From contig NZ_CP025030.1 in the NCBI RefSeq assembly GCF_002812705.1, forward strand, positions 2,852,001 through 2,916,000: 64,000 bases of DNA, written 5' to 3'. The stretch is from Achromobacter spanius. GTDB lineage: Bacteria > Pseudomonadota > Gammaproteobacteria > Burkholderiales > Burkholderiaceae_B. Shown piece after piece: positions 1 through 64,000 of this stretch. The position numbers and the translations under genes are program-made. The notes beneath the pieces are model-generated. The model was not told the DNA's origin. It searched no databases and worked only from the letters and a program-made list of their open reading frames with translations. Every line of letters begins with the position of its first letter. Within the stretch, counting starts at the first letter, position 1.

Positions 1-22
1 TGGAACTACATGCCAGAAAAGC

Positions 23-98
23 TGGCGTCCCCTAGGGGATTCGAACCCCTGTACTCACCGTGAAAGGGTGATGTCCTAGGCCTCTAGACGAAGGGGAC
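23..98 (-). tRNA. tRNA-Glu (TTC), copy 2
   Basis: The minus strand folds as a 76-nt tRNA with a 5' acceptor strand beginning GTCCCCT, anticodon loop CTTTCAC (anticodon TTC) and T arm GGTTCGAATCC. The 3' CCA is encoded at 23-25. It appears identical to the Glu copy at 489-564 and is the last tRNA of the cluster in this window. Confidence 0.96.
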
Positions 99-159
99 CT
101 GAACTAACAGAACTGCAAACAACTTTACTACGGTACTGCGGTACTGCGATTTTGCCTAA

Positions 160-235
<76 letters not shown>

Positions 236-342
236 ACAGGGCGCCTTGGTGTTCCGAACTGCAAACAACAAGGTCTCACACTCTATAAAAGCAAAAAGCC
301 CCGAAGACGGAGCTCTTGAAAGACTCAGAGCGAGAGAGCTTT

Positions 343-419
343 TGGCGGAGCGGACGGGGCTCGAACCCGCGACCCCCGGCGTGACAGGCCGGTATTCTAA
401 CCAACTGAACTACCGCTCC
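343..419 (-). tRNA. tRNA-Asp (GTC)
   Basis: Minus-strand tRNA of 77 nt. The acceptor stem is GGAGCGG/CCGCTCC, the anticodon loop CTGTCAC gives GTC, the T arm is GGTTCGAGCC, and CCA is encoded at 343-345. It sits between the two Ala-Glu pairs and is the only single-copy tRNA here. Confidence 0.96.
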
Positions 420-488
420 GCAGCGGCTTACTCAACTACTTTGTCACTTCAACTGCACTTATCTACTTCTGTACTGCTGCCAGTAAAC

Positions 489-564
489 TGGCGTCCCCTA
501 GGGGATTCGAACCCCTGTACTCACCGTGAAAGGGTGATGTCCTAGGCCTCTAGACGAAGGGGAC
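489..564 (-). tRNA. tRNA-Glu (TTC), copy 1
   Basis: Same 76-nt tRNA-Glu sequence as at 23-98 (anticodon TTC, encoded CCA at 489-491). It is the second gene of the cluster in transcription order, after tRNA-Ala at 613-688. Confidence 0.96.
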
Positions 565-612
565 TTGGACTTGCTGTACTGCATTACTGGTACTGCATTC
601 TTCGCTGTTGAC

Positions 613-688
<76 letters not shown>

Positions 689-1048
689 GTTTCTCTAAGC
701 AATGCCAGCTACGTTTTACGAGATAAACACACGTTTTATGGTGCGTTTTTCGTCGTTCGTTGCCGGTTTTGTTTAGTGCCGTTGGCGAAGAAACGAGATT
801 ATGCACGAACAAAATCGGGTGTGCAAGTCGATCGCGGGCAAAAACCGTAAAACGACAAAAAAAATGGGGGTTGGATGACTTTTTTTGCGTATTTTGTGAT
901 CGATTCATCGCAAAACGGGTGCCATCGATTTGTGCAGAATCCAGGAAAATCAATGGCTTGTGCTGATGCTATCGTGAGAGGCAAAAAATTTCTTCAATCC
1001 GTGGCTTTCGCGTAAAAAAAACGGCGCGACAACATCGAGAATTCACGC
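689..1048. promoter_or_regulatory. Divergent intergenic region, tRNA cluster / aldo-keto reductase
   Basis: This 360-base stretch has no supportable gene. It is much richer in A and T than its surroundings, with runs such as AAAAAAAA near 855 and TTTTTTT near 880. That is expected for a region holding the minus-strand promoter of the tRNA cluster and the plus-strand promoter of the reductase. I could not place a -35/-10 pair confidently for either direction. Two ATCGAT hexamers (about 899 and 923) flank 18 bases. The short reading frames across this interval are not convincing as genes. Confidence 0.5.
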
Positions 1049-2104
1049 ATGAGCACGAAGACTTCGTTTCCCACTCGGCCACTTGGCCGCAGCGGCATGG
1101 CCATTACGCGGATCGGTCTGGGCGCGTGGGCAATCGGCGGCAACGGCTGGGCGGTGGGGTGGGGGCCGCAAGACGACGCCGACTCCATCGCGGCGATCCG
1201 GCTGGCGGTGGACCGAGGCATCAACTGGATCGACACCGCCGCGGTCTACGGGCTGGGCCATTCCGAAGAGATCGTGCGCCGCGCGCTGGCGCAGATGGCG
1301 CCGGGTGAAAGGCCCTACGTGTTCACCAAATGCGGGCTGACCTGGTCGGCCGACAATCCCCAGGCGATGCCCCGCCGCACCGGCGCGCCCGCCAGCATCC
1401 GCCGCGAAATCGAGGGCTCGCTGCGCCGCCTGGGCGTGGAACGTATCGACCTTTACCAAATGCACTGGCCGGCCGGCGACGGCACGCCGATCGAGACCTA
1501 TTGGCAGGAACTGCTGGACCTGAAGCAGGAAGGCAAGGTGGGGGCGATCGGCCTGTCGAATCACAATCTGGCGCAGGTGCAGGATGCCGAGTCGCTGGGC
1601 CACGTGGATTCGCTTCAGCCGCCGTTCTCGGCAATTCAGCGCGCCGCCGCCGCTGACCTGATCCCATGGTGTGCCGAACACGACATCGGCGTGATCGTCT
1701 ATAGCCCGCTGCAATCCGGATTGTTAAGCGGTGCGTTTTCCGCCGAGCGCGCGCGTGCGTTGCCTCCGGACGATTGGCGCGCCCGCAATGCGGAGTTTTC
1801 GTCGCCCAACCTGGACCGGAACCTGGCGCTGGCCGATGCCTTGAAACCCATTGCCGAACAGCACGGCACCACGGTGGCCGCGGTTGCCGCAGCGTGGACG
1901 CTGGCTTGGCCCGGCGTCACCGGGGCGATCGTGGGCGCGCGCAGCGCCGCGCAGGTCAACGGTTTGCTGGGCGCGGCGGAGCTGGAGTTGGATAGCGACG
2001 ACATGGACGCCGTCGCTGAAGCGATTGAACTGACCGGCGCGGGCGCCGGACCTGTGCGCCCGCCCGATGACAGCGGCCGCTTGCCGGTCAACCTGTTCGC
2101 TTAG
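1049..2104 (+). CDS. Aldo/keto reductase family protein
   Basis: 351-residue soluble NAD(P)H-dependent oxidoreductase of the AKR superfamily with a TIM-barrel fold, acting on an unknown carbonyl substrate. The catalytic tetrad is visible in order: Asp and Tyr in IDTAAVYG (about residues 64-70), Lys in FTKCG (about 93) and His in YQMHWP (about 150). GLSNHN, and the C-terminal GAIVGAR that contacts the cofactor phosphate, follow the family pattern. Length matches the larger bacterial AKRs of the YajO/YghZ type. It stands alone on the plus strand between the tRNAs and the convergent lnt gene. The ATG at 1049 has only a weak GAGA-type ribosome site. Substrate cannot be inferred. Confidence 0.9.
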   Translation: MSTKTSFPTRPLGRSGMAITRIGLGAWAIGGNGWAVGWGPQDDADSIAAIRLAVDRGINWIDTAAVYGLGHSEEIVRRALAQMAPGERPYVFTKCGLTWSADNPQAMPRRTGAPASIRREIEGSLRRLGVERIDLYQMHWPAGDGTPIETYWQELLDLKQEGKVGAIGLSNHNLAQVQDAESLGHVDSLQPPFSAIQRAAAADLIPWCAEHDIGVIVYSPLQSGLLSGAFSAERARALPPDDWRARNAEFSSPNLDRNLALADALKPIAEQHGTTVAAVAAAWTLAWPGVTGAIVGARSAAQVNGLLGAAELELDSDDMDAVAEAIELTGAGAGPVRPPDDSGRLPVNLFA

Positions 2105-2165
2105 GTCTGGAGCCTGGATTTGGGTCTGGGTCTGGGACTGGATCTGGACCTGGATCTGGACCTAA
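2105..2165. repeat. Degenerate hexanucleotide tandem repeat
   Basis: Directly after the aldo/keto reductase stop, about ten imperfect hexamers follow each other in variants GGTCTG, GGATCT and GGACCT. The array ends just before the 3' end of lnt. It has no evident U-tract terminator. Confidence 0.6.
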
Positions 2166-2190
2166 GCCCAGGTCTGGCCCCCGGGGCCGA

Positions 2191-3819
2191 TCAGCCCCGG
2201 CGCGCCTTGCGGTGGCTGCCGATGGCGGCGATCAGCACCAGACCCATCAACGCCAACGCCAACTTGTCGCCAAATCGCGCATAAGGGGTCAGCCCCGTCA
2301 TGCCCTGAACCGACACCGGCAGCACGCCCGGCTGCAAGGGCGCGAGCTGGGCCGCGACATGGCCCTTGGCATCGATAGCGGCGGTGATGCCGGTATTGGT
2401 GGAGGTCAGCATGGGGCGCGCGGTTTCCATGGTGCGCAGGCGGCCAATCTGCAAATGCTGGCGCAAGGCCCACGAATTGCCGAACCAGCCCAGGTTGCTG
2501 ACGTTGACCAGGATGGTCGCGCCGGGCTCGCCGTTGGTGCCGGTCTGCAACGCGGGCAGCAGATCGGGGCCGAACAGATCTTCGTAGCAGATGTTGAAGG
2601 CGATGTGCTGGCCACCCACCGCGAACGGCGTCTGGCGTGCCGCGCCGCGATCGAAGTCGCCCAGCGGCATGTTCAGCAGGTCCACGAACCAGCGGAATCC
2701 AGGCGGCACGTATTCGCCCCAAGGCACCAGATGGCGCTTGTCGTAGCGCATGGCGGTGGTGCCACGCACCAGTTGTTCGATCGGCGTGTTGCCGTCAAAG
2801 CCCATCACGCTGTTGGTGTAGCGGTCGCGGCCATCGACCTGGTCGTGCAGGGGCACGCCCATGGCGATCGTCATGTTGCCGCGCGCGGCCACGCCGCGCC
2901 AGGCGTCCCAGACGCGCGGGTCCAACTGGTCTTGGAAGATGGGCAGCACCGTTTCGGGCAGGATCACCAGTTGCGGCGCGGGCACGCCCTGGGCGGGCGG
3001 CAATGCCGTCATTTCCAGATGGCGCACCAGGCTTTGCTCCAGCAAGGCCGGATCAAATTTCTGCGACTGTTCGATGTTGCCCTGGATCAGCCGCACGTTG
3101 AGCGGGTCGCCGGTTGGGGCGGACCAGTCCATGCGGGACAGCGGCCAACCGACAGCGGCAAGCGCCAGCGCGATGCCGGCCGCCATGGCCTGGCGCGAAT
3201 CCATGGCCTTCTTGCGGGACGGTTGCCACAAGGTGGCGATCGCCGCCGCGACGAAGGCGGCGATGAACGCCATGCCATGCACGCCCAGAATCGGCGCCCA
3301 GCCGGCGATGGGGCTGTCCACCTGGGCGTAGCCGATGTTCAGCCACGGAAAACCCGTCAGCAAGACGGCGCGCAACCATTCGAAGCCGCCCCACATCGCG
3401 GCCCAGGCCAGGGCGGACGCCAGGATTCCAAGGGGCGTGGCGTCGGCGGTGAGGGGGGCATAGCGGCGCGTCAGCGCGCTGGCCGTGGCGGGAAACAAGG
3501 CCAGGAAGGCGGACAAGGCCAGCACGCCGGCCACGGCCAGCGGCGCGGCCAGATCGCCGTAGCGATGCATGCTGATGAACAGCCAGTACAGGCCCACCGC
3601 ATAGGTGGCGAAGCCGAACAGCCAGCCCCGCAGCCAGGCCTGCCTGGCCGACGGCGCGGTCAGCGTGACGCGCGCCGCGATGGCCAGCATCAGAATCTGC
3701 GTGATCGCCAATGCCCAATCGGGCAAGGGGCCGGGCGCGAAGCTCAGGGCGTGCACGGCGCCGGCCAGCGTCAAGCCGGCGGCGCCACGCAGAAGGGTGC
3801 TGCGCGGGATACGGCTCAT
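2191..3819 (-). CDS. lnt: Apolipoprotein N-acyltransferase Lnt
   Basis: Inner-membrane enzyme that adds the third acyl chain to the N-terminal diacylglyceryl-cysteine of lipoproteins. The 542-residue protein has several hydrophobic segments over roughly residues 10-225, then a nitrilase-like catalytic domain. The catalytic triad is visible: Glu289 in VILPET, Lys361 in [12 protein letters not shown] and Cys411 in [10 protein letters not shown]. The start is the ATG at 3819 rather than an upstream in-frame codon: it overlaps the corC stop by four bases (ATGA), implying translational coupling, and the upstream extension is an arginine/proline-rich out-of-frame shadow of corC. It is the last gene of the miaB-phoH-ybeY-corC-lnt block. 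Confidence 0.96.
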
Positions 3820-4706
3820 TCGTCGTCGGCGGGGCGGGCGGTTTGGGTGGGATCGTTGCGCTTGACGCGCAGCCAGATGGCGCGGCGGGCGTCGCCTCGG
3901 GCCACTTCCATGCGCAGGCCGTCGAATTCGGCGACGTCGCCCCGGCGCGGAATGCGGCCCAACTGGCCGCCCATCCAACCGCCGACGCTATCGTATTCGT
4001 CGTCCGGCAACGCGCAGCCGAACACCTCGTTGAAGTGCGAGATGTCCGTGGCCGCCATGACGCGCCACTGGTTTTCGCCTTCGGGGAAGATCTCGTCTTC
4101 CTCGGTTTCGTCGAATTCGTCTTCGATTTCACCGACGATCTGTTCCAGCACGTCTTCCATCGTGACCAGGCCCGAAATACCGCCGTGCTCATCGATGACG
4201 ATGGCCTGGTGGTTACGGCTGGCGCGGAATTCGTGCAGCAGCACGTTCAGGCGCTTGGATTCGGGAATGAACACGGCGGGGCGGACCAGCGTGCGCAATT
4301 CGATGTTGGGTTCCAGCATGCAGCGCAGCAGATCCTTGGCCAGCAGGATGCCGATGATGTTGTCGCGGTCGCCCTCGTAGACCGGGAACCGCGAATGCGC
4401 GGTTTCGATCACCGAGGCCACCAGATAGGGGATGGGCTGCGTGACGTCCAGCAGATCCATGCGCGAGCGGGGAACCATGATGTCGCCGACGGTGCCTTCG
4501 GACACGGCCAGCGCACCCTTGATCATCTTGTAGGACTCGGCGTCCAGCAGGTGGCGATCGTGGGCGGCTTCCAGAATGGCCTTGATGCCTTCGCGGTCCT
4601 CGGGCTCTCGGCGCACAAGGGAAAGCAGGCGGTCTAGAAGGGATTTGGTGGCGGGTTTGGATGAGCGAGCAGTGGTCGCTTCAGGAGCAGGGTAAGGGTC
4701 AGACAT
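3816..4706 (-). CDS. corC: CorC/YbeX family CBS-domain protein
   Basis: Cytoplasmic CBS-domain protein of the CorC/HlyC family, linked in enterobacteria to Mg2+/Co2+ efflux and, as YbeX, to ribosome and RNA homeostasis. The 296-residue protein has a pair of CBS domains (about 65-185, including [12 protein letters not shown] and [20 protein letters not shown]) and a C-terminal transporter-associated domain (about 205-285, with [16 protein letters not shown]). It lacks the N-terminal membrane DUF21 domain of larger paralogues. I chose ATG 4706; an in-frame TTG at 4721 would add five residues. Neither has a clear ribosome site. It precedes lnt with a four-base overlap and follows ybeY after about 213 bases. 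Confidence 0.92.
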
Positions 4707-4919
4707 CGTCCGGGAGGACAAGTTATGGAGGGGCCAGCATAACCGAAACTGACCTGCCTTTTGTTACGACGGCCTCGAAAATGGGGCCAAACAACGGCAT
4801 CTGCGCCTTGCTGGCCGCCATTTTCATAAGATTCGTAAGGGTAGACCCGGACCTCCGGGCCCACCTGAACCCCGCGCTGGGCTCACATGAAAGCCGTGTT
4901 GAGCCGGCGCCTGTCGGCT

Positions 4920-5396
4920 TCAGTCAGCGACGACGTACGGGTCGTTGATGCCCATCTGCGCCAGCGTGGCCGTTTCCAGCGCTTCCATGCGCTTGGCGTC
5001 GCGTGCCTTGATGTGGTCGTAGCCCAGCGAATGCAGCACGCCATGGATGGTCAGGTGGGCCGCGTGTTCAAGCAGCGGCTTGCGCTGTTCACGGGCCTCG
5101 CGCACCAGCACGGGCACGCACATCACGATATCGCCGCGCGCCACGCCCACGGGGTCCACGCCATACTCAAAAGTGAGCACGTTGGTGGCGTAGTCGCGTT
5201 CGCGGAAGTCGCGGTTCAGGCGGCGGCCCTCGGCCGCGCCGACCAGGCGCAGGCTGAGCTCGGCGGCCGAGAAATCAACCAGGCCATCTTCGGCGGCGGC
5301 CGTCAGCGCGCGCTCAGCCCACCGACGCAGGCGCCAGCGGGGCAGGCGTGGCTCTTCCACCCCGTATTGCACGGACAGGGACAGCTCAGGCTTCAT
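4920..5396 (-). CDS. ybeY: Endoribonuclease YbeY, rRNA maturation factor
   Basis: Metal-dependent single-strand endoribonuclease used in 16S rRNA 3'-end maturation and ribosome quality control. The 158-residue protein carries the zinc signature H-x3-H-x5-H as His118, His122 and His128 in HGVLHSLGYDH, plus the family motif NVLTFEY. The ATG at 5396 lies inside the 3' end of phoH with an 11-base overlap. A longer frame would start upstream but adds only residues read out of frame from phoH. In E. coli the same neighbours, phoH/ybeZ and ybeX, act with it. Confidence 0.95.
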   Translation of the reverse strand: MKPELSLSVQYGVEEPRLPRWRLRRWAERALTAAAEDGLVDFSAAELSLRLVGAAEGRRLNRDFRERDYATNVLTFEYGVDPVGVARGDIVMCVPVLVREAREQRKPLLEHAAHLTIHGVLHSLGYDHIKARDAKRMEALETATLAQMGINDPYVVAD

Positions 5397-6408
5397 TTTC
5401 AGAGGCGCGGTCGTAAGCGTCGACGATGCGGGCCACCAAGGGGTGGCGCACGACGTCGCGGCTGGTGAAGCGGGTGGTGGCGATGCCTTGCACGTCTTCA
5501 AGCACCTTGACCGCGTGGGCCAGGCCGCTGTCCTGGCCGCGCGGCAGGTCCACCTGCGACGGGTCGCCGGTAATGACGGCCTTGCTGCCGAAGCCGATCC
5601 GCGTCAGGAACATTTTCATTTGTTCCGGCGTGGTGTTCTGCGCTTCGTCCAGGATCACGAAGGCGTGGTTCAGCGTGCGGCCGCGCATATAGGCCAGCGG
5701 TGCGATTTCGATGGTCTGCTTTTCAAACAGGCGCTGCACCTTTTCAAAACCCATCAGGTCGTACAGCGCGTCGTACAGCGGGCGTAGGTACGGGTCCACC
5801 TTCTGAGCCAGGTCGCCGGGCAGGAAGCCCAGGCGCTCGCCGGCTTCGACGGCAGGGCGGGTCAGCACCAGGCGCTGCACGGTGTCGCGTTCCATGGCGT
5901 CGATGGCGCAAGCCACCGCCAGCCAGGTCTTGCCGGTGCCGGCCGGGCCAACGCCAAACGTGATGTCGTGCTTCAGGATGTTGTTCAGGTAGTCGCGCTG
6001 GCGCGGCGTGCGCGGGCGCAGGTCGCTGCGCTTGGTGCGCAGCGCGATGCTGTCGCTTTCGTCGTCCAGGGCGGGCAGCGGGTCGGCTTCGGGGGCCTGT
6101 GCTTCCTGCTTGTCTTCCTGGCGGCCGACGCCGATTTCGACCAGGCCCAGCTGGATGTCGTCCACCGACAGAGCGCGGTGCACGGCCTGTTCGTGAAAGC
6201 GCCGCAGCACGCGGCCGGCCAGTTCAGCCCGTTCGCCTTCAATGGTGACGCGGCTGCCGCGGCGCGAAAGCTTCACTTCCATGCCATCGGCAAGCTGACG
6301 CAAATTTTCGTCCAGCGGGCCGCACAGGTTGGCCAGGTGGGTGTTGTCGCCGTCCAGGTTGACGACGGCGGGCATGCTGCGACGGGCGCGGGAACGGGGA
6401 GTGGTCAT
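5386..6408 (-). CDS. ybeZ: PhoH-like ATPase (YbeZ)
   Basis: Cytoplasmic P-loop NTPase of the PhoH family, probably an RNA-linked ATPase partner of YbeY. The 340-residue protein has an N-terminal nucleic-acid-binding region (about 15-100), an acidic linker, then the ATPase core with Walker A GPAGTGKT at 154-161 and Walker B VILDEAQN at 251-258. [11 protein letters not shown] is typical of the family. Its ATG overlaps the miaB stop by four bases and its end overlaps ybeY, so the three genes are almost certainly cotranscribed. The name PhoH comes from E. coli phosphate regulation; no Pho box was looked for here. Confidence 0.94.
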
Positions 6409-7856
6409 TCGGCCTCTTGGGGAACGCGGTCCACATCGGCCACCCGGGCGCGCAACGAATTCGTGTGCGCTTCGGTGATGATGACGTCGACCATTTGTCC
6501 GATGAGCCGCGCGGGCGCGGCGAAATTCACGATGCGGTTGTTCTCGGTGCGGCCCATCAGCTCGTTGGGGTCGCGGCGCGAGGGGCCTTCGACCAGCAGG
6601 CGCTGGCGGGTGCCGACCATGTTGCGGGCGATGGTGGCCGCCTGCTCGTTGATCAACGCTTGCAGGCGCTGCAGGCGGCGCAGTTTCACGTCTTGCGGCG
6701 TGTCGTCCGTCAGGTCGGCGGCGGGCGTGCCCGGGCGGCGCGAGTAGACGAACGAGAACGAGGTGTCGAAACCGACGTCCTCGATCAGCTTCATGGTCTT
6801 TTCGAAGTCTTCTTCGGTTTCACCGGGGAAGCCCACGATGAAGTCCGACGACAGGGTCAGGTCCGGGCGCGCCGCGCGCAGGCGCCGCACCACCGACTTG
6901 AATTCCAGCGTGGTGTAGCCGCGCTTCATGCCGGCCAGCACGCGGTCGCTGCCGGCTTGCACGGGCAGGTGCAAAAACGACACCAGCTTGGGCAGGCGGG
7001 CGTAGGCGTCCACCATGCGCTGGGTCATTTCCTTGGGGTGCGAGGTTGTGTAGCGGATGCGTTCGATGCCGGGAATTTCGTGCACGTATTCCAGCAGCAT
7101 GGCGAAGTCGGCGATCTCGTCCGAGCCTTCCATCTTGCCGCGATAGGCGTTCACGTTCTGGCCCAGCAGCGTCACTTCCTTCACGCCCTGGTCGGCCAGG
7201 TCGGCCACTTCGATCAGCACGTCCTCGAACGGGCGCGAGACTTCCTCGCCGCGCGTGTACGGCACGACGCAGAAGCTGCAGTACTTGCTACAGCCTTCCA
7301 TGATGGACACGAACGCCGTGGCGCCATCAACGCGCGGGGGCGGCATGTTGTCGAACTTTTCGATTTCCGGAAAGCTGATGTCCACCTGCGAGCGGCCTTC
7401 GGCACGGCGGCGCGCGATCAGGTCGGGCAGGCGGTGCAGGGTTTGCGGCCCGAACACCACGTCCACGTACGGGGCGCGCTTGACGATGGCAGCGCCTTCC
7501 TGGCTGGCCACGCAGCCGCCCACGCCAATCACCAGGTTCGGATTGGTCTTCTTCAGGTGCTGCACCCGGCCCAGATCCGAAAACACTTTTTCCTGCGCCT
7601 TTTCACGCACCGAACAGGTGTTGAACAGGATGACGTCGGCCTCTTCCGGGTTGTCGGTCAGTTCCAGGCCCTGGTCGCCGCGCAGCACGTCGGCCATCTT
7701 GTCCGAGTCGTACTCGTTCATCTGGCAGCCAAAGGTGCGGATGTACAGCTTGCGGGGGGAACCTGTGCCGGCGTCAGCGGCGGAAGTGTCAGGGACGGGC
7801 GCGGCGGGGGGGCCGTCACCGGGCGCGTTGCCGCGCTTGAGGGAGGTAGCTTGCAT
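6405..7856 (-). CDS. miaB: tRNA-2-methylthio-N6-dimethylallyladenosine synthase MiaB
   Basis: Radical-SAM methylthiotransferase that converts i6A37 to ms2i6A37 in tRNAs reading UNN codons. In the 483-residue protein, the UPF0004 domain holds the auxiliary-cluster cysteines C44, C81 and C115. The radical-SAM cluster is CSKYCSFC (C189, C193, C196), and a TRAM domain follows from about residue 405. I start at ATG 7856; an in-frame TTG at 7895 would add 13 residues. The roughly 35 residues before [12 protein letters not shown] are low-complexity and variable in the family. It heads the miaB-ybeZ-ybeY-corC-lnt operon. Confidence 0.95.
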
Positions 7857-8028
7857 GATGGTCGCCGTGACGGGTGTAGATCCCGGGGGCTTCAATGAGG
7901 TGGAAAGGCGGAATTTTAACCCTTGCGTGGAAATTGTTTCTTTGCCGTGCGTGCGGGTGCCGTTACGATAGCGAGCCGGCTGGGTTTGAGTCGGCAGTAA
8001 TATCTCTTATTCTCCTTGAGCGTTACCG

Positions 8029-8796
8029 ATGAATCCCGATCCCCTGACGCCCCAGGCTGCCGTTTCGGTGGCCCCAGCCGCGCCCGGTCTATCCCCGCAG
8101 AAGCCGATCCGCCACCCTGTTTCCTTAGTGACGTGGCTGCTGCTTGCCGGGGTGTTGGCGCTGGTGGCCGGCGCCTGCGCGCGCTGGATCGATCTGCCGC
8201 TGGCCATCTGGATCAAGCAATCTGTCTCCGACGGTGTGAACCTGTCCTTCGAATGGATCGGGGAATTGGGCGAAAGCGGCCCGTACATCGGCGTGGCGCT
8301 GGCGTTTTACGTTGTGGGTCTGATTGGCCTGGCACGCGGCTGGAGCAACCCGCTGCGCATGAGCTACGCCAGCATGGCGCGCGGCAGCCTGCTGATGCTG
8401 TCCACCCTGGCGGTGGGCGGCTTGATTGTGCTCTTGCTTAAACGTTCGGTGGCGCGGGCGCGTCCCGAGTTGTTTTTCGAGAAGGGCATCTACGGCCTGG
8501 GCGAATCCTTTTCGCGCGCACAGCAGTTCAATTCCTTTCCGTCCAGCCACACCTATGCGGCCTTCGCCGTGGCCGTCGTGCTGGCTATCCTGGCGCCGCG
8601 CTGGCGCGCGGTCTTTTATCTGTTGGCCGTGCTGGTGGCAATGAGCCGCCTGGTCAACCTGGACCATTACCTGTCGGACGTGATGACCGCGGCCGGCATC
8701 GCCTTCGTGGTGGGTCATATGCTGGCGCCGCGCGTGTTGGGCAGCCAGTACCAATGGCCGCTGCGCGCGCCGTGGCGCTGGTGGAAGAAGGCGTAA
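8029..8796 (+). CDS. PAP2-family membrane phosphatase
   Basis: Integral membrane phosphatase of the PAP2 superfamily (phosphatidic acid, undecaprenyl-pyrophosphate or PG-phosphate type). The 255-residue protein has about five or six hydrophobic segments and all three signature motifs: KRSVARARP (motif 1), PSSHT (motif 2, with the catalytic His) and SRLVNLDHYLSD (motif 3, His plus Asp). Motif 2 has Ser where many members have Gly. The start ATG at 8029 follows TTGAGCG, a weak ribosome site. It is monocistronic, and its terminator has been split by the IS element that begins 36 bases after the stop. Confidence 0.88.
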   Translation: MNPDPLTPQAAVSVAPAAPGLSPQKPIRHPVSLVTWLLLAGVLALVAGACARWIDLPLAIWIKQSVSDGVNLSFEWIGELGESGPYIGVALAFYVVGLIGLARGWSNPLRMSYASMARGSLLMLSTLAVGGLIVLLLKRSVARARPELFFEKGIYGLGESFSRAQQFNSFPSSHTYAAFAVAVVLAILAPRWRAVFYLLAVLVAMSRLVNLDHYLSDVMTAAGIAFVVGHMLAPRVLGSQYQWPLRAPWRWWKKA

Positions 8797-8816
8797 GCGT
8801 GCGTGTTGAATAAAAG

Positions 8817-8828
8817 AAAGGCCGCGAT
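8817..8828 (+). terminator. Left half of an intrinsic terminator split by the IS
   Basis: AAAGGCCGCGAT here is the perfect reverse complement of ATCGCGGCCTTT at 10270-10281. Removing the IS and one copy of the 4-bp duplication rebuilds a 12-bp stem, a GGTG loop and a T7 tract. On the other strand the A-run before the left arm gives a U-rich tail, so the intact structure would have served both the PAP2 gene and the convergent alaX-type gene. Confidence 0.85.
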
Positions 8829-8865
8829 GGTGTGAACTGACCCCAAGAAGTTGGACAGTTAAAAG

Positions 8866-9705
8866 CTAAGGGCCGAAGGCCTGGGTCCGGTATTGAACCG
8901 GGCTCAGGCCTTTTAGCTTGAGCTTGATGCGGTGGTGATTGTAGTAGTGGATGTAGCGGCGGATGCCGGCCTGTAGCTGCTCGATGCTCTCGAAGCGGTT
9001 CAGATGGAAGAACTCCGACTTGAGCGTGCCGAAGAAGCTCTCCATGGCGGCGTTGTCCAGGCAGTTGCCCTTGCGGGACATGCTCTGGGTGACGGCGCGC
9101 TCGGCCAGCAGGCGCCGGTAGGCGCGTTGCTGGTATTGCCAGCCCTGATCCGAGTGCAGCAACGGCGTATCCAAGGGTTTGAGCTTGGCGAAGGCCTTTT
9201 TCAGCATCTTGGTCACCAGGCTGAACACTGGGCGCTGCTCGGTTTGATAGGCCACGATCTCGCCGTTGTACAGGTCCATCACCGGGGACAGATACAGCTT
9301 CTTGCCCTGGACGTTGAACTCGGTCACGTCGGTAGCCCACTTCTGGTTGGGGCCAGACGCCTCGAACTGGCGCTTGAGCAAATCCGGTGCGATCCGGCCT
9401 ACCTCGCCACGGTATGAGCGATATTTCTTGGCCCGCACTAGCGATTTGATCCCCAGCGCCTGCATCAGGCGCTGCACCGTCTTGTGGTTGATCAGTTCGC
9501 CGGCCTGGCGCAGCACCGAGGTGATCCGGCGATAGCCGTAGCGCCCCTTGTTGCGAGCATAGACGGCACCGATCCTGGCCTTGAGCCCGGCGTACTTGTC
9601 CGCCGCGCCCTGCGCCTTCAGATGGTAGTAAAACGTGCTGCGCGACAGCCGGGCTGCGCGCAGCAACAATGTCAGCGGATGGGCTGACCTTAATCCTTGG
9701 ACCAT
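8866..9705 (-). CDS. IS3-family transposase OrfB (DDE integrase domain)
   Basis: Catalytic half of the transposase, 279 residues. An HTH_21-like region (YAGLKARIGAVYARNKGRYGYR is its core) is followed by an rve-type integrase core. The DDE triad is visible as Asp in WATDVTEF, Asp in LHSDQGWQYQ and Glu in AAMESFFGTLKSE. It overlaps orfA by 16 bases in the -1 frame, the usual IS3 arrangement, so the working enzyme is probably an OrfAB fusion. The frame is intact. Confidence 0.94.
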   Translation of the reverse strand: MVQGLRSAHPLTLLLRAARLSRSTFYYHLKAQGAADKYAGLKARIGAVYARNKGRYGYRRITSVLRQAGELINHKTVQRLMQALGIKSLVRAKKYRSYRGEVGRIAPDLLKRQFEASGPNQKWATDVTEFNVQGKKLYLSPVMDLYNGEIVAYQTEQRPVFSLVTKMLKKAFAKLKPLDTPLLHSDQGWQYQQRAYRRLLAERAVTQSMSRKGNCLDNAAMESFFGTLKSEFFHLNRFESIEQLQAGIRRYIHYYNHHRIKLKLKGLSPVQYRTQAFGP

Positions 9706-10214
9706 TTGCGCTTTTTGACGAGCGCTTCGGTCCGTTCCGCTTGGATCAAGGCCTTCAATTTTTTTAGGTAGTCGAGCTCCGCACGCAGATAGGCATTCTC
9801 TTTGCGCAACTCGTCCTCGGTCATGTCTTTGGGGGTCGGTGCCGGAGGGTATTTATGCGGCATGGGACGTCTACCTTTAGTTCGCGGCGCCAACGCGCCT
9901 GCTCCCCCAGCATCATACTGGGCGCGCCAGATGCCGATGCTGCCCGCGTGACGAATGTCATAGAGCGCCGCAGCCTGGCGATCTGACAGGCCATCAAGGT
10001 CTATCCGCCCAAGCACCTCCTGCTTGAACGCCGCATCGTAATGACTGAACTTCTTGGCTAGCCCAGCACTGCCGTGCTGCTCGTAGCTCGCTACCCAACG
10101 GCGCAGCATCGAATGCTCGATCCCATGGCTGCGGGCCACCTCTCGATAGCCAAGCTGGCCAGCTAAGTAATGCCTTACCGCATTCAGCTTGAATCGCTCA
10201 TCGTACTTCGTCAT
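9690..10214 (-). CDS. IS3-family transposase OrfA (helix-turn-helix subunit)
   Basis: DNA-binding OrfA of the insertion sequence, 174 residues from the ATG at 10214. It starts MTKYDERFKLNAV and carries two helix-turn-helix segments of the InsE/IS150 type (about residues 8-50 and 60-105). A leucine-zipper-like stretch follows in LRKENAYLRAELDYLKKL. Near its 3' end CAAAAAG precedes the orfB overlap, where -1 frameshifting would give the OrfAB fusion transposase. A 5' extension to 10247 would run into the inverted repeat and is unlikely. Confidence 0.92.
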   Translation of the reverse strand: MTKYDERFKLNAVRHYLAGQLGYREVARSHGIEHSMLRRWVASYEQHGSAGLAKKFSHYDAAFKQEVLGRIDLDGLSDRQAAALYDIRHAGSIGIWRAQYDAGGAGALAPRTKGRRPMPHKYPPAPTPKDMTEDELRKENAYLRAELDYLKKLKALIQAERTEALVKKRKWSKD

Positions 10215-10269
10215 GAAAAACACCCCAAAGGTCGGACGGGTGTCCAACTTCTGGGGTGCAGTTCAGGTG

Positions 10270-10287
10270 ATCGCGGCCTTTTTTTCA
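10270..10287 (+). terminator. Right half of the split terminator
   Basis: ATCGCGGCCTTT followed by further T residues, the complement of 8817-8828. The 1433-bp IS now separates the two arms. Confidence 0.85.
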
Positions 10288-10297
10288 CGGGTGGGTG

Positions 10298-11032
10298 TCA
10301 GGCGAAATTGACGACCACGCGGCGGTTCGTGCGGCTTTTCTTTTCAATCTTGGCGATGGCCACCGCACCGATTTCGCTGGTGTTGCGCACATGCGTGCCG
10401 CCACAGGGCTGGCGGTCCACGCCCGGGATGTCGATGATGCGGATCTTGGCCGTGCCGGCTGGCGGCGCGGCGCCGATGGTACGCACCAGGTCGGGCTGCG
10501 CGGCCAGTTCTTCGGGCGTGATGCCATTCACGGCAACGTCCAGGCCACGGTTGATCAGTGCGTTCAGGCGCTCGGTCAGTTCGCCTTTTTCCAGGGTGGA
10601 TTCGGGCAGGTCGAAATCGATGCGCGCGGAGTCGGGCGAGATGCTGCATCCGGTCACCGGCGCGGGCACCAAGGCGCCCAGCAAGTGCAGGCAGGTGTGC
10701 AGGCGCATCAGGCGATGGCGGCGCGGCCAGTCGATGGCCACGGTGACGCGGTCACCCACTTGCGGGGCCGCGTCGCCCTCCGGCAGGGCCAGCACGTGCA
10801 AGATGCGCTGGCGGTCGTCTGCGTAGACCGTGTCCGCCAATGGCAGCACCCGCCCATCGGACAGGGTCAGCGTGCCGCTGTCGCCGGCCTGGCCACCGCT
10901 GCGTGCATAGCAGATGGTCTCGTCCAGCTCGACGCCTTCAGCGGTGACGGCAATGATGGTGGCCTCGCACTGGTCCAGGTAGGGCTCGTCGTCGAAACGT
11001 TTGCGGGTGGCGATGATGCGGGTGGCGGTCAT
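10298..11032 (-). CDS. AlaX-like alanyl-tRNA editing protein
   Basis: Free-standing homologue of the AlaRS/ThrRS second additional domain, expected to hydrolyse mischarged Ser- or Gly-tRNA(Ala) in the cytoplasm. The 244-residue protein shows the metal ligands in two motifs: HTCLH (about residues 112-116) and CGGTH (about 209-213), followed by VRNTSEIG. The N-terminal barrel includes CYARSGGQAGDSG, the AlaX Gly-rich motif. Length fits the AlaX-M/II type. It is 33 bases downstream of the glyoxalase-like gene on the same strand, so the two are probably cotranscribed. Its 3' terminator was split by the IS. Confidence 0.9.
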   Translation of the reverse strand: MTATRIIATRKRFDDEPYLDQCEATIIAVTAEGVELDETICYARSGGQAGDSGTLTLSDGRVLPLADTVYADDRQRILHVLALPEGDAAPQVGDRVTVAIDWPRRHRLMRLHTCLHLLGALVPAPVTGCSISPDSARIDFDLPESTLEKGELTERLNALINRGLDVAVNGITPEELAAQPDLVRTIGAAPPAGTAKIRIIDIPGVDRQPCGGTHVRNTSEIGAVAIAKIEKKSRTNRRVVVNFA

Positions 11033-11065
11033 GCAGGGTCTCCGGTTTGTAAGGGACGGGGCGCG

Positions 11066-11743
11066 TTACGCCAGGGTCTTCAGCCCTTGCGGCGTGTCGA
11101 TCAGCGCGGTCAGGCGCGGCTGCCCGTCGGTTTGTTCCAGGTCGATCAGGGTGTCGGCCCCCATCCAGGTCAGCCCTTGGCGCAGCAGGCCCGCCTGCGG
11201 ATGGCAACCGGTCAGGCGCACCAGCTTCAGGGGCTGGCGCGGCAGGCTGATGCCGGGGTAGGCGTCCACGTCCCATTGGATCAGCGTGGGCAGCAGGCCG
11301 TCGCCCGCCATGTGGCCCGCTTCGCGCCAGGCGGGCAGGCTGCCGTCGTCCGGCACCGTCAGGCGCCAGCGGAGATCACCGCGCGTCATGGGGATGACGG
11401 GGGCGATGCGTTCGGGGTGTTCGGCCTGCATGCGGGTCAGGTCCAACGGCGCTTCTACCCGCGCGGCCCAGTGCGCCAGGAAAGGCGCCTGTTCCAGCCG
11501 CGCGCGCATGTCGCCCTGGTCCAGTCCGAACCAGCGGGGGCGCTCGGGCGCGGGTGCATCGGGATCAATCGCGATGACCTCCAGATACACGCCGTCCGCC
11601 ATGCCCAGCACGCGGTTGTGGGTGCCCATGCGCGGGTGCGCGCCGCCGCCCTGGGGCGCGATGCCCAGCAGGCCCGCGACATATTCGGTACCGCTGGCAA
11701 GGTCCGCCGCGGCGATGACGAGATGATCGATGGTGAGTTTCAT
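11066..11743 (-). CDS. Glyoxalase-like (VOC fold) protein
   Basis: 225-residue cytoplasmic protein whose N-terminus, MKLTIDHLVIAAADL, is the start of a vicinal-oxygen-chelate beta-alpha-beta module. The pattern (GGGAHPRMGTHNRVLG, then YLEVIAIDP) matches the Glyoxalase_3-like family. Possible metal ligands are His7 and a Glu in YLEVI, but no substrate is known. The C-terminal half (from about 140) is more diverged. The ATG at 11743 has a weak upstream ribosome site. It is paired with the AlaX-like gene; no functional link between them is evident. Confidence 0.78.
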   Translation of the reverse strand: MKLTIDHLVIAAADLASGTEYVAGLLGIAPQGGGAHPRMGTHNRVLGMADGVYLEVIAIDPDAPAPERPRWFGLDQGDMRARLEQAPFLAHWAARVEAPLDLTRMQAEHPERIAPVIPMTRGDLRWRLTVPDDGSLPAWREAGHMAGDGLLPTLIQWDVDAYPGISLPRQPLKLVRLTGCHPQAGLLRQGLTWMGADTLIDLEQTDGQPRLTALIDTPQGLKTLA

Positions 11744-11881
11744 GGTGGTCTATGGTAGCGAATGCGGAAGGATTCGTACCCGTACACCGTGCAGCGACGG
11801 GACAGTACAGTTTTGACTTGGTTTGGCGCAGACTTCTTGAGCGATCTAGGCGTTGCATAACACATACCAGGCAGAAAGCAC

Positions 11882-11907
11882 AAAGCCCGTCGCGGGCGAC
11901 GGGCTTT
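11882..11907 (-). terminator. Hairpin terminator after secF
   Basis: A perfect 11-bp inverted repeat AAAGCCCGTCG/CGACGGGCTTT with a 4-base CGGG loop, 24 bases beyond the secF stop. On the minus strand the stem ends in GGGCTTT, a short U-rich tail. Confidence 0.8.
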
Positions 11908-11930
11908 GGGAAACGCAAGACAGATCAGGA

Positions 11931-12866
11931 TCAGGCGACTTCGCCTTCCTCGCCTTCCTTCTTGACCGGCTTGATCAGGTCTTCGCGCTTGACGCCCATC
12001 CACATGGCCAGCGCGGCGGCGACGAACACCGACGAATAGATGCCGAACCAGATGCCGATGGTGAGCGCCATGGCGAAGTAGTGCAGGGTGGGGCCGCCGA
12101 AGAACAGCATGGCCAGCACCATCATCTGCGTGGAACCGTGGGTAATGATGGTTCGCGAGATGGTCTGGGTGATGGCGCTGTTGATGACTTCGGTGACGTC
12201 GGCCTTGCGGTACTTGCGGAAGTTCTCGCGGATCCGGTCCATGATGACGACCGATTCGTTCACGGAATAGCCCAGCACCGCCAGCACGCCCGCCAGCACC
12301 GCCAGCGAGAATTCCCACTGGAAGAAGGCGAAGAAGCCCAGGATGATCACCACGTCGTGCAGGTTGGCGATCACGCCGGCGACGGCGAACTTCCATTCGA
12401 AGCGAAAGCCCAGGTACACCATGATGCCGATGACCACAACTAGCAAGGCCATCAAGCCGTTGTGCAGAAGCTCCTGGCCGATCTGCGGCCCGACGAACTC
12501 CACGCGGCGCAGTTCCACGCCGGAGTCTGCTGCCTTCAGGGCGGCCAGCACGCTTTCGCTTTGGGTGGCGGACGTTTGGCCTTCCTGAAGCGGCAGGCGG
12601 ATCATGACGTCGTGCGAGGTGCCGAAGTTCTGCACCTGGAAGTCGGTGTAGCCCAGCTTGGACACCACGCCGCGCACGTTTTCAAGCTGCGCCGTCTGGG
12701 CGTAGTTGACTTCCATGACCGTGCCGCCGGTGAATTCGATCGACAGGTGAAAGCCGCGCGTGACGATGAAGAAGACCGCCAGGACGAACGTGACGAGACT
12801 GATGATGTTCAGCACCAATGCGTGGCGCATGAACGGGATGGTGCGGTGAATACGGAAGAATTCCAT
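11931..12866 (-). CDS. secF: Protein translocase subunit SecF
   Basis: Inner-membrane RND-like subunit that, with SecD and YajC, uses the proton gradient to finish Sec-dependent export. 311 residues: first membrane helix at about 15-35, then the family signature (residues 46-53, IEFTGGTV), a periplasmic domain, and five clustered membrane helices in the C-terminal half including GYSVNESVVIMDRIRE. Length is close to the E. coli protein (about 320). ATG 12866 follows GAAGGCGAAAA. It lies 55 bases after secD and is closed by the hairpin at 11882-11907. Confidence 0.97.
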   Translation of the reverse strand: MEFFRIHRTIPFMRHALVLNIISLVTFVLAVFFIVTRGFHLSIEFTGGTVMEVNYAQTAQLENVRGVVSKLGYTDFQVQNFGTSHDVMIRLPLQEGQTSATQSESVLAALKAADSGVELRRVEFVGPQIGQELLHNGLMALLVVVIGIMVYLGFRFEWKFAVAGVIANLHDVVIILGFFAFFQWEFSLAVLAGVLAVLGYSVNESVVIMDRIRENFRKYRKADVTEVINSAITQTISRTIITHGSTQMMVLAMLFFGGPTLHYFAMALTIGIWFGIYSSVFVAAALAMWMGVKREDLIKPVKKEGEEGEVA

Positions 12867-12921
12867 TTTTCGCCTTCGGTTCTTTTCTACGGCGGATGGC
12901 TGTGCGCCACCCGCCTTATTG

Positions 12922-14802
12922 TCAGTTTGCCTTCGGTTTCCAGACTTCGCCGATGGAGATCGTGGTGAGCTTCTTCTTGCGGCCGTAGTACAGGTTGGCC
13001 AGGGCGCGCACGCCCACCACCGACGAGAACATGGACGTCAGGATGCCCAGGCAGTGCACCACCGCGAAGCCCCGGATCGGACCCGAGCCGAAGGCCAGCA
13101 GCGCCAGGCCGACGATGAGCGTCGTGAGGTTCGAGTCAAGAATCGTGCCCCAGGCGCGTTCGAAACCTTGGTGGATGGCCTGCTGCGGGGAAGCCCCGGC
13201 GCGCAGTTCTTCGCGTATCCGCTCGTTGATCAGCACGTTCGAGTCAATGGCCATGCCGAGTGTCAGCGCAATAGCGGCGATACCGGGCAAGGTCAGCGTG
13301 GCTTGCAGCATGGACAAGAGCGCCAGCAGCAGCAACACGTTCAGCGTCAGGCCCACCGTGGAGAACACGCCGAACAGGCGGTAGTACACGATGATGAAGG
13401 CGGCGATGGCCAGGAAGCCGTACAGCGTCGAATGGAAGCCCTTCGAGATGTTGTCGGCGCCCAGGCTCGGGCCGATGGTGCGTTCTTCGATGATGGACAT
13501 CGGCGCGGCCAGCGCGCCCGCGCGCAGCAGCAGCGCGGTGTCGGCGGCTTCTTCGGAGCTCATGCTGCCCGAGATCTGCACCTGGCCGCCCGCGATTTCG
13601 CTGCGGATGACCGGCGCCGTGACCACTTCGCCCTTGCCGTTTTCGAACAGCAGGATGGCCATGCGCTTGCCGATGTTGTCGCGGGTGACGTCGCGGAAGA
13701 TACGCGCGCCCTTGGAGTCCAGCGTCAGGTGGACGGCGGCTTGCTGGGTTTGCGAGTCGCGGCCGGGTTGGGCGTCTTGCAGGTTTTCACCCGTCAGCAC
13801 CACTTGGCGGCGAACCAGGATCGGGCGGCCGTCGCGGTCGTTGTAGCGTTCCAGGCCGAAGGGCACGGTGCCGCCCAGCAGCGCGCCTTGCGCGGTGGGG
13901 GAGTCGTCGACCATGCGGATTTCCAGCGTGGCGGTGCGGCCCAGCAGTTCCTTGGCCTTGGCCACGTCTTGCACGCCGGGCAGTTGCACCACGATGCGGT
14001 CCGCACCCTGTTGCTGGATGACCGGTTCGGCTACGCCCAGTTCGTTGATGCGGTTGTGCAGCGTGTTGATGTTCTGCTTCAGCGCGGAGTCTTGCACGCG
14101 CTGGACGGCGGCGGGATTCAGTGCGCCGATCAGCAGGGGCTTGCCGCCTTCTTCGCGTTCGGCGAATTCCAGGTCAGGCAGGCGGGTACGCAGGGTGGCG
14201 ATGGCGCGATCGCGATCGTCGTTATTGGCGAACGTGGCGGCAACACCCATGCCCGAGCGTTCAACGCCGGCCACGTTGACCTTCTGGTCACGCAGCACGG
14301 AACGCACATCGGCGGCCAGCGAGTCGTAGCGGGCGGTCAGCGCGCCCTGCATGTCGACTTGCAGCAGGAAGTGCACGCCGCCGCGCAAGTCCAGGCCCAG
14401 GTACATGGGCTTGGGGGCGAACCAGCCCATGGCGCGCATCCAGGGAGGCGACGCGGGCAACAGGTTCAGCGCCACGGTGTAGTGCGGATCGTCGGCGACG
14501 GTGTTCAGGGATTTTTCGATCAGGTCACGGGCCTGCAGTTGCAGGTCGGTTGACGTGAAGCGGGCGCGCACGGTGCCGAGCGTGCCGTTTTGTTCGTAGA
14601 AGACGCCTTCGTTCGGGATCTTGGCGTCAGTCAGGATTTGTTCGACCCGGTTCAGCATGGCCGGATCCACCTTGATGGTGGCCTTGGCGCTGGAAACCTG
14701 GACCGCGGGGGACTCGCCGTAGAAATTGGGAAGCGTGTACAGCAGGCCAATGATGACCGCGATCAGGACCGTAATGTACTTCCAGAGGGGATAGCGGTTC
14801 AT
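12922..14802 (-). CDS. secD: Protein translocase subunit SecD
   Basis: Large inner-membrane partner of SecF. 626 residues: an N-terminal membrane helix (about 7-27), a big periplasmic P1 domain containing GLDLRGGVHFLLQVD, and a C-terminal block of five helices with the RND motif GMAIDSNVLINERIREE. SecD pulls translocated chains on the periplasmic side. Length matches the E. coli protein (615). It follows yajC by 111 bases and precedes secF by 55, the usual yajC-secD-secF order. Confidence 0.97.
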   Translation of the reverse strand: MNRYPLWKYITVLIAVIIGLLYTLPNFYGESPAVQVSSAKATIKVDPAMLNRVEQILTDAKIPNEGVFYEQNGTLGTVRARFTSTDLQLQARDLIEKSLNTVADDPHYTVALNLLPASPPWMRAMGWFAPKPMYLGLDLRGGVHFLLQVDMQGALTARYDSLAADVRSVLRDQKVNVAGVERSGMGVAATFANNDDRDRAIATLRTRLPDLEFAEREEGGKPLLIGALNPAAVQRVQDSALKQNINTLHNRINELGVAEPVIQQQGADRIVVQLPGVQDVAKAKELLGRTATLEIRMVDDSPTAQGALLGGTVPFGLERYNDRDGRPILVRRQVVLTGENLQDAQPGRDSQTQQAAVHLTLDSKGARIFRDVTRDNIGKRMAILLFENGKGEVVTAPVIRSEIAGGQVQISGSMSSEEAADTALLLRAGALAAPMSIIEERTIGPSLGADNISKGFHSTLYGFLAIAAFIIVYYRLFGVFSTVGLTLNVLLLLALLSMLQATLTLPGIAAIALTLGMAIDSNVLINERIREELRAGASPQQAIHQGFERAWGTILDSNLTTLIVGLALLAFGSGPIRGFAVVHCLGILTSMFSSVVGVRALANLYYGRKKKLTTISIGEVWKPKAN

Positions 14803-14913
14803 TGCCGGCTACTTCATGTCAGGGTGATAAAAGGGCCGCCCGGGCGATGAACGCGGCGGGCGGCGGTGGGGTCCCATCAAACGTAAGAGCCCGACGGGGC
14901 TCCTATTAGACGC

Positions 14914-15258
14914 TTAAAGGGCCTTGATGGTTCCTTTAGGAAGCACGGTCGACACCGACGATTTCTGCATGATCACTTCAACGGGCTTGTCGGCCAGTTC
15001 GGACACTTCAACGGTCACGTAGCTGTCATTGACCTTGGTGACTTTGCCCAGCATGCCGCCGGCGGTGACCACTTCGTCACCCTTGGCCAGGGCGGCGATC
15101 AGGTTGCGGTGTTCCTTCTGACGCTTCATCTGCGGGCGGATCATCAGGAAGTAGAGGATCACGAACATCAGGACGATGGGCAACATGCCCATCAGCGCAT
15201 TACCTTCAGGGGCGGCGGCTTGAGCCACGACGAGGCTTGCGGTATCGATAACGGACAT
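14914..15258 (-). CDS. yajC: Preprotein translocase accessory subunit YajC
   Basis: Single-pass inner-membrane protein of 114 residues. After a short periplasmic N-terminus there is one hydrophobic helix (about 20-42) with the family's FLMIRPQMKRQKEH, and then a small SH3-like cytoplasmic domain (KGDEVVTAGGMLGKV). YajC associates with SecDF and with RND pumps. ATG 15258 has a strong AGGAG ribosome site. It is separated from tgt by about 250 bases containing a tgt terminator and presumably its own promoter. Confidence 0.95.
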   Translation of the reverse strand: MSVIDTASLVVAQAAAPEGNALMGMLPIVLMFVILYFLMIRPQMKRQKEHRNLIAALAKGDEVVTAGGMLGKVTKVNDSYVTVEVSELADKPVEVIMQKSSVSTVLPKGTIKAL

Positions 15259-15495
15259 TGAATTCTCCTGCGTTTAAGTCTGTTTGGGTTGTTTGTTGCT
15301 ACGGACGGCCATGCCCGAGTTCTCTATGTAACTACGACACATCGCCATACCCACTAGCTGTCTTGTTATGCGCCCATCCCCGCGCGAGCCATGGATAGGG
15401 CAAGCCGGCTATTGTATCCATCTTATTGCCGGCCTTTCACTAGGGGGGGATCCCAATCTATGGGGGCAAAACCCCAATAGAAAAGTCCCCCGGAC

Positions 15496-17699
<2,204 letters not shown>

Positions 17700-17882
17700 G
17701 CGGATATCTGTCTGTCAGTGAGGGCGGCCCGGAAAACGAGGGCTGGGCCAGCCGGGCGGGCTCGGGGCAACCGGGTATTGTAAAGGCGAAGGTTATCAGG
17801 GCCGGAATACAGGGGCGCCCGTAACCGTCGCAGGTTTTGTATGCTCTCGGTTTTGCAGGACGGGCAACAAGGTGGACAGCGC

Positions 17883-19331
17883 ATGACGGGACAAGCGAAG
17901 AAGCGGGTGGGCGGGCTCAGGCAATGGCTGGCCGGCGGGCTGCTGGCCTTGTCGGCAGGTTCCGCCTTTGCGCAGGTCCAGGGCTTGCCGCCAGACGTCA
18001 TCAAGGCGTGGAAGGCCACCAAATTGCCCGACAGTTCGCTGTCGCTGGTGGTGCAGGAACTGGGCGGCCCGCGCATGGTGGCCCTGAACGCCAAGGAACC
18101 CCGCAACCCCGCGTCGGTGATGAAACTGGTCACCACCTGGGCCGCGCTGTCGGAGCTTGGCCCCAATTACGTCTGGCGCACTGAATTCATGACCGCGCCG
18201 GGCGCCCGGCCCGACGCGCGTGGCGTATTGGCCGGCCCCCTGTACCTGCGGGCGGGCGGCGACCCCCAATTCCTGATGCAAGACCTATGGGCCCTGTTGC
18301 GCGAATTGCGGCTGCGCGGGGTCAAGCAGATCAATGACTTGATCATCGACCGCAGCATCTTCGGCCAGGTCGCCATCGACCCCGGCGCCTTTGACGGCGC
18401 GCCCGACCGCGCCTATAACGCCAGCCCCGATGCGCTGATGGTGGGCTTTGGCGCGCAGCGCCTGCTGTTCACGCCGGACGCCGCCGCGCAGAAATGGGTG
18501 CCCCTGATCGACCCGCCGTTGCCCGGCTTGAAACTCGAGGGCAGCGTGGAATGGAGCGACATCCGTTGCCCCGGCCCGCCCGTGGTCACGACGGAACCGC
18601 TGATCACCCAGCAGGGCGTCACGATCCGCCTGGGCGGCAAGGTGGCGGGTTCGTGCGGGGAATTCAGCCTGTACCGTCTGGCCTTGTCGCAACCCGAATA
18701 CGCCACCGAAATCTTCCGCCTGCTGTGGAAAGAGCTGGGCGGCACGTTCAAGGGGCAGGTCAAGTCCGGCATGGTGCCGGGCGACGCGGTGGTGCTGGCT
18801 TCGCACGATTCGCCGACGTTGGCCGAAGTGATCCGCCAGATCAATAAGCGCAGCAACAACGTCATGGCGCGCACGCTGCTGCTGACCCTGGGTGCCGAGC
18901 GCGGCCGCCGGCCCGCCACGGTGACCAGCAGCGAGGCCGTGGCCAAGGGCGCGCTGGTCAAGCAGGGGCTGGACATGCCTGAACTGGTCATCGACAACGG
19001 CGCGGGCCTGTCGCGCGAGGCCCGGGTGTCGGCCGACAGCCTGGCGTCGATGCTGACCGTGGCGTGGAATTCGCCGGTCATGCCGGAATACATTTCATCG
19101 TTCGCCATTGCCGGGGTGGACGGCACGGTGCGCCGCCGCCTGAAGGGCGACGGCACGCTGGGCATGGCCCACCTGAAGACGGGATCGCTGCGCGACGTGC
19201 GCGCGATCGCCGGTTACGTGCTGGGCGCCAGCGGCAAGCGCTACGTGGTGGTCAGTATCGTGAACCACGAGCAGGCGGGTGCCGTCCGCGCGTTCGACGA
19301 CGCGCTCATCGCGTGGCTCGCAGAACAGTAG
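17883..19331 (+). CDS. dacB: D-alanyl-D-alanine carboxypeptidase/endopeptidase (PBP4 type)
   Basis: Periplasmic class-C penicillin-binding protein that trims or cleaves peptidoglycan peptide crosslinks. From ATG 17883 (482 residues) there is a clear signal peptide with a likely AFA-Q cleavage near residue 30. The active-site triad motifs appear in order: SVMK at 78-81, SNN in KRSNNVM (about 318) and KTG at 432-434. The large insertion between SxxK and SxN is the hallmark of PBP4. An in-frame ATG at 17841 would add 14 residues before the signal peptide and is less likely; AAGGTGG lies before the chosen start. Confidence 0.93.
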   Translation: MTGQAKKRVGGLRQWLAGGLLALSAGSAFAQVQGLPPDVIKAWKATKLPDSSLSLVVQELGGPRMVALNAKEPRNPASVMKLVTTWAALSELGPNYVWRTEFMTAPGARPDARGVLAGPLYLRAGGDPQFLMQDLWALLRELRLRGVKQINDLIIDRSIFGQVAIDPGAFDGAPDRAYNASPDALMVGFGAQRLLFTPDAAAQKWVPLIDPPLPGLKLEGSVEWSDIRCPGPPVVTTEPLITQQGVTIRLGGKVAGSCGEFSLYRLALSQPEYATEIFRLLWKELGGTFKGQVKSGMVPGDAVVLASHDSPTLAEVIRQINKRSNNVMARTLLLTLGAERGRRPATVTSSEAVAKGALVKQGLDMPELVIDNGAGLSREARVSADSLASMLTVAWNSPVMPEYISSFAIAGVDGTVRRRLKGDGTLGMAHLKTGSLRDVRAIAGYVLGASGKRYVVVSIVNHEQAGAVRAFDDALIAWLAEQ

Positions 19332-19339
19332 ATGTTGGT

Positions 19340-19427
19340 TGCCCCCACGCCGCGCGCACTACGTGCGCTTGCTGCCCCCCGAGGGGGCTTTTTCCCCTTG
19401 GGGCGGCCCGGCGGGGAAAAGTCCCCT
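19340..19427 (+). repeat. GC-rich palindromic intergenic element containing the dacB terminator
   Basis: This stretch has successive palindromes: GCGCAC/GTGCGC, then GCCCCC (19374-19379) with loop CGA and GGGGGC followed by T5, then CCCC/GGGG pairs. The second works as an intrinsic terminator for dacB. From general knowledge, similar 'CCCCC-acgt-palindrome-CCCCCCGAGGGGG' elements recur in intergenic DNA of Bordetella and Achromobacter; this window holds only one copy. Confidence 0.6.
19374..19393 (+). terminator. Intrinsic terminator after dacB
   Basis: Six-bp all-GC stem GCCCCC/GGGGGC with a three-base loop followed directly by T5, about 45 bases after the dacB stop. Confidence 0.75.
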
Positions 19428-19529
19428 ATGCTCCGCGCGGCTTCCAAACCGATTACGATCCTCAGCTATGGCTCGCAAATGGCCTGAGGCGACAACCCCT
19501 GTATTTCAATATTCTGGAGAATTACGCAC

Positions 19530-20168
19530 ATGCCCGTGCACGAAATCCGCCATCCGCTGATCCGCCACAAGCTCGGGATCATGCGTCGCGCCGACCTCAG
19601 CACCAAGAGCTTCCGGGAGTTGTCGCAGGAAGTGGGCGCGTTGCTCACGTACGAAGCGTCCAAGGACCTGCCGCTGGCGCCCGCCACCGTGCAGGGCTGG
19701 TGTGGTGAGGTTCAGGTTGAGAAAATCGCCGGCAAGAAAGTCACGGTGGTGCCCATCTTGCGCGCCGGCATCGGCATGCTGGATGGCGTGCTCAGCTTGA
19801 TTCCCGGCGCCAAGGTCAGCGTGGTGGGCGTGGCCCGCAACGAAGAAACGCTGGAAGCCCATACGTACCTGGAACGCCTGGTCGGTGAACTGGACCAGCG
19901 CCTGGCGCTGATCGTCGACCCCATGCTGGCAACCGGCGGCTCGATGGTGGCCGCGATTGATCTGCTCAAGCGCGCCGGCTGCAAGGAAATCCGCGCCCTG
20001 GTGCTGGTGGCCGCGCCCGTCGGCATCGACACCGTGCTGGCCAAGCACCCCGACGTGCATATCTACACGGCGTCCATCGATGATGGCCTGAACGAACACG
20101 GCTACATCATGCCGGGCCTGGGCGACGCGGGCGACCGCATTTTCGGCACGACGCAAAAGGCGGTTTGA
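19530..20168 (+). CDS. upp: Uracil phosphoribosyltransferase Upp
   Basis: Salvage enzyme that makes UMP from uracil and PRPP. The 212-residue protein has the PRPP-binding loop [11 protein letters not shown] (about residues 130-140), [11 protein letters not shown], and the uracil-binding C-terminus [16 protein letters not shown]. Length is standard for bacterial Upp (208 in E. coli). A GGAG lies about 10 bases before ATG 19530. No uraA transporter gene is adjacent. It converges with cysG, nine bases apart, with no room for a long terminator between them. Confidence 0.97.
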
Positions 20169-20177
20169 GGCAAGCGG

Positions 20178-21584
20178 CTACGCGCCGCCATCACCCTCGA
20201 TATGTTGGCCAAACCATTGCAAGCGCGGCGCCAGCCCGGCCACTTCGCCCACGATCAACAGGGCGGGCGACCGGATGGCGTGTTCCGCCGCCAGGCGGGG
20301 CAGGGCTTCCAGCGTGCCCGACAGCACGCGCTGTTCCGGCCGGCTGCCGTTTTCGATCAGCGCGAACGGCGTGTCGGCCGCACGGCCATGAGCCAGCAGG
20401 CGGCGGGTCAGCAGGTCTAGCTGACCCACGCCCATATAGAACGCCAGCGTCTGCTTTTCACGCGCCAGCGCCGGCCAATCCAGATTGTCTTCGTCTTCAC
20501 GGCAGTGCGCCGTGATCAGCCGCACCGACTGCGCATGCTCGCGGTGCGTCAGCGGAATGCCGGCATAGGCGGCACAGGCCAGCGCGGCCGTGATGCCCGG
20601 CACCACCTCGAAGCGCACCTTGTGTGCGCGCAGGTACTCCAGTTCTTCGCCGCCCCGGCCAAAGATGAACGCATCGCCACCCTTCAAGCGCACCACCCTG
20701 CGGCCGGCTTGTGCATGTTCCACCAGCAGGGCATGGATGCGGGCCTGGGTGGCGTGGTGGTTTTCACCGGGAAGCTTGCCCACGGCAATGCGCTCGGCAT
20801 CGCGGCGCGCCAGCGACATCACGTCGTCGCTGACCAGGCGGTCGTACAGGATGACGTCGGCTTCGTTCAAGGCGCGCAGCGCCTTCAGGGTCAGCAGGCC
20901 GGGGTCGCCCGGCCCCGCGCCCACCAGCACCACGCTGCCGTCGGCCGGGGCCAGCGGCGCGTCCAGAGCCTGGGTCAGCGCGGCTTCGGCCTGCGCGGGT
21001 TGCTGCTGGCGCAGCAGGCCCGCCACCGGGCCGTCCAGCAGCCAGTCGTAGAAGCGGCGGCGCGCGCCCAGGTCGGGATGGCTGGCGCGGATGCGCTTGC
21101 GGTAGGTCGCGGCCAGCGCGGCCAGTTGGCCCAGCGTATGGTCGAACAGGGATTCGATGCGCTCGCGCACGCGGCGCGCCAGCACGGGCGCCACGCCCGA
21201 CGACGAGATCGCCACGATGACGGGCGAGCGGTCGACAATGGAGGGCACCTGGAACGAGGACAGTTCCGGGTCGTCCACCACATTGGCAAAAATGCGTCGC
21301 GCGCTGGCGGCGTCGGATACCTCGGCATTGGCGCCGCGGTCGTCCGTGGCGGCCACCACCAGCCACACGTCGTTCAGCCAGTCGGGGTTGAACCGGCCGG
21401 CCAGATGGCGGACGCGGCCCTGGGCGGCCAGCTCGGTCAGTGCCGGGGTCAGTTCCGGCGCGCCCACGACCACGTCGGCCATGGCTTCCAATAGCGCGAG
21501 CGTCTTGCGCTCGGCCACCGCGCCACCGCCCACCACCAGCACTCGCCGACCCTTCAGGTCAGCAAAAATCGGGAAAAGCTTCAT
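20178..21584 (-). CDS. cysG: Siroheme synthase CysG (trifunctional)
   Basis: Makes siroheme from uroporphyrinogen III. The 468-residue fusion has an N-terminal precorrin-2 dehydrogenase/ferrochelatase half (Rossmann motif [11 protein letters not shown] at about 17-27, [27 protein letters not shown]). The C-terminal SAM-dependent uroporphyrinogen methyltransferase half begins near 215 ([43 protein letters not shown]). Siroheme is needed by assimilatory sulfite and nitrite reductases, so its place next to the nitrate locus makes sense although it is on the opposite strand from the nas operon. Confidence 0.96.
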
Positions 21585-21706
21585 CTTGTGCCCGCCTCGG
21601 GCGTACCCGGCAAAATATCAGCCGATGATAGGGACGGGCTTACATCCCCACAACTTTTGATTTCTTGAATCCTTATATCCAGAACTTATATCCAGAACTT
21701 ATTTGG

Positions 21707-22288
21707 TCAGGCGCTGCCCAGCCACTGGCTCATTTCGACGACCTCGCGCGCCACCTCGCCCAGCCGCTTCTGGCTTTGCATGGCGCGGTCACGCAACAGC
21801 CGGTGGGCTTCCTCTTCCGGAATCGAGCGCGTCTTCATCAGGATGCCCTTGGCCTTTTCCACCCACTGGCGCTCGGCCAGCCGCAGTTGCGCGTCGCGCA
21901 GTTCCTCGCGCCGCGACTTTTCCATGGCGAAGCGTTCAATCGCCACCGTCAACAAGGGTTCGATGCGGGTTGCCGGCACGTCGCCCACCACATAAGCCGC
22001 CACGCCCGCGCGCAACGCGGTGCGGATGGTGTCGCGGTTGCCGTCGTCGGTGAACATGACCACCGGCCGGTCGCTGTGTGCGCTGGCCACACAGACGTTT
22101 TCCAAGGTGTCGCGCCCGGGGGCGTCGCTGTCGATCAGCACCACGTCCGGGGCCGCCTGGGCGATGGCAGTGGCCAGGTCGGTGCCGGGCGCCACTTCCG
22201 AGACCACGTGTACGCCCGCCGCGGCAAGCGTTTGCCGCAGCGACGCCGCGCGTCCCTCGCCATCATTCAGCAGCATGACCTTCAGCAT
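21707..22288 (-). CDS. nasT: ANTAR-domain antitermination regulator, NasT type
   Basis: RNA-binding regulator of nitrate assimilation. From ATG 22288 (193 residues, GGGGGAA ribosome site) it has a receiver-like domain (1-120) with Asp53 at the phosphoacceptor position. The acidic pocket is altered (LLND) and the conserved receiver Lys is replaced (AAYVVGD), suggesting it is not run by phosphorylation. A coiled segment then leads into an ANTAR domain (about 125-187, with AKGILMKTRSIPEEEAHRLL). Proteins of this type bind paired hexaloop hairpins and prevent termination. It is divergent from nrtA, whose leader carries exactly such hairpins. The usual sensor partner NasS is not in the window. Confidence 0.92.
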   Translation of the reverse strand: MLKVMLLNDGEGRAASLRQTLAAAGVHVVSEVAPGTDLATAIAQAAPDVVLIDSDAPGRDTLENVCVASAHSDRPVVMFTDDGNRDTIRTALRAGVAAYVVGDVPATRIEPLLTVAIERFAMEKSRREELRDAQLRLAERQWVEKAKGILMKTRSIPEEEAHRLLRDRAMQSQKRLGEVAREVVEMSQWLGSA

Positions 22289-22391
22289 GTGTTTCCCCCG
22301 ATGCCGTGGTGCATGCAAGTTCCATGCCATCCCGGATTGCGCGCGCGGCAAGAATCCCACGCACAGCTGCAGGGCGTGGGCGGCACAGGGA

Positions 22392-22421
22392 TGGTGCGCC
22401 GCCGCATCGCATCGCGCACCA
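22392..22421. promoter_or_regulatory. Inverted repeat upstream of the nas promoter, possible enhancer site
   Basis: A perfect 7-bp inverted repeat TGGTGCG...CGCACCA with a 16-base spacer lies 135-165 bases upstream of the predicted transcript start. That distance suits an NtrC-type enhancer, and GCACC/GGTGC are NtrC half-site bases, but their orientation and spacing are not the standard GCAC-TGGTGC arrangement. Treat as tentative. Confidence 0.3.
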
Positions 22422-22529
22422 ACTTGGTTCCGTGGCAAATACAACGGTCATCGCGCGCCTACGAATGATTCATCGCAACGCCAATGCTGGCGCGGCATAC
22501 CGACCGGCCAAGGCATTTTCTTGCGCGTC

Positions 22530-22545
22530 TGGCACAGCGTTTGCT
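22530..22545 (+). promoter_or_regulatory. Sigma-54 promoter of the nrtABD-nas operon
   Basis: TGGCAC, five bases, then TTGCT matches the sigma-54 -24/-12 consensus with correct spacing; the invariant GG is at 22531-22532 and GC at 22543-22544. Transcription would start near 22556, just ahead of the first leader hairpin. This implies nitrogen-limitation control through an NtrC-type activator. Confidence 0.85.
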
Positions 22546-22555
22546 TGAGTGATAT

Positions 22556-22681
22556 CGGGCGGCCAACGGCGGTCGCCGACGCAACGCGCCGCACTACGCG
22601 GCAAGGGACAACGACGTTCCGCTGCGCCAATGGACTGGGTTCCATGGCGCGCGGGACGTTTTTTTTTGCCAGGAGCCATGC
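22556..22681 (+). promoter_or_regulatory. ANTAR-responsive leader RNA of the nitrate operon
   Basis: Predicted 126-nt leader between the sigma-54 start and the nrtA ATG. Hairpin P1 has arms GGCGGCC (22558-22564) and GGTCGCC (22571-22577) around the hexaloop AACGGC. Hairpin P2 has arms GGGAC (22605-22609) and GTTCC (22616-22620) around AACGAC. Both loops carry A at position 1 and G at position 4, the known ANTAR recognition pattern. A small extra hairpin GCCGC/GCGGC (22588-22602) lies between. P2 shares its 3' arm with the terminator stem, so NasT holding P2 would block termination. Confidence 0.85.
22614..22667 (+). terminator. Leader terminator controlled by NasT
   Basis: A long stem from 22614-22634 pairs with 22641-22659 (two single-base bulges, one G-T pair) around the loop CTGGGT and is followed by an uninterrupted T9 tract (22659-22667). 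It sits 15 bases before the nrtA start codon and is mutually exclusive with hairpin P2. Confidence 0.88.
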
Positions 22682-23983
22682 ATGACGCCAGTAACACGTA
22701 GCCCCTCATCCGACCTTGCCCCTCTTGTCGATGCGGGCGCGAATGCCAGCCGCCGCAAGTGGTTGAGCGGCACGGCGCGCGCGGTGGCGGGCGCCGGCCT
22801 GCTGTCCTTGGTCGACCCGCTGGTGCGCGCCGGCGCCTGGGCGGCCGGCACGGACGCACCGGAAAAGACCGAGGTGAAGATCGGCTTTATTCCGCTGACC
22901 GATTGCGCATCGGTGGTGATGGCGTCGGTGCTGGGCATCGACAAGAAATACGGCGTGACCATCACGCCGTCCAAGGAAGCGTCGTGGGCTGCCGTGCGCG
23001 ACAAGCTGCTGACCGGCGAGCTCGATATGGCGCACGTGCTGTATGGGCTGGTGTACGGCGTGCACCTGGGCATCGGCGGCCCCAAGAAGGACATGGCGGT
23101 CTTGATGAGCCTGAATCAGAACGGGCAGGCAATCTCGCTATCCAACAAGGTGTTGGAAGGGGGCGCGCGCGATGGCGAATCGCTGGCCAAGCTGATGGCG
23201 TCCGACAAGCGCGAATACACCTTCGCGCAGACCTTCCCGACCGGCACGCACGCCATGTGGCTGTATTACTGGCTGGCCGCCTATGGCATCAATCCAATGA
23301 AAGACGCCAAGGTCATCACCGTGCCGCCGCCGCAGATGGTGGCGAACATGCGCGTGGGCAATATGGACGGCTTCTGCGTGGGCGAGCCCTGGGGCGCGCG
23401 CACCATCATGGACAAGATCGGCTTTACCGCCGTGACCTCGCAAGGCATCTGGCAGGACCATCCCGAAAAGGTGCTGGGCACCAGCGCGGATTTTGTGTCG
23501 CGCAATCCGAACACGGCGCGCGCCGTCACCGCCGCCATCCTAGAGGCCGGCAAGTGGATCGACGCCTCGCCTGCCAACCGCCAGAAGACGGCCGAAACCA
23601 TCGCCGCCAAATCCTATGTGAACACGGACGCCAGCGGCATCGTGGACCGCATGCTGGGGAAGTACCAGGACGGCCTGGGCAAGACCTGGACCGACGAGCA
23701 CGCCATGCGCTTCTACGCCGACGGGGCGGCCAACTTTCCGTACCTGAGCGACGGCATGTGGTTCCTGACGCAGCACAAGCGGTGGGGCCTCTTGAAAGAG
23801 CACCCCGACTACCTGGCGGTGGCCAAGCAGATCAACCGCATCGACCTCTACAAGCAGGCCGCGCAAGCCGCGGGTGTGGCCTTGCCCACCAGCGAAACGC
23901 GCAGCTCGACGCTGATCGACGGGGTGAAGTGGGACGGCAGCAACCCGGCGGCCTATGCCGACGGATTCAAGGTCAAGGTCTGA
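22682..23983 (+). CDS. nrtA: Nitrate ABC transporter substrate-binding protein (NrtA/CmpA family)
   Basis: Periplasmic binding protein that delivers nitrate (perhaps nitrite) to the NrtB/NrtD importer. 433 residues with a Tat-type signal near the N-terminus (SRRKWLSG at about 22-29, then a hydrophobic stretch to about 55), so it is probably exported folded. The mature part follows the NrtA/SsuA-like fold: KIGFIPLTDCASVVMA, GELDMAHVLYG, FPTGTHAMWLYYW and NMDGFCVGEPWGARTI. AGGAG precedes ATG 22682. The signal peptide argues for transport, not for the cytoplasmic sensor NasS, which is a close relative. First gene of the operon. Confidence 0.93.
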   Translation: MTPVTRSPSSDLAPLVDAGANASRRKWLSGTARAVAGAGLLSLVDPLVRAGAWAAGTDAPEKTEVKIGFIPLTDCASVVMASVLGIDKKYGVTITPSKEASWAAVRDKLLTGELDMAHVLYGLVYGVHLGIGGPKKDMAVLMSLNQNGQAISLSNKVLEGGARDGESLAKLMASDKREYTFAQTFPTGTHAMWLYYWLAAYGINPMKDAKVITVPPPQMVANMRVGNMDGFCVGEPWGARTIMDKIGFTAVTSQGIWQDHPEKVLGTSADFVSRNPNTARAVTAAILEAGKWIDASPANRQKTAETIAAKSYVNTDASGIVDRMLGKYQDGLGKTWTDEHAMRFYADGAANFPYLSDGMWFLTQHKRWGLLKEHPDYLAVAKQINRIDLYKQAAQAAGVALPTSETRSSTLIDGVKWDGSNPAAYADGFKVKV

Positions 23984-24008
23984 CCGGAAAACCACAAGAG
24001 GGTTTGCT

Positions 24009-24842
24009 ATGACTACTACCGTAACGACTGAGGGCCGGGGTGAGGCGTTTGTCGCCGCTGGCCGCGAGAAACTGGAATCGGCGCTCAAAGCAGTGGCCGG
24101 ACCGGTGGCCGGCTTCGCATTGTTTGTGCTGATGTGGCAGGTGATCGCGATGCAGATTCCAGAGCTCCCCACGCCGGGGGTGACCTGGCATGCCGCCGTG
24201 ACGCTGTTTTCCGACCCGTTCTACGACAACGGCCCCAACGACAAGGGCATCGGCTGGAACCTGGTGGCCTCGCTGGAGCGCGTGGCCATCGGCTTTGGCC
24301 TGGCGGCGGTGATCGGCATTCCGGCGGGCTTCGCCATCGGCCGCTACGCCGCCATCAACGCCATGTTTTCACCCATCGTCAGCCTGTTGCGTCCGGTGTC
24401 GCCGCTGGCCTGGCTGCCGCTGGGATTGCTGCTGTTCAAGGCCGCCAACCCCGCCGCGATCTGGGCGATTTTCATCTGTTCGATCTGGCCGATGATCATC
24501 AACACCGCCGTGGGCGTGTCGCGCGTGCCGCAGGACTACTTGAACGTGGCGCGGGTGCTGAACCTGTCCGAATGGAAGCTGACCACGAAAGTGCTGCTGC
24601 CGGCCGTGCTGCCCTATGTGTTGACCGGCGTGCGCCTGTCCATCGGCACCGCCTGGCTGGTGATCGTGGCGGCGGAAATGCTGACCGGGGGCACGGGTAT
24701 CGGCTTCTGGCTGTGGGATGAATGGAACAACCTGAAGGTCGAGCACATCGTCATCGCCATTTTTGTGATCGGCATTGTGGGCTTGCTGTTGGAAACCCTG
24801 CTGGTGGCCCTGGCTCGCCGCTTTACCTACACCGAGGAATAG
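24009..24842 (+). CDS. nrtB: Nitrate ABC transporter permease
   Basis: Inner-membrane permease of the binding-protein-dependent importer. 277 residues from ATG 24009, chosen for its AAGAGGG ribosome site over an in-frame codon inside nrtA. There is a hydrophobic helix at about 30-50, then the BPD transport fold with five more membrane segments (about 85-265). The coupling loop that contacts the ATPase lies in SRVPQDYLNVARVLNLSEW. Motif order is as in NrtB/NasE. It lies 25 bases after nrtA and four before nrtD. Confidence 0.94.
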   Translation: MTTTVTTEGRGEAFVAAGREKLESALKAVAGPVAGFALFVLMWQVIAMQIPELPTPGVTWHAAVTLFSDPFYDNGPNDKGIGWNLVASLERVAIGFGLAAVIGIPAGFAIGRYAAINAMFSPIVSLLRPVSPLAWLPLGLLLFKAANPAAIWAIFICSIWPMIINTAVGVSRVPQDYLNVARVLNLSEWKLTTKVLLPAVLPYVLTGVRLSIGTAWLVIVAAEMLTGGTGIGFWLWDEWNNLKVEHIVIAIFVIGIVGLLLETLLVALARRFTYTEE

Positions 24843-24846
24843 CGCC

Positions 24847-25725
24847 ATGAAGAAATTCGTTCGCATCGAAAACGTGGGCCAGACCTTCCACACCCGCAAG
24901 GGCGACTTCGTGGCGTTGCGCGATATCGACCTGACGGTTGAGCAGGGGGAATTTATAACCCTGATCGGCCATTCCGGTTGCGGCAAATCGACCTTGTTGA
25001 ATTTGATCGCGGGCTTGACCCGCCCAAGCCGTGGCGTGCTGCTGTGTGCCGAGCGCGAGATCACCGGGCCCGGCCCGGACCGCGCGGTGGTGTTCCAGAA
25101 CCATTCGTTGCTGCCTTGGCTCACGTGCTTCCAGAACGTTTACCTGGCGGTGGAGCGCGTGTTCGGCGCCACGGAAAAGCGTCCGCAACTGGAGCAGCGC
25201 ACGCGGGCGGCGCTTGAATTGGTGGGGCTGCTGCCGGCGCAAAACAAGCTGCCGCGCGAAATTTCAGGCGGCATGAAGCAGCGCGTGGGCATCGCGCGCG
25301 CCTTGGCCATCGAGCCGGGCGTGCTGCTCATGGACGAACCCTTCGGCGCGCTGGATGCGTTGACGCGCGCGCATCTGCAAGACGAGCTGCTGAAGATCGT
25401 GGCCAAGACGCGCACCACCACCATCATGGTCACGCACGACGTGGACGAGGCCGTGCTGCTGTCCGACCGCATCGTCATGCTGACCAACGGCCCGGCCGCC
25501 ACCATAGGCGACATCCTGTCCGTGCCTTTGCCGCGCCCGCGTGACCGCGTGCGGCTGGCCAACGACGCCACGTATCTGGCCTGCCGCGCGTCGGTGGTGG
25601 ACTTTCTGCATCGTCGCCATGGCAACCCGGAACGGTCGCAAGCCGCCGCTGACATCAACGCCGAGCTGGACCGCGAAGCCGAGGCCTTGGAATCCCCCGA
25701 CCACGCCGTCCGGGCCGCCGCCTGA
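24847..25725 (+). CDS. nrtD: Nitrate ABC transporter ATP-binding protein
   Basis: Cytoplasmic ATPase of the nitrate importer, 292 residues. Walker A is GHSGCGKST (about 40-48), the Q-loop is VFQNHSLLPW, the signature is SGGMKQRVGIARAL, Walker B is VLLMDEPFGALD and the H-loop is TIMVTHDVDEAV. Length shows a plain single-domain NrtD/NasD type, without the NrtA-like extension of cyanobacterial NrtC. The ATG at 24847 follows the nrtB stop by four bases. Confidence 0.94.
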   Translation: MKKFVRIENVGQTFHTRKGDFVALRDIDLTVEQGEFITLIGHSGCGKSTLLNLIAGLTRPSRGVLLCAEREITGPGPDRAVVFQNHSLLPWLTCFQNVYLAVERVFGATEKRPQLEQRTRAALELVGLLPAQNKLPREISGGMKQRVGIARALAIEPGVLLMDEPFGALDALTRAHLQDELLKIVAKTRTTTIMVTHDVDEAVLLSDRIVMLTNGPAATIGDILSVPLPRPRDRVRLANDATYLACRASVVDFLHRRHGNPERSQAAADINAELDREAEALESPDHAVRAAA

Positions 25726-25745
25726 ACGGCGGCACAGGAGAGCAC

Positions 25746-27011
25746 ATGGGCGCGACGACACGCAACACGGGCGCCAAGCCCAAGCTGGTGGTGGTGGGCA
25801 ACGGCATGGCCGGTATCCGCACGGTGGAAGAACTGCTGGCGCTGGCGCCTGAGCTCTACGACATTACGGTGATCGGCGCCGAGCCCTACACCAACTACAA
25901 CCGCATCCTGCTGTCCCCCGTGTTGACCGGGGAACAGACCTTGCAGGACATCGTGCTGAACGATGAAGCCTGGTATGCGCGGCATGGCATCCGGCTGCTG
26001 TGCAACCGCAAGGTCACGCGGGTGGACCGGGCGCGCCGCCGAGTGCATTGCGACGATGGCACCGAAGCCGCGTATGACCGCCTGCTGCTGGCCACGGGCT
26101 CGAACCCGACCATCCTGCCGGTGCCGGGCCACGACCTGGACGGCGTGGTCGCATTCCGCGACATCGACGACGTGAACCGGATGATCGAGGCATCGTCGCG
26201 CTACCGCAATGCGGTGGTGATCGGCGGCGGCCTGCTGGGGCTGGAAGCGGCCAATGGCCTGGCCGCCCGAGGCATGAACGTATCGGTCGTGCATTTGGGC
26301 GGCGCGTTGCTGGACCGCCAGTTGGATCGTGAAGCGGCGGCGCTGTTACGGCGCAGCCTGGAAGCGCGCGGCCTGACTTTTCTGCTGCAACGCCAGACGC
26401 GCGAGATTGTCGCGGGCGACGATGGGCGCGTGCGCGCGCTGCGGTTTACGGATGGCGCAGAGATACCGGCGGACCTGGTGGTGATGGCGGTGGGCGTGCG
26501 GCCGAATACGGCGCTGGCGGAAAGCTGCGGCTTGCGGGTGGATCGCGGCATCGTGGTGACCGACACCCTGCAGACCTATGACCCGCGCATCTACGCGGTG
26601 GGCGAATGCGTCAGCCATCGCGGTACGGCCTATGGCCTGGTCGCGCCCTTGTTCGAGCAGGCGAAGGTGGCGGCCAATCATCTGGCCATGCATGGCATCG
26701 GCCGATACGAAGGCAGCATCACGTCCACGAAATTGAAGGTGACGGGCATCGACCTGTTCTCCGCCGGGGACTTCACGGGCGGCGCGCACACCGAGACGAT
26801 CGTGCTGGCCGACGCGTTGGACGGTGTCTACAAGAAGCTGGTGATCCGCGACGACAAGCTGGTGGGCGCGTGCCTGTATGGCGACACGGCCGACAGCAGT
26901 TGGTATGTGCGGCTGATGCGCGAAGGGCAGGGCATTGGCGCCCTGCGCGACCGGCTGATGGCCGGCGAGTTCGCTGGTGATGCGCTTGATAACGCGGTGG
27001 CGGGCGGATAA
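25746..27011 (+). CDS. NirB-like FAD/NAD(P)H oxidoreductase, probable NasC electron-transfer subunit
   Basis: 421-residue flavoprotein that matches the N-terminal reductase half of the large nitrite reductase NirB but stops before the BFD, ferredoxin-like and siroheme domains. It has FAD motif VVVGNGMAGIRTVEEL (about 14-29), EPYTNYNRILLSPVL, NADH-binding VVIGGGLLGLEAANGLAARG, and YAVGECVSHRG. By position directly before nasA it most likely passes electrons from NAD(P)H to the nitrate reductase, as NasC does in Klebsiella. It cannot itself reduce nitrite. An ACAGGAG ribosome site precedes ATG 25746, and nasA begins three bases after its stop. Confidence 0.85.
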   Translation: MGATTRNTGAKPKLVVVGNGMAGIRTVEELLALAPELYDITVIGAEPYTNYNRILLSPVLTGEQTLQDIVLNDEAWYARHGIRLLCNRKVTRVDRARRRVHCDDGTEAAYDRLLLATGSNPTILPVPGHDLDGVVAFRDIDDVNRMIEASSRYRNAVVIGGGLLGLEAANGLAARGMNVSVVHLGGALLDRQLDREAAALLRRSLEARGLTFLLQRQTREIVAGDDGRVRALRFTDGAEIPADLVVMAVGVRPNTALAESCGLRVDRGIVVTDTLQTYDPRIYAVGECVSHRGTAYGLVAPLFEQAKVAANHLAMHGIGRYEGSITSTKLKVTGIDLFSAGDFTGGAHTETIVLADALDGVYKKLVIRDDKLVGACLYGDTADSSWYVRLMREGQGIGALRDRLMAGEFAGDALDNAVAGG

Positions 27012-27014
27012 ACC

Positions 27015-29783
27015 ATGGACATGCCGTTGCGTAGGATCGTGCCGCTGGCGAACGAGGGCGGCGCGAACAAGGGCGTCGAAAACGAAGGCGAGCGCGAGCT
27101 GCGGTCGGTCTGCTGCTATTGCGGCACGGGATGCGGCGTGCGCGTGCAGGTGCGCGACGGTGCGGTGCTGCGGGTGCGTGGCGATGAAGATCATCCCGCC
27201 AATCACGGCAAGCTTTGCAGCAAGGGCCTGGCCCTGGCCGACACGGTGCGGCGAGACGGCGCGCGCGTGCTGTCGGCGCAATGGCGCGAGTCACGCGGCG
27301 CGGCGCACCAGAACATTGCCCTGGATCAGGCGTTGGACATCGCGGCGCAAAAGCTGGCCGATACGATACTGACGCACGGGCCGGACGCCGTAGGGTTTTA
27401 CTTGTCGGGCCAGTTGCTGACCGAAGACTACGCCGTCTTCAACAAGCTGGCGCGCGCGCTGGCCGGCACCAACAATATCGACACCAATTCCAGGCTGTGC
27501 ATGTCCAGCGCGGTGTCGGGCTACAAGCGCACACTGGGCGCGGATGCGCCGCCCGCCTGCTACGACGACCTGGACCTGGCCGACACCGTGCTGATCGCCG
27601 GTTCCAACATGGCGTACGCCCATCCCGTGCTGTTTCGCCGCCTGGAAGCGGCCCGCGCGCGCCGGCCCGGCATGAAGGTGATCGTGGTGGACCCCCGCCG
27701 CACGGATACCGCCGCGTTCGCCGACTTGCACCTGCCCATCGCGCCGGGCACGGACGTGGCGCTCTTTCATGCCATGTTGCACGTCATGGCGCATGAAGGG
27801 CGGCTCGACCAGACTTACATCGACCGTCACACCGACGGCTTTGACGCGCTGATGAATACCGTGGATGCGTATTCTCCGGCCGTGGCGCAGGAAATTTGCC
27901 GCGTGCCGGCCGCCGACATCATCCAGGCCGCGCGCTGGTTCGGAAGCGGCGGCGCGGCGCTGTCGCTATACACGATGGGCCTGAACCAATCCACCCAGGG
28001 CACCGACAAGAACGCCGCGCTGATCCATCTGCATCTGGCTACCGGCCAGATCGGCAAGCCGGGCGCGGGGCCGTTCTCGCTGACCGGCCAGCCCAACGCC
28101 ATGGGCGGGCGCGAAGCCGGCGGCATGGCGACATTGCTGCCGGGCCACCGCGACCCTGCCGTGGCCCAAGATCGTGCCGAAGTCGCGGCGCTGTGGGGCG
28201 TGGACCGCCTGCCCGATGCGCCGGGCGCCACCGCATTGGAGCTCTTCGATGCCGTGCTGGCGGGCCGCGTGAAAGTGCTGTGGATTGCGGCAACGAATCC
28301 GGCGCAGTCACTGCCCGATCAGGCCCGTGTTCGCGCGGCCTTGGAGCAAGCCGAGTTCGTGATTGTGCAAGAGGCCTACACCGGCACCGAGACGCTGGCC
28401 TACGCCGACCTGGTGCTGCCCGCCGCGACCTGGCCCGAGAAATCGGGCACGGTCACCAATTCCGAACGCCGCGTCAGCCGCGTACATGCCGCCGTGGCGC
28501 CGCCCGGTGATGCCCAGCCGGATTGGCGGTTGGCGCAGGCGGTGGCGCAGCGTTTGGCGGCCCGCATCGCGCCGGACAAGGTGGCGGGGTTTGCGTACCG
28601 CGACGAAAGCGAAGTGTTCGCGGAACACGTGCGCATGACGGCGGGGCGCGACCTGGATTACAGCGCGCTGGACTACGCCATCCTGGATAGGGATGGGCCG
28701 CAGCAGTGGCCCTACCGGGCGGGGCAGGGCATGGCGCGGCTGTACGCGGATGGCGTGTTTCCCACCGCCCGCGGCCGCGCGCGGTTTTGCGATGTGCGCT
28801 ATCAAGCGCCTGCCGACGCGCTGACGCCCGACTTCCCCATGCCGCTCACTACCGGCCGCTTGCGCGATCACTGGCACACAATGGCGCGCACGTCGCTGGC
28901 GCGGGTATTGACGCAGCATGTTGAAGAACCGTGGCTGTCCCTGCATCCGGAAACCTTGCAGCGGCTGGGGCTGGCGCCGGGCGCCCTGGCGCGGCTGCGT
29001 TCGCGGCGGGGCAGTGTGGTGCTACCCGTGCAGGCAGACGAGGGGCTGCAACGCGGCCACGCTTTCTTGCCCATGCATTGGGGCAGCGCCTACATGGCGG
29101 GTCTGGGCGTGAACGCGCTGGCCAGTCCGGCCACGGATCCCTTTTCGCGACAACCCGAATTGAAGTTCAGCGCTGTTGCCGTTGAACCCGCCGAACTGCC
29201 GTGGCAGGCGGCAGGCTGGCTGCAAGGCGATTCCGTGGCCCTGCGCGCACGCTTGGCGACCTGGCTGCGCCGCTTTGACTACGCGGTGGTGTCGCCATCC
29301 AGCGCGGGCGGCGTGCGCATTCGCGTGGCCGCGGCGCAGGCGCCGGACAATGGCGTGCTCGCCGAATTGGCGCAGTCGCTGGATCTTTGCCAGGCCGACG
29401 TAGTGTTCGACGATCTGGCGCAGGGCAAGCTGCGCCGGGTGACCGTGGCGGAGGGCAGCGTGCGCGCCTTCCTGCTGGCGGGGGACCTGCGGGCGCAGGA
29501 CGCCCTGCTGTCCTGGGCCGCCGGCGGTCAGGCGCCAGCCAGCGTGTCCGCCTTGCTGGCGGGGCGCATCAGCGGGCCGGCGCGTTCGCGGACGGTGTGC
29601 GCGTGCATCGGCGTAAGCGAGGCCGCGATCCTGTCGGGCATCGCGCGCGGATGCGATCTGGACGGGCTGAAATCCACCTTGGGCTGCGGTACGGGCTGTG
29701 GCTCTTGCGTGCCAGAACTGCGGGCGTTGATCGCCCGCGCCCCGACACGAGTGGACATATGTCAGGCACGGCAACCGGTGTAG
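27015..29783 (+). CDS. nasA: Assimilatory nitrate reductase catalytic subunit NasA
   Basis: Cytoplasmic molybdenum enzyme that reduces nitrate to nitrite. 922 residues. The N-terminal [4Fe-4S] ligands are C33, C36, C40 and C68 (CCYCGTGC and KLCSKG), followed by bis-MGD domains with NSRLCMSSAVSGYKRTLG, MGLNQSTQGTDKN and TGQPNAMGGREAGGM. The molybdopterin dinucleotide-binding domain runs to about 760. The last 60 residues form a BFD-like [2Fe-2S] domain with C862, C864, C895 and C898, also found in Klebsiella NasA, which would receive electrons from the flavoprotein encoded just upstream. No Tat signal is present, as expected. It is the last gene of the operon; no nitrite reductase follows. Confidence 0.95.
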   Translation: MDMPLRRIVPLANEGGANKGVENEGERELRSVCCYCGTGCGVRVQVRDGAVLRVRGDEDHPANHGKLCSKGLALADTVRRDGARVLSAQWRESRGAAHQNIALDQALDIAAQKLADTILTHGPDAVGFYLSGQLLTEDYAVFNKLARALAGTNNIDTNSRLCMSSAVSGYKRTLGADAPPACYDDLDLADTVLIAGSNMAYAHPVLFRRLEAARARRPGMKVIVVDPRRTDTAAFADLHLPIAPGTDVALFHAMLHVMAHEGRLDQTYIDRHTDGFDALMNTVDAYSPAVAQEICRVPAADIIQAARWFGSGGAALSLYTMGLNQSTQGTDKNAALIHLHLATGQIGKPGAGPFSLTGQPNAMGGREAGGMATLLPGHRDPAVAQDRAEVAALWGVDRLPDAPGATALELFDAVLAGRVKVLWIAATNPAQSLPDQARVRAALEQAEFVIVQEAYTGTETLAYADLVLPAATWPEKSGTVTNSERRVSRVHAAVAPPGDAQPDWRLAQAVAQRLAARIAPDKVAGFAYRDESEVFAEHVRMTAGRDLDYSALDYAILDRDGPQQWPYRAGQGMARLYADGVFPTARGRARFCDVRYQAPADALTPDFPMPLTTGRLRDHWHTMARTSLARVLTQHVEEPWLSLHPETLQRLGLAPGALARLRSRRGSVVLPVQADEGLQRGHAFLPMHWGSAYMAGLGVNALASPATDPFSRQPELKFSAVAVEPAELPWQAAGWLQGDSVALRARLATWLRRFDYAVVSPSSAGGVRIRVAAAQAPDNGVLAELAQSLDLCQADVVFDDLAQGKLRRVTVAEGSVRAFLLAGDLRAQDALLSWAAGGQAPASVSALLAGRISGPARSRTVCACIGVSEAAILSGIARGCDLDGLKSTLGCGTGCGSCVPELRALIARAPTRVDICQARQPV

Positions 29784-29839
29784 TATCAAGCCAGCCGCCG
29801 CCAGCCGTGGGCGGCCTGTCCTGAATACTGGAGTGGCTA

Positions 29840-30571
29840 GTGACGATGCAAAAAATCGCATCCTTGATGTTGTGCGTGGGCGCGCTGGGCGCGGCCGCGT
29901 CGGTGCAGGCGGGCGTTTGCGACGCCCAGTTCATGCATGACGGCGGTGCGGTGCAGTTGACCGGCTCGGGCAACCTGGCCCTGGGCGCGGACCTGAGCTT
30001 CACCGAAGTTACAAAAAGCAATGGCGACAACTGCCGGGCGCGCGTGCAGGGCGTGGCCACCTTCGGCTACGCGGGCCTGCCACCGGGCAAGTCCAAGCTT
30101 GATTACCTGATGACGGTGAAGGGCGGCCAAGCTACCTTCGTGCGCTATGCCACTGCCGGCGAAGCGCCGAAGCCGTCCGAGGGCCAGTTCGACCTGCGCA
30201 TGCTGGGCCTGTTCGCTTACGACGGCAATCTGAACGCAGGCCAGAAACTGCCGGGTTCGTCGTTCCGCCTGAAGATCGGCAAGGAAGCGCCGGTGGGTGG
30301 TCAGCCCAGCACCACGGTTCGCATCGGCGAAAAAAGCGTGGGCCAAAAGACATCGTTGAGCACGGCCTTGGGCAACCAGTCGTGCCACCCCGTCAAGTAC
30401 ACGCGCAACTCGGACCCCACCATGGCCACGTTCCAAGGCCTGACCATTCCCATCCCCGGCATGAACACCACGGTCACCGATTGGTATTGCCCGGCGGTGA
30501 ATCTGGTGATGAAGCAAGACATCGATCAAGGCGGCGTTAAATCGGCCGTTGAAATTACGCAGATCAAGTAG
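29840..30571 (+). CDS. Secreted protein of unknown function
   Basis: 243 residues with a clear Sec signal peptide (hydrophobic core about 8-20, cleavage near SVQA-G). The mature part has four or five cysteines (CDAQF, NCRAR, SCHPVKY, WYCPAVN) that could form disulfides, and many Gly and Thr, suggesting a beta-rich periplasmic fold. I do not recognise the family. The start is GTG 29840 with GGAG seven bases upstream; ATG 29846 is also possible and gives the same signal peptide. It begins 56 bases after nasA with no terminator seen between, so read-through from the nas operon is possible. Confidence 0.7.
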   Translation: MTMQKIASLMLCVGALGAAASVQAGVCDAQFMHDGGAVQLTGSGNLALGADLSFTEVTKSNGDNCRARVQGVATFGYAGLPPGKSKLDYLMTVKGGQATFVRYATAGEAPKPSEGQFDLRMLGLFAYDGNLNAGQKLPGSSFRLKIGKEAPVGGQPSTTVRIGEKSVGQKTSLSTALGNQSCHPVKYTRNSDPTMATFQGLTIPIPGMNTTVTDWYCPAVNLVMKQDIDQGGVKSAVEITQIK

Positions 30572-30587
30572 CACACGGTATCAAGCA

Positions 30588-30608
30588 CGCCTTGCCGCGG
30601 GCAAGGCG
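30588..30608. other. Perfect hairpin between the secreted protein and the DUF883 gene
   Basis: CGCCTTGCC and GGCAAGGCG pair around a 3-base loop 17 bases after the secreted-protein stop. A T5 run appears only about 12 bases later, so it is a poor terminator. It also overlaps the -35 region of the next gene's promoter candidate. Confidence 0.5.
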
Positions 30609-30619
30609 GCTGGTATGAT
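30592..30619 (+). promoter_or_regulatory. Sigma-70 promoter candidate for the YqjD/YqjE-type genes
   Basis: TTGCCG (30592-30597), 16 bases, then TATGAT (30614-30619) with an upstream TGG, 36 bases before the DUF883 start. The -10 box is one base from consensus. The -35 lies in a hairpin arm. Confidence 0.45.
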
Positions 30620-30655
30620 GTTTTTGTCATAGACACACAACAGGAGCTCAATAAA

Positions 30656-30973
30656 ATGGCCACGAGAAAATCCGAAGAAGTCGCAAAAGAAAAACTCATC
30701 GACAGTGTCAAGACCAGCCTGACCGACGCCGAAAACCTGCTGCGCGAAGCAGCCGGCACCACCGGCGACAAGGCCAACGAGCTGCGTGAACGCGCCATGA
30801 CCTCGCTCAAGCGCACGCGCGAAGCCCTCTACGAAGCACAAGACGCCGTGTTGGAGCGTGGCCGCAAAGCCGCGCGCGCCACCGACGACTACGTGCATGA
30901 CAATCCCTGGCAAGCCATCGGTGTCGCAGGCGTGACCGGCCTGCTGCTCGGCTTGCTGATCAGCCGCCGCTAA
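30656..30973 (+). CDS. DUF883 / ElaB-YqjD family membrane-anchored protein
   Basis: 105-residue protein of the ElaB/YqjD/YgaM family, C-tail-anchored inner-membrane proteins in E. coli that can bind ribosomes in stationary phase. It has a long amphipathic helix (about 10-80) rich in Glu, Lys, Arg and Ala, then DNPWQAIGVAGVTGLLLGLLISRR, the conserved C-terminal anchor. AGGAGCTC precedes ATG 30656. It leads a run of three small genes matching the yqjD-yqjE-yqjK order. Confidence 0.88.
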   Translation: MATRKSEEVAKEKLIDSVKTSLTDAENLLREAAGTTGDKANELRERAMTSLKRTREALYEAQDAVLERGRKAARATDDYVHDNPWQAIGVAGVTGLLLGLLISRR

Positions 30974-30982
30974 GGGCTTGAG

Positions 30983-31013
30983 CGTCAAAGGCGGGCACTG
31001 CCCGCCTTTGACG
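30983..31013 (+). other. Perfect 14-bp hairpin between yqjD- and yqjE-type genes
   Basis: CGTCAAAGGCGGGC and GCCCGCCTTTGACG pair perfectly around a 3-base loop between two closely spaced same-strand genes. No T-tract follows, so a role as mRNA stabiliser or partial terminator is more likely than full termination. Confidence 0.65.
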
Positions 31014-31024
31014 TTCCAGACGCC

Positions 31025-31438
31025 ATGGGTCTACGAAAATCTGTTTTCGGCGTTGCGTCCAGCCTGGTCGGGCTGTTGCGAACGCGCTTGGAGCTTCTGG
31101 CACTGGAAGCCGCCGATGAAAAGGCGCGCCTGCTCAAACTGCTGGGCATGGCATTTGCGGCGTTGCTTTTCCTGACGCTTGCGGTGCTGGTGTTCACGGT
31201 GACGGTGGCGGTGCTGTTCTGGCCCACCGAAGACCGCTACATGGCCTTGGGCCTGTTGGCGGCGTTCTACGGCATTGTCGGCATTGTGTTGCTGCTGGTT
31301 GTGCGCCACGGACTGGTCTATGGCGCGCCGCCTTTCGCGGCCACCCTGGACGAGCTGAGCCGCGATGCGGAACTGCTCGAACGGGTGCGTGATGCGCAAG
31401 ACGACGATCCCCCGGCGCGTCGGCGCGAGGAGGACTGA
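31025..31438 (+). CDS. YqjE-like (holin superfamily) membrane protein
   Basis: 137-residue inner-membrane protein with two strong hydrophobic segments (about 43-65 and 75-97), flanked by a charged N-terminal amphipathic helix (LVGLLRTRLELLALEAADEKARLL) read as short pieces and an acidic C-terminal tail. This is the layout of the YqjE/DUF1469 'phage holin family' proteins. The function is unknown; in enterobacteria YqjE is also anchored and encoded next to YqjD. It starts 12 bases after the hairpin, and the next gene begins two bases after its stop. Confidence 0.82.
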   Translation: MGLRKSVFGVASSLVGLLRTRLELLALEAADEKARLLKLLGMAFAALLFLTLAVLVFTVTVAVLFWPTEDRYMALGLLAAFYGIVGIVLLLVVRHGLVYGAPPFAATLDELSRDAELLERVRDAQDDDPPARRREED

Positions 31439-31440
31439 AC

Positions 31441-31791
31441 ATGTCGAAAAGGTCTCCCGTCGTGGATCGCGCCGTGCGTATCGAGCTGCTGCGCGCCCGC
31501 GCCGCGATCGAACGCGAATCGCTGGTGCATGACATCGTGACGACCGGCCACAAGCTGGAACCCGCCTCGATCATCCGGGGTCTCTTGCCCCGGCTGGCCT
31601 CGGGCGGAGCATCGCGCTGGGCCATGCAGGCGATTACCTTGGCACGGCGCTATCCGCTGGTCAGTTCGTCCGTGTCGACGCTGCTGATGCGGGGCGGCAA
31701 ACGTTCCAAGCTGCTGAAGATTGCGGGCGGCGCGCTTGTCGGCTGGCAGTTGTTCAAGCTATGGCGCAGCTCCCGCGAGGACGATCAGTAG
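31441..31791 (+). CDS. Small basic protein, third gene of the yqjDE-type cluster
   Basis: 116-residue, Arg/Lys-rich protein. The N-terminal half is helical and charged (RIELLRARAAIERESL). The C-terminal half includes LLKIAGGALVGWQLFKLW, a moderately hydrophobic helix that could be a membrane anchor. It is positionally equivalent to E. coli yqjK, but I cannot claim homology from sequence. Gene spacing of two bases implies coupling to the yqjE-like gene. A strong terminator follows. Confidence 0.75.
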   Translation: MSKRSPVVDRAVRIELLRARAAIERESLVHDIVTTGHKLEPASIIRGLLPRLASGGASRWAMQAITLARRYPLVSSSVSTLLMRGGKRSKLLKIAGGALVGWQLFKLWRSSREDDQ

Positions 31792-31811
31792 GGTTCTGCG
31801 TTGCACCAAGC

Positions 31812-31848
31812 AAAAACCCCGCGTTGGGTACAACGGCGGGGTTTTTTT
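31812..31848. terminator. Bidirectional terminator between the yqjK-position gene and ubiD
   Basis: AAAAACCCCGCGTTG and CAACGGCGGGGTTTTTTT form a stem (one bulged G) with a GGTA loop. T7 on the plus strand and T5 on the minus strand make it usable in both directions between the two convergent genes. Confidence 0.88.
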
Positions 31849-31874
31849 ACGGGTGTGGATATGGTCGGCAGCGG

Positions 31875-33470
31875 CTACAGGCCCAACTGGCCCCAGATAT
31901 CGTCCACGCGCTTTTTGACGTCGGCGTCCATGGTGATGGGCGTGCCCCATTCGCGCTGGGTTTCGCCAGGCCATTTGTTGGTGGCGTCCAGCCCCATCTT
32001 GCCGCCCAGCCCGGACACGGGCGAGGCGAAGTCCAGGTAGTCGATAGGCGTGTTTTCCACCAGCAGCGTGTCGCGCACGGGGTCCATGCGGGTCGTCATG
32101 GCCCACACCACTTCTTTCCAGTCGCGCGGGTTGATGTCTTCGTCCACCACCACGATGAACTTGGTGTACATGAACTGGCGCAGAATGCTCCACAGCCCGA
32201 ACATGACGCGCTTGGCGTGGCCCGCGTACTGTTTGCGGATCGACACCACGGCCAGCCGGTAGCTGCAGCCTTCGGGGGGAAGATAGAAGTCGACGATCTC
32301 TGGCAGTTGGCGGCGCAAGAGCGGCACGAAGACTTCGTTCAGCGCGACGCCCAGCACGGCGGGCTCGTCGGGCGGTTTGCCGGTGTAGGTCGAATGATAG
32401 ATGGGGTTGCGCCGCATCGTGATCCGCTCGACCGTGAAGACGGGAAACCAGTCCTGCTCGTTGTAGTAACCGGTGTGGTCGCCATAAGGGCCTTCCAGCG
32501 CCATTTCATAGTCGCTGTTGGGCGGCGGGTTGACGCCTTCGGGCACCACGGGCTTGATGGCGCGCGGGTCGGAGGACGGCAGCAAATGCCCCTCCAGCAC
32601 GATTTCGGCCCAGGCCGGCACTGACAGGTTGCTGCCGAGTGCCTGCGCGACTTCGGTGCGCGAACCGCGCAGCAGGCCGGCAAACTGGTATTCGGACAGG
32701 CTGTCGGGCACGGGGGTGACGGCACCCAGCGTGGTGGCCGGGTCGGCGCCCAGCGCCACGGCAATGGGGAAGGGCGTGCCGGGGTTGGCCAGGGCGTGGT
32801 CGCGAAAATCCAGCGCGCCGCCGCGATGCGACAGCCAGCGCATGATCAGCTTGTTCGGCCCCAGCAGTTGCTGGCGGTAGATACCCAGGTTTTGCCGCTT
32901 GGCATTGGGGCCGCGTGTGATCACCAGGCCCCAGGTCAGCAAGGGCGCCACGTCGCCGGGCCAGCAGGTCTGGATCGGCAGGCGGGTCAGGTCCACATCC
33001 TTGCCTTCCCAGACCACTTCCTGGCAGGCCGGGCTTTTCACATTCTTGGGGCTCATGTCCCACAGCGCGGCCTTCAGCATCGACACCTTGGCCAGCGCAT
33101 CGCGCAGCCCCTTGGGTGCTTCGGGTTCGCGCAGCGACGCCAGCAGTTCGCCGATATCGCGCAGGGCGCTGACGCTGTCGGCGCCCATGCCGCGCGCCAC
33201 GCGGGACGGGGTGCCGAACAGGTTGGTCAGCACCGGCATCTGCGCCGGCTGGCCGTCGTGCAGGGCTTTTTCAAACAGCAGGGCGGGGCCTTCGGCACGC
33301 AGCACGCGGTCGGAAATTTCGGTCATTTCCAGGCGCGTGGACACGGGCGCGGCAATGCGTTTGAGATCGCCCATGCGTTCGAGTTGGGCGAGGAAGTCTC
33401 TAAGGTCGCGGTATTTCACTACAGATCCCAGCGATTTGGTTACATTTGAGGTCGAAAGAGAGGTTAACAT
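31875..33470 (-). CDS. ubiD: UbiD-family 3-octaprenyl-4-hydroxybenzoate carboxy-lyase
   Basis: prFMN-dependent decarboxylase of ubiquinone biosynthesis. The 531-residue protein begins its conserved part at [21 protein letters not shown] and includes [41 protein letters not shown] and [16 protein letters not shown]. The catalytic E-x-x-E/R triad region lies in EIVLEGHL and the following EGP loop. Two starts compete: ATG 33470 has a good GAGGGAG site but adds 17 residues before the conserved start, while GTG 33419 gives the canonical (V/M)KYRDLRDF N-terminus with GGGA upstream. No ubiX gene is visible here. Confidence 0.93.
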
Positions 33471-33502
33471 TGACTCCCTCTTTTTCCACGCAGGAGGTTT
33501 TC

Positions 33503-34321
33503 ATGCCCGATGCGTCAGTGGCCAGCCTGTTCAGGAATATGGCCCAAGGAGTGCACCAGTATCTTGCCGAATGCTTGCGAATTTGCTCAGTCTATCTGGG
33601 CATCGCAGTGATTGTGACGGTAAGCATGGGATTTGCCCTGCCCGGTTTGCGCGACCAGGCATTGCAAGTGCACAAAGCCTTGTTGACCGCCCTAGCGCCT
33701 TCATCCATGCAATCCGGCACCGATTCCGATGCCGGTTCCGAATTGGGTTCCGACACTGCGTCGGCAATTGCCATGGCCGTACCAACCGCTCCCGCCAGCA
33801 ATGCCACCGGCATGCTGGGGCCGGCCCGCGTCGCACCGCCGGCGCAGAAAAAGCCGGCTTCGGCGGCAACGGGCCCCCAGGCGGAGGCCTTGCGCAACTA
33901 TATTTCGCGCAAATACAAGGTGGCCTATGACGCCACCGGTCCGCTGTTGAACACCGTGTACAAGGTCAGCCGCGAAAAGCAGCTTGACCCCCTGTTGGTG
34001 CTGGCGGTCATCGCCATCGAGTCCCGCTACAACCCCTTGGCTGAAAGCCACGTGGGCGCGCAGGGCCTGATGCAGGTCATGACCAGCGTGCACCAGGAGA
34101 AGTTCGACGCCGTGGGCAAGAACCCGCTGGACCCCGCCGCCAACATCGGCGTGGGCGCCACGATCTTGCGCGATTGCATCAGCCGTCGCGGGTCGGTCGA
34201 CGCCGGCCTGGCCTGCTACGTGGGCGCCACCGGACCGAACGACAACGGCTACGGCGCCAAAGTGCAGGCGGAACGTCGGCGCCTGGCGCTGGCCTCGGGC
34301 ATTGCGCTGGCGCGCGACTGA
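33503..34321 (+). CDS. Lytic transglycosylase with SLT domain
   Basis: 272-residue envelope protein that probably cleaves peptidoglycan glycan strands. From ATG 33503 (strong AGGAGG site) there is a hydrophobic signal-anchor at about 28-50, a Ser/Ala-rich linker (about 65-125) and a C-terminal SLT domain: LVLAVIAIESRYNPLAES with the catalytic Glu, GAQGLMQVM and NIGVGATILRDCI. The final CYVGATGPNDNGYGAKV fits the MltE/Slt family. It is divergent from ubiD, whose ATG lies only 32 bases away, so the promoters must overlap. Confidence 0.88.
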   Translation: MPDASVASLFRNMAQGVHQYLAECLRICSVYLGIAVIVTVSMGFALPGLRDQALQVHKALLTALAPSSMQSGTDSDAGSELGSDTASAIAMAVPTAPASNATGMLGPARVAPPAQKKPASAATGPQAEALRNYISRKYKVAYDATGPLLNTVYKVSREKQLDPLLVLAVIAIESRYNPLAESHVGAQGLMQVMTSVHQEKFDAVGKNPLDPAANIGVGATILRDCISRRGSVDAGLACYVGATGPNDNGYGAKVQAERRRLALASGIALARD

Positions 34322-34344
34322 CGCCGCCGGCCGGTTGGACACCC

Positions 34345-34376
34345 AAGCGCGCTTCTTTCCGAAGCGCGCTTTTTTT
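34345..34376 (+). terminator. Intrinsic terminator after the transglycosylase
   Basis: AAGCGCGCTTC and GAAGCGCGCTT form a perfect 11-bp stem with a 5-base loop, followed by T7. The T-tract overlaps the stop codon of the convergent aminotransferase gene. Confidence 0.9.
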
Positions 34377-35535
34377 AGCGTTGCAGCAGTTTGCCGATGC
34401 GGGCCACGGCCTCTTCCAGCCGGTCCAGGCCGGTGGCGTAGGAAAAACGCATGGTGTGGCTGCCATGGGTGGGTCCGAAGTCCAGGCCCGGCACGGCGGC
34501 AACCCCGGCTTCCAGCAGCAGGCGTTGCGAGAACGCGGCGCTGTCCATGCCCAGGTTGCTGATGTCGGCATAGATATAGAACGCGCCGTCCGGCTTGACC
34601 GGCACATGGATGCCCAAGCGCTCGAATTCGGGCAGCAGGTAGTCGCGGCGCTGCTTGAACGCTTCGCGGCGGTGCTCGAAGGTTTTCATCGCCTGCTCGG
34701 TGAAGCAGGCCAGCGCGGCGTGCTGGGCCAGGGTGGGCGCACAGATCGCCAGGCTGGCGGCAATTTTTTCAACGGGAGCCACCATGTTTTCGGGCACGAT
34801 CATCCAGCCCAGCCGCCAGCCCGTCATGTGGAAGTACTTCGAAAAACTGTTGATGACGATGATGTCATCGTCCAGGGTCAACGCCGATTTCGGCTGGCCT
34901 TCATAGGACAGGCCCAGGTAGATTTCGTCGACGATGGCAAAGCCGTCGCGCGCGCGAACCTGCGCCAACAGTTCCGCCAATTCGGCATGGGCGATGGAGG
35001 TGCCGGTGGGGTTGCTGGGGGAGGCCACCAGCACGCCCTGGGTGGCGGGCGTCCAGTGCTGGGCCACGTCCGCCGCCGAAAGCTGGAACCGTTTTTCGGC
35101 CGAACTCGGAATCAAGCGCGGCACGCCGCCTGCCGCCAGCACGAAGTTGCTGTTGGCGGGGTAGGAGGGGTCCGGCATCAGGACTTCACCGCCGTGGTTG
35201 ACCAGCGCCGCGCAGGCCAGCGTGAGCGCGCCCGATGCGCCCGCCGTGACAATCACGCGCGCCGGATTGATCTTGGCGCCGAACTGGTCGTGGTAGAACT
35301 GCGCAATGGCCTCGCGCAGCGGCATCAGGCCGGCGGGTGGGCCGTAGCCGCTCAGGCCGGCGCGCGCGGCGCGTTCCAGCGCTTCCACCACCTGGGGCGG
35401 CGCGGTAAAGTCCGGTTCGCCGATGCCCAGGCTGATAATGTCCTTGCCCGCCGCCTGTAGCGCTTGCGCCTGCTTGAAAAGTTCCACTACCTGGAAGGTC
35501 AGAAAGTCATGAGTGCGAGCAGCAAGGCGGGGCAT
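34375..35535 (-). CDS. PLP-dependent aminotransferase, class I/II
   Basis: 386-residue fold-type-I aminotransferase. It has SLGIGEPDFTAPP near the N-terminus, YGPPAGLMPLREAIAQ, VTAGASGALTLA, PSNPTGT, IVDEIYLGLSYEG and the PLP lysine in NSFSKYFHMTGWRLGW (about residue 235). The C-terminus keeps the carboxylate-binding Arg in HTMRFSYA. The pattern is that of the aspartate/aromatic aminotransferase Igamma group often annotated as aspartate aminotransferase; the amino donor cannot be read from sequence. It is divergent from the FAD-oxidase-like gene (44 bases between starts). Confidence 0.9.
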   Translation of the reverse strand: MPRLAARTHDFLTFQVVELFKQAQALQAAGKDIISLGIGEPDFTAPPQVVEALERAARAGLSGYGPPAGLMPLREAIAQFYHDQFGAKINPARVIVTAGASGALTLACAALVNHGGEVLMPDPSYPANSNFVLAAGGVPRLIPSSAEKRFQLSAADVAQHWTPATQGVLVASPSNPTGTSIAHAELAELLAQVRARDGFAIVDEIYLGLSYEGQPKSALTLDDDIIVINSFSKYFHMTGWRLGWMIVPENMVAPVEKIAASLAICAPTLAQHAALACFTEQAMKTFEHRREAFKQRRDYLLPEFERLGIHVPVKPDGAFYIYADISNLGMDSAAFSQRLLLEAGVAAVPGLDFGPTHGSHTMRFSYATGLDRLEEAVARIGKLLQR

Positions 35536-35579
35536 TGGATTCTCGAAAAGCGTATTTGAAGCAAAAAGGAATTGTAGTC

Positions 35580-36569
35580 ATGCAGCCATCCCGGCGCGCT
35601 TTCCTGCTTGGTAGGCGGCCCGCGCAAACGCCGTGGGCCGCATTTATGCAGCGCTTGACGCTGTTGTGCCAGGGGCAAGTCAATGATTTGGGCGAGAACG
35701 GTCCGGGCGGTGCACAGGCCATCCTGACACCCACGCGCGATGCCGACGTGGCCCATGCGCGCACACTGTGCGGCGAGTACCGCGTGGTGATGGCGCTGGA
35801 GGGCGCGACGGGGCCTTATGCGCCGTCCGCCAGCCCGCGTTTGCGGATTGATCCGTCGCGCCTGACCGGCTTGGCCCGCTTGGGTGGTGACCCGGCCAGT
35901 GACCCGGCGGGCAACCCCGCCCGTTGGCGCGCACAGCCCGGCGTGCCCATGGCGGCGCTGGTCCAGGCTGGCTTGCGGCAGTTCGCGGGTTTTCCGGATG
36001 CCATGACCCTGGCCGAATGGCTGGCCGCGCCGGCGCCCTGGCCGGCTGGCCGTTGTGCCGCCTCGGGCGTGCTGACGGTGGATGTCATGTTGGCCGACGG
36101 CGTCGAGGAAACCCTGGGACCTTTTGGCGAGGCCGATGTCCAGCCGTTGCGCTCAGCCACCGTGCAAAGCCTTGTGCCTTCGCTGTTTCAGTTGGCCTCG
36201 GGCGGCGACGCCTTTGCCACGCGGGACGGCGATCACTGGCTGGGGCGTTACCGGTTGGACGCGCTTAAACCCGAGGCTCCGGCCACCGTCAATCTGGCCC
36301 ATCTGCTGCTGGGCCACGGCGGGACGCTGGCGTGGGTACAAAGCGTGACGCTGACTGATGCGCCGGCAGCCATGGAGCCGGGTTTCGTGCCGGTTGCGGA
36401 CTCGGGCCTGGGGGCGGGCCTGGAGTCGGGTCGGAAGCCTGAAGCGCCTTCCTTCCCTCCATCGGAACCGCAAACGCCCGGGCTTGCCACGTTCCGGCTC
36501 GACGCGCGGGTCAAGACGCTGTTCGACCCGCATGGTCGTTTTCCCTTATTCCTGCCCAACGAAACCTGA
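35580..36569 (+). CDS. Diverged FAD-linked-oxidase-like protein
   Basis: 329-residue protein from ATG 35580. An RRAFLLGR motif near the N-terminus resembles a Tat signal, but there is little hydrophobic stretch after it. The middle contains LLLGHGGTLAWVQSVTLTDA, which echoes the 'GSEGTLGVIT' loop of FAD-binding type-4 oxidases such as GlcD/GlcE. The end, VKTLFDPHGRFPLF, echoes their 'FDPxGxxNPG' finish. The classic PxxxxxI/V FAD loop is not evident, so cofactor binding may be lost. Function unknown; I would call it a GlcE-like remnant or specialised relative. Confidence 0.6.
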   Translation: MQPSRRAFLLGRRPAQTPWAAFMQRLTLLCQGQVNDLGENGPGGAQAILTPTRDADVAHARTLCGEYRVVMALEGATGPYAPSASPRLRIDPSRLTGLARLGGDPASDPAGNPARWRAQPGVPMAALVQAGLRQFAGFPDAMTLAEWLAAPAPWPAGRCAASGVLTVDVMLADGVEETLGPFGEADVQPLRSATVQSLVPSLFQLASGGDAFATRDGDHWLGRYRLDALKPEAPATVNLAHLLLGHGGTLAWVQSVTLTDAPAAMEPGFVPVADSGLGAGLESGRKPEAPSFPPSEPQTPGLATFRLDARVKTLFDPHGRFPLFLPNET

Positions 36570-36702
36570 CGGTCATTCAGCTTAATGTAAGATTCGGCCG
36601 CTTGTCCTGCTCAAAGGGAGAGGCCGCGCAGAGATACCGCGAAGGCCGTCATGGGAATAGAATTCCTCCCTCTGTTTCACTTACCAGCCTGTAGCCGCCC
36701 AT

Positions 36703-38971
<2,269 letters not shown>

Positions 38972-38991
<20 letters not shown>

Positions 38992-40201
38992 AGTGAGTCC
39001 CGCAGGTCCGGCGTGCCCGCGCGCGCCGATCGGCCTGGTCCTGACAGGTGGCGGCGCGCGCGCCGCCTATCAGGTCGGCGTGCTCAGCGCCATCATGGAG
39101 CTGCTGGACCCCGACTGGCAATCCCGCTTCCGTAACCCCTTTGACATCATCTGCGGCACATCGGCGGGCGCGATCAACGCCGCCGCGCTGGCCTGCCGCG
39201 CCGACCGCCCGCACCTGGGCGTGCGCCGCATTCGCCGGCTGTGGTCGTCTCTCAATACCGACATGATCTACCGCGCCGACGCGCCCGGGCTGATACGCAC
39301 GGGTGTGCGCTGGCTGGGCTTGCTGTCGCTGGGGTGGATGTATTCGGGGCTGACGCGCAAACGACCGCAGTCGCTGCTGGACAACAGCCCCATGGAAGCG
39401 CTGCTGGGCCGGGTGCTGAACTTCGATCATTTGCGCGCCAACCTGGAAGGCGGCGCGCTGTCGGCGCTGGCCATCACGGCGTCGGGCTACACCAGCGGCG
39501 AACACCTGACTTTCTACCAGGCGCACGCACCCATCGAACCCTGGCACCGCTATTTGCGGCTGGCCATCCCCACGCCCATCAGTATCGACCATCTGATGGC
39601 GTCGTCATCGATTCCGTTTGTGTTCCCCGCGCGCCAGGTGCAGGTGCATGGCAAGGGTGAGTGGTGCGGCGACGGCTCCATGCGGCAGTTGGCGCCGATC
39701 AGCCCGGCCATTCATCTGGGCGCGCACCGCGTCATGGTGATAGGCACGGGCTTTCGTGACGATACCCATCCCGAGAACCGCGAAGATTCCCCGCCGTATC
39801 CGTCCTTGGCGCAGGTGGGCGGCCATGCGCTGTCCAGCATCTTCCTGGATGGCCTGTCGGTGGACGTGGAACGGCTGGAGCGCATCAATGCCCTGATGGA
39901 ACACGCCACGCCGGATGGTGTCCAGGTCAATGTGCGCCGCATCCAGGTGCTGACCCTCACCCCCAGCCAGTCGCTGGACACGATGGCGCTTGAGCACTTG
40001 CAAGACATGCCCGCACAAGCGCGTGCTCTTTTCCGCGTACTCGGTGTATCGTCCGATCCAGGCCGTCCTGGGGGCGGTGCGCTGATGTCGTATCTGCTGT
40101 TCGAATCCAGCTACACCAAGCGATTGATTGAACTGGGTTATGCCGATACGATGCAGCGTAACGAAGAAGTGATCGCCTTTTTCAAGGAGGCTCAGGCATG
40201 A
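38972..40201 (+). CDS. Patatin-like phospholipase family protein
   Basis: 409-residue serine lipid hydrolase. The oxyanion-hole motif GGGARAAYQVG (about 28-38), nucleophile elbow GTSAG (about 64-68) and catalytic Asp in WCGDGSMRQ (about 233) are all present, so it should be active. Substrate is unknown; many bacterial patatins act on phospholipids. There is no signal peptide. The ATG at 38972 lies inside maeB, overlapping by 20 bases, and its stop overlaps the barstar-like gene by four bases, so three genes are likely coupled. Confidence 0.87.
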
Positions 40202-40665
40202 CGCGCAATGGCCAATCTACGTTGCAGAAGCAGCTTCTGCGCGGGGGAGCGCTGCCTCATGAGGGGCTGGACAAGAAGGCCGTCGTGGATGCCTCCCACG
40301 AGCTGGGCCTGTCCTTGTTCGTTGCCAACTGCGACCCCGCCCGCAGCCGTTCCGCGGTACTGCGCGCCATCGTCAAGGCGGTGGACTTTCCCGAATACTT
40401 CGGCGGCAACCTGGATGCCCTGTACGACTGCCTGTGCGATACGGTCCTGGATCACAAGACGGGCGTCGTGTTGTGGCTGTACCGGTTGCACTCCGGCGAC
40501 CCGGTGCTGGAAGAAGACGCCGCCCGTATTGAAACCGTATGTTCTGATGCGGCGGATTTCGCCCGCGAGAACGGTCGTATTTTTGCGTTCGTCATTGAGC
40601 ACGCGGGCAAGCACCCCGATCCGGAACCCGGCATCGCGGCAGCGCCCTATGGCGAAAACGACTGA
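40198..40665 (+). CDS. Barstar-family protein
   Basis: 155-residue protein whose core, residues about 60-85 with FPEYFGGNLDALYDCL, matches the barstar family of ribonuclease inhibitors (F-P-x-Y-F-G-x-N-x-D-A-L). The preceding LFVANCDPARSRSAVLRAI and the later FAFVIEHA also fit. Barstar inhibits barnase-type RNases, but no barnase-like or other toxin gene is adjacent. The ATG overlaps the patatin stop by four bases. In proteobacteria such orphan barstar-fold proteins are common and may bind other partners. Confidence 0.85.
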   Translation: MTRNGQSTLQKQLLRGGALPHEGLDKKAVVDASHELGLSLFVANCDPARSRSAVLRAIVKAVDFPEYFGGNLDALYDCLCDTVLDHKTGVVLWLYRLHSGDPVLEEDAARIETVCSDAADFARENGRIFAFVIEHAGKHPDPEPGIAAAPYGEND

Positions 40666-40720
40666 AGGCGTAACCGCCTGAGCGTTTGATGGTTCGGCGG
40701 GGGTTGCGGCTTGGCTGCTG

Positions 40721-40758
40721 CTTGGTGGTCGCTTTGGTGGTCGCTTTGGTGGTCGCTT
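40721..40758. repeat. 12-bp tandem repeat
   Basis: About three copies of a GCTTTGGTGGTC unit lie between the barstar-like gene and the 3' end of rsmE. No coding role seen. Confidence 0.7.
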
Positions 40759-40779
40759 GGCCGCCCGGCGGTCTGACTG

Positions 40780-41511
40780 CTACCAGCCCAGCAACGCGCT
40801 GACAGCCGACAGCAGCGCCAGCCCGGCAGTTTCGGTGCGCAGCACGCGCGGACCGAATCGCACGGCCTGCACGCCCGCCTGGCGGGCCAGGTCCAGTTCC
40901 TTGTCCGACCATCCGCCTTCAGGCCCGACCAGCAAGGTCAGCGCGGGTAAGTCGGGCGTGGCTCGCAGCTTGCCGGCCAGATCGTCAGTGGCTTCCGGAT
41001 GACACAAAAGGCGCAATCCGTCGGCGGGCTGGGCCAGCCAGTCAGCCAGCGTTTGCGGTGCATCCACAGCCATCAGACGATTGCGGCCGCACTGTTCACT
41101 GGCGGATTGTGCAATGCGGTGCCAATGCGCCACGCGCTTGTCGAGCCGGGCGCCGGATAACTGCAACACGCTGCGTTGCGCGGCGATGGGGCTGACCCGG
41201 GCCGCGCCCAGTTCCACGGCCTTTTCCACCACCCAATCCATCTTGTCGCCAGACGGCAAGCCCTGTACCAGCGTGATGCGCCCGGCCAGTTCGGCTTCGC
41301 GGGGGTTGAAGTCGCCCAGTGTGGCGAAGCCTGCCTTGCCATCGACCTCAAGCACGGCCGGGTATTCGCCGCCTTGGCCATTGAACAGCACAACGGTTTC
41401 GCCGGCTTTCAGCCGCAGCACGCGCAATGCATGGTGCGCCAGGGCGTCCGGCAGGGCGACACGGGAGCCGGCAACAAGGGGAATGTCGCAGAAAAATCGG
41501 GGGGCGGACAT
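40780..41511 (-). CDS. rsmE: 16S rRNA (uracil-1498-N3)-methyltransferase RsmE
   Basis: Methylates U1498 in helix 44 of 16S rRNA using SAM. The 243-residue SPOUT-class protein has an N-terminal PUA-like domain (HHALRVLRLKAGETVVLFNG) and the C-terminal knotted domain. In the latter, VEKAVELGAARVSPI, SEQCGRNRLM, LLVGPEGGWSDKELDLA and LGPRVLRTETA-type FGPRVLRTETAGLA form the SAM pocket. Length is standard. It follows the small coiled-coil gene by 32 bases on the same strand. Confidence 0.95.
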   Translation of the reverse strand: MSAPRFFCDIPLVAGSRVALPDALAHHALRVLRLKAGETVVLFNGQGGEYPAVLEVDGKAGFATLGDFNPREAELAGRITLVQGLPSGDKMDWVVEKAVELGAARVSPIAAQRSVLQLSGARLDKRVAHWHRIAQSASEQCGRNRLMAVDAPQTLADWLAQPADGLRLLCHPEATDDLAGKLRATPDLPALTLLVGPEGGWSDKELDLARQAGVQAVRFGPRVLRTETAGLALLSAVSALLGW

Positions 41512-41543
41512 GGGCGTTCGGGCGCGGGGCGCGGCCGTTCAGG

Positions 41544-42005
41544 TTATTTGAGCGCGTAGCCTACCACCTTGACCCCCCATTCCAGGAAGGTCGGGGCGCT
41601 GGACGCCAGGTTCAGGCCCAGCAGCGTCAGAAACCCCACCGTCATTTTCTTGTCCAGGCGCATGAACTGGGTACGCAGGTCGGCCAGGTCTTCGTGGGTG
41701 GCGAAACGCTTGAGTTCTTCGCGGGTGGGCAACTGCGCGATCTGATTGCGGATTTCGGCCAGTTCTTCGCGGCGCGCGAAAGGGGCAATCATGGCGGCCA
41801 TTTCTTCGCGGCGAGCGAAGGGGGCGATCATGGCGGCCATTTCGTTGCGCCAGTCTTGCTGAAGCTTGGCGGCCAGGTCGGCTTCGCCCTTGATCTGGGC
41901 GCGCTCCAGCGCGCGTGCCAAGGCAACGGCACGTTCTTCGCCCACGGCATTTCGCAGGGCCATGAAGCCTTCGATGGGGATGGTCAGATTCAGCATGAGG
42001 CCCAT
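41544..42005 (-). CDS. Small coiled-coil membrane protein of unknown function
   Basis: 153 residues from ATG 42005, with GGAG nine bases upstream; longer frames exist without support. The central half is a predicted coiled coil rich in Glu, Arg and Ala, and there is one hydrophobic segment near the C-terminus (about 125-148). A 13-residue unit, EMAAMIAPFARRE, occurs twice in tandem at about 71-96. The layout resembles DUF1640/CCDC90-type proteins (coiled coil plus C-terminal membrane helix) but homology is not certain. It precedes rsmE. Confidence 0.65.
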   Translation of the reverse strand: MGLMLNLTIPIEGFMALRNAVGEERAVALARALERAQIKGEADLAAKLQQDWRNEMAAMIAPFARREEMAAMIAPFARREELAEIRNQIAQLPTREELKRFATHEDLADLRTQFMRLDKKMTVGFLTLLGLNLASSAPTFLEWGVKVVGYALK

Positions 42006-42155
42006 GGTAGGGGACTCCATCAGAGAGGTACAGGGCACCATGCTGAATGTCGGACTACTTTCCCGCAATTGTGGGAGCTACGCTGATATTTCCCCGGGGG
42101 CGATACGCTTCATTACATCGGGCTTAAGAGCGATGGCGTGAGGGAAATCCCCTGA

Positions 42156-42164
42156 TGCTAAAAT
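42156..42164 (+). promoter_or_regulatory. Extended -10 promoter candidate for tkt
   Basis: TGCTAAAAT is an extended -10 element about 73 bases before the tkt start. A convincing -35 box is not present, which is tolerated with an extended -10. Confidence 0.45.
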
Positions 42165-42236
42165 CGTCTGCTTCGCAACCCACTCAACTGGCCCCTATAT
42201 TTCCCGTAGGCGCGCCAGCTTCAAAGAGCCTTCCGA

Positions 42237-45298
<3,062 letters not shown>

Positions 45299-45316
45299 GC
45301 AACACGGTCAGTCCAT

Positions 45317-45364
45317 AGGGGACGGATTTGTTTTCCGCCAATGCGGAAAATGGGTTCGTCCCCT
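45317..45364 (+). other. Long hairpin between gap and pgk
   Basis: Outer arms AGGGGACG (45317-45324) and CGTCCCCT (45357-45364) and inner arms TTTTCCGC (45331-45338) and GCGGAAAA (45343-45350) pair perfectly, separated by a 6-base internal loop, with a CAAT tip. Only TTT follows, so it could be a partial terminator, an RNA-processing site or a stabiliser that sets different gap and pgk levels. Confidence 0.75.
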
Positions 45365-45391
45365 TTGTTCGCCTATCGTAGGAAAGCAAAT

Positions 45392-46585
45392 ATGTCCAAG
45401 GTCAATACCCTGTCCGCGCTGGCCAAGTCCGGCGCCCTGTCCGGCAAGCGCGTGTTCATCCGTGCCGACTTGAACGTGCCGTTCGATGACACCGGCCGCA
45501 TTTCCGAAGACACGCGCATCCGCGCCTCCGTGCCCGGCATCCGCCTGGCGCTGGACGCCGGCGCCGCCGTGATGGTCACGTCCCACCTGGGCCGCCCGAA
45601 AGAAGGCGTGCTGACCGACGCCGACTCGCTCGCCAAGGTCGGCCAGCGCCTGTCCGAACTGCTGGGCATGCCCGTGCAGTTGGTGCGCGACTGGGTCGAT
45701 GGCGTCCAGGTGGATCACGGTCAGGTCGTGCTGCTGGAAAACTGCCGCGTGAACGTCGGCGAAAAGAAAGACGACGAAGCGCTGGCCAAGAAGATGGCCG
45801 CGCTGTGCGACGTCTATGTGAACGACGCGTTCGGCACGGCCCACCGCGCTGAAGCCACCACGCACGGCATCGCGCGCTTTGCGCCCATTGCCTGCGCCGG
45901 CCCCTTGCTGGCAGCCGAGCTCGACGCCCTGGGCCGTGCGCTGCACGAACCCAAGCGCCCGCTGGTCGCCATCGTGGGCGGTTCCAAGGTGTCGACCAAG
46001 CTGTCCATCCTGCAATCGCTGGCCGACAAGGTCGACCAGTTGGTGGTGGGCGGCGGCATCGCCAACACCTTCCTGCTGGCCGCTGGCCTGCCGATTGGCA
46101 AGTCGCTGGCCGAACCCGACCAGGTGGATCAGGCGCGCGCCGTGATCGAACTGATGAAGCAGCGCGGCGCGGCCGTGCCGATTCCGGTGGACGTGGTGTG
46201 CGCGAAGGCGTTCGGCGCGGATGCTGAAGCGACGGTGAAAGCCGCCACCGATGTGGCCGACGACGACATGATCCTGGACATCGGCCCGCAGACCGCGGCG
46301 CAGTTGGCCGAGATCCTGAAGAAGGCCGGCACCATCGTCTGGAACGGCCCGGTGGGCGTGTTTGAATTCGACCAGTTCGCCAACGGCACCGAAGTGGTGG
46401 CGCGCGCCATTGCGGAATCGGACGGCTTTTCGATCGCCGGCGGCGGCGACACGCTGGCCGCCATCGCCAAGTACGGCATCGGCGAACAGGTCGGCTACAT
46501 CTCGACGGGCGGCGGCGCGTTCCTGGAATTCCTGGAAGGCAAGACCCTGCCGGCGGTAGCGGTGCTGGAAGCACGCGCAGCGTAA
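45392..46585 (+). CDS. pgk: Phosphoglycerate kinase
   Basis: Transfers phosphate between 1,3-bisphosphoglycerate and ADP. The 397-residue protein starts at ATG 45392 with an AGGAAAG site; an in-frame codon at 45341 lies in the hairpin region and is rejected. N-domain [12 protein letters not shown] and [10 protein letters not shown], hinge [12 protein letters not shown], nucleotide site [16 protein letters not shown], and C-terminal GGGDTLAAI and [14 protein letters not shown] are all present. It ends the tkt-gap-pgk unit and is followed by the repeat array. Confidence 0.97.
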
Positions 46586-46595
46586 TGATGGATCA

Positions 46596-46883
46596 TTCGC
46601 GCAATATCCCATCGTAGGATGGGTGTAGCTTGAGACGGTCTTTGCAATAGCGCTGCAAGGTAGCGCGCGAAACCCATCAAGCGGCATACGCATGTGGCTG
46701 ATTCGGCCATTGTGCCTGTGCTGCTTGATGGGTTTCGCGCGTTTGGGACTTGTGTTCTTCTTTGCGTCGGGCTCGCGCTGCACCCATCCTACGTGCCATT
46801 GAACGGCTTTTTTTAAGCGACCCGCCTTATTCCTTTTTGGCGGCGGAGATCTTCCTTCGAACCTGCGTGCTCGGTGCTGCGCG
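46596..46883 (+). repeat. Tandem palindromic repeat, unit 1 (288 bp)
   Basis: First of three head-to-tail units. It begins TTCGCGCAATATCCC. The core 46613-46793 is a nested palindrome: outer arms start CGTAGGATGGGTG and end CACCCATCCTACG, and inner arms CGCGCGAAACCCATCAAGC and GCTTGATGGGTTTCGCGCG pair perfectly. The remaining 90 bases contain CTTATTCCTTTTTGGCGG, which resembles the 3' end of the tctC-type gene at 47399. Reading frames here are arginine-rich and not credible. Confidence 0.9.
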
Positions 46884-47167
46884 TTCGCGCAATATCCCAT
46901 CGTAGGATGGGTGTAGCGCGAGACGGTCTTTGCAATAGCGCTGCAAGGTAGCGCGCGAACCCATCAAGCGGCATACGCATGTGGCTGATTCGGCCATTGT
47001 GCCTGTGCTGCTTGATGGGTTTCGCGCGTTTGGGACTTGTGTTCTTCTTTGCGTCGGGCTCGCGCTGCACCCATCCTACGTGCCATTGAACGGTTTTTAA
47101 GCGACCCGCCTTATTCCTTTTTGGCGGTGGAGATCTTCCTTCGAACCTGCGTGCTCGGTGCTGCGCG
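46884..47167 (+). repeat. Tandem palindromic repeat, unit 2 (284 bp)
   Basis: Nearly identical to unit 1 across its length; core palindrome 46901-47080. Its outer arms extend to CGTAGGATGGGTGTAGCGC and its complement with one mismatch. Differences from unit 1 are a few substitutions and small deletions, for example one A fewer in the inner arm. Confidence 0.9.
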
Positions 47168-47398
47168 TTCGCGCAATATCCCATCGTAGGATGGGTGTAG
47201 CGCGAGACGGTCTTTGCAATAGCGCTGCAAGGTAGCGCGCGAACCCATCAAGCGGCATACGTATGTGGCTGATTCGGCCATTGTGCCTGTGCTGCTTGAT
47301 GGGTTTCGCGCGTTTGGGACTTGTGTTCTTCTTTGCGTCGGGCTCGCGCTGCACCCATCCTACGTGCCATTGCAGATCGGGTTTTTAACCGACCATTC
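47168..47398 (+). repeat. Tandem palindromic repeat, unit 3 (partial, runs into tctC)
   Basis: Third copy; core palindrome 47185-47364. After GTGCCATTG it loses identity but keeps the pattern TTTTTAA-CCGACC-TTATTCC, and at that point the intact tctC-type gene ends. So the tail of the repeat unit appears to correspond to the end of this gene. Confidence 0.85.
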
Positions 47399-48382
47399 TT
47401 ATTCCATTTTGGCGCCGGAGATTTTCACGATCTCTGCGTAGCGCTTGATTTCCGACTGGATGAACGCGCCGAATTCTTCCGGGGATTGGCCGGCCGGCAC
47501 CAGCGCGCCCATGTTTTCCATGCGCTGCTTCACGTCCGGACTGGCCACGACTGCGTTGACCTCCTTGTTCAGGCGCTGCACCACGTCCGGCGGCGTGCCG
47601 GCGGGCGCCACGATGCCGTACCAGGCCGACGCATACATCTTCGGCACGCCTGCTTCCTCGAAGGTGGGCACGTTCGGCAGCGCCGGCAGACGCTGGTGCG
47701 AGGCCACGGCCAGTGCGCGCAGGGCGCCGGCCTGAACCTGGGCCAGCGATCCGGTGTCCAGCATCATGTCCACTTGTCCGGCCAGCAGGTCCGACACGGC
47801 CGGGCCGCTGCCCTTGTACGGAATGTGCATCACATCCGCGCCCGTCAGGTGCTTGAACATCGAACCCGCCAGATGCTGCGACGAGCCCACGCCGCCCGAA
47901 CCGTAATTCAATTTGCCGGGTTGCGCCTTGGCGGCCGCGACCACGTCCGCGACTGAATTAAAGGGTGACTGCTTGGGCACTTCAAGAATGTTGGGAATTT
48001 CGGCCACGAAAGCGACCGGCGCGAAGTCCTTCGCCGCATCGAAGCCCAGGCGCGAATACAGGTGCGGATTGGCCGCGTTGGTGGAACTGGTGGCCATCAA
48101 GAGCGTGTAGCCGTCGGCCTTTTCACGCACGAAAGACGCGGTGCCGATATTGCCGCCCGCGCCGGCCTTGTTGTCCACGATCACCGTCTGGCCCAATCGT
48201 TCGGACAAGCGCTGCGCCAACAGGCGGCCCAACGAGTCCGTGGCGCCGCCCGGGGGCCAAGGCACCACCAGCTTGATCGGGCGGTCGGGATAGGTTTGCG
48301 CATGCACGGCAGGGGCAACGCCCGCGGCAAAGGCGGCCAGGATAAGCGCGCGGCTGGCGCGACGCAGGAAAGCGTAGGACAT
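47399..48382 (-). CDS. Tripartite tricarboxylate transporter substrate-binding protein (BUG/TctC family)
   Basis: Periplasmic solute-binding protein of 327 residues, the family greatly expanded in Bordetella and Achromobacter. From ATG 48382 (GGAG five bases upstream) there is a Sec signal peptide ([18 protein letters not shown]..., cleavage near VHA-Q). The BUG signatures [36 protein letters not shown] and [19 protein letters not shown] follow. Ligand is unknown; no TctAB membrane genes are adjacent, so it is an orphan binding protein. A longer frame upstream overlaps the divergent promoter region and is rejected. Confidence 0.92.
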
Positions 48383-48537
48383 CAAGTCTCCAGAAGTGCC
48401 GGCCCTGTCCTTCGCGTCGGCTGGTCGATGCGGGCGGGCCATGTCGGTGTGCAAGGCGCGGTGAATTGCCGCTGTTCTTATGCGGGGGACTCTACGCAAT
48501 CCGGCTTTTCGATAAAAGAGATAAATATGCAACGATC

Positions 48538-48558
48538 TTCATTCTAAAAAGGAATGAA
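48538..48558. promoter_or_regulatory. Inverted repeat in the tctC/SulP divergent region, possible operator
   Basis: TTCATTC and GAATGAA form a perfect 7-bp inverted repeat with a 7-base A-rich spacer, in the 287-base region between the divergent binding-protein and SulP genes. The surrounding DNA (GATAAAAGAGATAAATATG) is unusually AT-rich for this genome. No regulator gene is adjacent. Confidence 0.4.
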
Positions 48559-48669
48559 ATGCGTGGGCTTGTTGATTTGAATCGGGTTTAACTAGCACCG
48601 TCTGGTGTAGCCTTTGCGGTCTATGTGCCCCGTCGCGCAACATCATCAATCAGGTCATCTCGCAGCATC

Positions 48670-50358
48670 ATGAACCTACGCTTCTTCCCCGGCCTGAACA
48701 ATTTCCGTGGCATCACCCGAGACTCGGCGCGGCGCGATGTCATGGCAGGGCTAAGCGTGGCGGCGGTGGCCTTGCCGGTGGGCCTGGCCTATGCCGCGAT
48801 GATGGGCGTTCCCCCCGTCGCCGGCCTGTGGGCCGCCATTGCGGGCATGCTGGGCTATGCGCTGTTCGGCTCGTCGCGCACCCTGATCGTGGGCCCGGAC
48901 ACCGCCACCTGCACGCTGATCGCCGCCACCCTGACGGGCATGGCGCTGACGTCGCCCGAAGACCGGCTGGTGGCCGCGACCGGCATTGCGCTGACCGTGG
49001 GCGTGGGCTGCCTGATCGCCCGCGTGCTGCGGCTGGGCGTGTTGGCCAACCTGCTGTCGCGCCCCGTCCTGATCGGCTACATGGCCGGCGTGGCGATTAC
49101 CTTGGCGGTGTCGCAGATGAGCGGGCTGACGGGCGTGGGGCTGCGCAACAGCGGCCTGGTGCATCCGTTTCTGGAGCTGTCCCGGCGTATTCAGGAAATT
49201 CAGATTCCGACTCTGATCCTTGGGCTGGCCTCGTGCGCGCTGTTGGTAGGCGTCAAGCGCTGGCGGCCGACCTGGCCCGGTCCGATTCTGCTGGTCGTTG
49301 GGGGCTGCCTGTTGTCGTGGCTGTTTGATTTTCCCAGCCTGGGCATCGCGGTCGTGGGCGAAGTGCCGGCCGGCTTGCCGGGCATCAGCCTGCCCGTGCG
49401 GCTGGAAGGCGTGGACAGCATGCTGCTGGGCGCGGCGGGGGTGCTGGTGGTCAGTTTTTCCAGCGGCATCGTCACGGCGCGCAGTTTTGCCGCCCGCACC
49501 GGCGAACACGTGGACCCCAATCGCGAACTGGTGGGCTTTGGCGCGGCCAACGTGGCGGCGGGCCTCTTTCAGGGCTTTGTCGTGACGGGGGCCGATTCGC
49601 GCACGGCGGTGGGGCTGGTGGCCGGGGGCTCGTCGCCGCTGGTCAGCGTCAGCGCGGCCGTTGCCTTGGCGATCGTCGTGGGCTTGTTGAGCGCGCCGCT
49701 GTACTGGCTGCCGCAAGCCGTGCTGTCGGCCATCTTGCTGCTGGCGGCGGCCAGCCTTTTCGATGCCAAGGCCTTCATGCGCCTGGCACGCATTTCCCGC
49801 ATCGAACTGGCTTTTGGCATTTTGGCGGCGGTGGGCGTGGTCGGCTTCGGCGTGTTGCAAGGCGTGGCGGTGTCGGTGGGCGCGACCCTGCTGTACGCCA
49901 TGTATGTATCAGGCAACCCGCGCGACGCGCTGCTGGGTCGGCTGCCCGGCGAGTACGTGCTGGGCAAGCTGCATCTGAACCCCGACGCGCAGCCCGTGCC
50001 GGGCGTGGTGATCTGGCTGTTTGAATCGTCGGTCTGGTTCTTCAACGCCGATGCCTTCCGGCGCCGCGCGCGCGAAGTCATGGATCAGGCGGGTGACGCC
50101 ACCTGGTTCGTGCTGGACGCCGAAGCCATGACGCAGGCCGATGCCGATGCGGTCGAAGCACTGTATGAGTTGAAGCGCGAACTGGATGCGCGCCACATCA
50201 GCTTGCTGGTGGCGGGCGGCCACGGCCAGTTCCGCATGGCGCTTGAACGTTCGGGGCTGGTCAAGAAAATTGGCCGCGACAAGATTTTCGGCAGCGCCGA
50301 ACAAGCGGTCGAGGCAATAGAGCGATGGCGCCAGGGGCCGCCGGACACTCTTGCCTGA
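48670..50358 (+). CDS. SulP-family anion transporter with STAS domain
   Basis: 562-residue inner-membrane transporter for sulfate, bicarbonate or another anion. About 10-12 hydrophobic segments (about 30-410) include the SulP signatures GLAYAAMMGVPPVAGLWAA and FGSSRTLIVGPDTAT. A cytoplasmic STAS domain follows (about 440-550, with VVIWLFESSVWFFNA and WFVLDAEAMTQADADAVEAL). The STAS domain has the usual VLDxxxxxxxD pattern of anti-sigma-antagonist folds. I start at ATG 48670; the longer frame adds a Ser/Arg-rich leader without support. Substrate is unknown. Confidence 0.9.
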   Translation: MNLRFFPGLNNFRGITRDSARRDVMAGLSVAAVALPVGLAYAAMMGVPPVAGLWAAIAGMLGYALFGSSRTLIVGPDTATCTLIAATLTGMALTSPEDRLVAATGIALTVGVGCLIARVLRLGVLANLLSRPVLIGYMAGVAITLAVSQMSGLTGVGLRNSGLVHPFLELSRRIQEIQIPTLILGLASCALLVGVKRWRPTWPGPILLVVGGCLLSWLFDFPSLGIAVVGEVPAGLPGISLPVRLEGVDSMLLGAAGVLVVSFSSGIVTARSFAARTGEHVDPNRELVGFGAANVAAGLFQGFVVTGADSRTAVGLVAGGSSPLVSVSAAVALAIVVGLLSAPLYWLPQAVLSAILLLAAASLFDAKAFMRLARISRIELAFGILAAVGVVGFGVLQGVAVSVGATLLYAMYVSGNPRDALLGRLPGEYVLGKLHLNPDAQPVPGVVIWLFESSVWFFNADAFRRRAREVMDQAGDATWFVLDAEAMTQADADAVEALYELKRELDARHISLLVAGGHGQFRMALERSGLVKKIGRDKIFGSAEQAVEAIERWRQGPPDTLA

Positions 50359-50360
50359 GC

Positions 50361-51149
50361 CTAATCGATGATGTGATAGCCGCCGTCGATGTACAGCGTC
50401 TGCCCGGTCATGAGCCGTGCGGCGTCGGTGGCCAGCCACGCGGTGGCTTCGCCCACATCGTCGATGGACACCAGGCTGCGCGCGGGCGCCTTGGATTGCG
50501 CGCGGTCCAGCAGCGCGTCGAATTCCGCAATGCCGGAGGCGGCGCGCGTTTTCAGTGGCCCGGGTGAAATGGCATGTACGCGGATGCCTTGCGGGCCGAG
50601 TTCGGCGGCCAGATAGCGCGTGGCCGATTCCAGCGCTGCCTTTACCGGCCCCATCATGTTGTAGTGCTCTACCACCATCTGTGAGCCGTAATAGCTCATG
50701 CAGAACAGGGCGCCGCCCTTGGTCATCAGCGGTTCGGCCAGCTTCGCCATGCGGATGAACGACCAGCACGACACGTCCATGGCTTGCAGGAAGCCTTCGC
50801 GCGAGCAGTCCGTCACGCGGCCATGCAGGTCGTCGCGCGGGGCGAAGGCGATGGAGTGCAGCACGAAGTCCAGGTGACCCCATTCGGCCGTGATGCGGTC
50901 GAACGCCGCTTCCAGTTCGCCGTCGTTCAGCAGGTTCAGCGGCATCAGCAACGGCGCGTCCACTTGGCGCGCAAGCGGCTCGACGTGGGGCAGCGCCTTG
51001 TCATTCAGATAGGTCACGGCCAGTTCGGCGCCCATGGCGCGAAACGCCTTGGCGCAGCCCCAGGCAATGGAATCGGCGTTGGCGATGCCGGTCACCAGGC
51101 CGCGCTTGCCGGCCAGCGGCAGCGCCGCGTTCGAGGTAGGGGCGTTCAT
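50361..51149 (-). CDS. fabI: Enoyl-[acyl-carrier-protein] reductase FabI
   Basis: NADH-dependent last step of fatty-acid elongation. The 262-residue SDR-type protein has the FabI nucleotide motif GIANADSIAWGCAKAF (about 21-36), HSIAFAP, and the catalytic Tyr163-x6-Lys170 in YNMMGPVK. The C-terminus ISPGPLKTRAASGI fits. I start at ATG 51149; the longer frame to 51224 is unsupported. It closes the DUF3141-pta-ackA-fabI cluster, 37 bases after ackA. Its place here, not in a fatty-acid operon, suggests a second enoyl reductase serving this acyl-phosphate cluster; whether another fabI exists is unknown. Confidence 0.92.
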   Translation of the reverse strand: MNAPTSNAALPLAGKRGLVTGIANADSIAWGCAKAFRAMGAELAVTYLNDKALPHVEPLARQVDAPLLMPLNLLNDGELEAAFDRITAEWGHLDFVLHSIAFAPRDDLHGRVTDCSREGFLQAMDVSCWSFIRMAKLAEPLMTKGGALFCMSYYGSQMVVEHYNMMGPVKAALESATRYLAAELGPQGIRVHAISPGPLKTRAASGIAEFDALLDRAQSKAPARSLVSIDDVGEATAWLATDAARLMTGQTLYIDGGYHIID

Positions 51150-51186
51150 CGTGGGCTCACTCGCGGTTGGGGCATTCTTGGCGCAT

Positions 51187-52398
51187 TCATTGTTGGCGAA
51201 CCAGGGCCAGCGTGTGTTGGGCAATGATCAGCTCTTCGTTGGTGCGGACCACATACACGCCGATGCGGCTGTCGTCGCTGGAGATGCGCGGCCCTTGATG
51301 GGCGTTGCGTTCCGGGTCCAGCCTGATGCCCAGCCAGCTCCAATGGTCAGCGATCATCTGCCGGATCTGGGGCGAGTTCTCGCCCACGCCGGCGGTGAAC
51401 ACAATGCCGTCGATGCCGTTCATGGCGCAGCCCAGGCCAAGCATGCCTTCGGCCACGCGCCACGCGAAATACTTCAGCGCCAGCTTGGCCGATGGCGCGT
51501 CGCTGGCCAGCAGTTCGCGCATGTCGTTGCTGATGCCCGACAGGCCCTTCATGCCGCAGTCGTGATAGAGCAGGTGCTCGATCTGGTCGTGGTCCATGCC
51601 GCGCTCCATCATCCACAGCACCACGCCCGCATCCAGCCGGCCGGGGCGCGTGCCCATGGGCAGGCCTTCCAACGCGGTGAAGCCCATCGTGCTGTCCACG
51701 CTCTTGCCTTCGTGCATGGCGCAGGCGGACACGCCCGAGCCCAGGTGCGCGGCGATGATCTTGCCCATTGCCAGTTCGGGCAGCGCCTGCTTCAAGCGCT
51801 GCGCGATGTACTCGTACGACAGCCCATGAAAGCCGTAGCGGCGCACGCCTTCCTGGTATAGCGATTCCGGCAGCGCGTAGCGGTCGGCCACGTCGGAATG
51901 ACTGCGGTGAAACGCCGTGTCGAAGCACGCCACCTGCGGTATCCACGGGCGGCGTTCACGGATCACGCGGATGGGCGCCAGGTTGTTGGGTTGATGCAGC
52001 GGCGCCAGCGGCGTGAACGTATCCAGCTTGGCCAGCACGGCATCGTCCACCAGCACCGGTTCAGACAGGTCCGGCCCGCCATGCACCACGCGGTGTCCCA
52101 CGGCCAGCGGCGCGCCGCCCAGATGGCCGCTTAACCAGGTGCCGACCACTTCCTGGGCGTCGCGTACGTCCGGTGCGTGGCTGGGCGCCACATCGCGTTC
52201 CAGCAAGGTCTTTCCCGCTGCGTCGCGTACCCGCAGCTTGGGATGCGAGGTGCCGATGCCTTCCAACTGGCCGCCCAGGCGCGGCGCCAGTTCCTGCTTG
52301 TCGTCGATGTCGTACAGGTAGAACTTGATGCTGGAACTGCCGGCGTTGATGACGAGGATGGTGTCGCTGGTATCTCGGGTGTCGCGGGGTTCGCTCAT
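51187..52398 (-). CDS. ackA: Acetate kinase
   Basis: Interconverts acetyl-phosphate plus ADP and acetate plus ATP (or a related short acyl). The 403-residue ASKHA-fold protein has VINAGSSSIKF near the N-terminus, VGHRVVHGG, CFDTAFHRS, RRYGFHGLSYEYI, AHLGSGVSACAMHEGKSVDSTMGFTALEGLPMGTR (given in pieces) and FTAGVGENSP. I start at ATG 52398; the longer frame runs back into pta with Arg/Pro-rich residues and is a shadow. It lies 32 bases after pta. Confidence 0.94.
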   Translation of the reverse strand: MSEPRDTRDTSDTILVINAGSSSIKFYLYDIDDKQELAPRLGGQLEGIGTSHPKLRVRDAAGKTLLERDVAPSHAPDVRDAQEVVGTWLSGHLGGAPLAVGHRVVHGGPDLSEPVLVDDAVLAKLDTFTPLAPLHQPNNLAPIRVIRERRPWIPQVACFDTAFHRSHSDVADRYALPESLYQEGVRRYGFHGLSYEYIAQRLKQALPELAMGKIIAAHLGSGVSACAMHEGKSVDSTMGFTALEGLPMGTRPGRLDAGVVLWMMERGMDHDQIEHLLYHDCGMKGLSGISNDMRELLASDAPSAKLALKYFAWRVAEGMLGLGCAMNGIDGIVFTAGVGENSPQIRQMIADHWSWLGIRLDPERNAHQGPRISSDDSRIGVYVVRTNEELIIAQHTLALVRQQ

Positions 52399-52430
52399 GG
52401 TTCTGGGATCCGGTAGCGGTGGGGCGCGGG

Positions 52431-53375
52431 TCAGATCAGCGGGCGGGCCGCCAACTGGCTGAGGTGGTGCGCGTAGATGGCCGCCACCGCGCACGACGCC
52501 AGGCGCGAACGCGGGCTGTCGGCGCGGCTGGTCAGGATGATGGGCACGCGCGCGCCCAGCACGATGCCGGCCGCTTCGGCGTTGGCCAGGAACGTCAGGT
52601 TCTTGGCCAGCATGTTGCCCGCTTCCAGGTCGGGTACCACCAGCACCTGCGCCACGCCCGCGACGGGCGAGCGGATGCCCTTGATGCGCGCCGCGTCCGG
52701 GCTGATGGCGTTGTCCAGCGCCAGCGGGCCGTCCAGCAGGCCGCCCGTGATCTGGCCACGGTCTGCCATCTTGCACAAGGCCGCCGCTTCGATGGTGCTG
52801 GGTATGCTGGGCGTGACCTGTTCCACCGCCGACAGGATGGCCACGCGCGGCTCGCCCAAGCCCAGCCCGTGATGCAGATCGATCACGTTGCGGATGATGT
52901 CGGCCTTGGTTTCCAGGTCGGGGAAGATATTGATGGCCGCGTCCGTGATGAAAAGCGGACCGGCATACGTGGGCACTTCCATGATGAACACATGGCTGAT
53001 GCGCCGGCCGCTGCGCAAACCGGTGGTGCGCGCGACGACTTCGTGCATCAGTTCATCGGTATGCAGGCTGCCCTTCATCAGCAGCGTGGCCTCGCCGTTG
53101 CGCACCAGCGCCACGGCGGTTTCGGCGGCGGCGTGGCTATGCGGCACGTCGACAATGCGCGCATCGCCCAGGTTCAGATTGAACTGGGTCGCCGTGTCGC
53201 GGATCTTCTTTTCCGGGCCCACCAGGATGGGATGCAAGAGGCCCAGGTCGCGGGCTTCCAGCGCGGCGGACAAGGACGGTTCGTCGCAGGGGTGGGCGAT
53301 GGCGCAGAAGGCCGGCTCCAGCGTCTGCGCGCGGGCGATCAGCGTGTCGTAATGCGTGGACGTGGGCAGTGTCAT
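52431..53375 (-). CDS. Phosphate acetyl/butyryltransferase
   Basis: 314-residue phosphotransacetylase-fold enzyme forming an acyl-phosphate from acyl-CoA. It has LMKGSLHTDELMH, GRRISHVFIMEVPTY, DAAINIFPDLETKADI, PRVAILSAVEQVTPSIPST and the C-terminal GNMLAKNLTFLANAEAAGIVLGA. Its compact length and 'GSLHTDELM' wording are those of the Ptb-like/PTA family found in DUF3141 clusters, here without the enoyl-CoA hydratase domain some carry. Its ATG overlaps the upstream gene's stop by four bases, and ackA follows. Confidence 0.9.
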   Translation of the reverse strand: MTLPTSTHYDTLIARAQTLEPAFCAIAHPCDEPSLSAALEARDLGLLHPILVGPEKKIRDTATQFNLNLGDARIVDVPHSHAAAETAVALVRNGEATLLMKGSLHTDELMHEVVARTTGLRSGRRISHVFIMEVPTYAGPLFITDAAINIFPDLETKADIIRNVIDLHHGLGLGEPRVAILSAVEQVTPSIPSTIEAAALCKMADRGQITGGLLDGPLALDNAISPDAARIKGIRSPVAGVAQVLVVPDLEAGNMLAKNLTFLANAEAAGIVLGARVPIILTSRADSPRSRLASCAVAAIYAHHLSQLAARPLI

Positions 53376-55873
53376 GCGCGCTTGGCCTTGGCGGGTTGTG
53401 CAGCGGGTTGCGCAGCGGCTTTCGTGCTGCGCTTCGTGGCGGGCTTGGCTGCTTTCTTAGCCGCCTTCGGTGGGGTCTTCGTTGCCGCCTTCGTTGCGGT
53501 CTTCGTTGCGGTTTTCGGTGCTGCGTCCGTTGCTGCCTTCGTCGCCACCTTCGCCGCTGATTTTGCCGCGGCCGGGTGCGGACGGGCAACCTTGGACGGC
53601 ACTTGCGCGGCCGCGTCGATCAGGTTCAGCGCGGGGGCCGTGGAAGCGGGCGTGGCTTCCAGCCTGGCGGGCGCATGCGCCTGGGCGCGTTTCTGGGCAC
53701 GGCGTTCGGCGGCCTCGAAGATGCGCTCCATTTCGGTAAGGCTTTCGCGAGCCGCCGGGCTAAGCGGTTCGGCGGCTTCCAACACGTGCTTCATCGTTTT
53801 CAGCGCGCTGCGGATGGCGTCGGGGGGCGACTTCTCCAACAGGCGCGGCATGGCCTGGATGGCGGCGTCGGAATCCAGCGTCAGGATCAAGGCCTGGTCG
53901 CGGATGGTGTCCTTGAATTCCTGCAACGTCATGGCGTTGTCGGACTCGGCGCGCACCTTGCGGATCAGCGCAAAGCTGCGTTCGTCCAGGCCACCTTCGG
54001 CGCCGGACACATACAGCAGCATGCGGATGGCCGCCACGCGCAAGCCGCCTTCTTGAAGCAGCGAACGCAGGTCGGCGGTGCGTTCTTCCATGAAGCGGCG
54101 GTGTTCGGGCGATACGCCGGGGTGCTTGCGCGGCGGGCCGGAGCGCGCGCCCAGGCCGGCCAGATCCTGCACCAGCGGCGATCCGTAGACGCCCATGAAC
54201 GTGCGTTCGTCCGCGGAATCGCGCATTTCCTGCCAGATGTTCAGGCTGCTCTCGACCCAGTTCGAGAACATTTCCTGCGCGATCAGGAACGGGTTGGACT
54301 CGGACACCGGCTGGCGGTGTTCGCGCACCTGTTCGGCAACCGCCGCGATGGGGGCGATGGCGGGGTTGCGGTCCGAGATCAGCTCGTACGGCAAGCGCAG
54401 CGGATGCAGGCGCTGCGACCATTCCGCCGATTGCGGCGTAACCAGCGCACGCAGCCATGGCTGCATGAAGCTGCGGTACATGCCCAGGTTGATGTCCGAA
54501 ATACGGGCCACGGCGGCAAAGCGCTTATCGTCTTCTTCCTTGCGGTCGACAATGGTGCGCACATCGTCCAGCGTGCGCTGCTCGAACGACAGCACGTAGT
54601 TGCCAAACGCCAGGTCGGCATTGGGCGTGTCGGGCGTCTTGTCGGCGATTTCAGCCTCGTAGATGCCGGGCGGCAGCACGTCGATCATGTCGATGTTCGA
54701 CGTGAATTCCTGATGCTCCTTGCGGGCCACGCTGCCCGACACGAAGATGCCCAGGTGGCCGATGCTTTCGTGTACGGCGTAGACGATGGTCTGGCCGTGC
54801 GCCAGCACTTCGGCTTCGTTCTGGTACAGATCCGGGATCCAGCCCAGCGCCTGCGGCGGGGGCGTGATGTTGTCGCCCTTGGAGCAGAACACCACGATGG
54901 GCGAGCGGATATTGCGCAAGTCGATACGGATGCCGTCAGACGTGACCAGGCCGGCGGTGGCCAGGCGGTTGCCCACGAACAGGTTGTCGACGATGTACTG
55001 GATTTCGGGGCCGTTCAGGAAAACGTGGCCGCCCCACCATTTTTCAAAGCTCAGGTAGCGGTCGGCTTCGGTATCCACCTTGGAATACAGGTTGTACTGC
55101 TTGGACCACAAGGTGTTGGCGGGATTCAGGTTTTCGAAGTTCTGCACCAGCCAGGCGCCGTCGAATTTGCCGTTGCCCAGGTCGCTGGTCATCGCCGTCA
55201 ACCAACTGCCGCCCAACAGGCCGCCGGAATAGCGCATGGGATTCATGCCGCGCCAGCCCGCCCAGTACGACAGCGGGGCGCCGGCCACGATGATGGGGCC
55301 GAACAATTCAGGGCGGATGGCGGCGGTCATCATGATCTGCCACCCGGCCTGGCAGTTGGCCACCACCACCGGCTTGCCTTCCGCGTCGGGGTGCATCGCG
55401 ATGATCTCTTCCAGGAAGCGCGCCTCGGCCATCATCACGTCTTCGACGGTCTGTTCCGGCATGGGCTGCGGCAGGAAGGTGGCGAAGTAGCAGGGATGCC
55501 CCGCACGGACCGCCACACCGATCTCGCTTTCCGGCTTGAAGCCGCCGATGCCCGGACCGTGCCCGGCGCGCGGGTCCACCACCAGGAAGGGGCGCTTGAT
55601 CGGGTCGGTTTCCACGCCTTCGGGCGGCTGGATGCGCAACAGCCCGTAGTTGACGGGGCGGGGCAGCTCGCGGCCATCCATCACCAGTTCGAACTCCATG
55701 CTGAGCACGTTGGGTGCGCGCTTGGCCATGTGTTCGTGATACTGGTTGCCGCGTTGGCGCAGCACGTCGGCGTAGAGCACGCCACGTTGCCAGGCATCCA
55801 CGGCATATTCGTAGGCGGCCGTCCAGGGATTGAAGGACGGGGTGGGGACGCGATCGTTGCCGGAATCGGCCAT
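53372..55873 (-). CDS. DUF3141 (PhaC-like alpha/beta hydrolase) protein with lysine/alanine-rich tail
   Basis: 833-residue cytoplasmic protein. Residues about 20-420 look like a PHA-synthase-related alpha/beta hydrolase: RPFLVVDPRAGHGPGIGGFK, VVVANCQAGWQIMM where the nucleophile elbow reads NCQAG (Cys, as in PHA synthases), a charge-relay Asp in FCSKGDNITPPPQAL and a His in ESIGHLGIFVSG. A helical region follows. The last 75 residues or so are almost only Ala, Lys, Thr and Pro in KTATK/KAAKKA repeats, like histone H1 or the PhaF tail. AGGAG precedes ATG 55873. It heads the pta-ackA-fabI cluster with a four-base overlap. Confidence 0.88.
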   Translation of the reverse strand: MADSGNDRVPTPSFNPWTAAYEYAVDAWQRGVLYADVLRQRGNQYHEHMAKRAPNVLSMEFELVMDGRELPRPVNYGLLRIQPPEGVETDPIKRPFLVVDPRAGHGPGIGGFKPESEIGVAVRAGHPCYFATFLPQPMPEQTVEDVMMAEARFLEEIIAMHPDAEGKPVVVANCQAGWQIMMTAAIRPELFGPIIVAGAPLSYWAGWRGMNPMRYSGGLLGGSWLTAMTSDLGNGKFDGAWLVQNFENLNPANTLWSKQYNLYSKVDTEADRYLSFEKWWGGHVFLNGPEIQYIVDNLFVGNRLATAGLVTSDGIRIDLRNIRSPIVVFCSKGDNITPPPQALGWIPDLYQNEAEVLAHGQTIVYAVHESIGHLGIFVSGSVARKEHQEFTSNIDMIDVLPPGIYEAEIADKTPDTPNADLAFGNYVLSFEQRTLDDVRTIVDRKEEDDKRFAAVARISDINLGMYRSFMQPWLRALVTPQSAEWSQRLHPLRLPYELISDRNPAIAPIAAVAEQVREHRQPVSESNPFLIAQEMFSNWVESSLNIWQEMRDSADERTFMGVYGSPLVQDLAGLGARSGPPRKHPGVSPEHRRFMEERTADLRSLLQEGGLRVAAIRMLLYVSGAEGGLDERSFALIRKVRAESDNAMTLQEFKDTIRDQALILTLDSDAAIQAMPRLLEKSPPDAIRSALKTMKHVLEAAEPLSPAARESLTEMERIFEAAERRAQKRAQAHAPARLEATPASTAPALNLIDAAAQVPSKVARPHPAAAKSAAKVATKAATDAAPKTATKTATKAATKTPPKAAKKAAKPATKRSTKAAAQPAAQPAKAKRA

Positions 55874-56067
55874 GGCGATCTCCTGTGAGTGGCGCCCGAC
55901 GGCGAAAGACCGTCGGACCGGCCCCAAGTGGAGCCGGCTAAGTTGACCTCACCATTACACCGCAACGAATGCTGCGCCGCAACATTTCAGCGATTAAAAC
56001 TCGGTAATCCGCAGTGAATTCAGCCGTCCCTTTTTATTGTTGTCGACAGGCTGGTCATGGCGTGGTG

Positions 56068-56703
56068 TCAGTCGCGCGCGGCGGCGTTGTGTTCCAACCA
56101 TTTCTGAACGGACGGGCGTTGCCATTGGGCGTCGGCATAAGCGCGCAACGGGTCGGGCAGGTCGTCCAGGGCCAGGCGCTTGAGCATGACCGCCAAATCC
56201 AGGTCGGCAATGCTCCAGGTGTCGAACAGCGTGGTCTGGCCCACGGGAATCAGGTAGCTGGCCACCCGAATCAGCTTGGCCGAGGCCGCGTGCCCCGCAT
56301 CGGACAGGGGTTCGCCCGCCACGCCGTAGAACACGGTTTCGGTGGGACGTTCCTGGCGCAGCGCCGCCAGGTCACTGCGCAACCAGGCCTGCAATTGGCG
56401 GGCGCGGGCCCGGGGGCGGATCGCCTGCGGATACAGGGCGGCGTGTTGTGGGGCGGGAAAAACGTCTTCCAGGTATTCCGTGATGACGCTGGATTCCGTC
56501 AGGTTGAAGTCCTCGTGCGTCAGCGCCGGCACACGCGCGGTCAGCGCGCGGCACTGGTAGGGCTGCATGCGCTGCTCGCCCGCGTTCAGGTCGATGGGGC
56601 GCACTTCGAAAGGCAGTTGCTTTTCGGTCAGCGCCACATACACCGACATGGCGTAGGGGCTAAGGAACTGGGAATCGACGTATAGGGTAATCGGGGCGCC
56701 CAA
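56068..56703 (-). CDS. Glutathione S-transferase, YfcF-like
   Basis: 211-residue GST. The thioredoxin-like N-domain ITLYVDSQFLSPYAMSVYVAL (given as the motif region, residues 5-25) has a Ser in the active-site position, TARVPALTHEDFNLTESSVI supplies the cis-Pro and the Glu-Ser that bind glutathione, and a helical C-domain follows. Length and the 'Y-x-D-x-x-F-x-S-P-Y' opening match E. coli YfcF. The start is TTG at 56703, supported by GGAG six bases upstream; the first in-frame ATG would remove the active-site strand. Confidence 0.87.
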   Translation of the reverse strand: MGAPITLYVDSQFLSPYAMSVYVALTEKQLPFEVRPIDLNAGEQRMQPYQCRALTARVPALTHEDFNLTESSVITEYLEDVFPAPQHAALYPQAIRPRARARQLQAWLRSDLAALRQERPTETVFYGVAGEPLSDAGHAASAKLIRVASYLIPVGQTTLFDTWSIADLDLAVMLKRLALDDLPDPLRAYADAQWQRPSVQKWLEHNAAARD

Positions 56704-56819
56704 TGTAGTCTCCGGTCAGGCGGGGGTCTGGCAATGCGGCAATGCATAGCCATGCGGCACCGGGCCGCATGAATTGCAAAGCGTAACGCAACGGCAATTT
56801 TGCGTGTGGCGCAGGCGCA

Positions 56820-57149
56820 TCAGTCAACAATGAAGAGCTTGGCGCCCGTGGTGGTGGACGAACGGTGCGGTTCGGCCTGGTCGGCCACCTGGTAGCTCAT
56901 GCCGGGGGTCAAGACAAATTGGCGGCCATCTTCAAGCTCGGTGTGGAGCTCGCCTTCCAGACAGAAGAGGATGTGTCCCTTGGTACACCAGTGGTCGGCC
57001 AGGTAGCCCGCCGTGTATTCCACCATGCGTACGCGCAGGTCGCCGAATTGGCGCGTGCGCCAATAGGCCATGCCCGTGTCGCCGGCGTGTTCGGTGCGTT
57101 CGACTTCGGACCAGTCCGTGGTGCCGAAGGGGATGTTGCTCATCTTCAT
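56820..57149 (-). CDS. Small cupin-fold protein
   Basis: 109-residue single-domain cupin. Motif 1 includes DHWCTKGHILFCLEGEL (about 53-70), with His residues that could bind a metal, and motif 2 is LTPGMSYQVADQAEPHRSS. The wording DHWC/KGH resembles the small proteins annotated as 'DHCW motif cupin fold', whose function is unknown. I start at ATG 57149 (AGGA seven bases upstream); a longer frame is unsupported. It is divergent from cbpA. Confidence 0.8.
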   Translation of the reverse strand: MKMSNIPFGTTDWSEVERTEHAGDTGMAYWRTRQFGDLRVRMVEYTAGYLADHWCTKGHILFCLEGELHTELEDGRQFVLTPGMSYQVADQAEPHRSSTTTGAKLFIVD

Positions 57150-57368
57150 CGTGGATCCTGCGTTTAGGTGGGTGGCGGCCCAGTTTGGCCGCCGGTAAAG
57201 AATAGATACTGCGAAACAGATACTACGCCACTCGCGTGACACGCCGCATCCACGGCTTGGTCTGATATTGCGCATTGAAAAATCGGTCCGCAACCCCTAT
57301 CTTGTTGATATTCAAGGCCGGATGCGGCACTGCCCCAGGCGGCCGAAACCTTTAAGGTGGGCTGGCAT

Positions 57369-58331
57369 ATGGAGTTCAAGGACTACTACAGCATTCTCGG
57401 GGTGGAGCGCAGCGCGTCGGAAGACGAAATCCGGCGCGCCTACCGCAAACTCGCCCGCAAATACCACCCCGACGTCAGCAAGGAAAGCGACGCCGAAGTT
57501 CGCATGCGCGACGTCAACGAAGCCTATGACGTGCTGCGCGATCAGGAAAAGCGCGTGGCCTACGACAACCTGGCGGCGGGCGTGTCACCCGAGGGCGGCT
57601 TCCAGCCGCCTCCCGGCTGGGACGAGGGCTTCGAATTCCACCGGGGCGCGGCGTCCGGCGACGAAGCGCAGTTCAGCGAATTCTTCTCGTCGCTGTTCGG
57701 GGGCCGTGGCCAACGCGGCCACCGCGCCGGTGGCCCAGGCGGGGCCAGCCAGCAGGACTTCCGGGTGCGCGGCGACGACCATCACGCCGCCATCGAGGTT
57801 GACCTGGAAGACGCCATCCATGGCGCCACGCGCGACATCAGCCTGCGCGCCATGGAGACGGACGCGCAAGGCCGCCCGCATCTGCAGACACGCACGCTAA
57901 GCGTGCGCATCCCGGCGGGCGTGCGCGAAGGCCAGTTCATTCGGCTGTCCGGCCAGGGCATGCCAGGATACGGCGGTGGCGAAAACGGCGATCTTTATCT
58001 TGAGGTGCGCTTCAAGCCACATCCCCGCTACCGCGCCGAAGGGCGCGACCTGTATATGACGCTGCCGGTGGCGCCGTGGGAAGCGGCGCTGGGCTCGAAG
58101 GTGAATGCGCCCACGCCTGGCGGCACGGTTGAAGTGTCGATTCCACCGGGGTCGGGCAATGGCCGCAAGCTGCGGCTGCGCGGGCGCGGCATACCGGGCG
58201 ATCCACCGGGTGACCTGTACCTGGTGCTGGACCTGGTGCTGCCGCCCGCCGATAGCGATGCGGCCAAGGCGGCCTACCGGAAGCTGCAACAGGATGCGCC
58301 GTTCAACCCGCGACGCCACATGGGGGTCTGA
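57369..58331 (+). CDS. cbpA: Curved-DNA-binding protein CbpA (DnaJ family)
   Basis: J-domain co-chaperone that also binds curved DNA. 320 residues from ATG 57369. The J domain (1-70) has the HPD tripeptide in KYHPDVSKE, a Gly/Phe-rich linker runs about 75-125 (FFSSLFGGRGQRGHRAGG), and two C-terminal beta domains follow (about 135-310) with LSVRIPAGVREGQFIRLSGQG. There is no zinc-finger, separating it from DnaJ. A GTG four codons upstream is possible. It is followed two bases later by its modulator cbpM. Confidence 0.93.
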   Translation: MEFKDYYSILGVERSASEDEIRRAYRKLARKYHPDVSKESDAEVRMRDVNEAYDVLRDQEKRVAYDNLAAGVSPEGGFQPPPGWDEGFEFHRGAASGDEAQFSEFFSSLFGGRGQRGHRAGGPGGASQQDFRVRGDDHHAAIEVDLEDAIHGATRDISLRAMETDAQGRPHLQTRTLSVRIPAGVREGQFIRLSGQGMPGYGGGENGDLYLEVRFKPHPRYRAEGRDLYMTLPVAPWEAALGSKVNAPTPGGTVEVSIPPGSGNGRKLRLRGRGIPGDPPGDLYLVLDLVLPPADSDAAKAAYRKLQQDAPFNPRRHMGV

Positions 58332-58333
58332 TC

Positions 58334-58651
58334 ATGAACAAACTTGTCATCACCAGCGCCACCGTCGTGGGCAAATCGCAGCCGCTCAGCGCGGATGATC
58401 TAGCCCGCGCCTGCCATGCGGAAGTGGAGTGGGTGGCCCAACTGGTTGAGGTCGGCATCGTCAATGCCCGGGGACGTCAACCCGCGGAATGGTGCTTCTA
58501 CAGCATGGACCTGCAACGCGCCCTGCACGCGCGCAGGTTGGAGCACGACTTTGGCGCCAGCCTGGACGCGGTGGCGCTGATCCTGGACCTGAGCCAAGAA
58601 GTGCGTCGCCTGAAAGCGCAGTTGCGCGCCCTGGGCGAGGCGGATCAGTAG
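58334..58651 (+). CDS. cbpM: Chaperone modulator CbpM
   Basis: 105-residue helical protein that inhibits the co-chaperone and DNA-binding activities of CbpA by binding its J domain. The MerR-like layout is visible: LSADDLARACHAEVEWVAQLVEVGI and a C-terminal coiled segment LDLSQEVRRLKAQLRALGE. Position directly after cbpA is diagnostic, as in E. coli. Confidence 0.9.
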   Translation: MNKLVITSATVVGKSQPLSADDLARACHAEVEWVAQLVEVGIVNARGRQPAEWCFYSMDLQRALHARRLEHDFGASLDAVALILDLSQEVRRLKAQLRALGEADQ

Positions 58652-58723
58652 GCACTTCGGCGGCTTTCGTCCGCGCGCGGCGCAAGGCAAAATGGTCGGA
58701 GTCCAAGGCAGAGGAGGCCGACC

Positions 58724-59338
58724 ATGCTTACGCTTTACCATGCGCCGCGCTCGCGGTCGTTCAGGGTGTTGTGGCTGCTTGAGGAATTGGGCGTGCCCTA
58801 CGACACCGAAATGGTGTCCATTCGCGGCACCGACAGCGCGGGGCATATGCCCGCCGACTACATCGACATCCATCCCCACCGCAAGGTGCCCGCCTTGGTG
58901 CACGACGGCGTGCCCATCTTCGAAACCCCCGCCATTGCGCTATACCTGACGGACCTTTTCCCCGAAAAAGGGCTGGGGCCCTTGGTGGGCGACGCGCAGC
59001 GCGGGCCCTATCTGACGTGGCTGGCCTATTCCACCGGCGTGTTCGAGCCTGCCATGGTGGAACGCGCCTTCAAGCGGCCGCACCAGGACGGCGCGCCGGG
59101 TTGGGGGTCGGCCGACGAGGTTGAACAGGTGCTGACCCGGGTGTTGCAGGCCCGGCCGTACTTCCTGGGCGATACGTTTTCGGCCGTGGACATCGTGCTG
59201 GGCGGGTCGCTGCAATACATGGTGCAGGTGAAGGTGATACCCGAATCGCCCGTGTTCAACGCCTACTTCGAACGGCTGGGGGCGCGCCCGGCGATGCACC
59301 GGGCCTTGCAGCGCGACGGCGACATCGAAGAATCCTGA
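58724..59338 (+). CDS. Glutathione S-transferase family protein
   Basis: 204-residue GST. N-domain LTLYHAPRSRSFRVLWLLEEL (2-22), HPHRKVPALVHDGVPIFETPAIALYL with cis-Pro and the Glu-Thr pair, and a helical C-domain with YFLGDTFSAVDIVLGGSL, which carries the GST N-capping Asp. The active-site Ser/Arg region suggests a beta- or zeta-like bacterial class. GGAGG precedes ATG 58724. It converges with the DsbA-family gene, four bases apart. Confidence 0.9.
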   Translation: MLTLYHAPRSRSFRVLWLLEELGVPYDTEMVSIRGTDSAGHMPADYIDIHPHRKVPALVHDGVPIFETPAIALYLTDLFPEKGLGPLVGDAQRGPYLTWLAYSTGVFEPAMVERAFKRPHQDGAPGWGSADEVEQVLTRVLQARPYFLGDTFSAVDIVLGGSLQYMVQVKVIPESPVFNAYFERLGARPAMHRALQRDGDIEES

Positions 59339-59342
59339 TGGG

Positions 59343-59999
59343 TCAGCCGCCGGCCTGGATGCGGTTGCGCAGGTCAGCCTGCCATTGGTCCGGGCGACCC
59401 AGGTAACGGCCGGGTTCCAGCAGGGTGTAGGCACCGTGCTGTTCCAGCACCAGCGTGGGGAAACCGCTGCCGCCCACTTGCGCAAGCAGGCGACGACTGG
59501 CCGCGATATGCGCGGCGGTGTCCGCGCCCTGGGCGGCATCGTAGGCGGCGTCAAACGCGACGCCGTCCAGGCCGATCTCGCGAGCCAGTTCCTTCAGGAC
59601 GGCGGGGTCGGCGATGCGGCGGCCCTCCTCATAGTGCGCGCGTTGCAGGCGCTTGAGCAGGTCCAGCCCACGGCCGGCGAGTTGTTCGGCGGCCAGGATG
59701 GCGGTGGTAGGGGGCTCGGAATCGAAGACGGCGCCGGTATCGCGCAGCAAGCCGTCGAAGTAGCCCTTGCCGAAGACTTGGCCGGTCATGCTGGCGATGC
59801 GTTCGTCATGCGCCATGACGTAGCGGCGCAGCGCGTCGGTGACGGGCTGGCGGTTGCTGCCCGTCATCATGCCGCCGCCATGGGGCGCCACATGCAGGCC
59901 GGCAACGCCGCGCGCGGCGTCCACCAGCGGGGCGGCGCCATAGCACCAGCCGCAGAGCGGGTCAAAGATGTAATGCAGGGTGGGGGTCTGGGTAGCCAT
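59343..59999 (-). CDS. DsbA-family protein
   Basis: 218-residue thioredoxin-fold protein from ATG 59999. The active site is CGWC in FDPLCGWCYGAAPLV (about 15-18). A long helical insertion and the later GGSGFPTLVLEQHGAY carry the cis-Pro. No signal peptide is seen, so it is probably cytoplasmic, like FrnE/HCCA-isomerase-type DsbA relatives. A longer frame (to 60053) lacks support. Role unknown; possibly thiol-disulfide or isomerase chemistry. Confidence 0.86.
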   Translation of the reverse strand: MATQTPTLHYIFDPLCGWCYGAAPLVDAARGVAGLHVAPHGGGMMTGSNRQPVTDALRRYVMAHDERIASMTGQVFGKGYFDGLLRDTGAVFDSEPPTTAILAAEQLAGRGLDLLKRLQRAHYEEGRRIADPAVLKELAREIGLDGVAFDAAYDAAQGADTAAHIAASRRLLAQVGGSGFPTLVLEQHGAYTLLEPGRYLGRPDQWQADLRNRIQAGG

Positions 60000-60097
60000 G
60001 GCGCCATGGTAGACGCGGACCGCGTGCCAGGAAAAGCCTGACGCGGTCGCCACTGTGTTGCACCGGCCGCGCAGATTGCCCGCGCGGCCGTCTGGCC

Positions 60098-61573
60098 TTA
60101 GCCCGAGATTTGTACGCCGATCCAGAACAGCGCGGCCGCCAACGACATCGAGGCGGGCAGGGTCAGCACCCAGGCCAGCAGGATGTTGCGCACGGTATTG
60201 CCTTGCAGGCCGGTCTTGTTGGCGATCATCGTGCCCGCCACGCCTGAAGACAGCACGTGGGTCGTGGACACCGGCAGGCTGAACACGTTGGCCAGCCCGA
60301 TGGCGGCAACGGCCGTCACCTGCGCCGACATGCCCTGCGCGTACGTCATGCCTTGTTTGCCGATCTTTTCGCCCACAGTCAGCACCACGCGGCGCCAGCC
60401 GACCATGGTGCCGGCGCCCAGCGCCAGGGCCACCGCCACGATGACCCAGAAGGGCGCGTATTCCGTGGTGGCCGTCAGGTCGGACCGCAGGCGTTGCAGG
60501 TCGGCGCGTTCGCGGGCGGGCAGCCCTTCGATGCTCGATACCTTCTTGGCAGTGTCATCCAGGCAGAGCAGGTAGCGGCGCACGTCGATACGCTTTTCGG
60601 GCGACAGGTCGGCGTAGTTGCTGACCCCGGCCAAATCGGTTTGCAGCGCGGCGATGGTCGGTACGGTCAGTTTGGGGTCGCAGCGGAAGGTGGGCGGCAA
60701 TTCGGTCGTGACGTCCGGGCGATTTAGCGCCAGGAAGTCGCCCAGCATCGCTTCGTTGCGGTGGTAGAACACGTTCAGATGGTTGGCCGCGTCGCGCGTG
60801 CGTTCAATCTGATAGGTGGTGCTGGTGGTATCCAGCACGAAGTTGGCGGGCACGATACCGATCAGCACCAGCATGATCAGGCCGATGCCCTTCTGGCCGT
60901 CGTTGGACCCGTGCACGAAGCTCACGCCCATGGCCGACAGCACCAGCACCAGGCGGTTCCAGAACGGCGGGTGCTTTTTGTTGTCGATGGCGCGGCGCTG
61001 CTCGGGCGTCTTGTGCATTTTCGACAGCGGCAGCCAGCGCTTGAGCAACAGCAGCAAGCCGCCCGCCACCAGGAAACCGGCGATGGGCGAGGCTACCAGC
61101 GACATGCCGATGTCGATCGCCTTGCCCCAGTTCACGCCGTCCGCCAGCGGCAGGTCGGTGATCAGGGCGTTGGCCAGGCCTACGCCCAGGATCGAGCCGA
61201 TCAGCGTGTGCGAGCTGGAGGCAGGGATGCCGAAGTACCAGGTGCCCAGGTTCCAGGCGATGGCGGCGGCCAGCATGGCGAACACCATGGCCAGGCCGCG
61301 GCCGGTATCCACGTTGATCAGCAGTTCCACCGGCAGCAGGTGGACGATGGCATAGGCCACACCCACGCCGCCCAGCAGCACCCCCAGGAAGTTGAAGATG
61401 CCGGACAACACCACCGCAAGATGCGGCGGCATGGCCTTGGTATAGATCACCGTGGCCACGGCGTTGGCCGTGTCGTGGAAACCATTGATGAATTCAAAGG
61501 CCAGGACGAATGTCAGGGCCAGCACAAGGCTGAGGCCGACCCAGAGGTCTAGGCCGTGGAAGAGGTCGAACAT
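60098..61573 (-). CDS. pitA: Low-affinity inorganic phosphate transporter PitA
   Basis: 491-residue inner-membrane metal-phosphate symporter. The PHO4 signature appears twice: FINGFHDTANAVATVIYTKAM near residue 28 (given as the motif region) and the related SFVHGSNDGQKGIGL in the second half. GIPASSSHTLIGSILGVGLA and LPVSTTHVLSSGVAGTMIA are the paired re-entrant segments. A soluble loop lies between about residues 270 and 370. Length matches E. coli PitA (499). No phoU-like gene precedes it. Confidence 0.94.
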   Translation of the reverse strand: MFDLFHGLDLWVGLSLVLALTFVLAFEFINGFHDTANAVATVIYTKAMPPHLAVVLSGIFNFLGVLLGGVGVAYAIVHLLPVELLINVDTGRGLAMVFAMLAAAIAWNLGTWYFGIPASSSHTLIGSILGVGLANALITDLPLADGVNWGKAIDIGMSLVASPIAGFLVAGGLLLLLKRWLPLSKMHKTPEQRRAIDNKKHPPFWNRLVLVLSAMGVSFVHGSNDGQKGIGLIMLVLIGIVPANFVLDTTSTTYQIERTRDAANHLNVFYHRNEAMLGDFLALNRPDVTTELPPTFRCDPKLTVPTIAALQTDLAGVSNYADLSPEKRIDVRRYLLCLDDTAKKVSSIEGLPARERADLQRLRSDLTATTEYAPFWVIVAVALALGAGTMVGWRRVVLTVGEKIGKQGMTYAQGMSAQVTAVAAIGLANVFSLPVSTTHVLSSGVAGTMIANKTGLQGNTVRNILLAWVLTLPASMSLAAALFWIGVQISG

Positions 61574-61681
61574 GGAGGCGGGGGGCGAGGTTCCGGCGTG
61601 AGGAGCCGATTATTGCAGATTTGTGACCGGGCCCTGGTTGCGTCGAAAAACCAAATCCCGCCCCGCCGACGGGCGCGACCG

Positions 61682-61807
61682 TCAGAATTTCGAGTATTGG
61701 AACTCGATCTCCATCGGCTTGCCCAGGTTGGCGGCGGTGTCCGCCTGGATCAGCAACACGGCCAGCACGCCCAGATACAGCAGGCACAGCCAAAGCGTTC
61801 TTTTCAT
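61682..61807 (-). CDS. 41-residue membrane microprotein, DltX-like (FxYxxF C-terminus)
   Basis: A short frame too small for most gene callers. ATG 61807 gives MKRTLWLCLLYLGVLAVLL, a positively charged start plus one membrane helix (about 5-20), then about 15 polar residues, ending FQYSKF directly before TGA. The C-terminal pattern F-x-Y-x-x-F is that of DltX, the microprotein of D-alanylation (dlt) systems, whose tyrosine is thought to carry the acyl group to the periplasm. It lies 57 bases downstream of a DltD-like gene on the same strand. The ribosome site is weak (GGAT about 11 bases upstream). Coding status is inferred from the motif and context. Confidence 0.6.
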   Translation of the reverse strand: MKRTLWLCLLYLGVLAVLLIQADTAANLGKPMEIEFQYSKF

Positions 61808-61864
61808 GAGGGCGTCAATCCAGTGGTGTCCGGGGGAACCCGTCTTCGCGGGTCGGGGCAGGCG

Positions 61865-62989
61865 TCATGGGCGGAATACCTCGGCAATCTTGCGGTTCAC
61901 GCGCAACCACCCCAGTTCGCCCAGATGCTGCACGTCACGCAGCATGCCCACTTCGTACGGCGCGTCATACAGGTCCATGCAGGTCATCGCGTAGCGCTGG
62001 CACAGCGTGGCGACTTCCTTTTGCACGGGATCAAAGCGATCCAGGTCCTTGAACACCATCGGGTGCAGCGGCTGCATCACGAACAGCGCATTCACGCCGC
62101 GCTGGTGCAGCAGCGCCATCAAGGCGGTGAGTTCACGCAGTTCAACGCGGCCCGTCAGCGGCTGCGGCTGATACGCGGTCTTGCCGCCCTCCGGAATACC
62201 GCGCAGGTATTTGTTGAAGAAATCGTCGCGCACCGCGTAGCGGTTGCCTGTCATCTGATCCTGTTCCGCGCGTTGGGCCTCTTCCGCCAGCGCGTCCCAG
62301 TCCACCACGCGGGCAGCGGCGGCAGGGCCTTCGCGCTCGCGCTCCGGGGCCGGCGCGGCATGCGCGGGCGTCCACAGGTCGACCAGGCGTTGACGGAATA
62401 CATAGGCTTGCTCGGCCATCATGGACCAGGCCACGCCTGCGTCGCCCTTGTCGCGCAGCCAGCGAGCCAGCTCGGCGCGGCCCTCGGGCTGCTTCACCAA
62501 GCGGGGCAGCAGCGGGTTGGCGTGTTCCTTGAATTCATCGGCGCCCAGCCCGCCGTCGCCGTCGAACCAGCCGGGCGACAGCATCACCACCACGCGCGAG
62601 GCCGGCGACAAGTCATCGGCCAGCGCGGCCAGCACCAATTGCATGCCCAGGGACTGAAAGCCCGAATGGCCATAGGCCAGCACGGGCATCTGGAGTTCGT
62701 CGGCAAGATAGCGGTAGGGAACGAAGCGCAGATCGTTGCTGGTCAGTTCGGACGAGCCCAGGATCACCAGCCGGTCCCCCGTGCGCAGCGCCTGGCTCAG
62801 CCGCGACAGGTTGCGCGTCTGCTCATGCAGCGTGTTGCCCAGGTTGGGCAGGTAGATGCCGGGCGCCGCGGCGGGCACGGGTTCCGTCTTCAAGGCCAGC
62901 GCGTGCCAGGCGAGCCAGCACACGGCGGCGGCGGTCGACAAGGCCAGCGCGGCGGCCAGGGCGTGCTGGCGTAACGGTCGTTTGAACAT
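61865..62989 (-). CDS. DltD-like SGNH-hydrolase membrane protein
   Basis: 374-residue protein with one N-terminal membrane anchor (about 12-32) and an extracytoplasmic SGNH-type domain. The DltD family features are visible: VILGSSELTSNDLRF (nucleophile Ser block), YGHSGFQSLGMQL, VVVMLSPGWFDGDG and the C-terminal catalytic Asp/His pair in DVQHLGELGWLRVN. DltD moves D-alanine onto envelope polymers in Gram-positive bacteria, and Bordetella has a related locus. No dltA, dltB or dltC is in this window. I start at ATG 62989; a TTG three codons earlier is possible. A small DltX-like frame follows. Confidence 0.85.
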   Translation of the reverse strand: MFKRPLRQHALAAALALSTAAAVCWLAWHALALKTEPVPAAAPGIYLPNLGNTLHEQTRNLSRLSQALRTGDRLVILGSSELTSNDLRFVPYRYLADELQMPVLAYGHSGFQSLGMQLVLAALADDLSPASRVVVMLSPGWFDGDGGLGADEFKEHANPLLPRLVKQPEGRAELARWLRDKGDAGVAWSMMAEQAYVFRQRLVDLWTPAHAAPAPEREREGPAAAARVVDWDALAEEAQRAEQDQMTGNRYAVRDDFFNKYLRGIPEGGKTAYQPQPLTGRVELRELTALMALLHQRGVNALFVMQPLHPMVFKDLDRFDPVQKEVATLCQRYAMTCMDLYDAPYEVGMLRDVQHLGELGWLRVNRKIAEVFRP

Positions 62990-63276
62990 GGAAGCCAAGA
63001 GGGGGAGGGGTGACGCGCCAGCCAGGAATATTTTTGTTAGCGGATGTTATCCACCGTCCGTGACCCCAACAAGCGCGGTAAACGGGGCCACTGAGCAGAT
63101 TCGCTTTTTCGCCACAGCGCCAAACGGGCCAGGCGGACCGGCCGGCCGCCATTCTCCAGGGAAAGAATGCGATAGCATCGACATCGCGGCCATCTTCTGG
63201 ATTTCCATGATTGACCGCACCGCGCGCCATGCCTGGCCGTCGGTACTGCCTCCCTTTCCTCTCATACGCCTTCGCC

Positions 63277-63909
63277 ATGACCGCCACGACCCGAATCGCC
63301 CGCCGCCATCCCGACGACCTGATCATCGGCCTGGTGTCCGTCTCTGACCGCGCGTCCAGCGGCACCTACCAGGACCTGGGCCTGCCCGCCTTGCGCGAAT
63401 GGCTGGGCTCGGCGCTGGTGTCGCCCTGGCAGGCGGTCGACCGGCTGATTCCTGACGAGCCGGCACGCATTTCCGAAACCTTGATCGAGCTTGTCGACAT
63501 CTGTGGCTGCGATCTGGTCCTGACCACCGGCGGCACGGGCCCCGCCCGCCGCGACGTCACGCCCGAGGCCACCTTGGCCGTGGGCACGAAAGAGATGCCG
63601 GGTTTCGGCGAACAGATGCGCCAGATCAGCCTGCGCTTTGTGCCCACGGCGATTCTGTCGCGCCAGGTGGCGGTTATCCGGGAAACGCCTTCGCATGCGG
63701 CCCTGATCGTGAACCTGCCCGGCCAGCCGAAGTCCATTCGTGAAACCCTGGAAGGGTTGAAGGGCGATGACGGCGCCGTCATCGCGCCTGGAATTTTTGC
63801 CGCCATCCCCTACTGCATTGATCTGATCGGCGGGCCTTATGCAGAGACGCGCTCCGAGATCATCGATGCGTTCCGCCCCAAATCGGCCCGCCGCGCGCCC
63901 CAGTCCTGA
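63277..63909 (+). CDS. mog: Molybdopterin adenylyltransferase (Mog/MoaB family)
   Basis: Adenylylates molybdopterin before molybdenum insertion; the NasA reductase encoded at 27015 would need this cofactor. From ATG 63277 (210 residues), IIGLVSVSDRASSGTYQDLGLPAL, DLVLTTGGTGPARRDVTPEAT and the C-terminal LIVNLPGQPKSIRETL are the MoCF-domain motifs. Length fits stand-alone Mog. The longer frame upstream has no support. It is divergent from the DltD-like gene, about 287 bases apart. Confidence 0.92.
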   Translation: MTATTRIARRHPDDLIIGLVSVSDRASSGTYQDLGLPALREWLGSALVSPWQAVDRLIPDEPARISETLIELVDICGCDLVLTTGGTGPARRDVTPEATLAVGTKEMPGFGEQMRQISLRFVPTAILSRQVAVIRETPSHAALIVNLPGQPKSIRETLEGLKGDDGAVIAPGIFAAIPYCIDLIGGPYAETRSEIIDAFRPKSARRAPQS

Positions 63910-63982
63910 GTCCTTGCCGCGCGTAGCGCTGCGTTATAGTTTTGGCCGCCCATCCACTTTTCTGCTTGAGAGTCCGCCCGTC

Positions 63983-64000
63983 ATGAAGGTTCGCATTGCC
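63983..64000 (+). CDS. Start of a gene cut by the window edge
   Basis: ATG at 63983 followed by AAGGTTCGCATTGCC, giving MKVRIA, in the same direction as mog and 73 bases after it. Only six codons are visible, so identity is unknown. Confidence 0.4.

What the first reader, a model, noticed from the sequence alone, without database searches (positions are those of the whole stretch)
61682..62989. Orphan DltD-like gene followed by a 41-codon DltX-like microprotein
The small frame encodes a single membrane helix and ends FQYSKF immediately before the stop. F-x-Y-x-x-F is the C-terminal motif of DltX, recently tied to D-alanine transfer onto envelope polymers, and the upstream neighbour is a DltD-like SGNH protein. 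In Gram-positive dlt operons, dltA, dltB, dltC and dltD are together; here only the two exported parts are present. This suggests a Gram-negative acylation system whose MBOAT and donor activities are elsewhere, or a different acyl group. Gene callers would skip the 41-codon frame. Bordetella is known to have a D-alanylation (dra) locus, so a relative here is plausible, but this arrangement is unfamiliar to me.
Basis: partly seen in the sequence, partly recalled or inferred. Interest (0 to 1): 0.8.

Follow-up and report, generated by a model that had tools for sequence, protein, structure and literature searches.

The report
Second D-alanine transfer pair in Achromobacter
This Gram-negative genome has a full D-alanine surface-decoration operon and, 2.2 million bases away, a second copy of just its two outward-facing parts (a transferase and a 41-residue carrier peptide), which suggests that one membrane enzyme feeds two separate decoration lines.

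Summary
Window 61865-62989 (-) is a DltD-family SGNH protein. Window 61682-61807 (-) is a real 41-codon gene: one helix, C-terminus EFQYSKF, dN/dS 0.05-0.06 in its own frame only, present beside dltD in 40 of 40 loci of this type examined.

The pair is not the whole system. The same genome carries a complete dra/dlt operon, dltC-dltD1-dltX1-dltB-dltA, about 2.2 Mb away, with its own DltX ending EFQYQQF. In 250 family genomes there are 74 DltD sites: 45 beside an MBOAT and 29 not. All 29 genomes with the unlinked site also have the operon; in 11 of them dltB is the only MBOAT found (in one of these dltB looks broken). DltX and DltD counts agree in 45 of 45 genomes. The unlinked DltDs form one clade (100/100) shared by Achromobacter and Bordetella at different chromosomal sites, and both genes are absent together from 4 of 29 Achromobacter genomes.

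Best reading: a second shuttle-plus-transferase module (DltX2-DltD2) charged by the one DltB. Whether it serves a new acceptor or the same one is open. New variant of a known kind.

The parts
61865..62989 (-). dltD2: SGNH D-alanyl transferase homologue, 374 aa, N-terminal helix 6-32 in the model (likely membrane anchor), GSSE (S79/S80) and D352-x-x-H355 active-site motifs
   Evidence: PF04914 158.3 bits; the 12 PDB chains with Foldseek E <= 0.001 are named DltD or D-alanyl-lipoteichoic acid synthetase; motifs invariant in 21 DltD1 + 33 DltD2 rows
61682..61807 (-). dltX2: 41-aa single-pass microprotein, N-terminal MKR, hydrophobic 5-22, C-terminal GKPMEIEFQYSKF; starts 57 nt after the dltD2 stop (in 8 of 30 compared sequences its ATG overlaps the dltD2 stop)
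60098..61573 (-). pit: phosphate transporter (PF01384), downstream neighbour, 108 nt after the dltX2 stop; not part of the pair
   Evidence: beside the pair in 36 of 36 Achromobacter loci
63277..63909 (+). mogA-like molybdopterin adenylyltransferase, divergent upstream neighbour; not part of the pair
   Evidence: in 35 of 36 Achromobacter loci, the other being cut by its contig end

Best explanation
dltD2-dltX2 is a second, detached transferase module of the D-alanylation (dra/dlt) system. DltA loads D-alanine on DltC in the cytoplasm. The single DltB passes it through the membrane to Tyr38 of DltX2, as it does to the tyrosine of the operon's own DltX1. DltX2 hands it to the active serine (S79 or S80) of its partner DltD2, which puts it on a periplasmic or outer-membrane acceptor. 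Shown here: the two genes, their conservation, their strict co-occurrence with the operon, one shared lineage in two genera, intact active-site motifs. Inferred: charging by DltB, D-alanine as the group, and transfer by DltD2. The acceptor is unknown; it may or may not be that of DltD1 (the isoenzyme rival below is a sub-case of this statement).
For: Complete operon in the same genome. 74 DltD sites in 45 of 250 genomes: 45 within 3 kb of an MBOAT, 29 not; 29 of 29 genomes with the unlinked one also have the linked one; in 11 of 29 no other PF03062 protein was found. DltX profile: same 45 genomes, DltX count equals DltD count in 45 of 45; in the Bordetella-type genus 8 of 15 genomes have both and 7 have neither. 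DltX1 and DltX2 share L10, Y11, G13, G29, P31, E35, Y38, F41 (20 of 20 rows). Unlinked DltDs lie on one side of a branch, 100/100 (again without the row that holds a stop). The pair stays together at different sites: between mogA and pit in Achromobacter, and beside genes that I read as pheT, ihfA and merR in the three Bordetella-type loci listed (these names are my reading, and the merR frame was listed in two of the three). Both genes are absent together from 4 of 29 Achromobacter genomes. In G213 the unlinked dltD has an in-frame stop and the operon's dltB and dltA matches are each split over two frames: decay of both parts in one genome. Mechanism of the tyrosine shuttle: PMC12148441 (passages).
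Against: No experiment. DltX2 does not match Pfam DltX, nor does the operon's DltX1. 18 of 29 genomes have a further MBOAT that could in principle take part, and one of the 11 without (G213) seems to have a broken dltB. Redundancy with DltD1-DltX1 is not excluded. A passage reports that in Dickeya a dltD mutant lost no resistance while a dltB mutant did (PMC5541007 citing Pandin 2016), so a separate dltD may not matter for that phenotype.
Confidence: 0.72

Rival explanations
1. Isoenzyme (a sub-case of the best explanation): DltD2-DltX2 is charged by DltB but modifies the same acceptor as DltD1-DltX1, under different regulation. It adds capacity, not a new target.
For: Same family, same catalytic motifs, about 41% identical; absent from 4 of 29 Achromobacter genomes and 4 of 8 Bordetella-type genomes that have the operon, so dispensable. 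Two of the residues that differ between the DltD1 and DltD2 rows do not hold in wider relatives (P0151 has A at 143, P0154 has Q at 354).
Against: Long branches between the D1 and D2 clades; eight positions fixed differently in 21 D1 and 33 D2 rows, among them 140, 143 and 354 beside the catalytic motifs in sequence; purifying selection on both genes.
Confidence: 0.36
2. Relay or editing enzyme: DltD2 takes D-Ala from or to DltD1 products (compare AlgJ beside AlgX) or hydrolyses D-Ala esters, rather than being a terminal transferase.
For: Precedent of two SGNH proteins with separate roles in one acylation system: AlgJ and AlgX (PMC4148444, abstract; that AlgI is their MBOAT is recalled). Foldseek lists SGNH esterases after the DltDs.
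Against: An esterase would not need its own DltX, yet every genome with the unlinked DltD has a second DltX (29 of 29).
Confidence: 0.1
3. The pair works with another MBOAT and another acyl group.
For: The window's genome has a second MBOAT, C1:3513449-3514123, and 18 of 29 genomes with the pair have one.
Against: In 11 of 29 genomes with the pair only dltB was found. The second MBOAT of this genome ends FIYYQF, its own shuttle motif, so by the published model it needs no DltX.
Confidence: 0.05
4. The 41-codon frame is a chance or decayed ORF.
For: Very short; no Pfam or NCBIfam match.
Against: dN/dS 0.06, frame-specific; present in 40 of 40 unlinked-type loci examined.
Confidence: 0.01

Closest known systems
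Gram-positive dltXABCD operon (DltX PF12459, DltD PF04914)
   Same: DltD family and fold; DltX-like topology and FxYxxF end
   Different: Here DltD and DltX stand apart from dltA, B, C; DltX does not match the Pfam model; teichoic acids are not expected in this kind of cell (PMC3544676 says so of Gram-negatives)
Bordetella dra locus (BP2987-BP2991 in PMC9858536)
   Same: The operon elsewhere in this genome has five genes; dra has five locus tags, and Bordetella-type genomes here have the DltX in it. That one of the five tags is DltX is my inference
   Different: The window pair is an extra, unlinked DltD-DltX of a separate clade
PatA-PatB, and alginate AlgI with AlgJ and AlgX
   Same: Acyl-tyrosine shuttle motif (PatA); two SGNH proteins in one system (alginate)
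   Different: There the motif is on the MBOAT itself (PMC12148441, passages); here it is a separate peptide present in two copies, each with its own SGNH partner
Dickeya dltBAC with dltD named apart (dltD or pbpG)
   Same: dltD listed apart from the dltBAC operon (PMC3544676, passages)
   Different: No second DltD-DltX pair reported in the passages that I saw

Membership tests
DltD (PF04914) | Pfam profile over curated cut-off | tested here: met
   158.3 bits against 22.7
DltD (PF04914) | fold like solved DltDs | tested here: met
   model pLDDT 80.6, pTM 0.80; the 12 PDB chains with E <= 0.001 are named DltD or D-alanyl-lipoteichoic acid synthetase, TM 0.53-0.62, rmsd 6-9 A; 6o93 by sequence, E 6.4e-7
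DltD (PF04914) | catalytic Ser and Asp/His | tested here: met
   S79/S80, D352, H355 invariant in 54 of 54 rows, X set aside
Gram-positive LTA DltD (TIGR04092 equivalog) | score over the equivalog cut-off of 150 | tested here: not met
   101.9 bits; the operon's DltD1 also fails at 104.1
DltX (PF12459) | Pfam profile match | tested here: not met
   no match; positive control, B. thuringiensis DltX from PMC5541007, 75.7 bits; hhalign to it not significant
DltX (functional definition) | single helix, short N-terminus with K/R, C-terminal FxYxxF | tested here: met
   hydrophobic 5-22, K2 R3, EFQYSKF; by hydropathy, no topology program
DltX (functional definition) | genetic linkage to DltD | tested here: met
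   40 of 40 unlinked-type loci; DltX and DltD counts equal in 45 of 45 genomes
DltX (functional definition) | carries D-Ala on its tyrosine; needed for D-alanylation | not testable with these tools
   needs biochemistry
complete dlt/dra operon | dltA, B, C, D together | tested here: not met
   not at this locus; met at C1:675385-679536 of the same genome

The most novel reading that the evidence does not exclude
D-alanylation in Achromobacter and part of Bordetella is a branched pathway: one DltA-DltC-DltB trunk charges two different DltX peptides, and each DltX delivers only to its own DltD, which modifies its own envelope acceptor. The DltX-DltD pair is thus a detachable specificity module that moved and is lost as a unit.
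Probability: 0.43. Interest if true: 0.72.

Novelty: new variant of a known kind. Interest (0 to 1): 0.52.

Why it matters
In the passages I read, the acceptor of D-alanine in Gram-negative bacteria is not settled, and what decides which polymer a MBOAT-SGNH system modifies is open. A genome in which one MBOAT most likely serves two DltX-DltD pairs gives a direct test: delete either pair, keep dltB, and see which cell fraction loses D-Ala. It would also show whether the DltX-DltD pair, not DltB, sets the target. D-alanylation is linked to resistance to antimicrobial peptides in Bordetella and Dickeya (passages).

Tried and rejected
Chance ORF: rejected. A system with no MBOAT in the genome: rejected. 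Recent duplicate of the operon's dltD-dltX in each genus: rejected, the unlinked DltDs of both genera group together. Pair served by the second MBOAT: unlikely. Wider search: DltD was found in 1 of 369 class-level genomes, the window's own; the DltX profile in 3 of 300 order-level genomes, all of the window's genus; so no independent example outside the family in those samples. The protein search with DltD2 scored only the 7997 best candidates and gave 78. The long + strand ORF 61556-62974 (472 aa) is antisense to both genes and taken, untested, as a G+C-rich artefact. Attempts to link the DltX alignment to Gram-positive DltX by profile failed. Papers on this pair: none recognised in the listings of searches (Achromobacter with D-alanyl and dltD: 0 papers). 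The primary papers Taneja 2013 and Pandin 2016 are not held, and the DltX mechanism paper cited as reference 25 in PMC12148441 was not looked up.

Rows dropped: of the 40 unlinked-type loci, six that repeat a genome already present and one that does not (L038) were left out; one search repeats the codon count with L038 (30 sequences, 0.060, unchanged). L027-L030 were not in the codon counts. One search drops 12 Achromobacter rows and the G213 row.

Full report
What is there. On the - strand, 61865-62989 encodes a 374-residue DltD-family protein (PF04914, 158.3 bits, cut-off 22.7) and 61682-61807 a 41-residue frame, 57 nt further on, ending EFQYSKF. The DltD model (pLDDT 80.6, pTM 0.80) matches solved DltDs: the 12 PDB chains with E <= 0.001 are named DltD or D-alanyl-lipoteichoic acid synthetase, at TM 0.53-0.62 and rmsd 6-9 A. 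S79/S80 of GSSE, D352 and H355 are invariant in 21 DltD1 and 33 DltD2 rows (one row, G213, holds an X at a stop).

The small frame is a gene. In 30 distinct Achromobacter nucleotide sequences, third codon positions vary in 37 of 40 codons, first and second in 13 and 4; mean dN over mean dS is 0.06. For the 20 genomes also used for dltD2, the ratio is 0.054 in frame and 1.8 and 4.0 in the two other forward frames, where 181 and 76 of 190 pairs were usable; dltD2 gives 0.12. All 40 unlinked-type loci examined carry it; six of them repeat a genome already present, and L007 is the window's own. In 8 of the 30 sequences the dltX2 start codon overlaps the dltD2 stop (L020, L021, L022, L024, L034, L035, L039, L040; coordinates), which suggests translational coupling. 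One of 610 window ORFs of 30 aa or more ends FxYxxF; none did in 60 simulated windows. The hydrophobic stretch 5-22 after MKR fits an N-in, C-out helix, which would put the tyrosine on the periplasmic side. Databases already hold such peptides as 'hypothetical protein'.

The missing parts are in the genome. The genome has one contig of 6,425,783 bases. At C1:675385-679536, - strand, lie dltC (679297-679536; PP-binding), dltD1 (678132-679397 as the longest frame, whose start overlaps dltC), dltX1 (677983-678135, 50 aa, ends EFQYQQF), dltB (MBOAT; TIGR04091 211.9 bits, under its cut-off of 375) and dltA (675385-676830; best NCBIfam match DltA, 390.8 bits, under its cut-off of 476). This is the kind of locus called dra in Bordetella pertussis, BP2987-BP2991 (PMC9858536, passage), reported to put D-alanine on the outer membrane (PMC4448142, passage). 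The Gram-negative DltX was noted before: PMC5541007 says that its topology is the same as in Gram-positives with no sequence similarity (section read).

Distribution. In 250 genomes of the family, 45 have DltD. All 29 genomes with an unlinked one also have the linked one; in 11 of the 29 dltB is the only PF03062 protein found. One of the 11 is G213, whose dltB and dltA matches are each split over two frames and whose unlinked dltD has an in-frame TAG. Unlinked DltDs occur in 25 of the 29 genomes listed for the window's genus and in 4 of the Bordetella-type genus. A profile of 20 DltX peptides, whose rows come from about 17 of the 45 genomes, finds the same 45 genomes, with as many DltX as DltD in each. 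In the Bordetella-type genus, 8 of 15 genomes have DltD and DltX in equal number, and 7 have neither.

History. The unlinked DltDs are one side of a branch with 100/100 support (33 of 54 rows; 20 of 41 rows without the row that holds a stop). In Achromobacter the pair lies between mogA and pit. In the three Bordetella-type loci whose neighbours I listed (L027, L029, L030) it lies beside genes that I read as pheT and ihfA, and in two of them a merR-like frame was listed (names recalled, not searched). The DltX2 rows of both genera share DT-x-ANL, which the DltX1 rows lack. The 4 Achromobacter genomes without the pair have mogA and pit 191-400 bp apart and neither gene between. One of them, G228, keeps a 41-bp piece like dltD2 (85% identical) and, by eye, what looks like the start of dltX2, so at least there the pair was lost.

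How it most likely works. The published model has DltB transfer D-Ala from DltC to the tyrosine of DltX, which hands it to the serine of DltD; other MBOATs carry the same hexapeptide on their own C-terminus (PMC12148441, passages). The genome's second MBOAT indeed ends FIYYQF. So DltX2 most likely takes D-Ala from the one DltB and feeds DltD2. This is inference from co-occurrence, shared motif and family, not shown. DltD1 and DltD2 are about 41% identical. Eight positions are fixed differently in the 21 and 33 rows, among them G140/A, D143/A and Q354/M, which lie beside conserved motifs in sequence; I did not measure distances in the model. Wider relatives weaken this hint: P0151, a DltD2-like protein, has A at 143, and P0154, DltD1-like by my reading, has Q at 354. 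A different acceptor is therefore possible but not indicated strongly.

Limits. MBOAT absence rests on one Pfam model. The 40-of-40 count covers the loci that I fetched for this. In 15 of 21 operon loci DltX ends FxYxxF; in the six from other genera (L057-L062) it ends VEYEYQQF, so the first F of the motif is not invariant. Neither DltX passes the Pfam DltX model (positive control), so I call them DltX-like by position, topology and motif.

Noticed in passing
L001:1168-2625 (-), genome C1:3513116-3514573: Second MBOAT of the genome (485 aa) ends SEFIYYQF: it carries the shuttle hexapeptide on its own C-terminus, unlike dltB.
   Followed up: partly
   Followed up: partly
L030 and L050 (G213): In a Bordetella holmesii-like genome the unlinked dltD has an in-frame TAG and the operon's dltB and dltA matches are each split over two frames, while both dltX frames are intact: the pathway seems to be decaying.
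   Followed up: partly
P0151, P0075: Some Achromobacter (named A. ruhlandii, A. xylosoxidans) have a DltD2 / DltX2 closer to the Bordetella type (51% to the window's DltD2; MKRWLRLYLLYLG...), so a third variant or a transfer between genera.
   Followed up: no
L072:3336-3376: Remnant of the lost pair between mogA and pit in G228.
   Followed up: partly
window:61556-62974 (+): 472-codon open frame antisense to dltD2 and dltX2; probably a composition artefact.
   Followed up: no
L005 (C1:673879-674637, +): Lysine/alanine repeat protein (histone H1-like by my reading) beside the dlt operon, also beside it in a Bordetella-type genome (L053:6495-7130).
   Followed up: no
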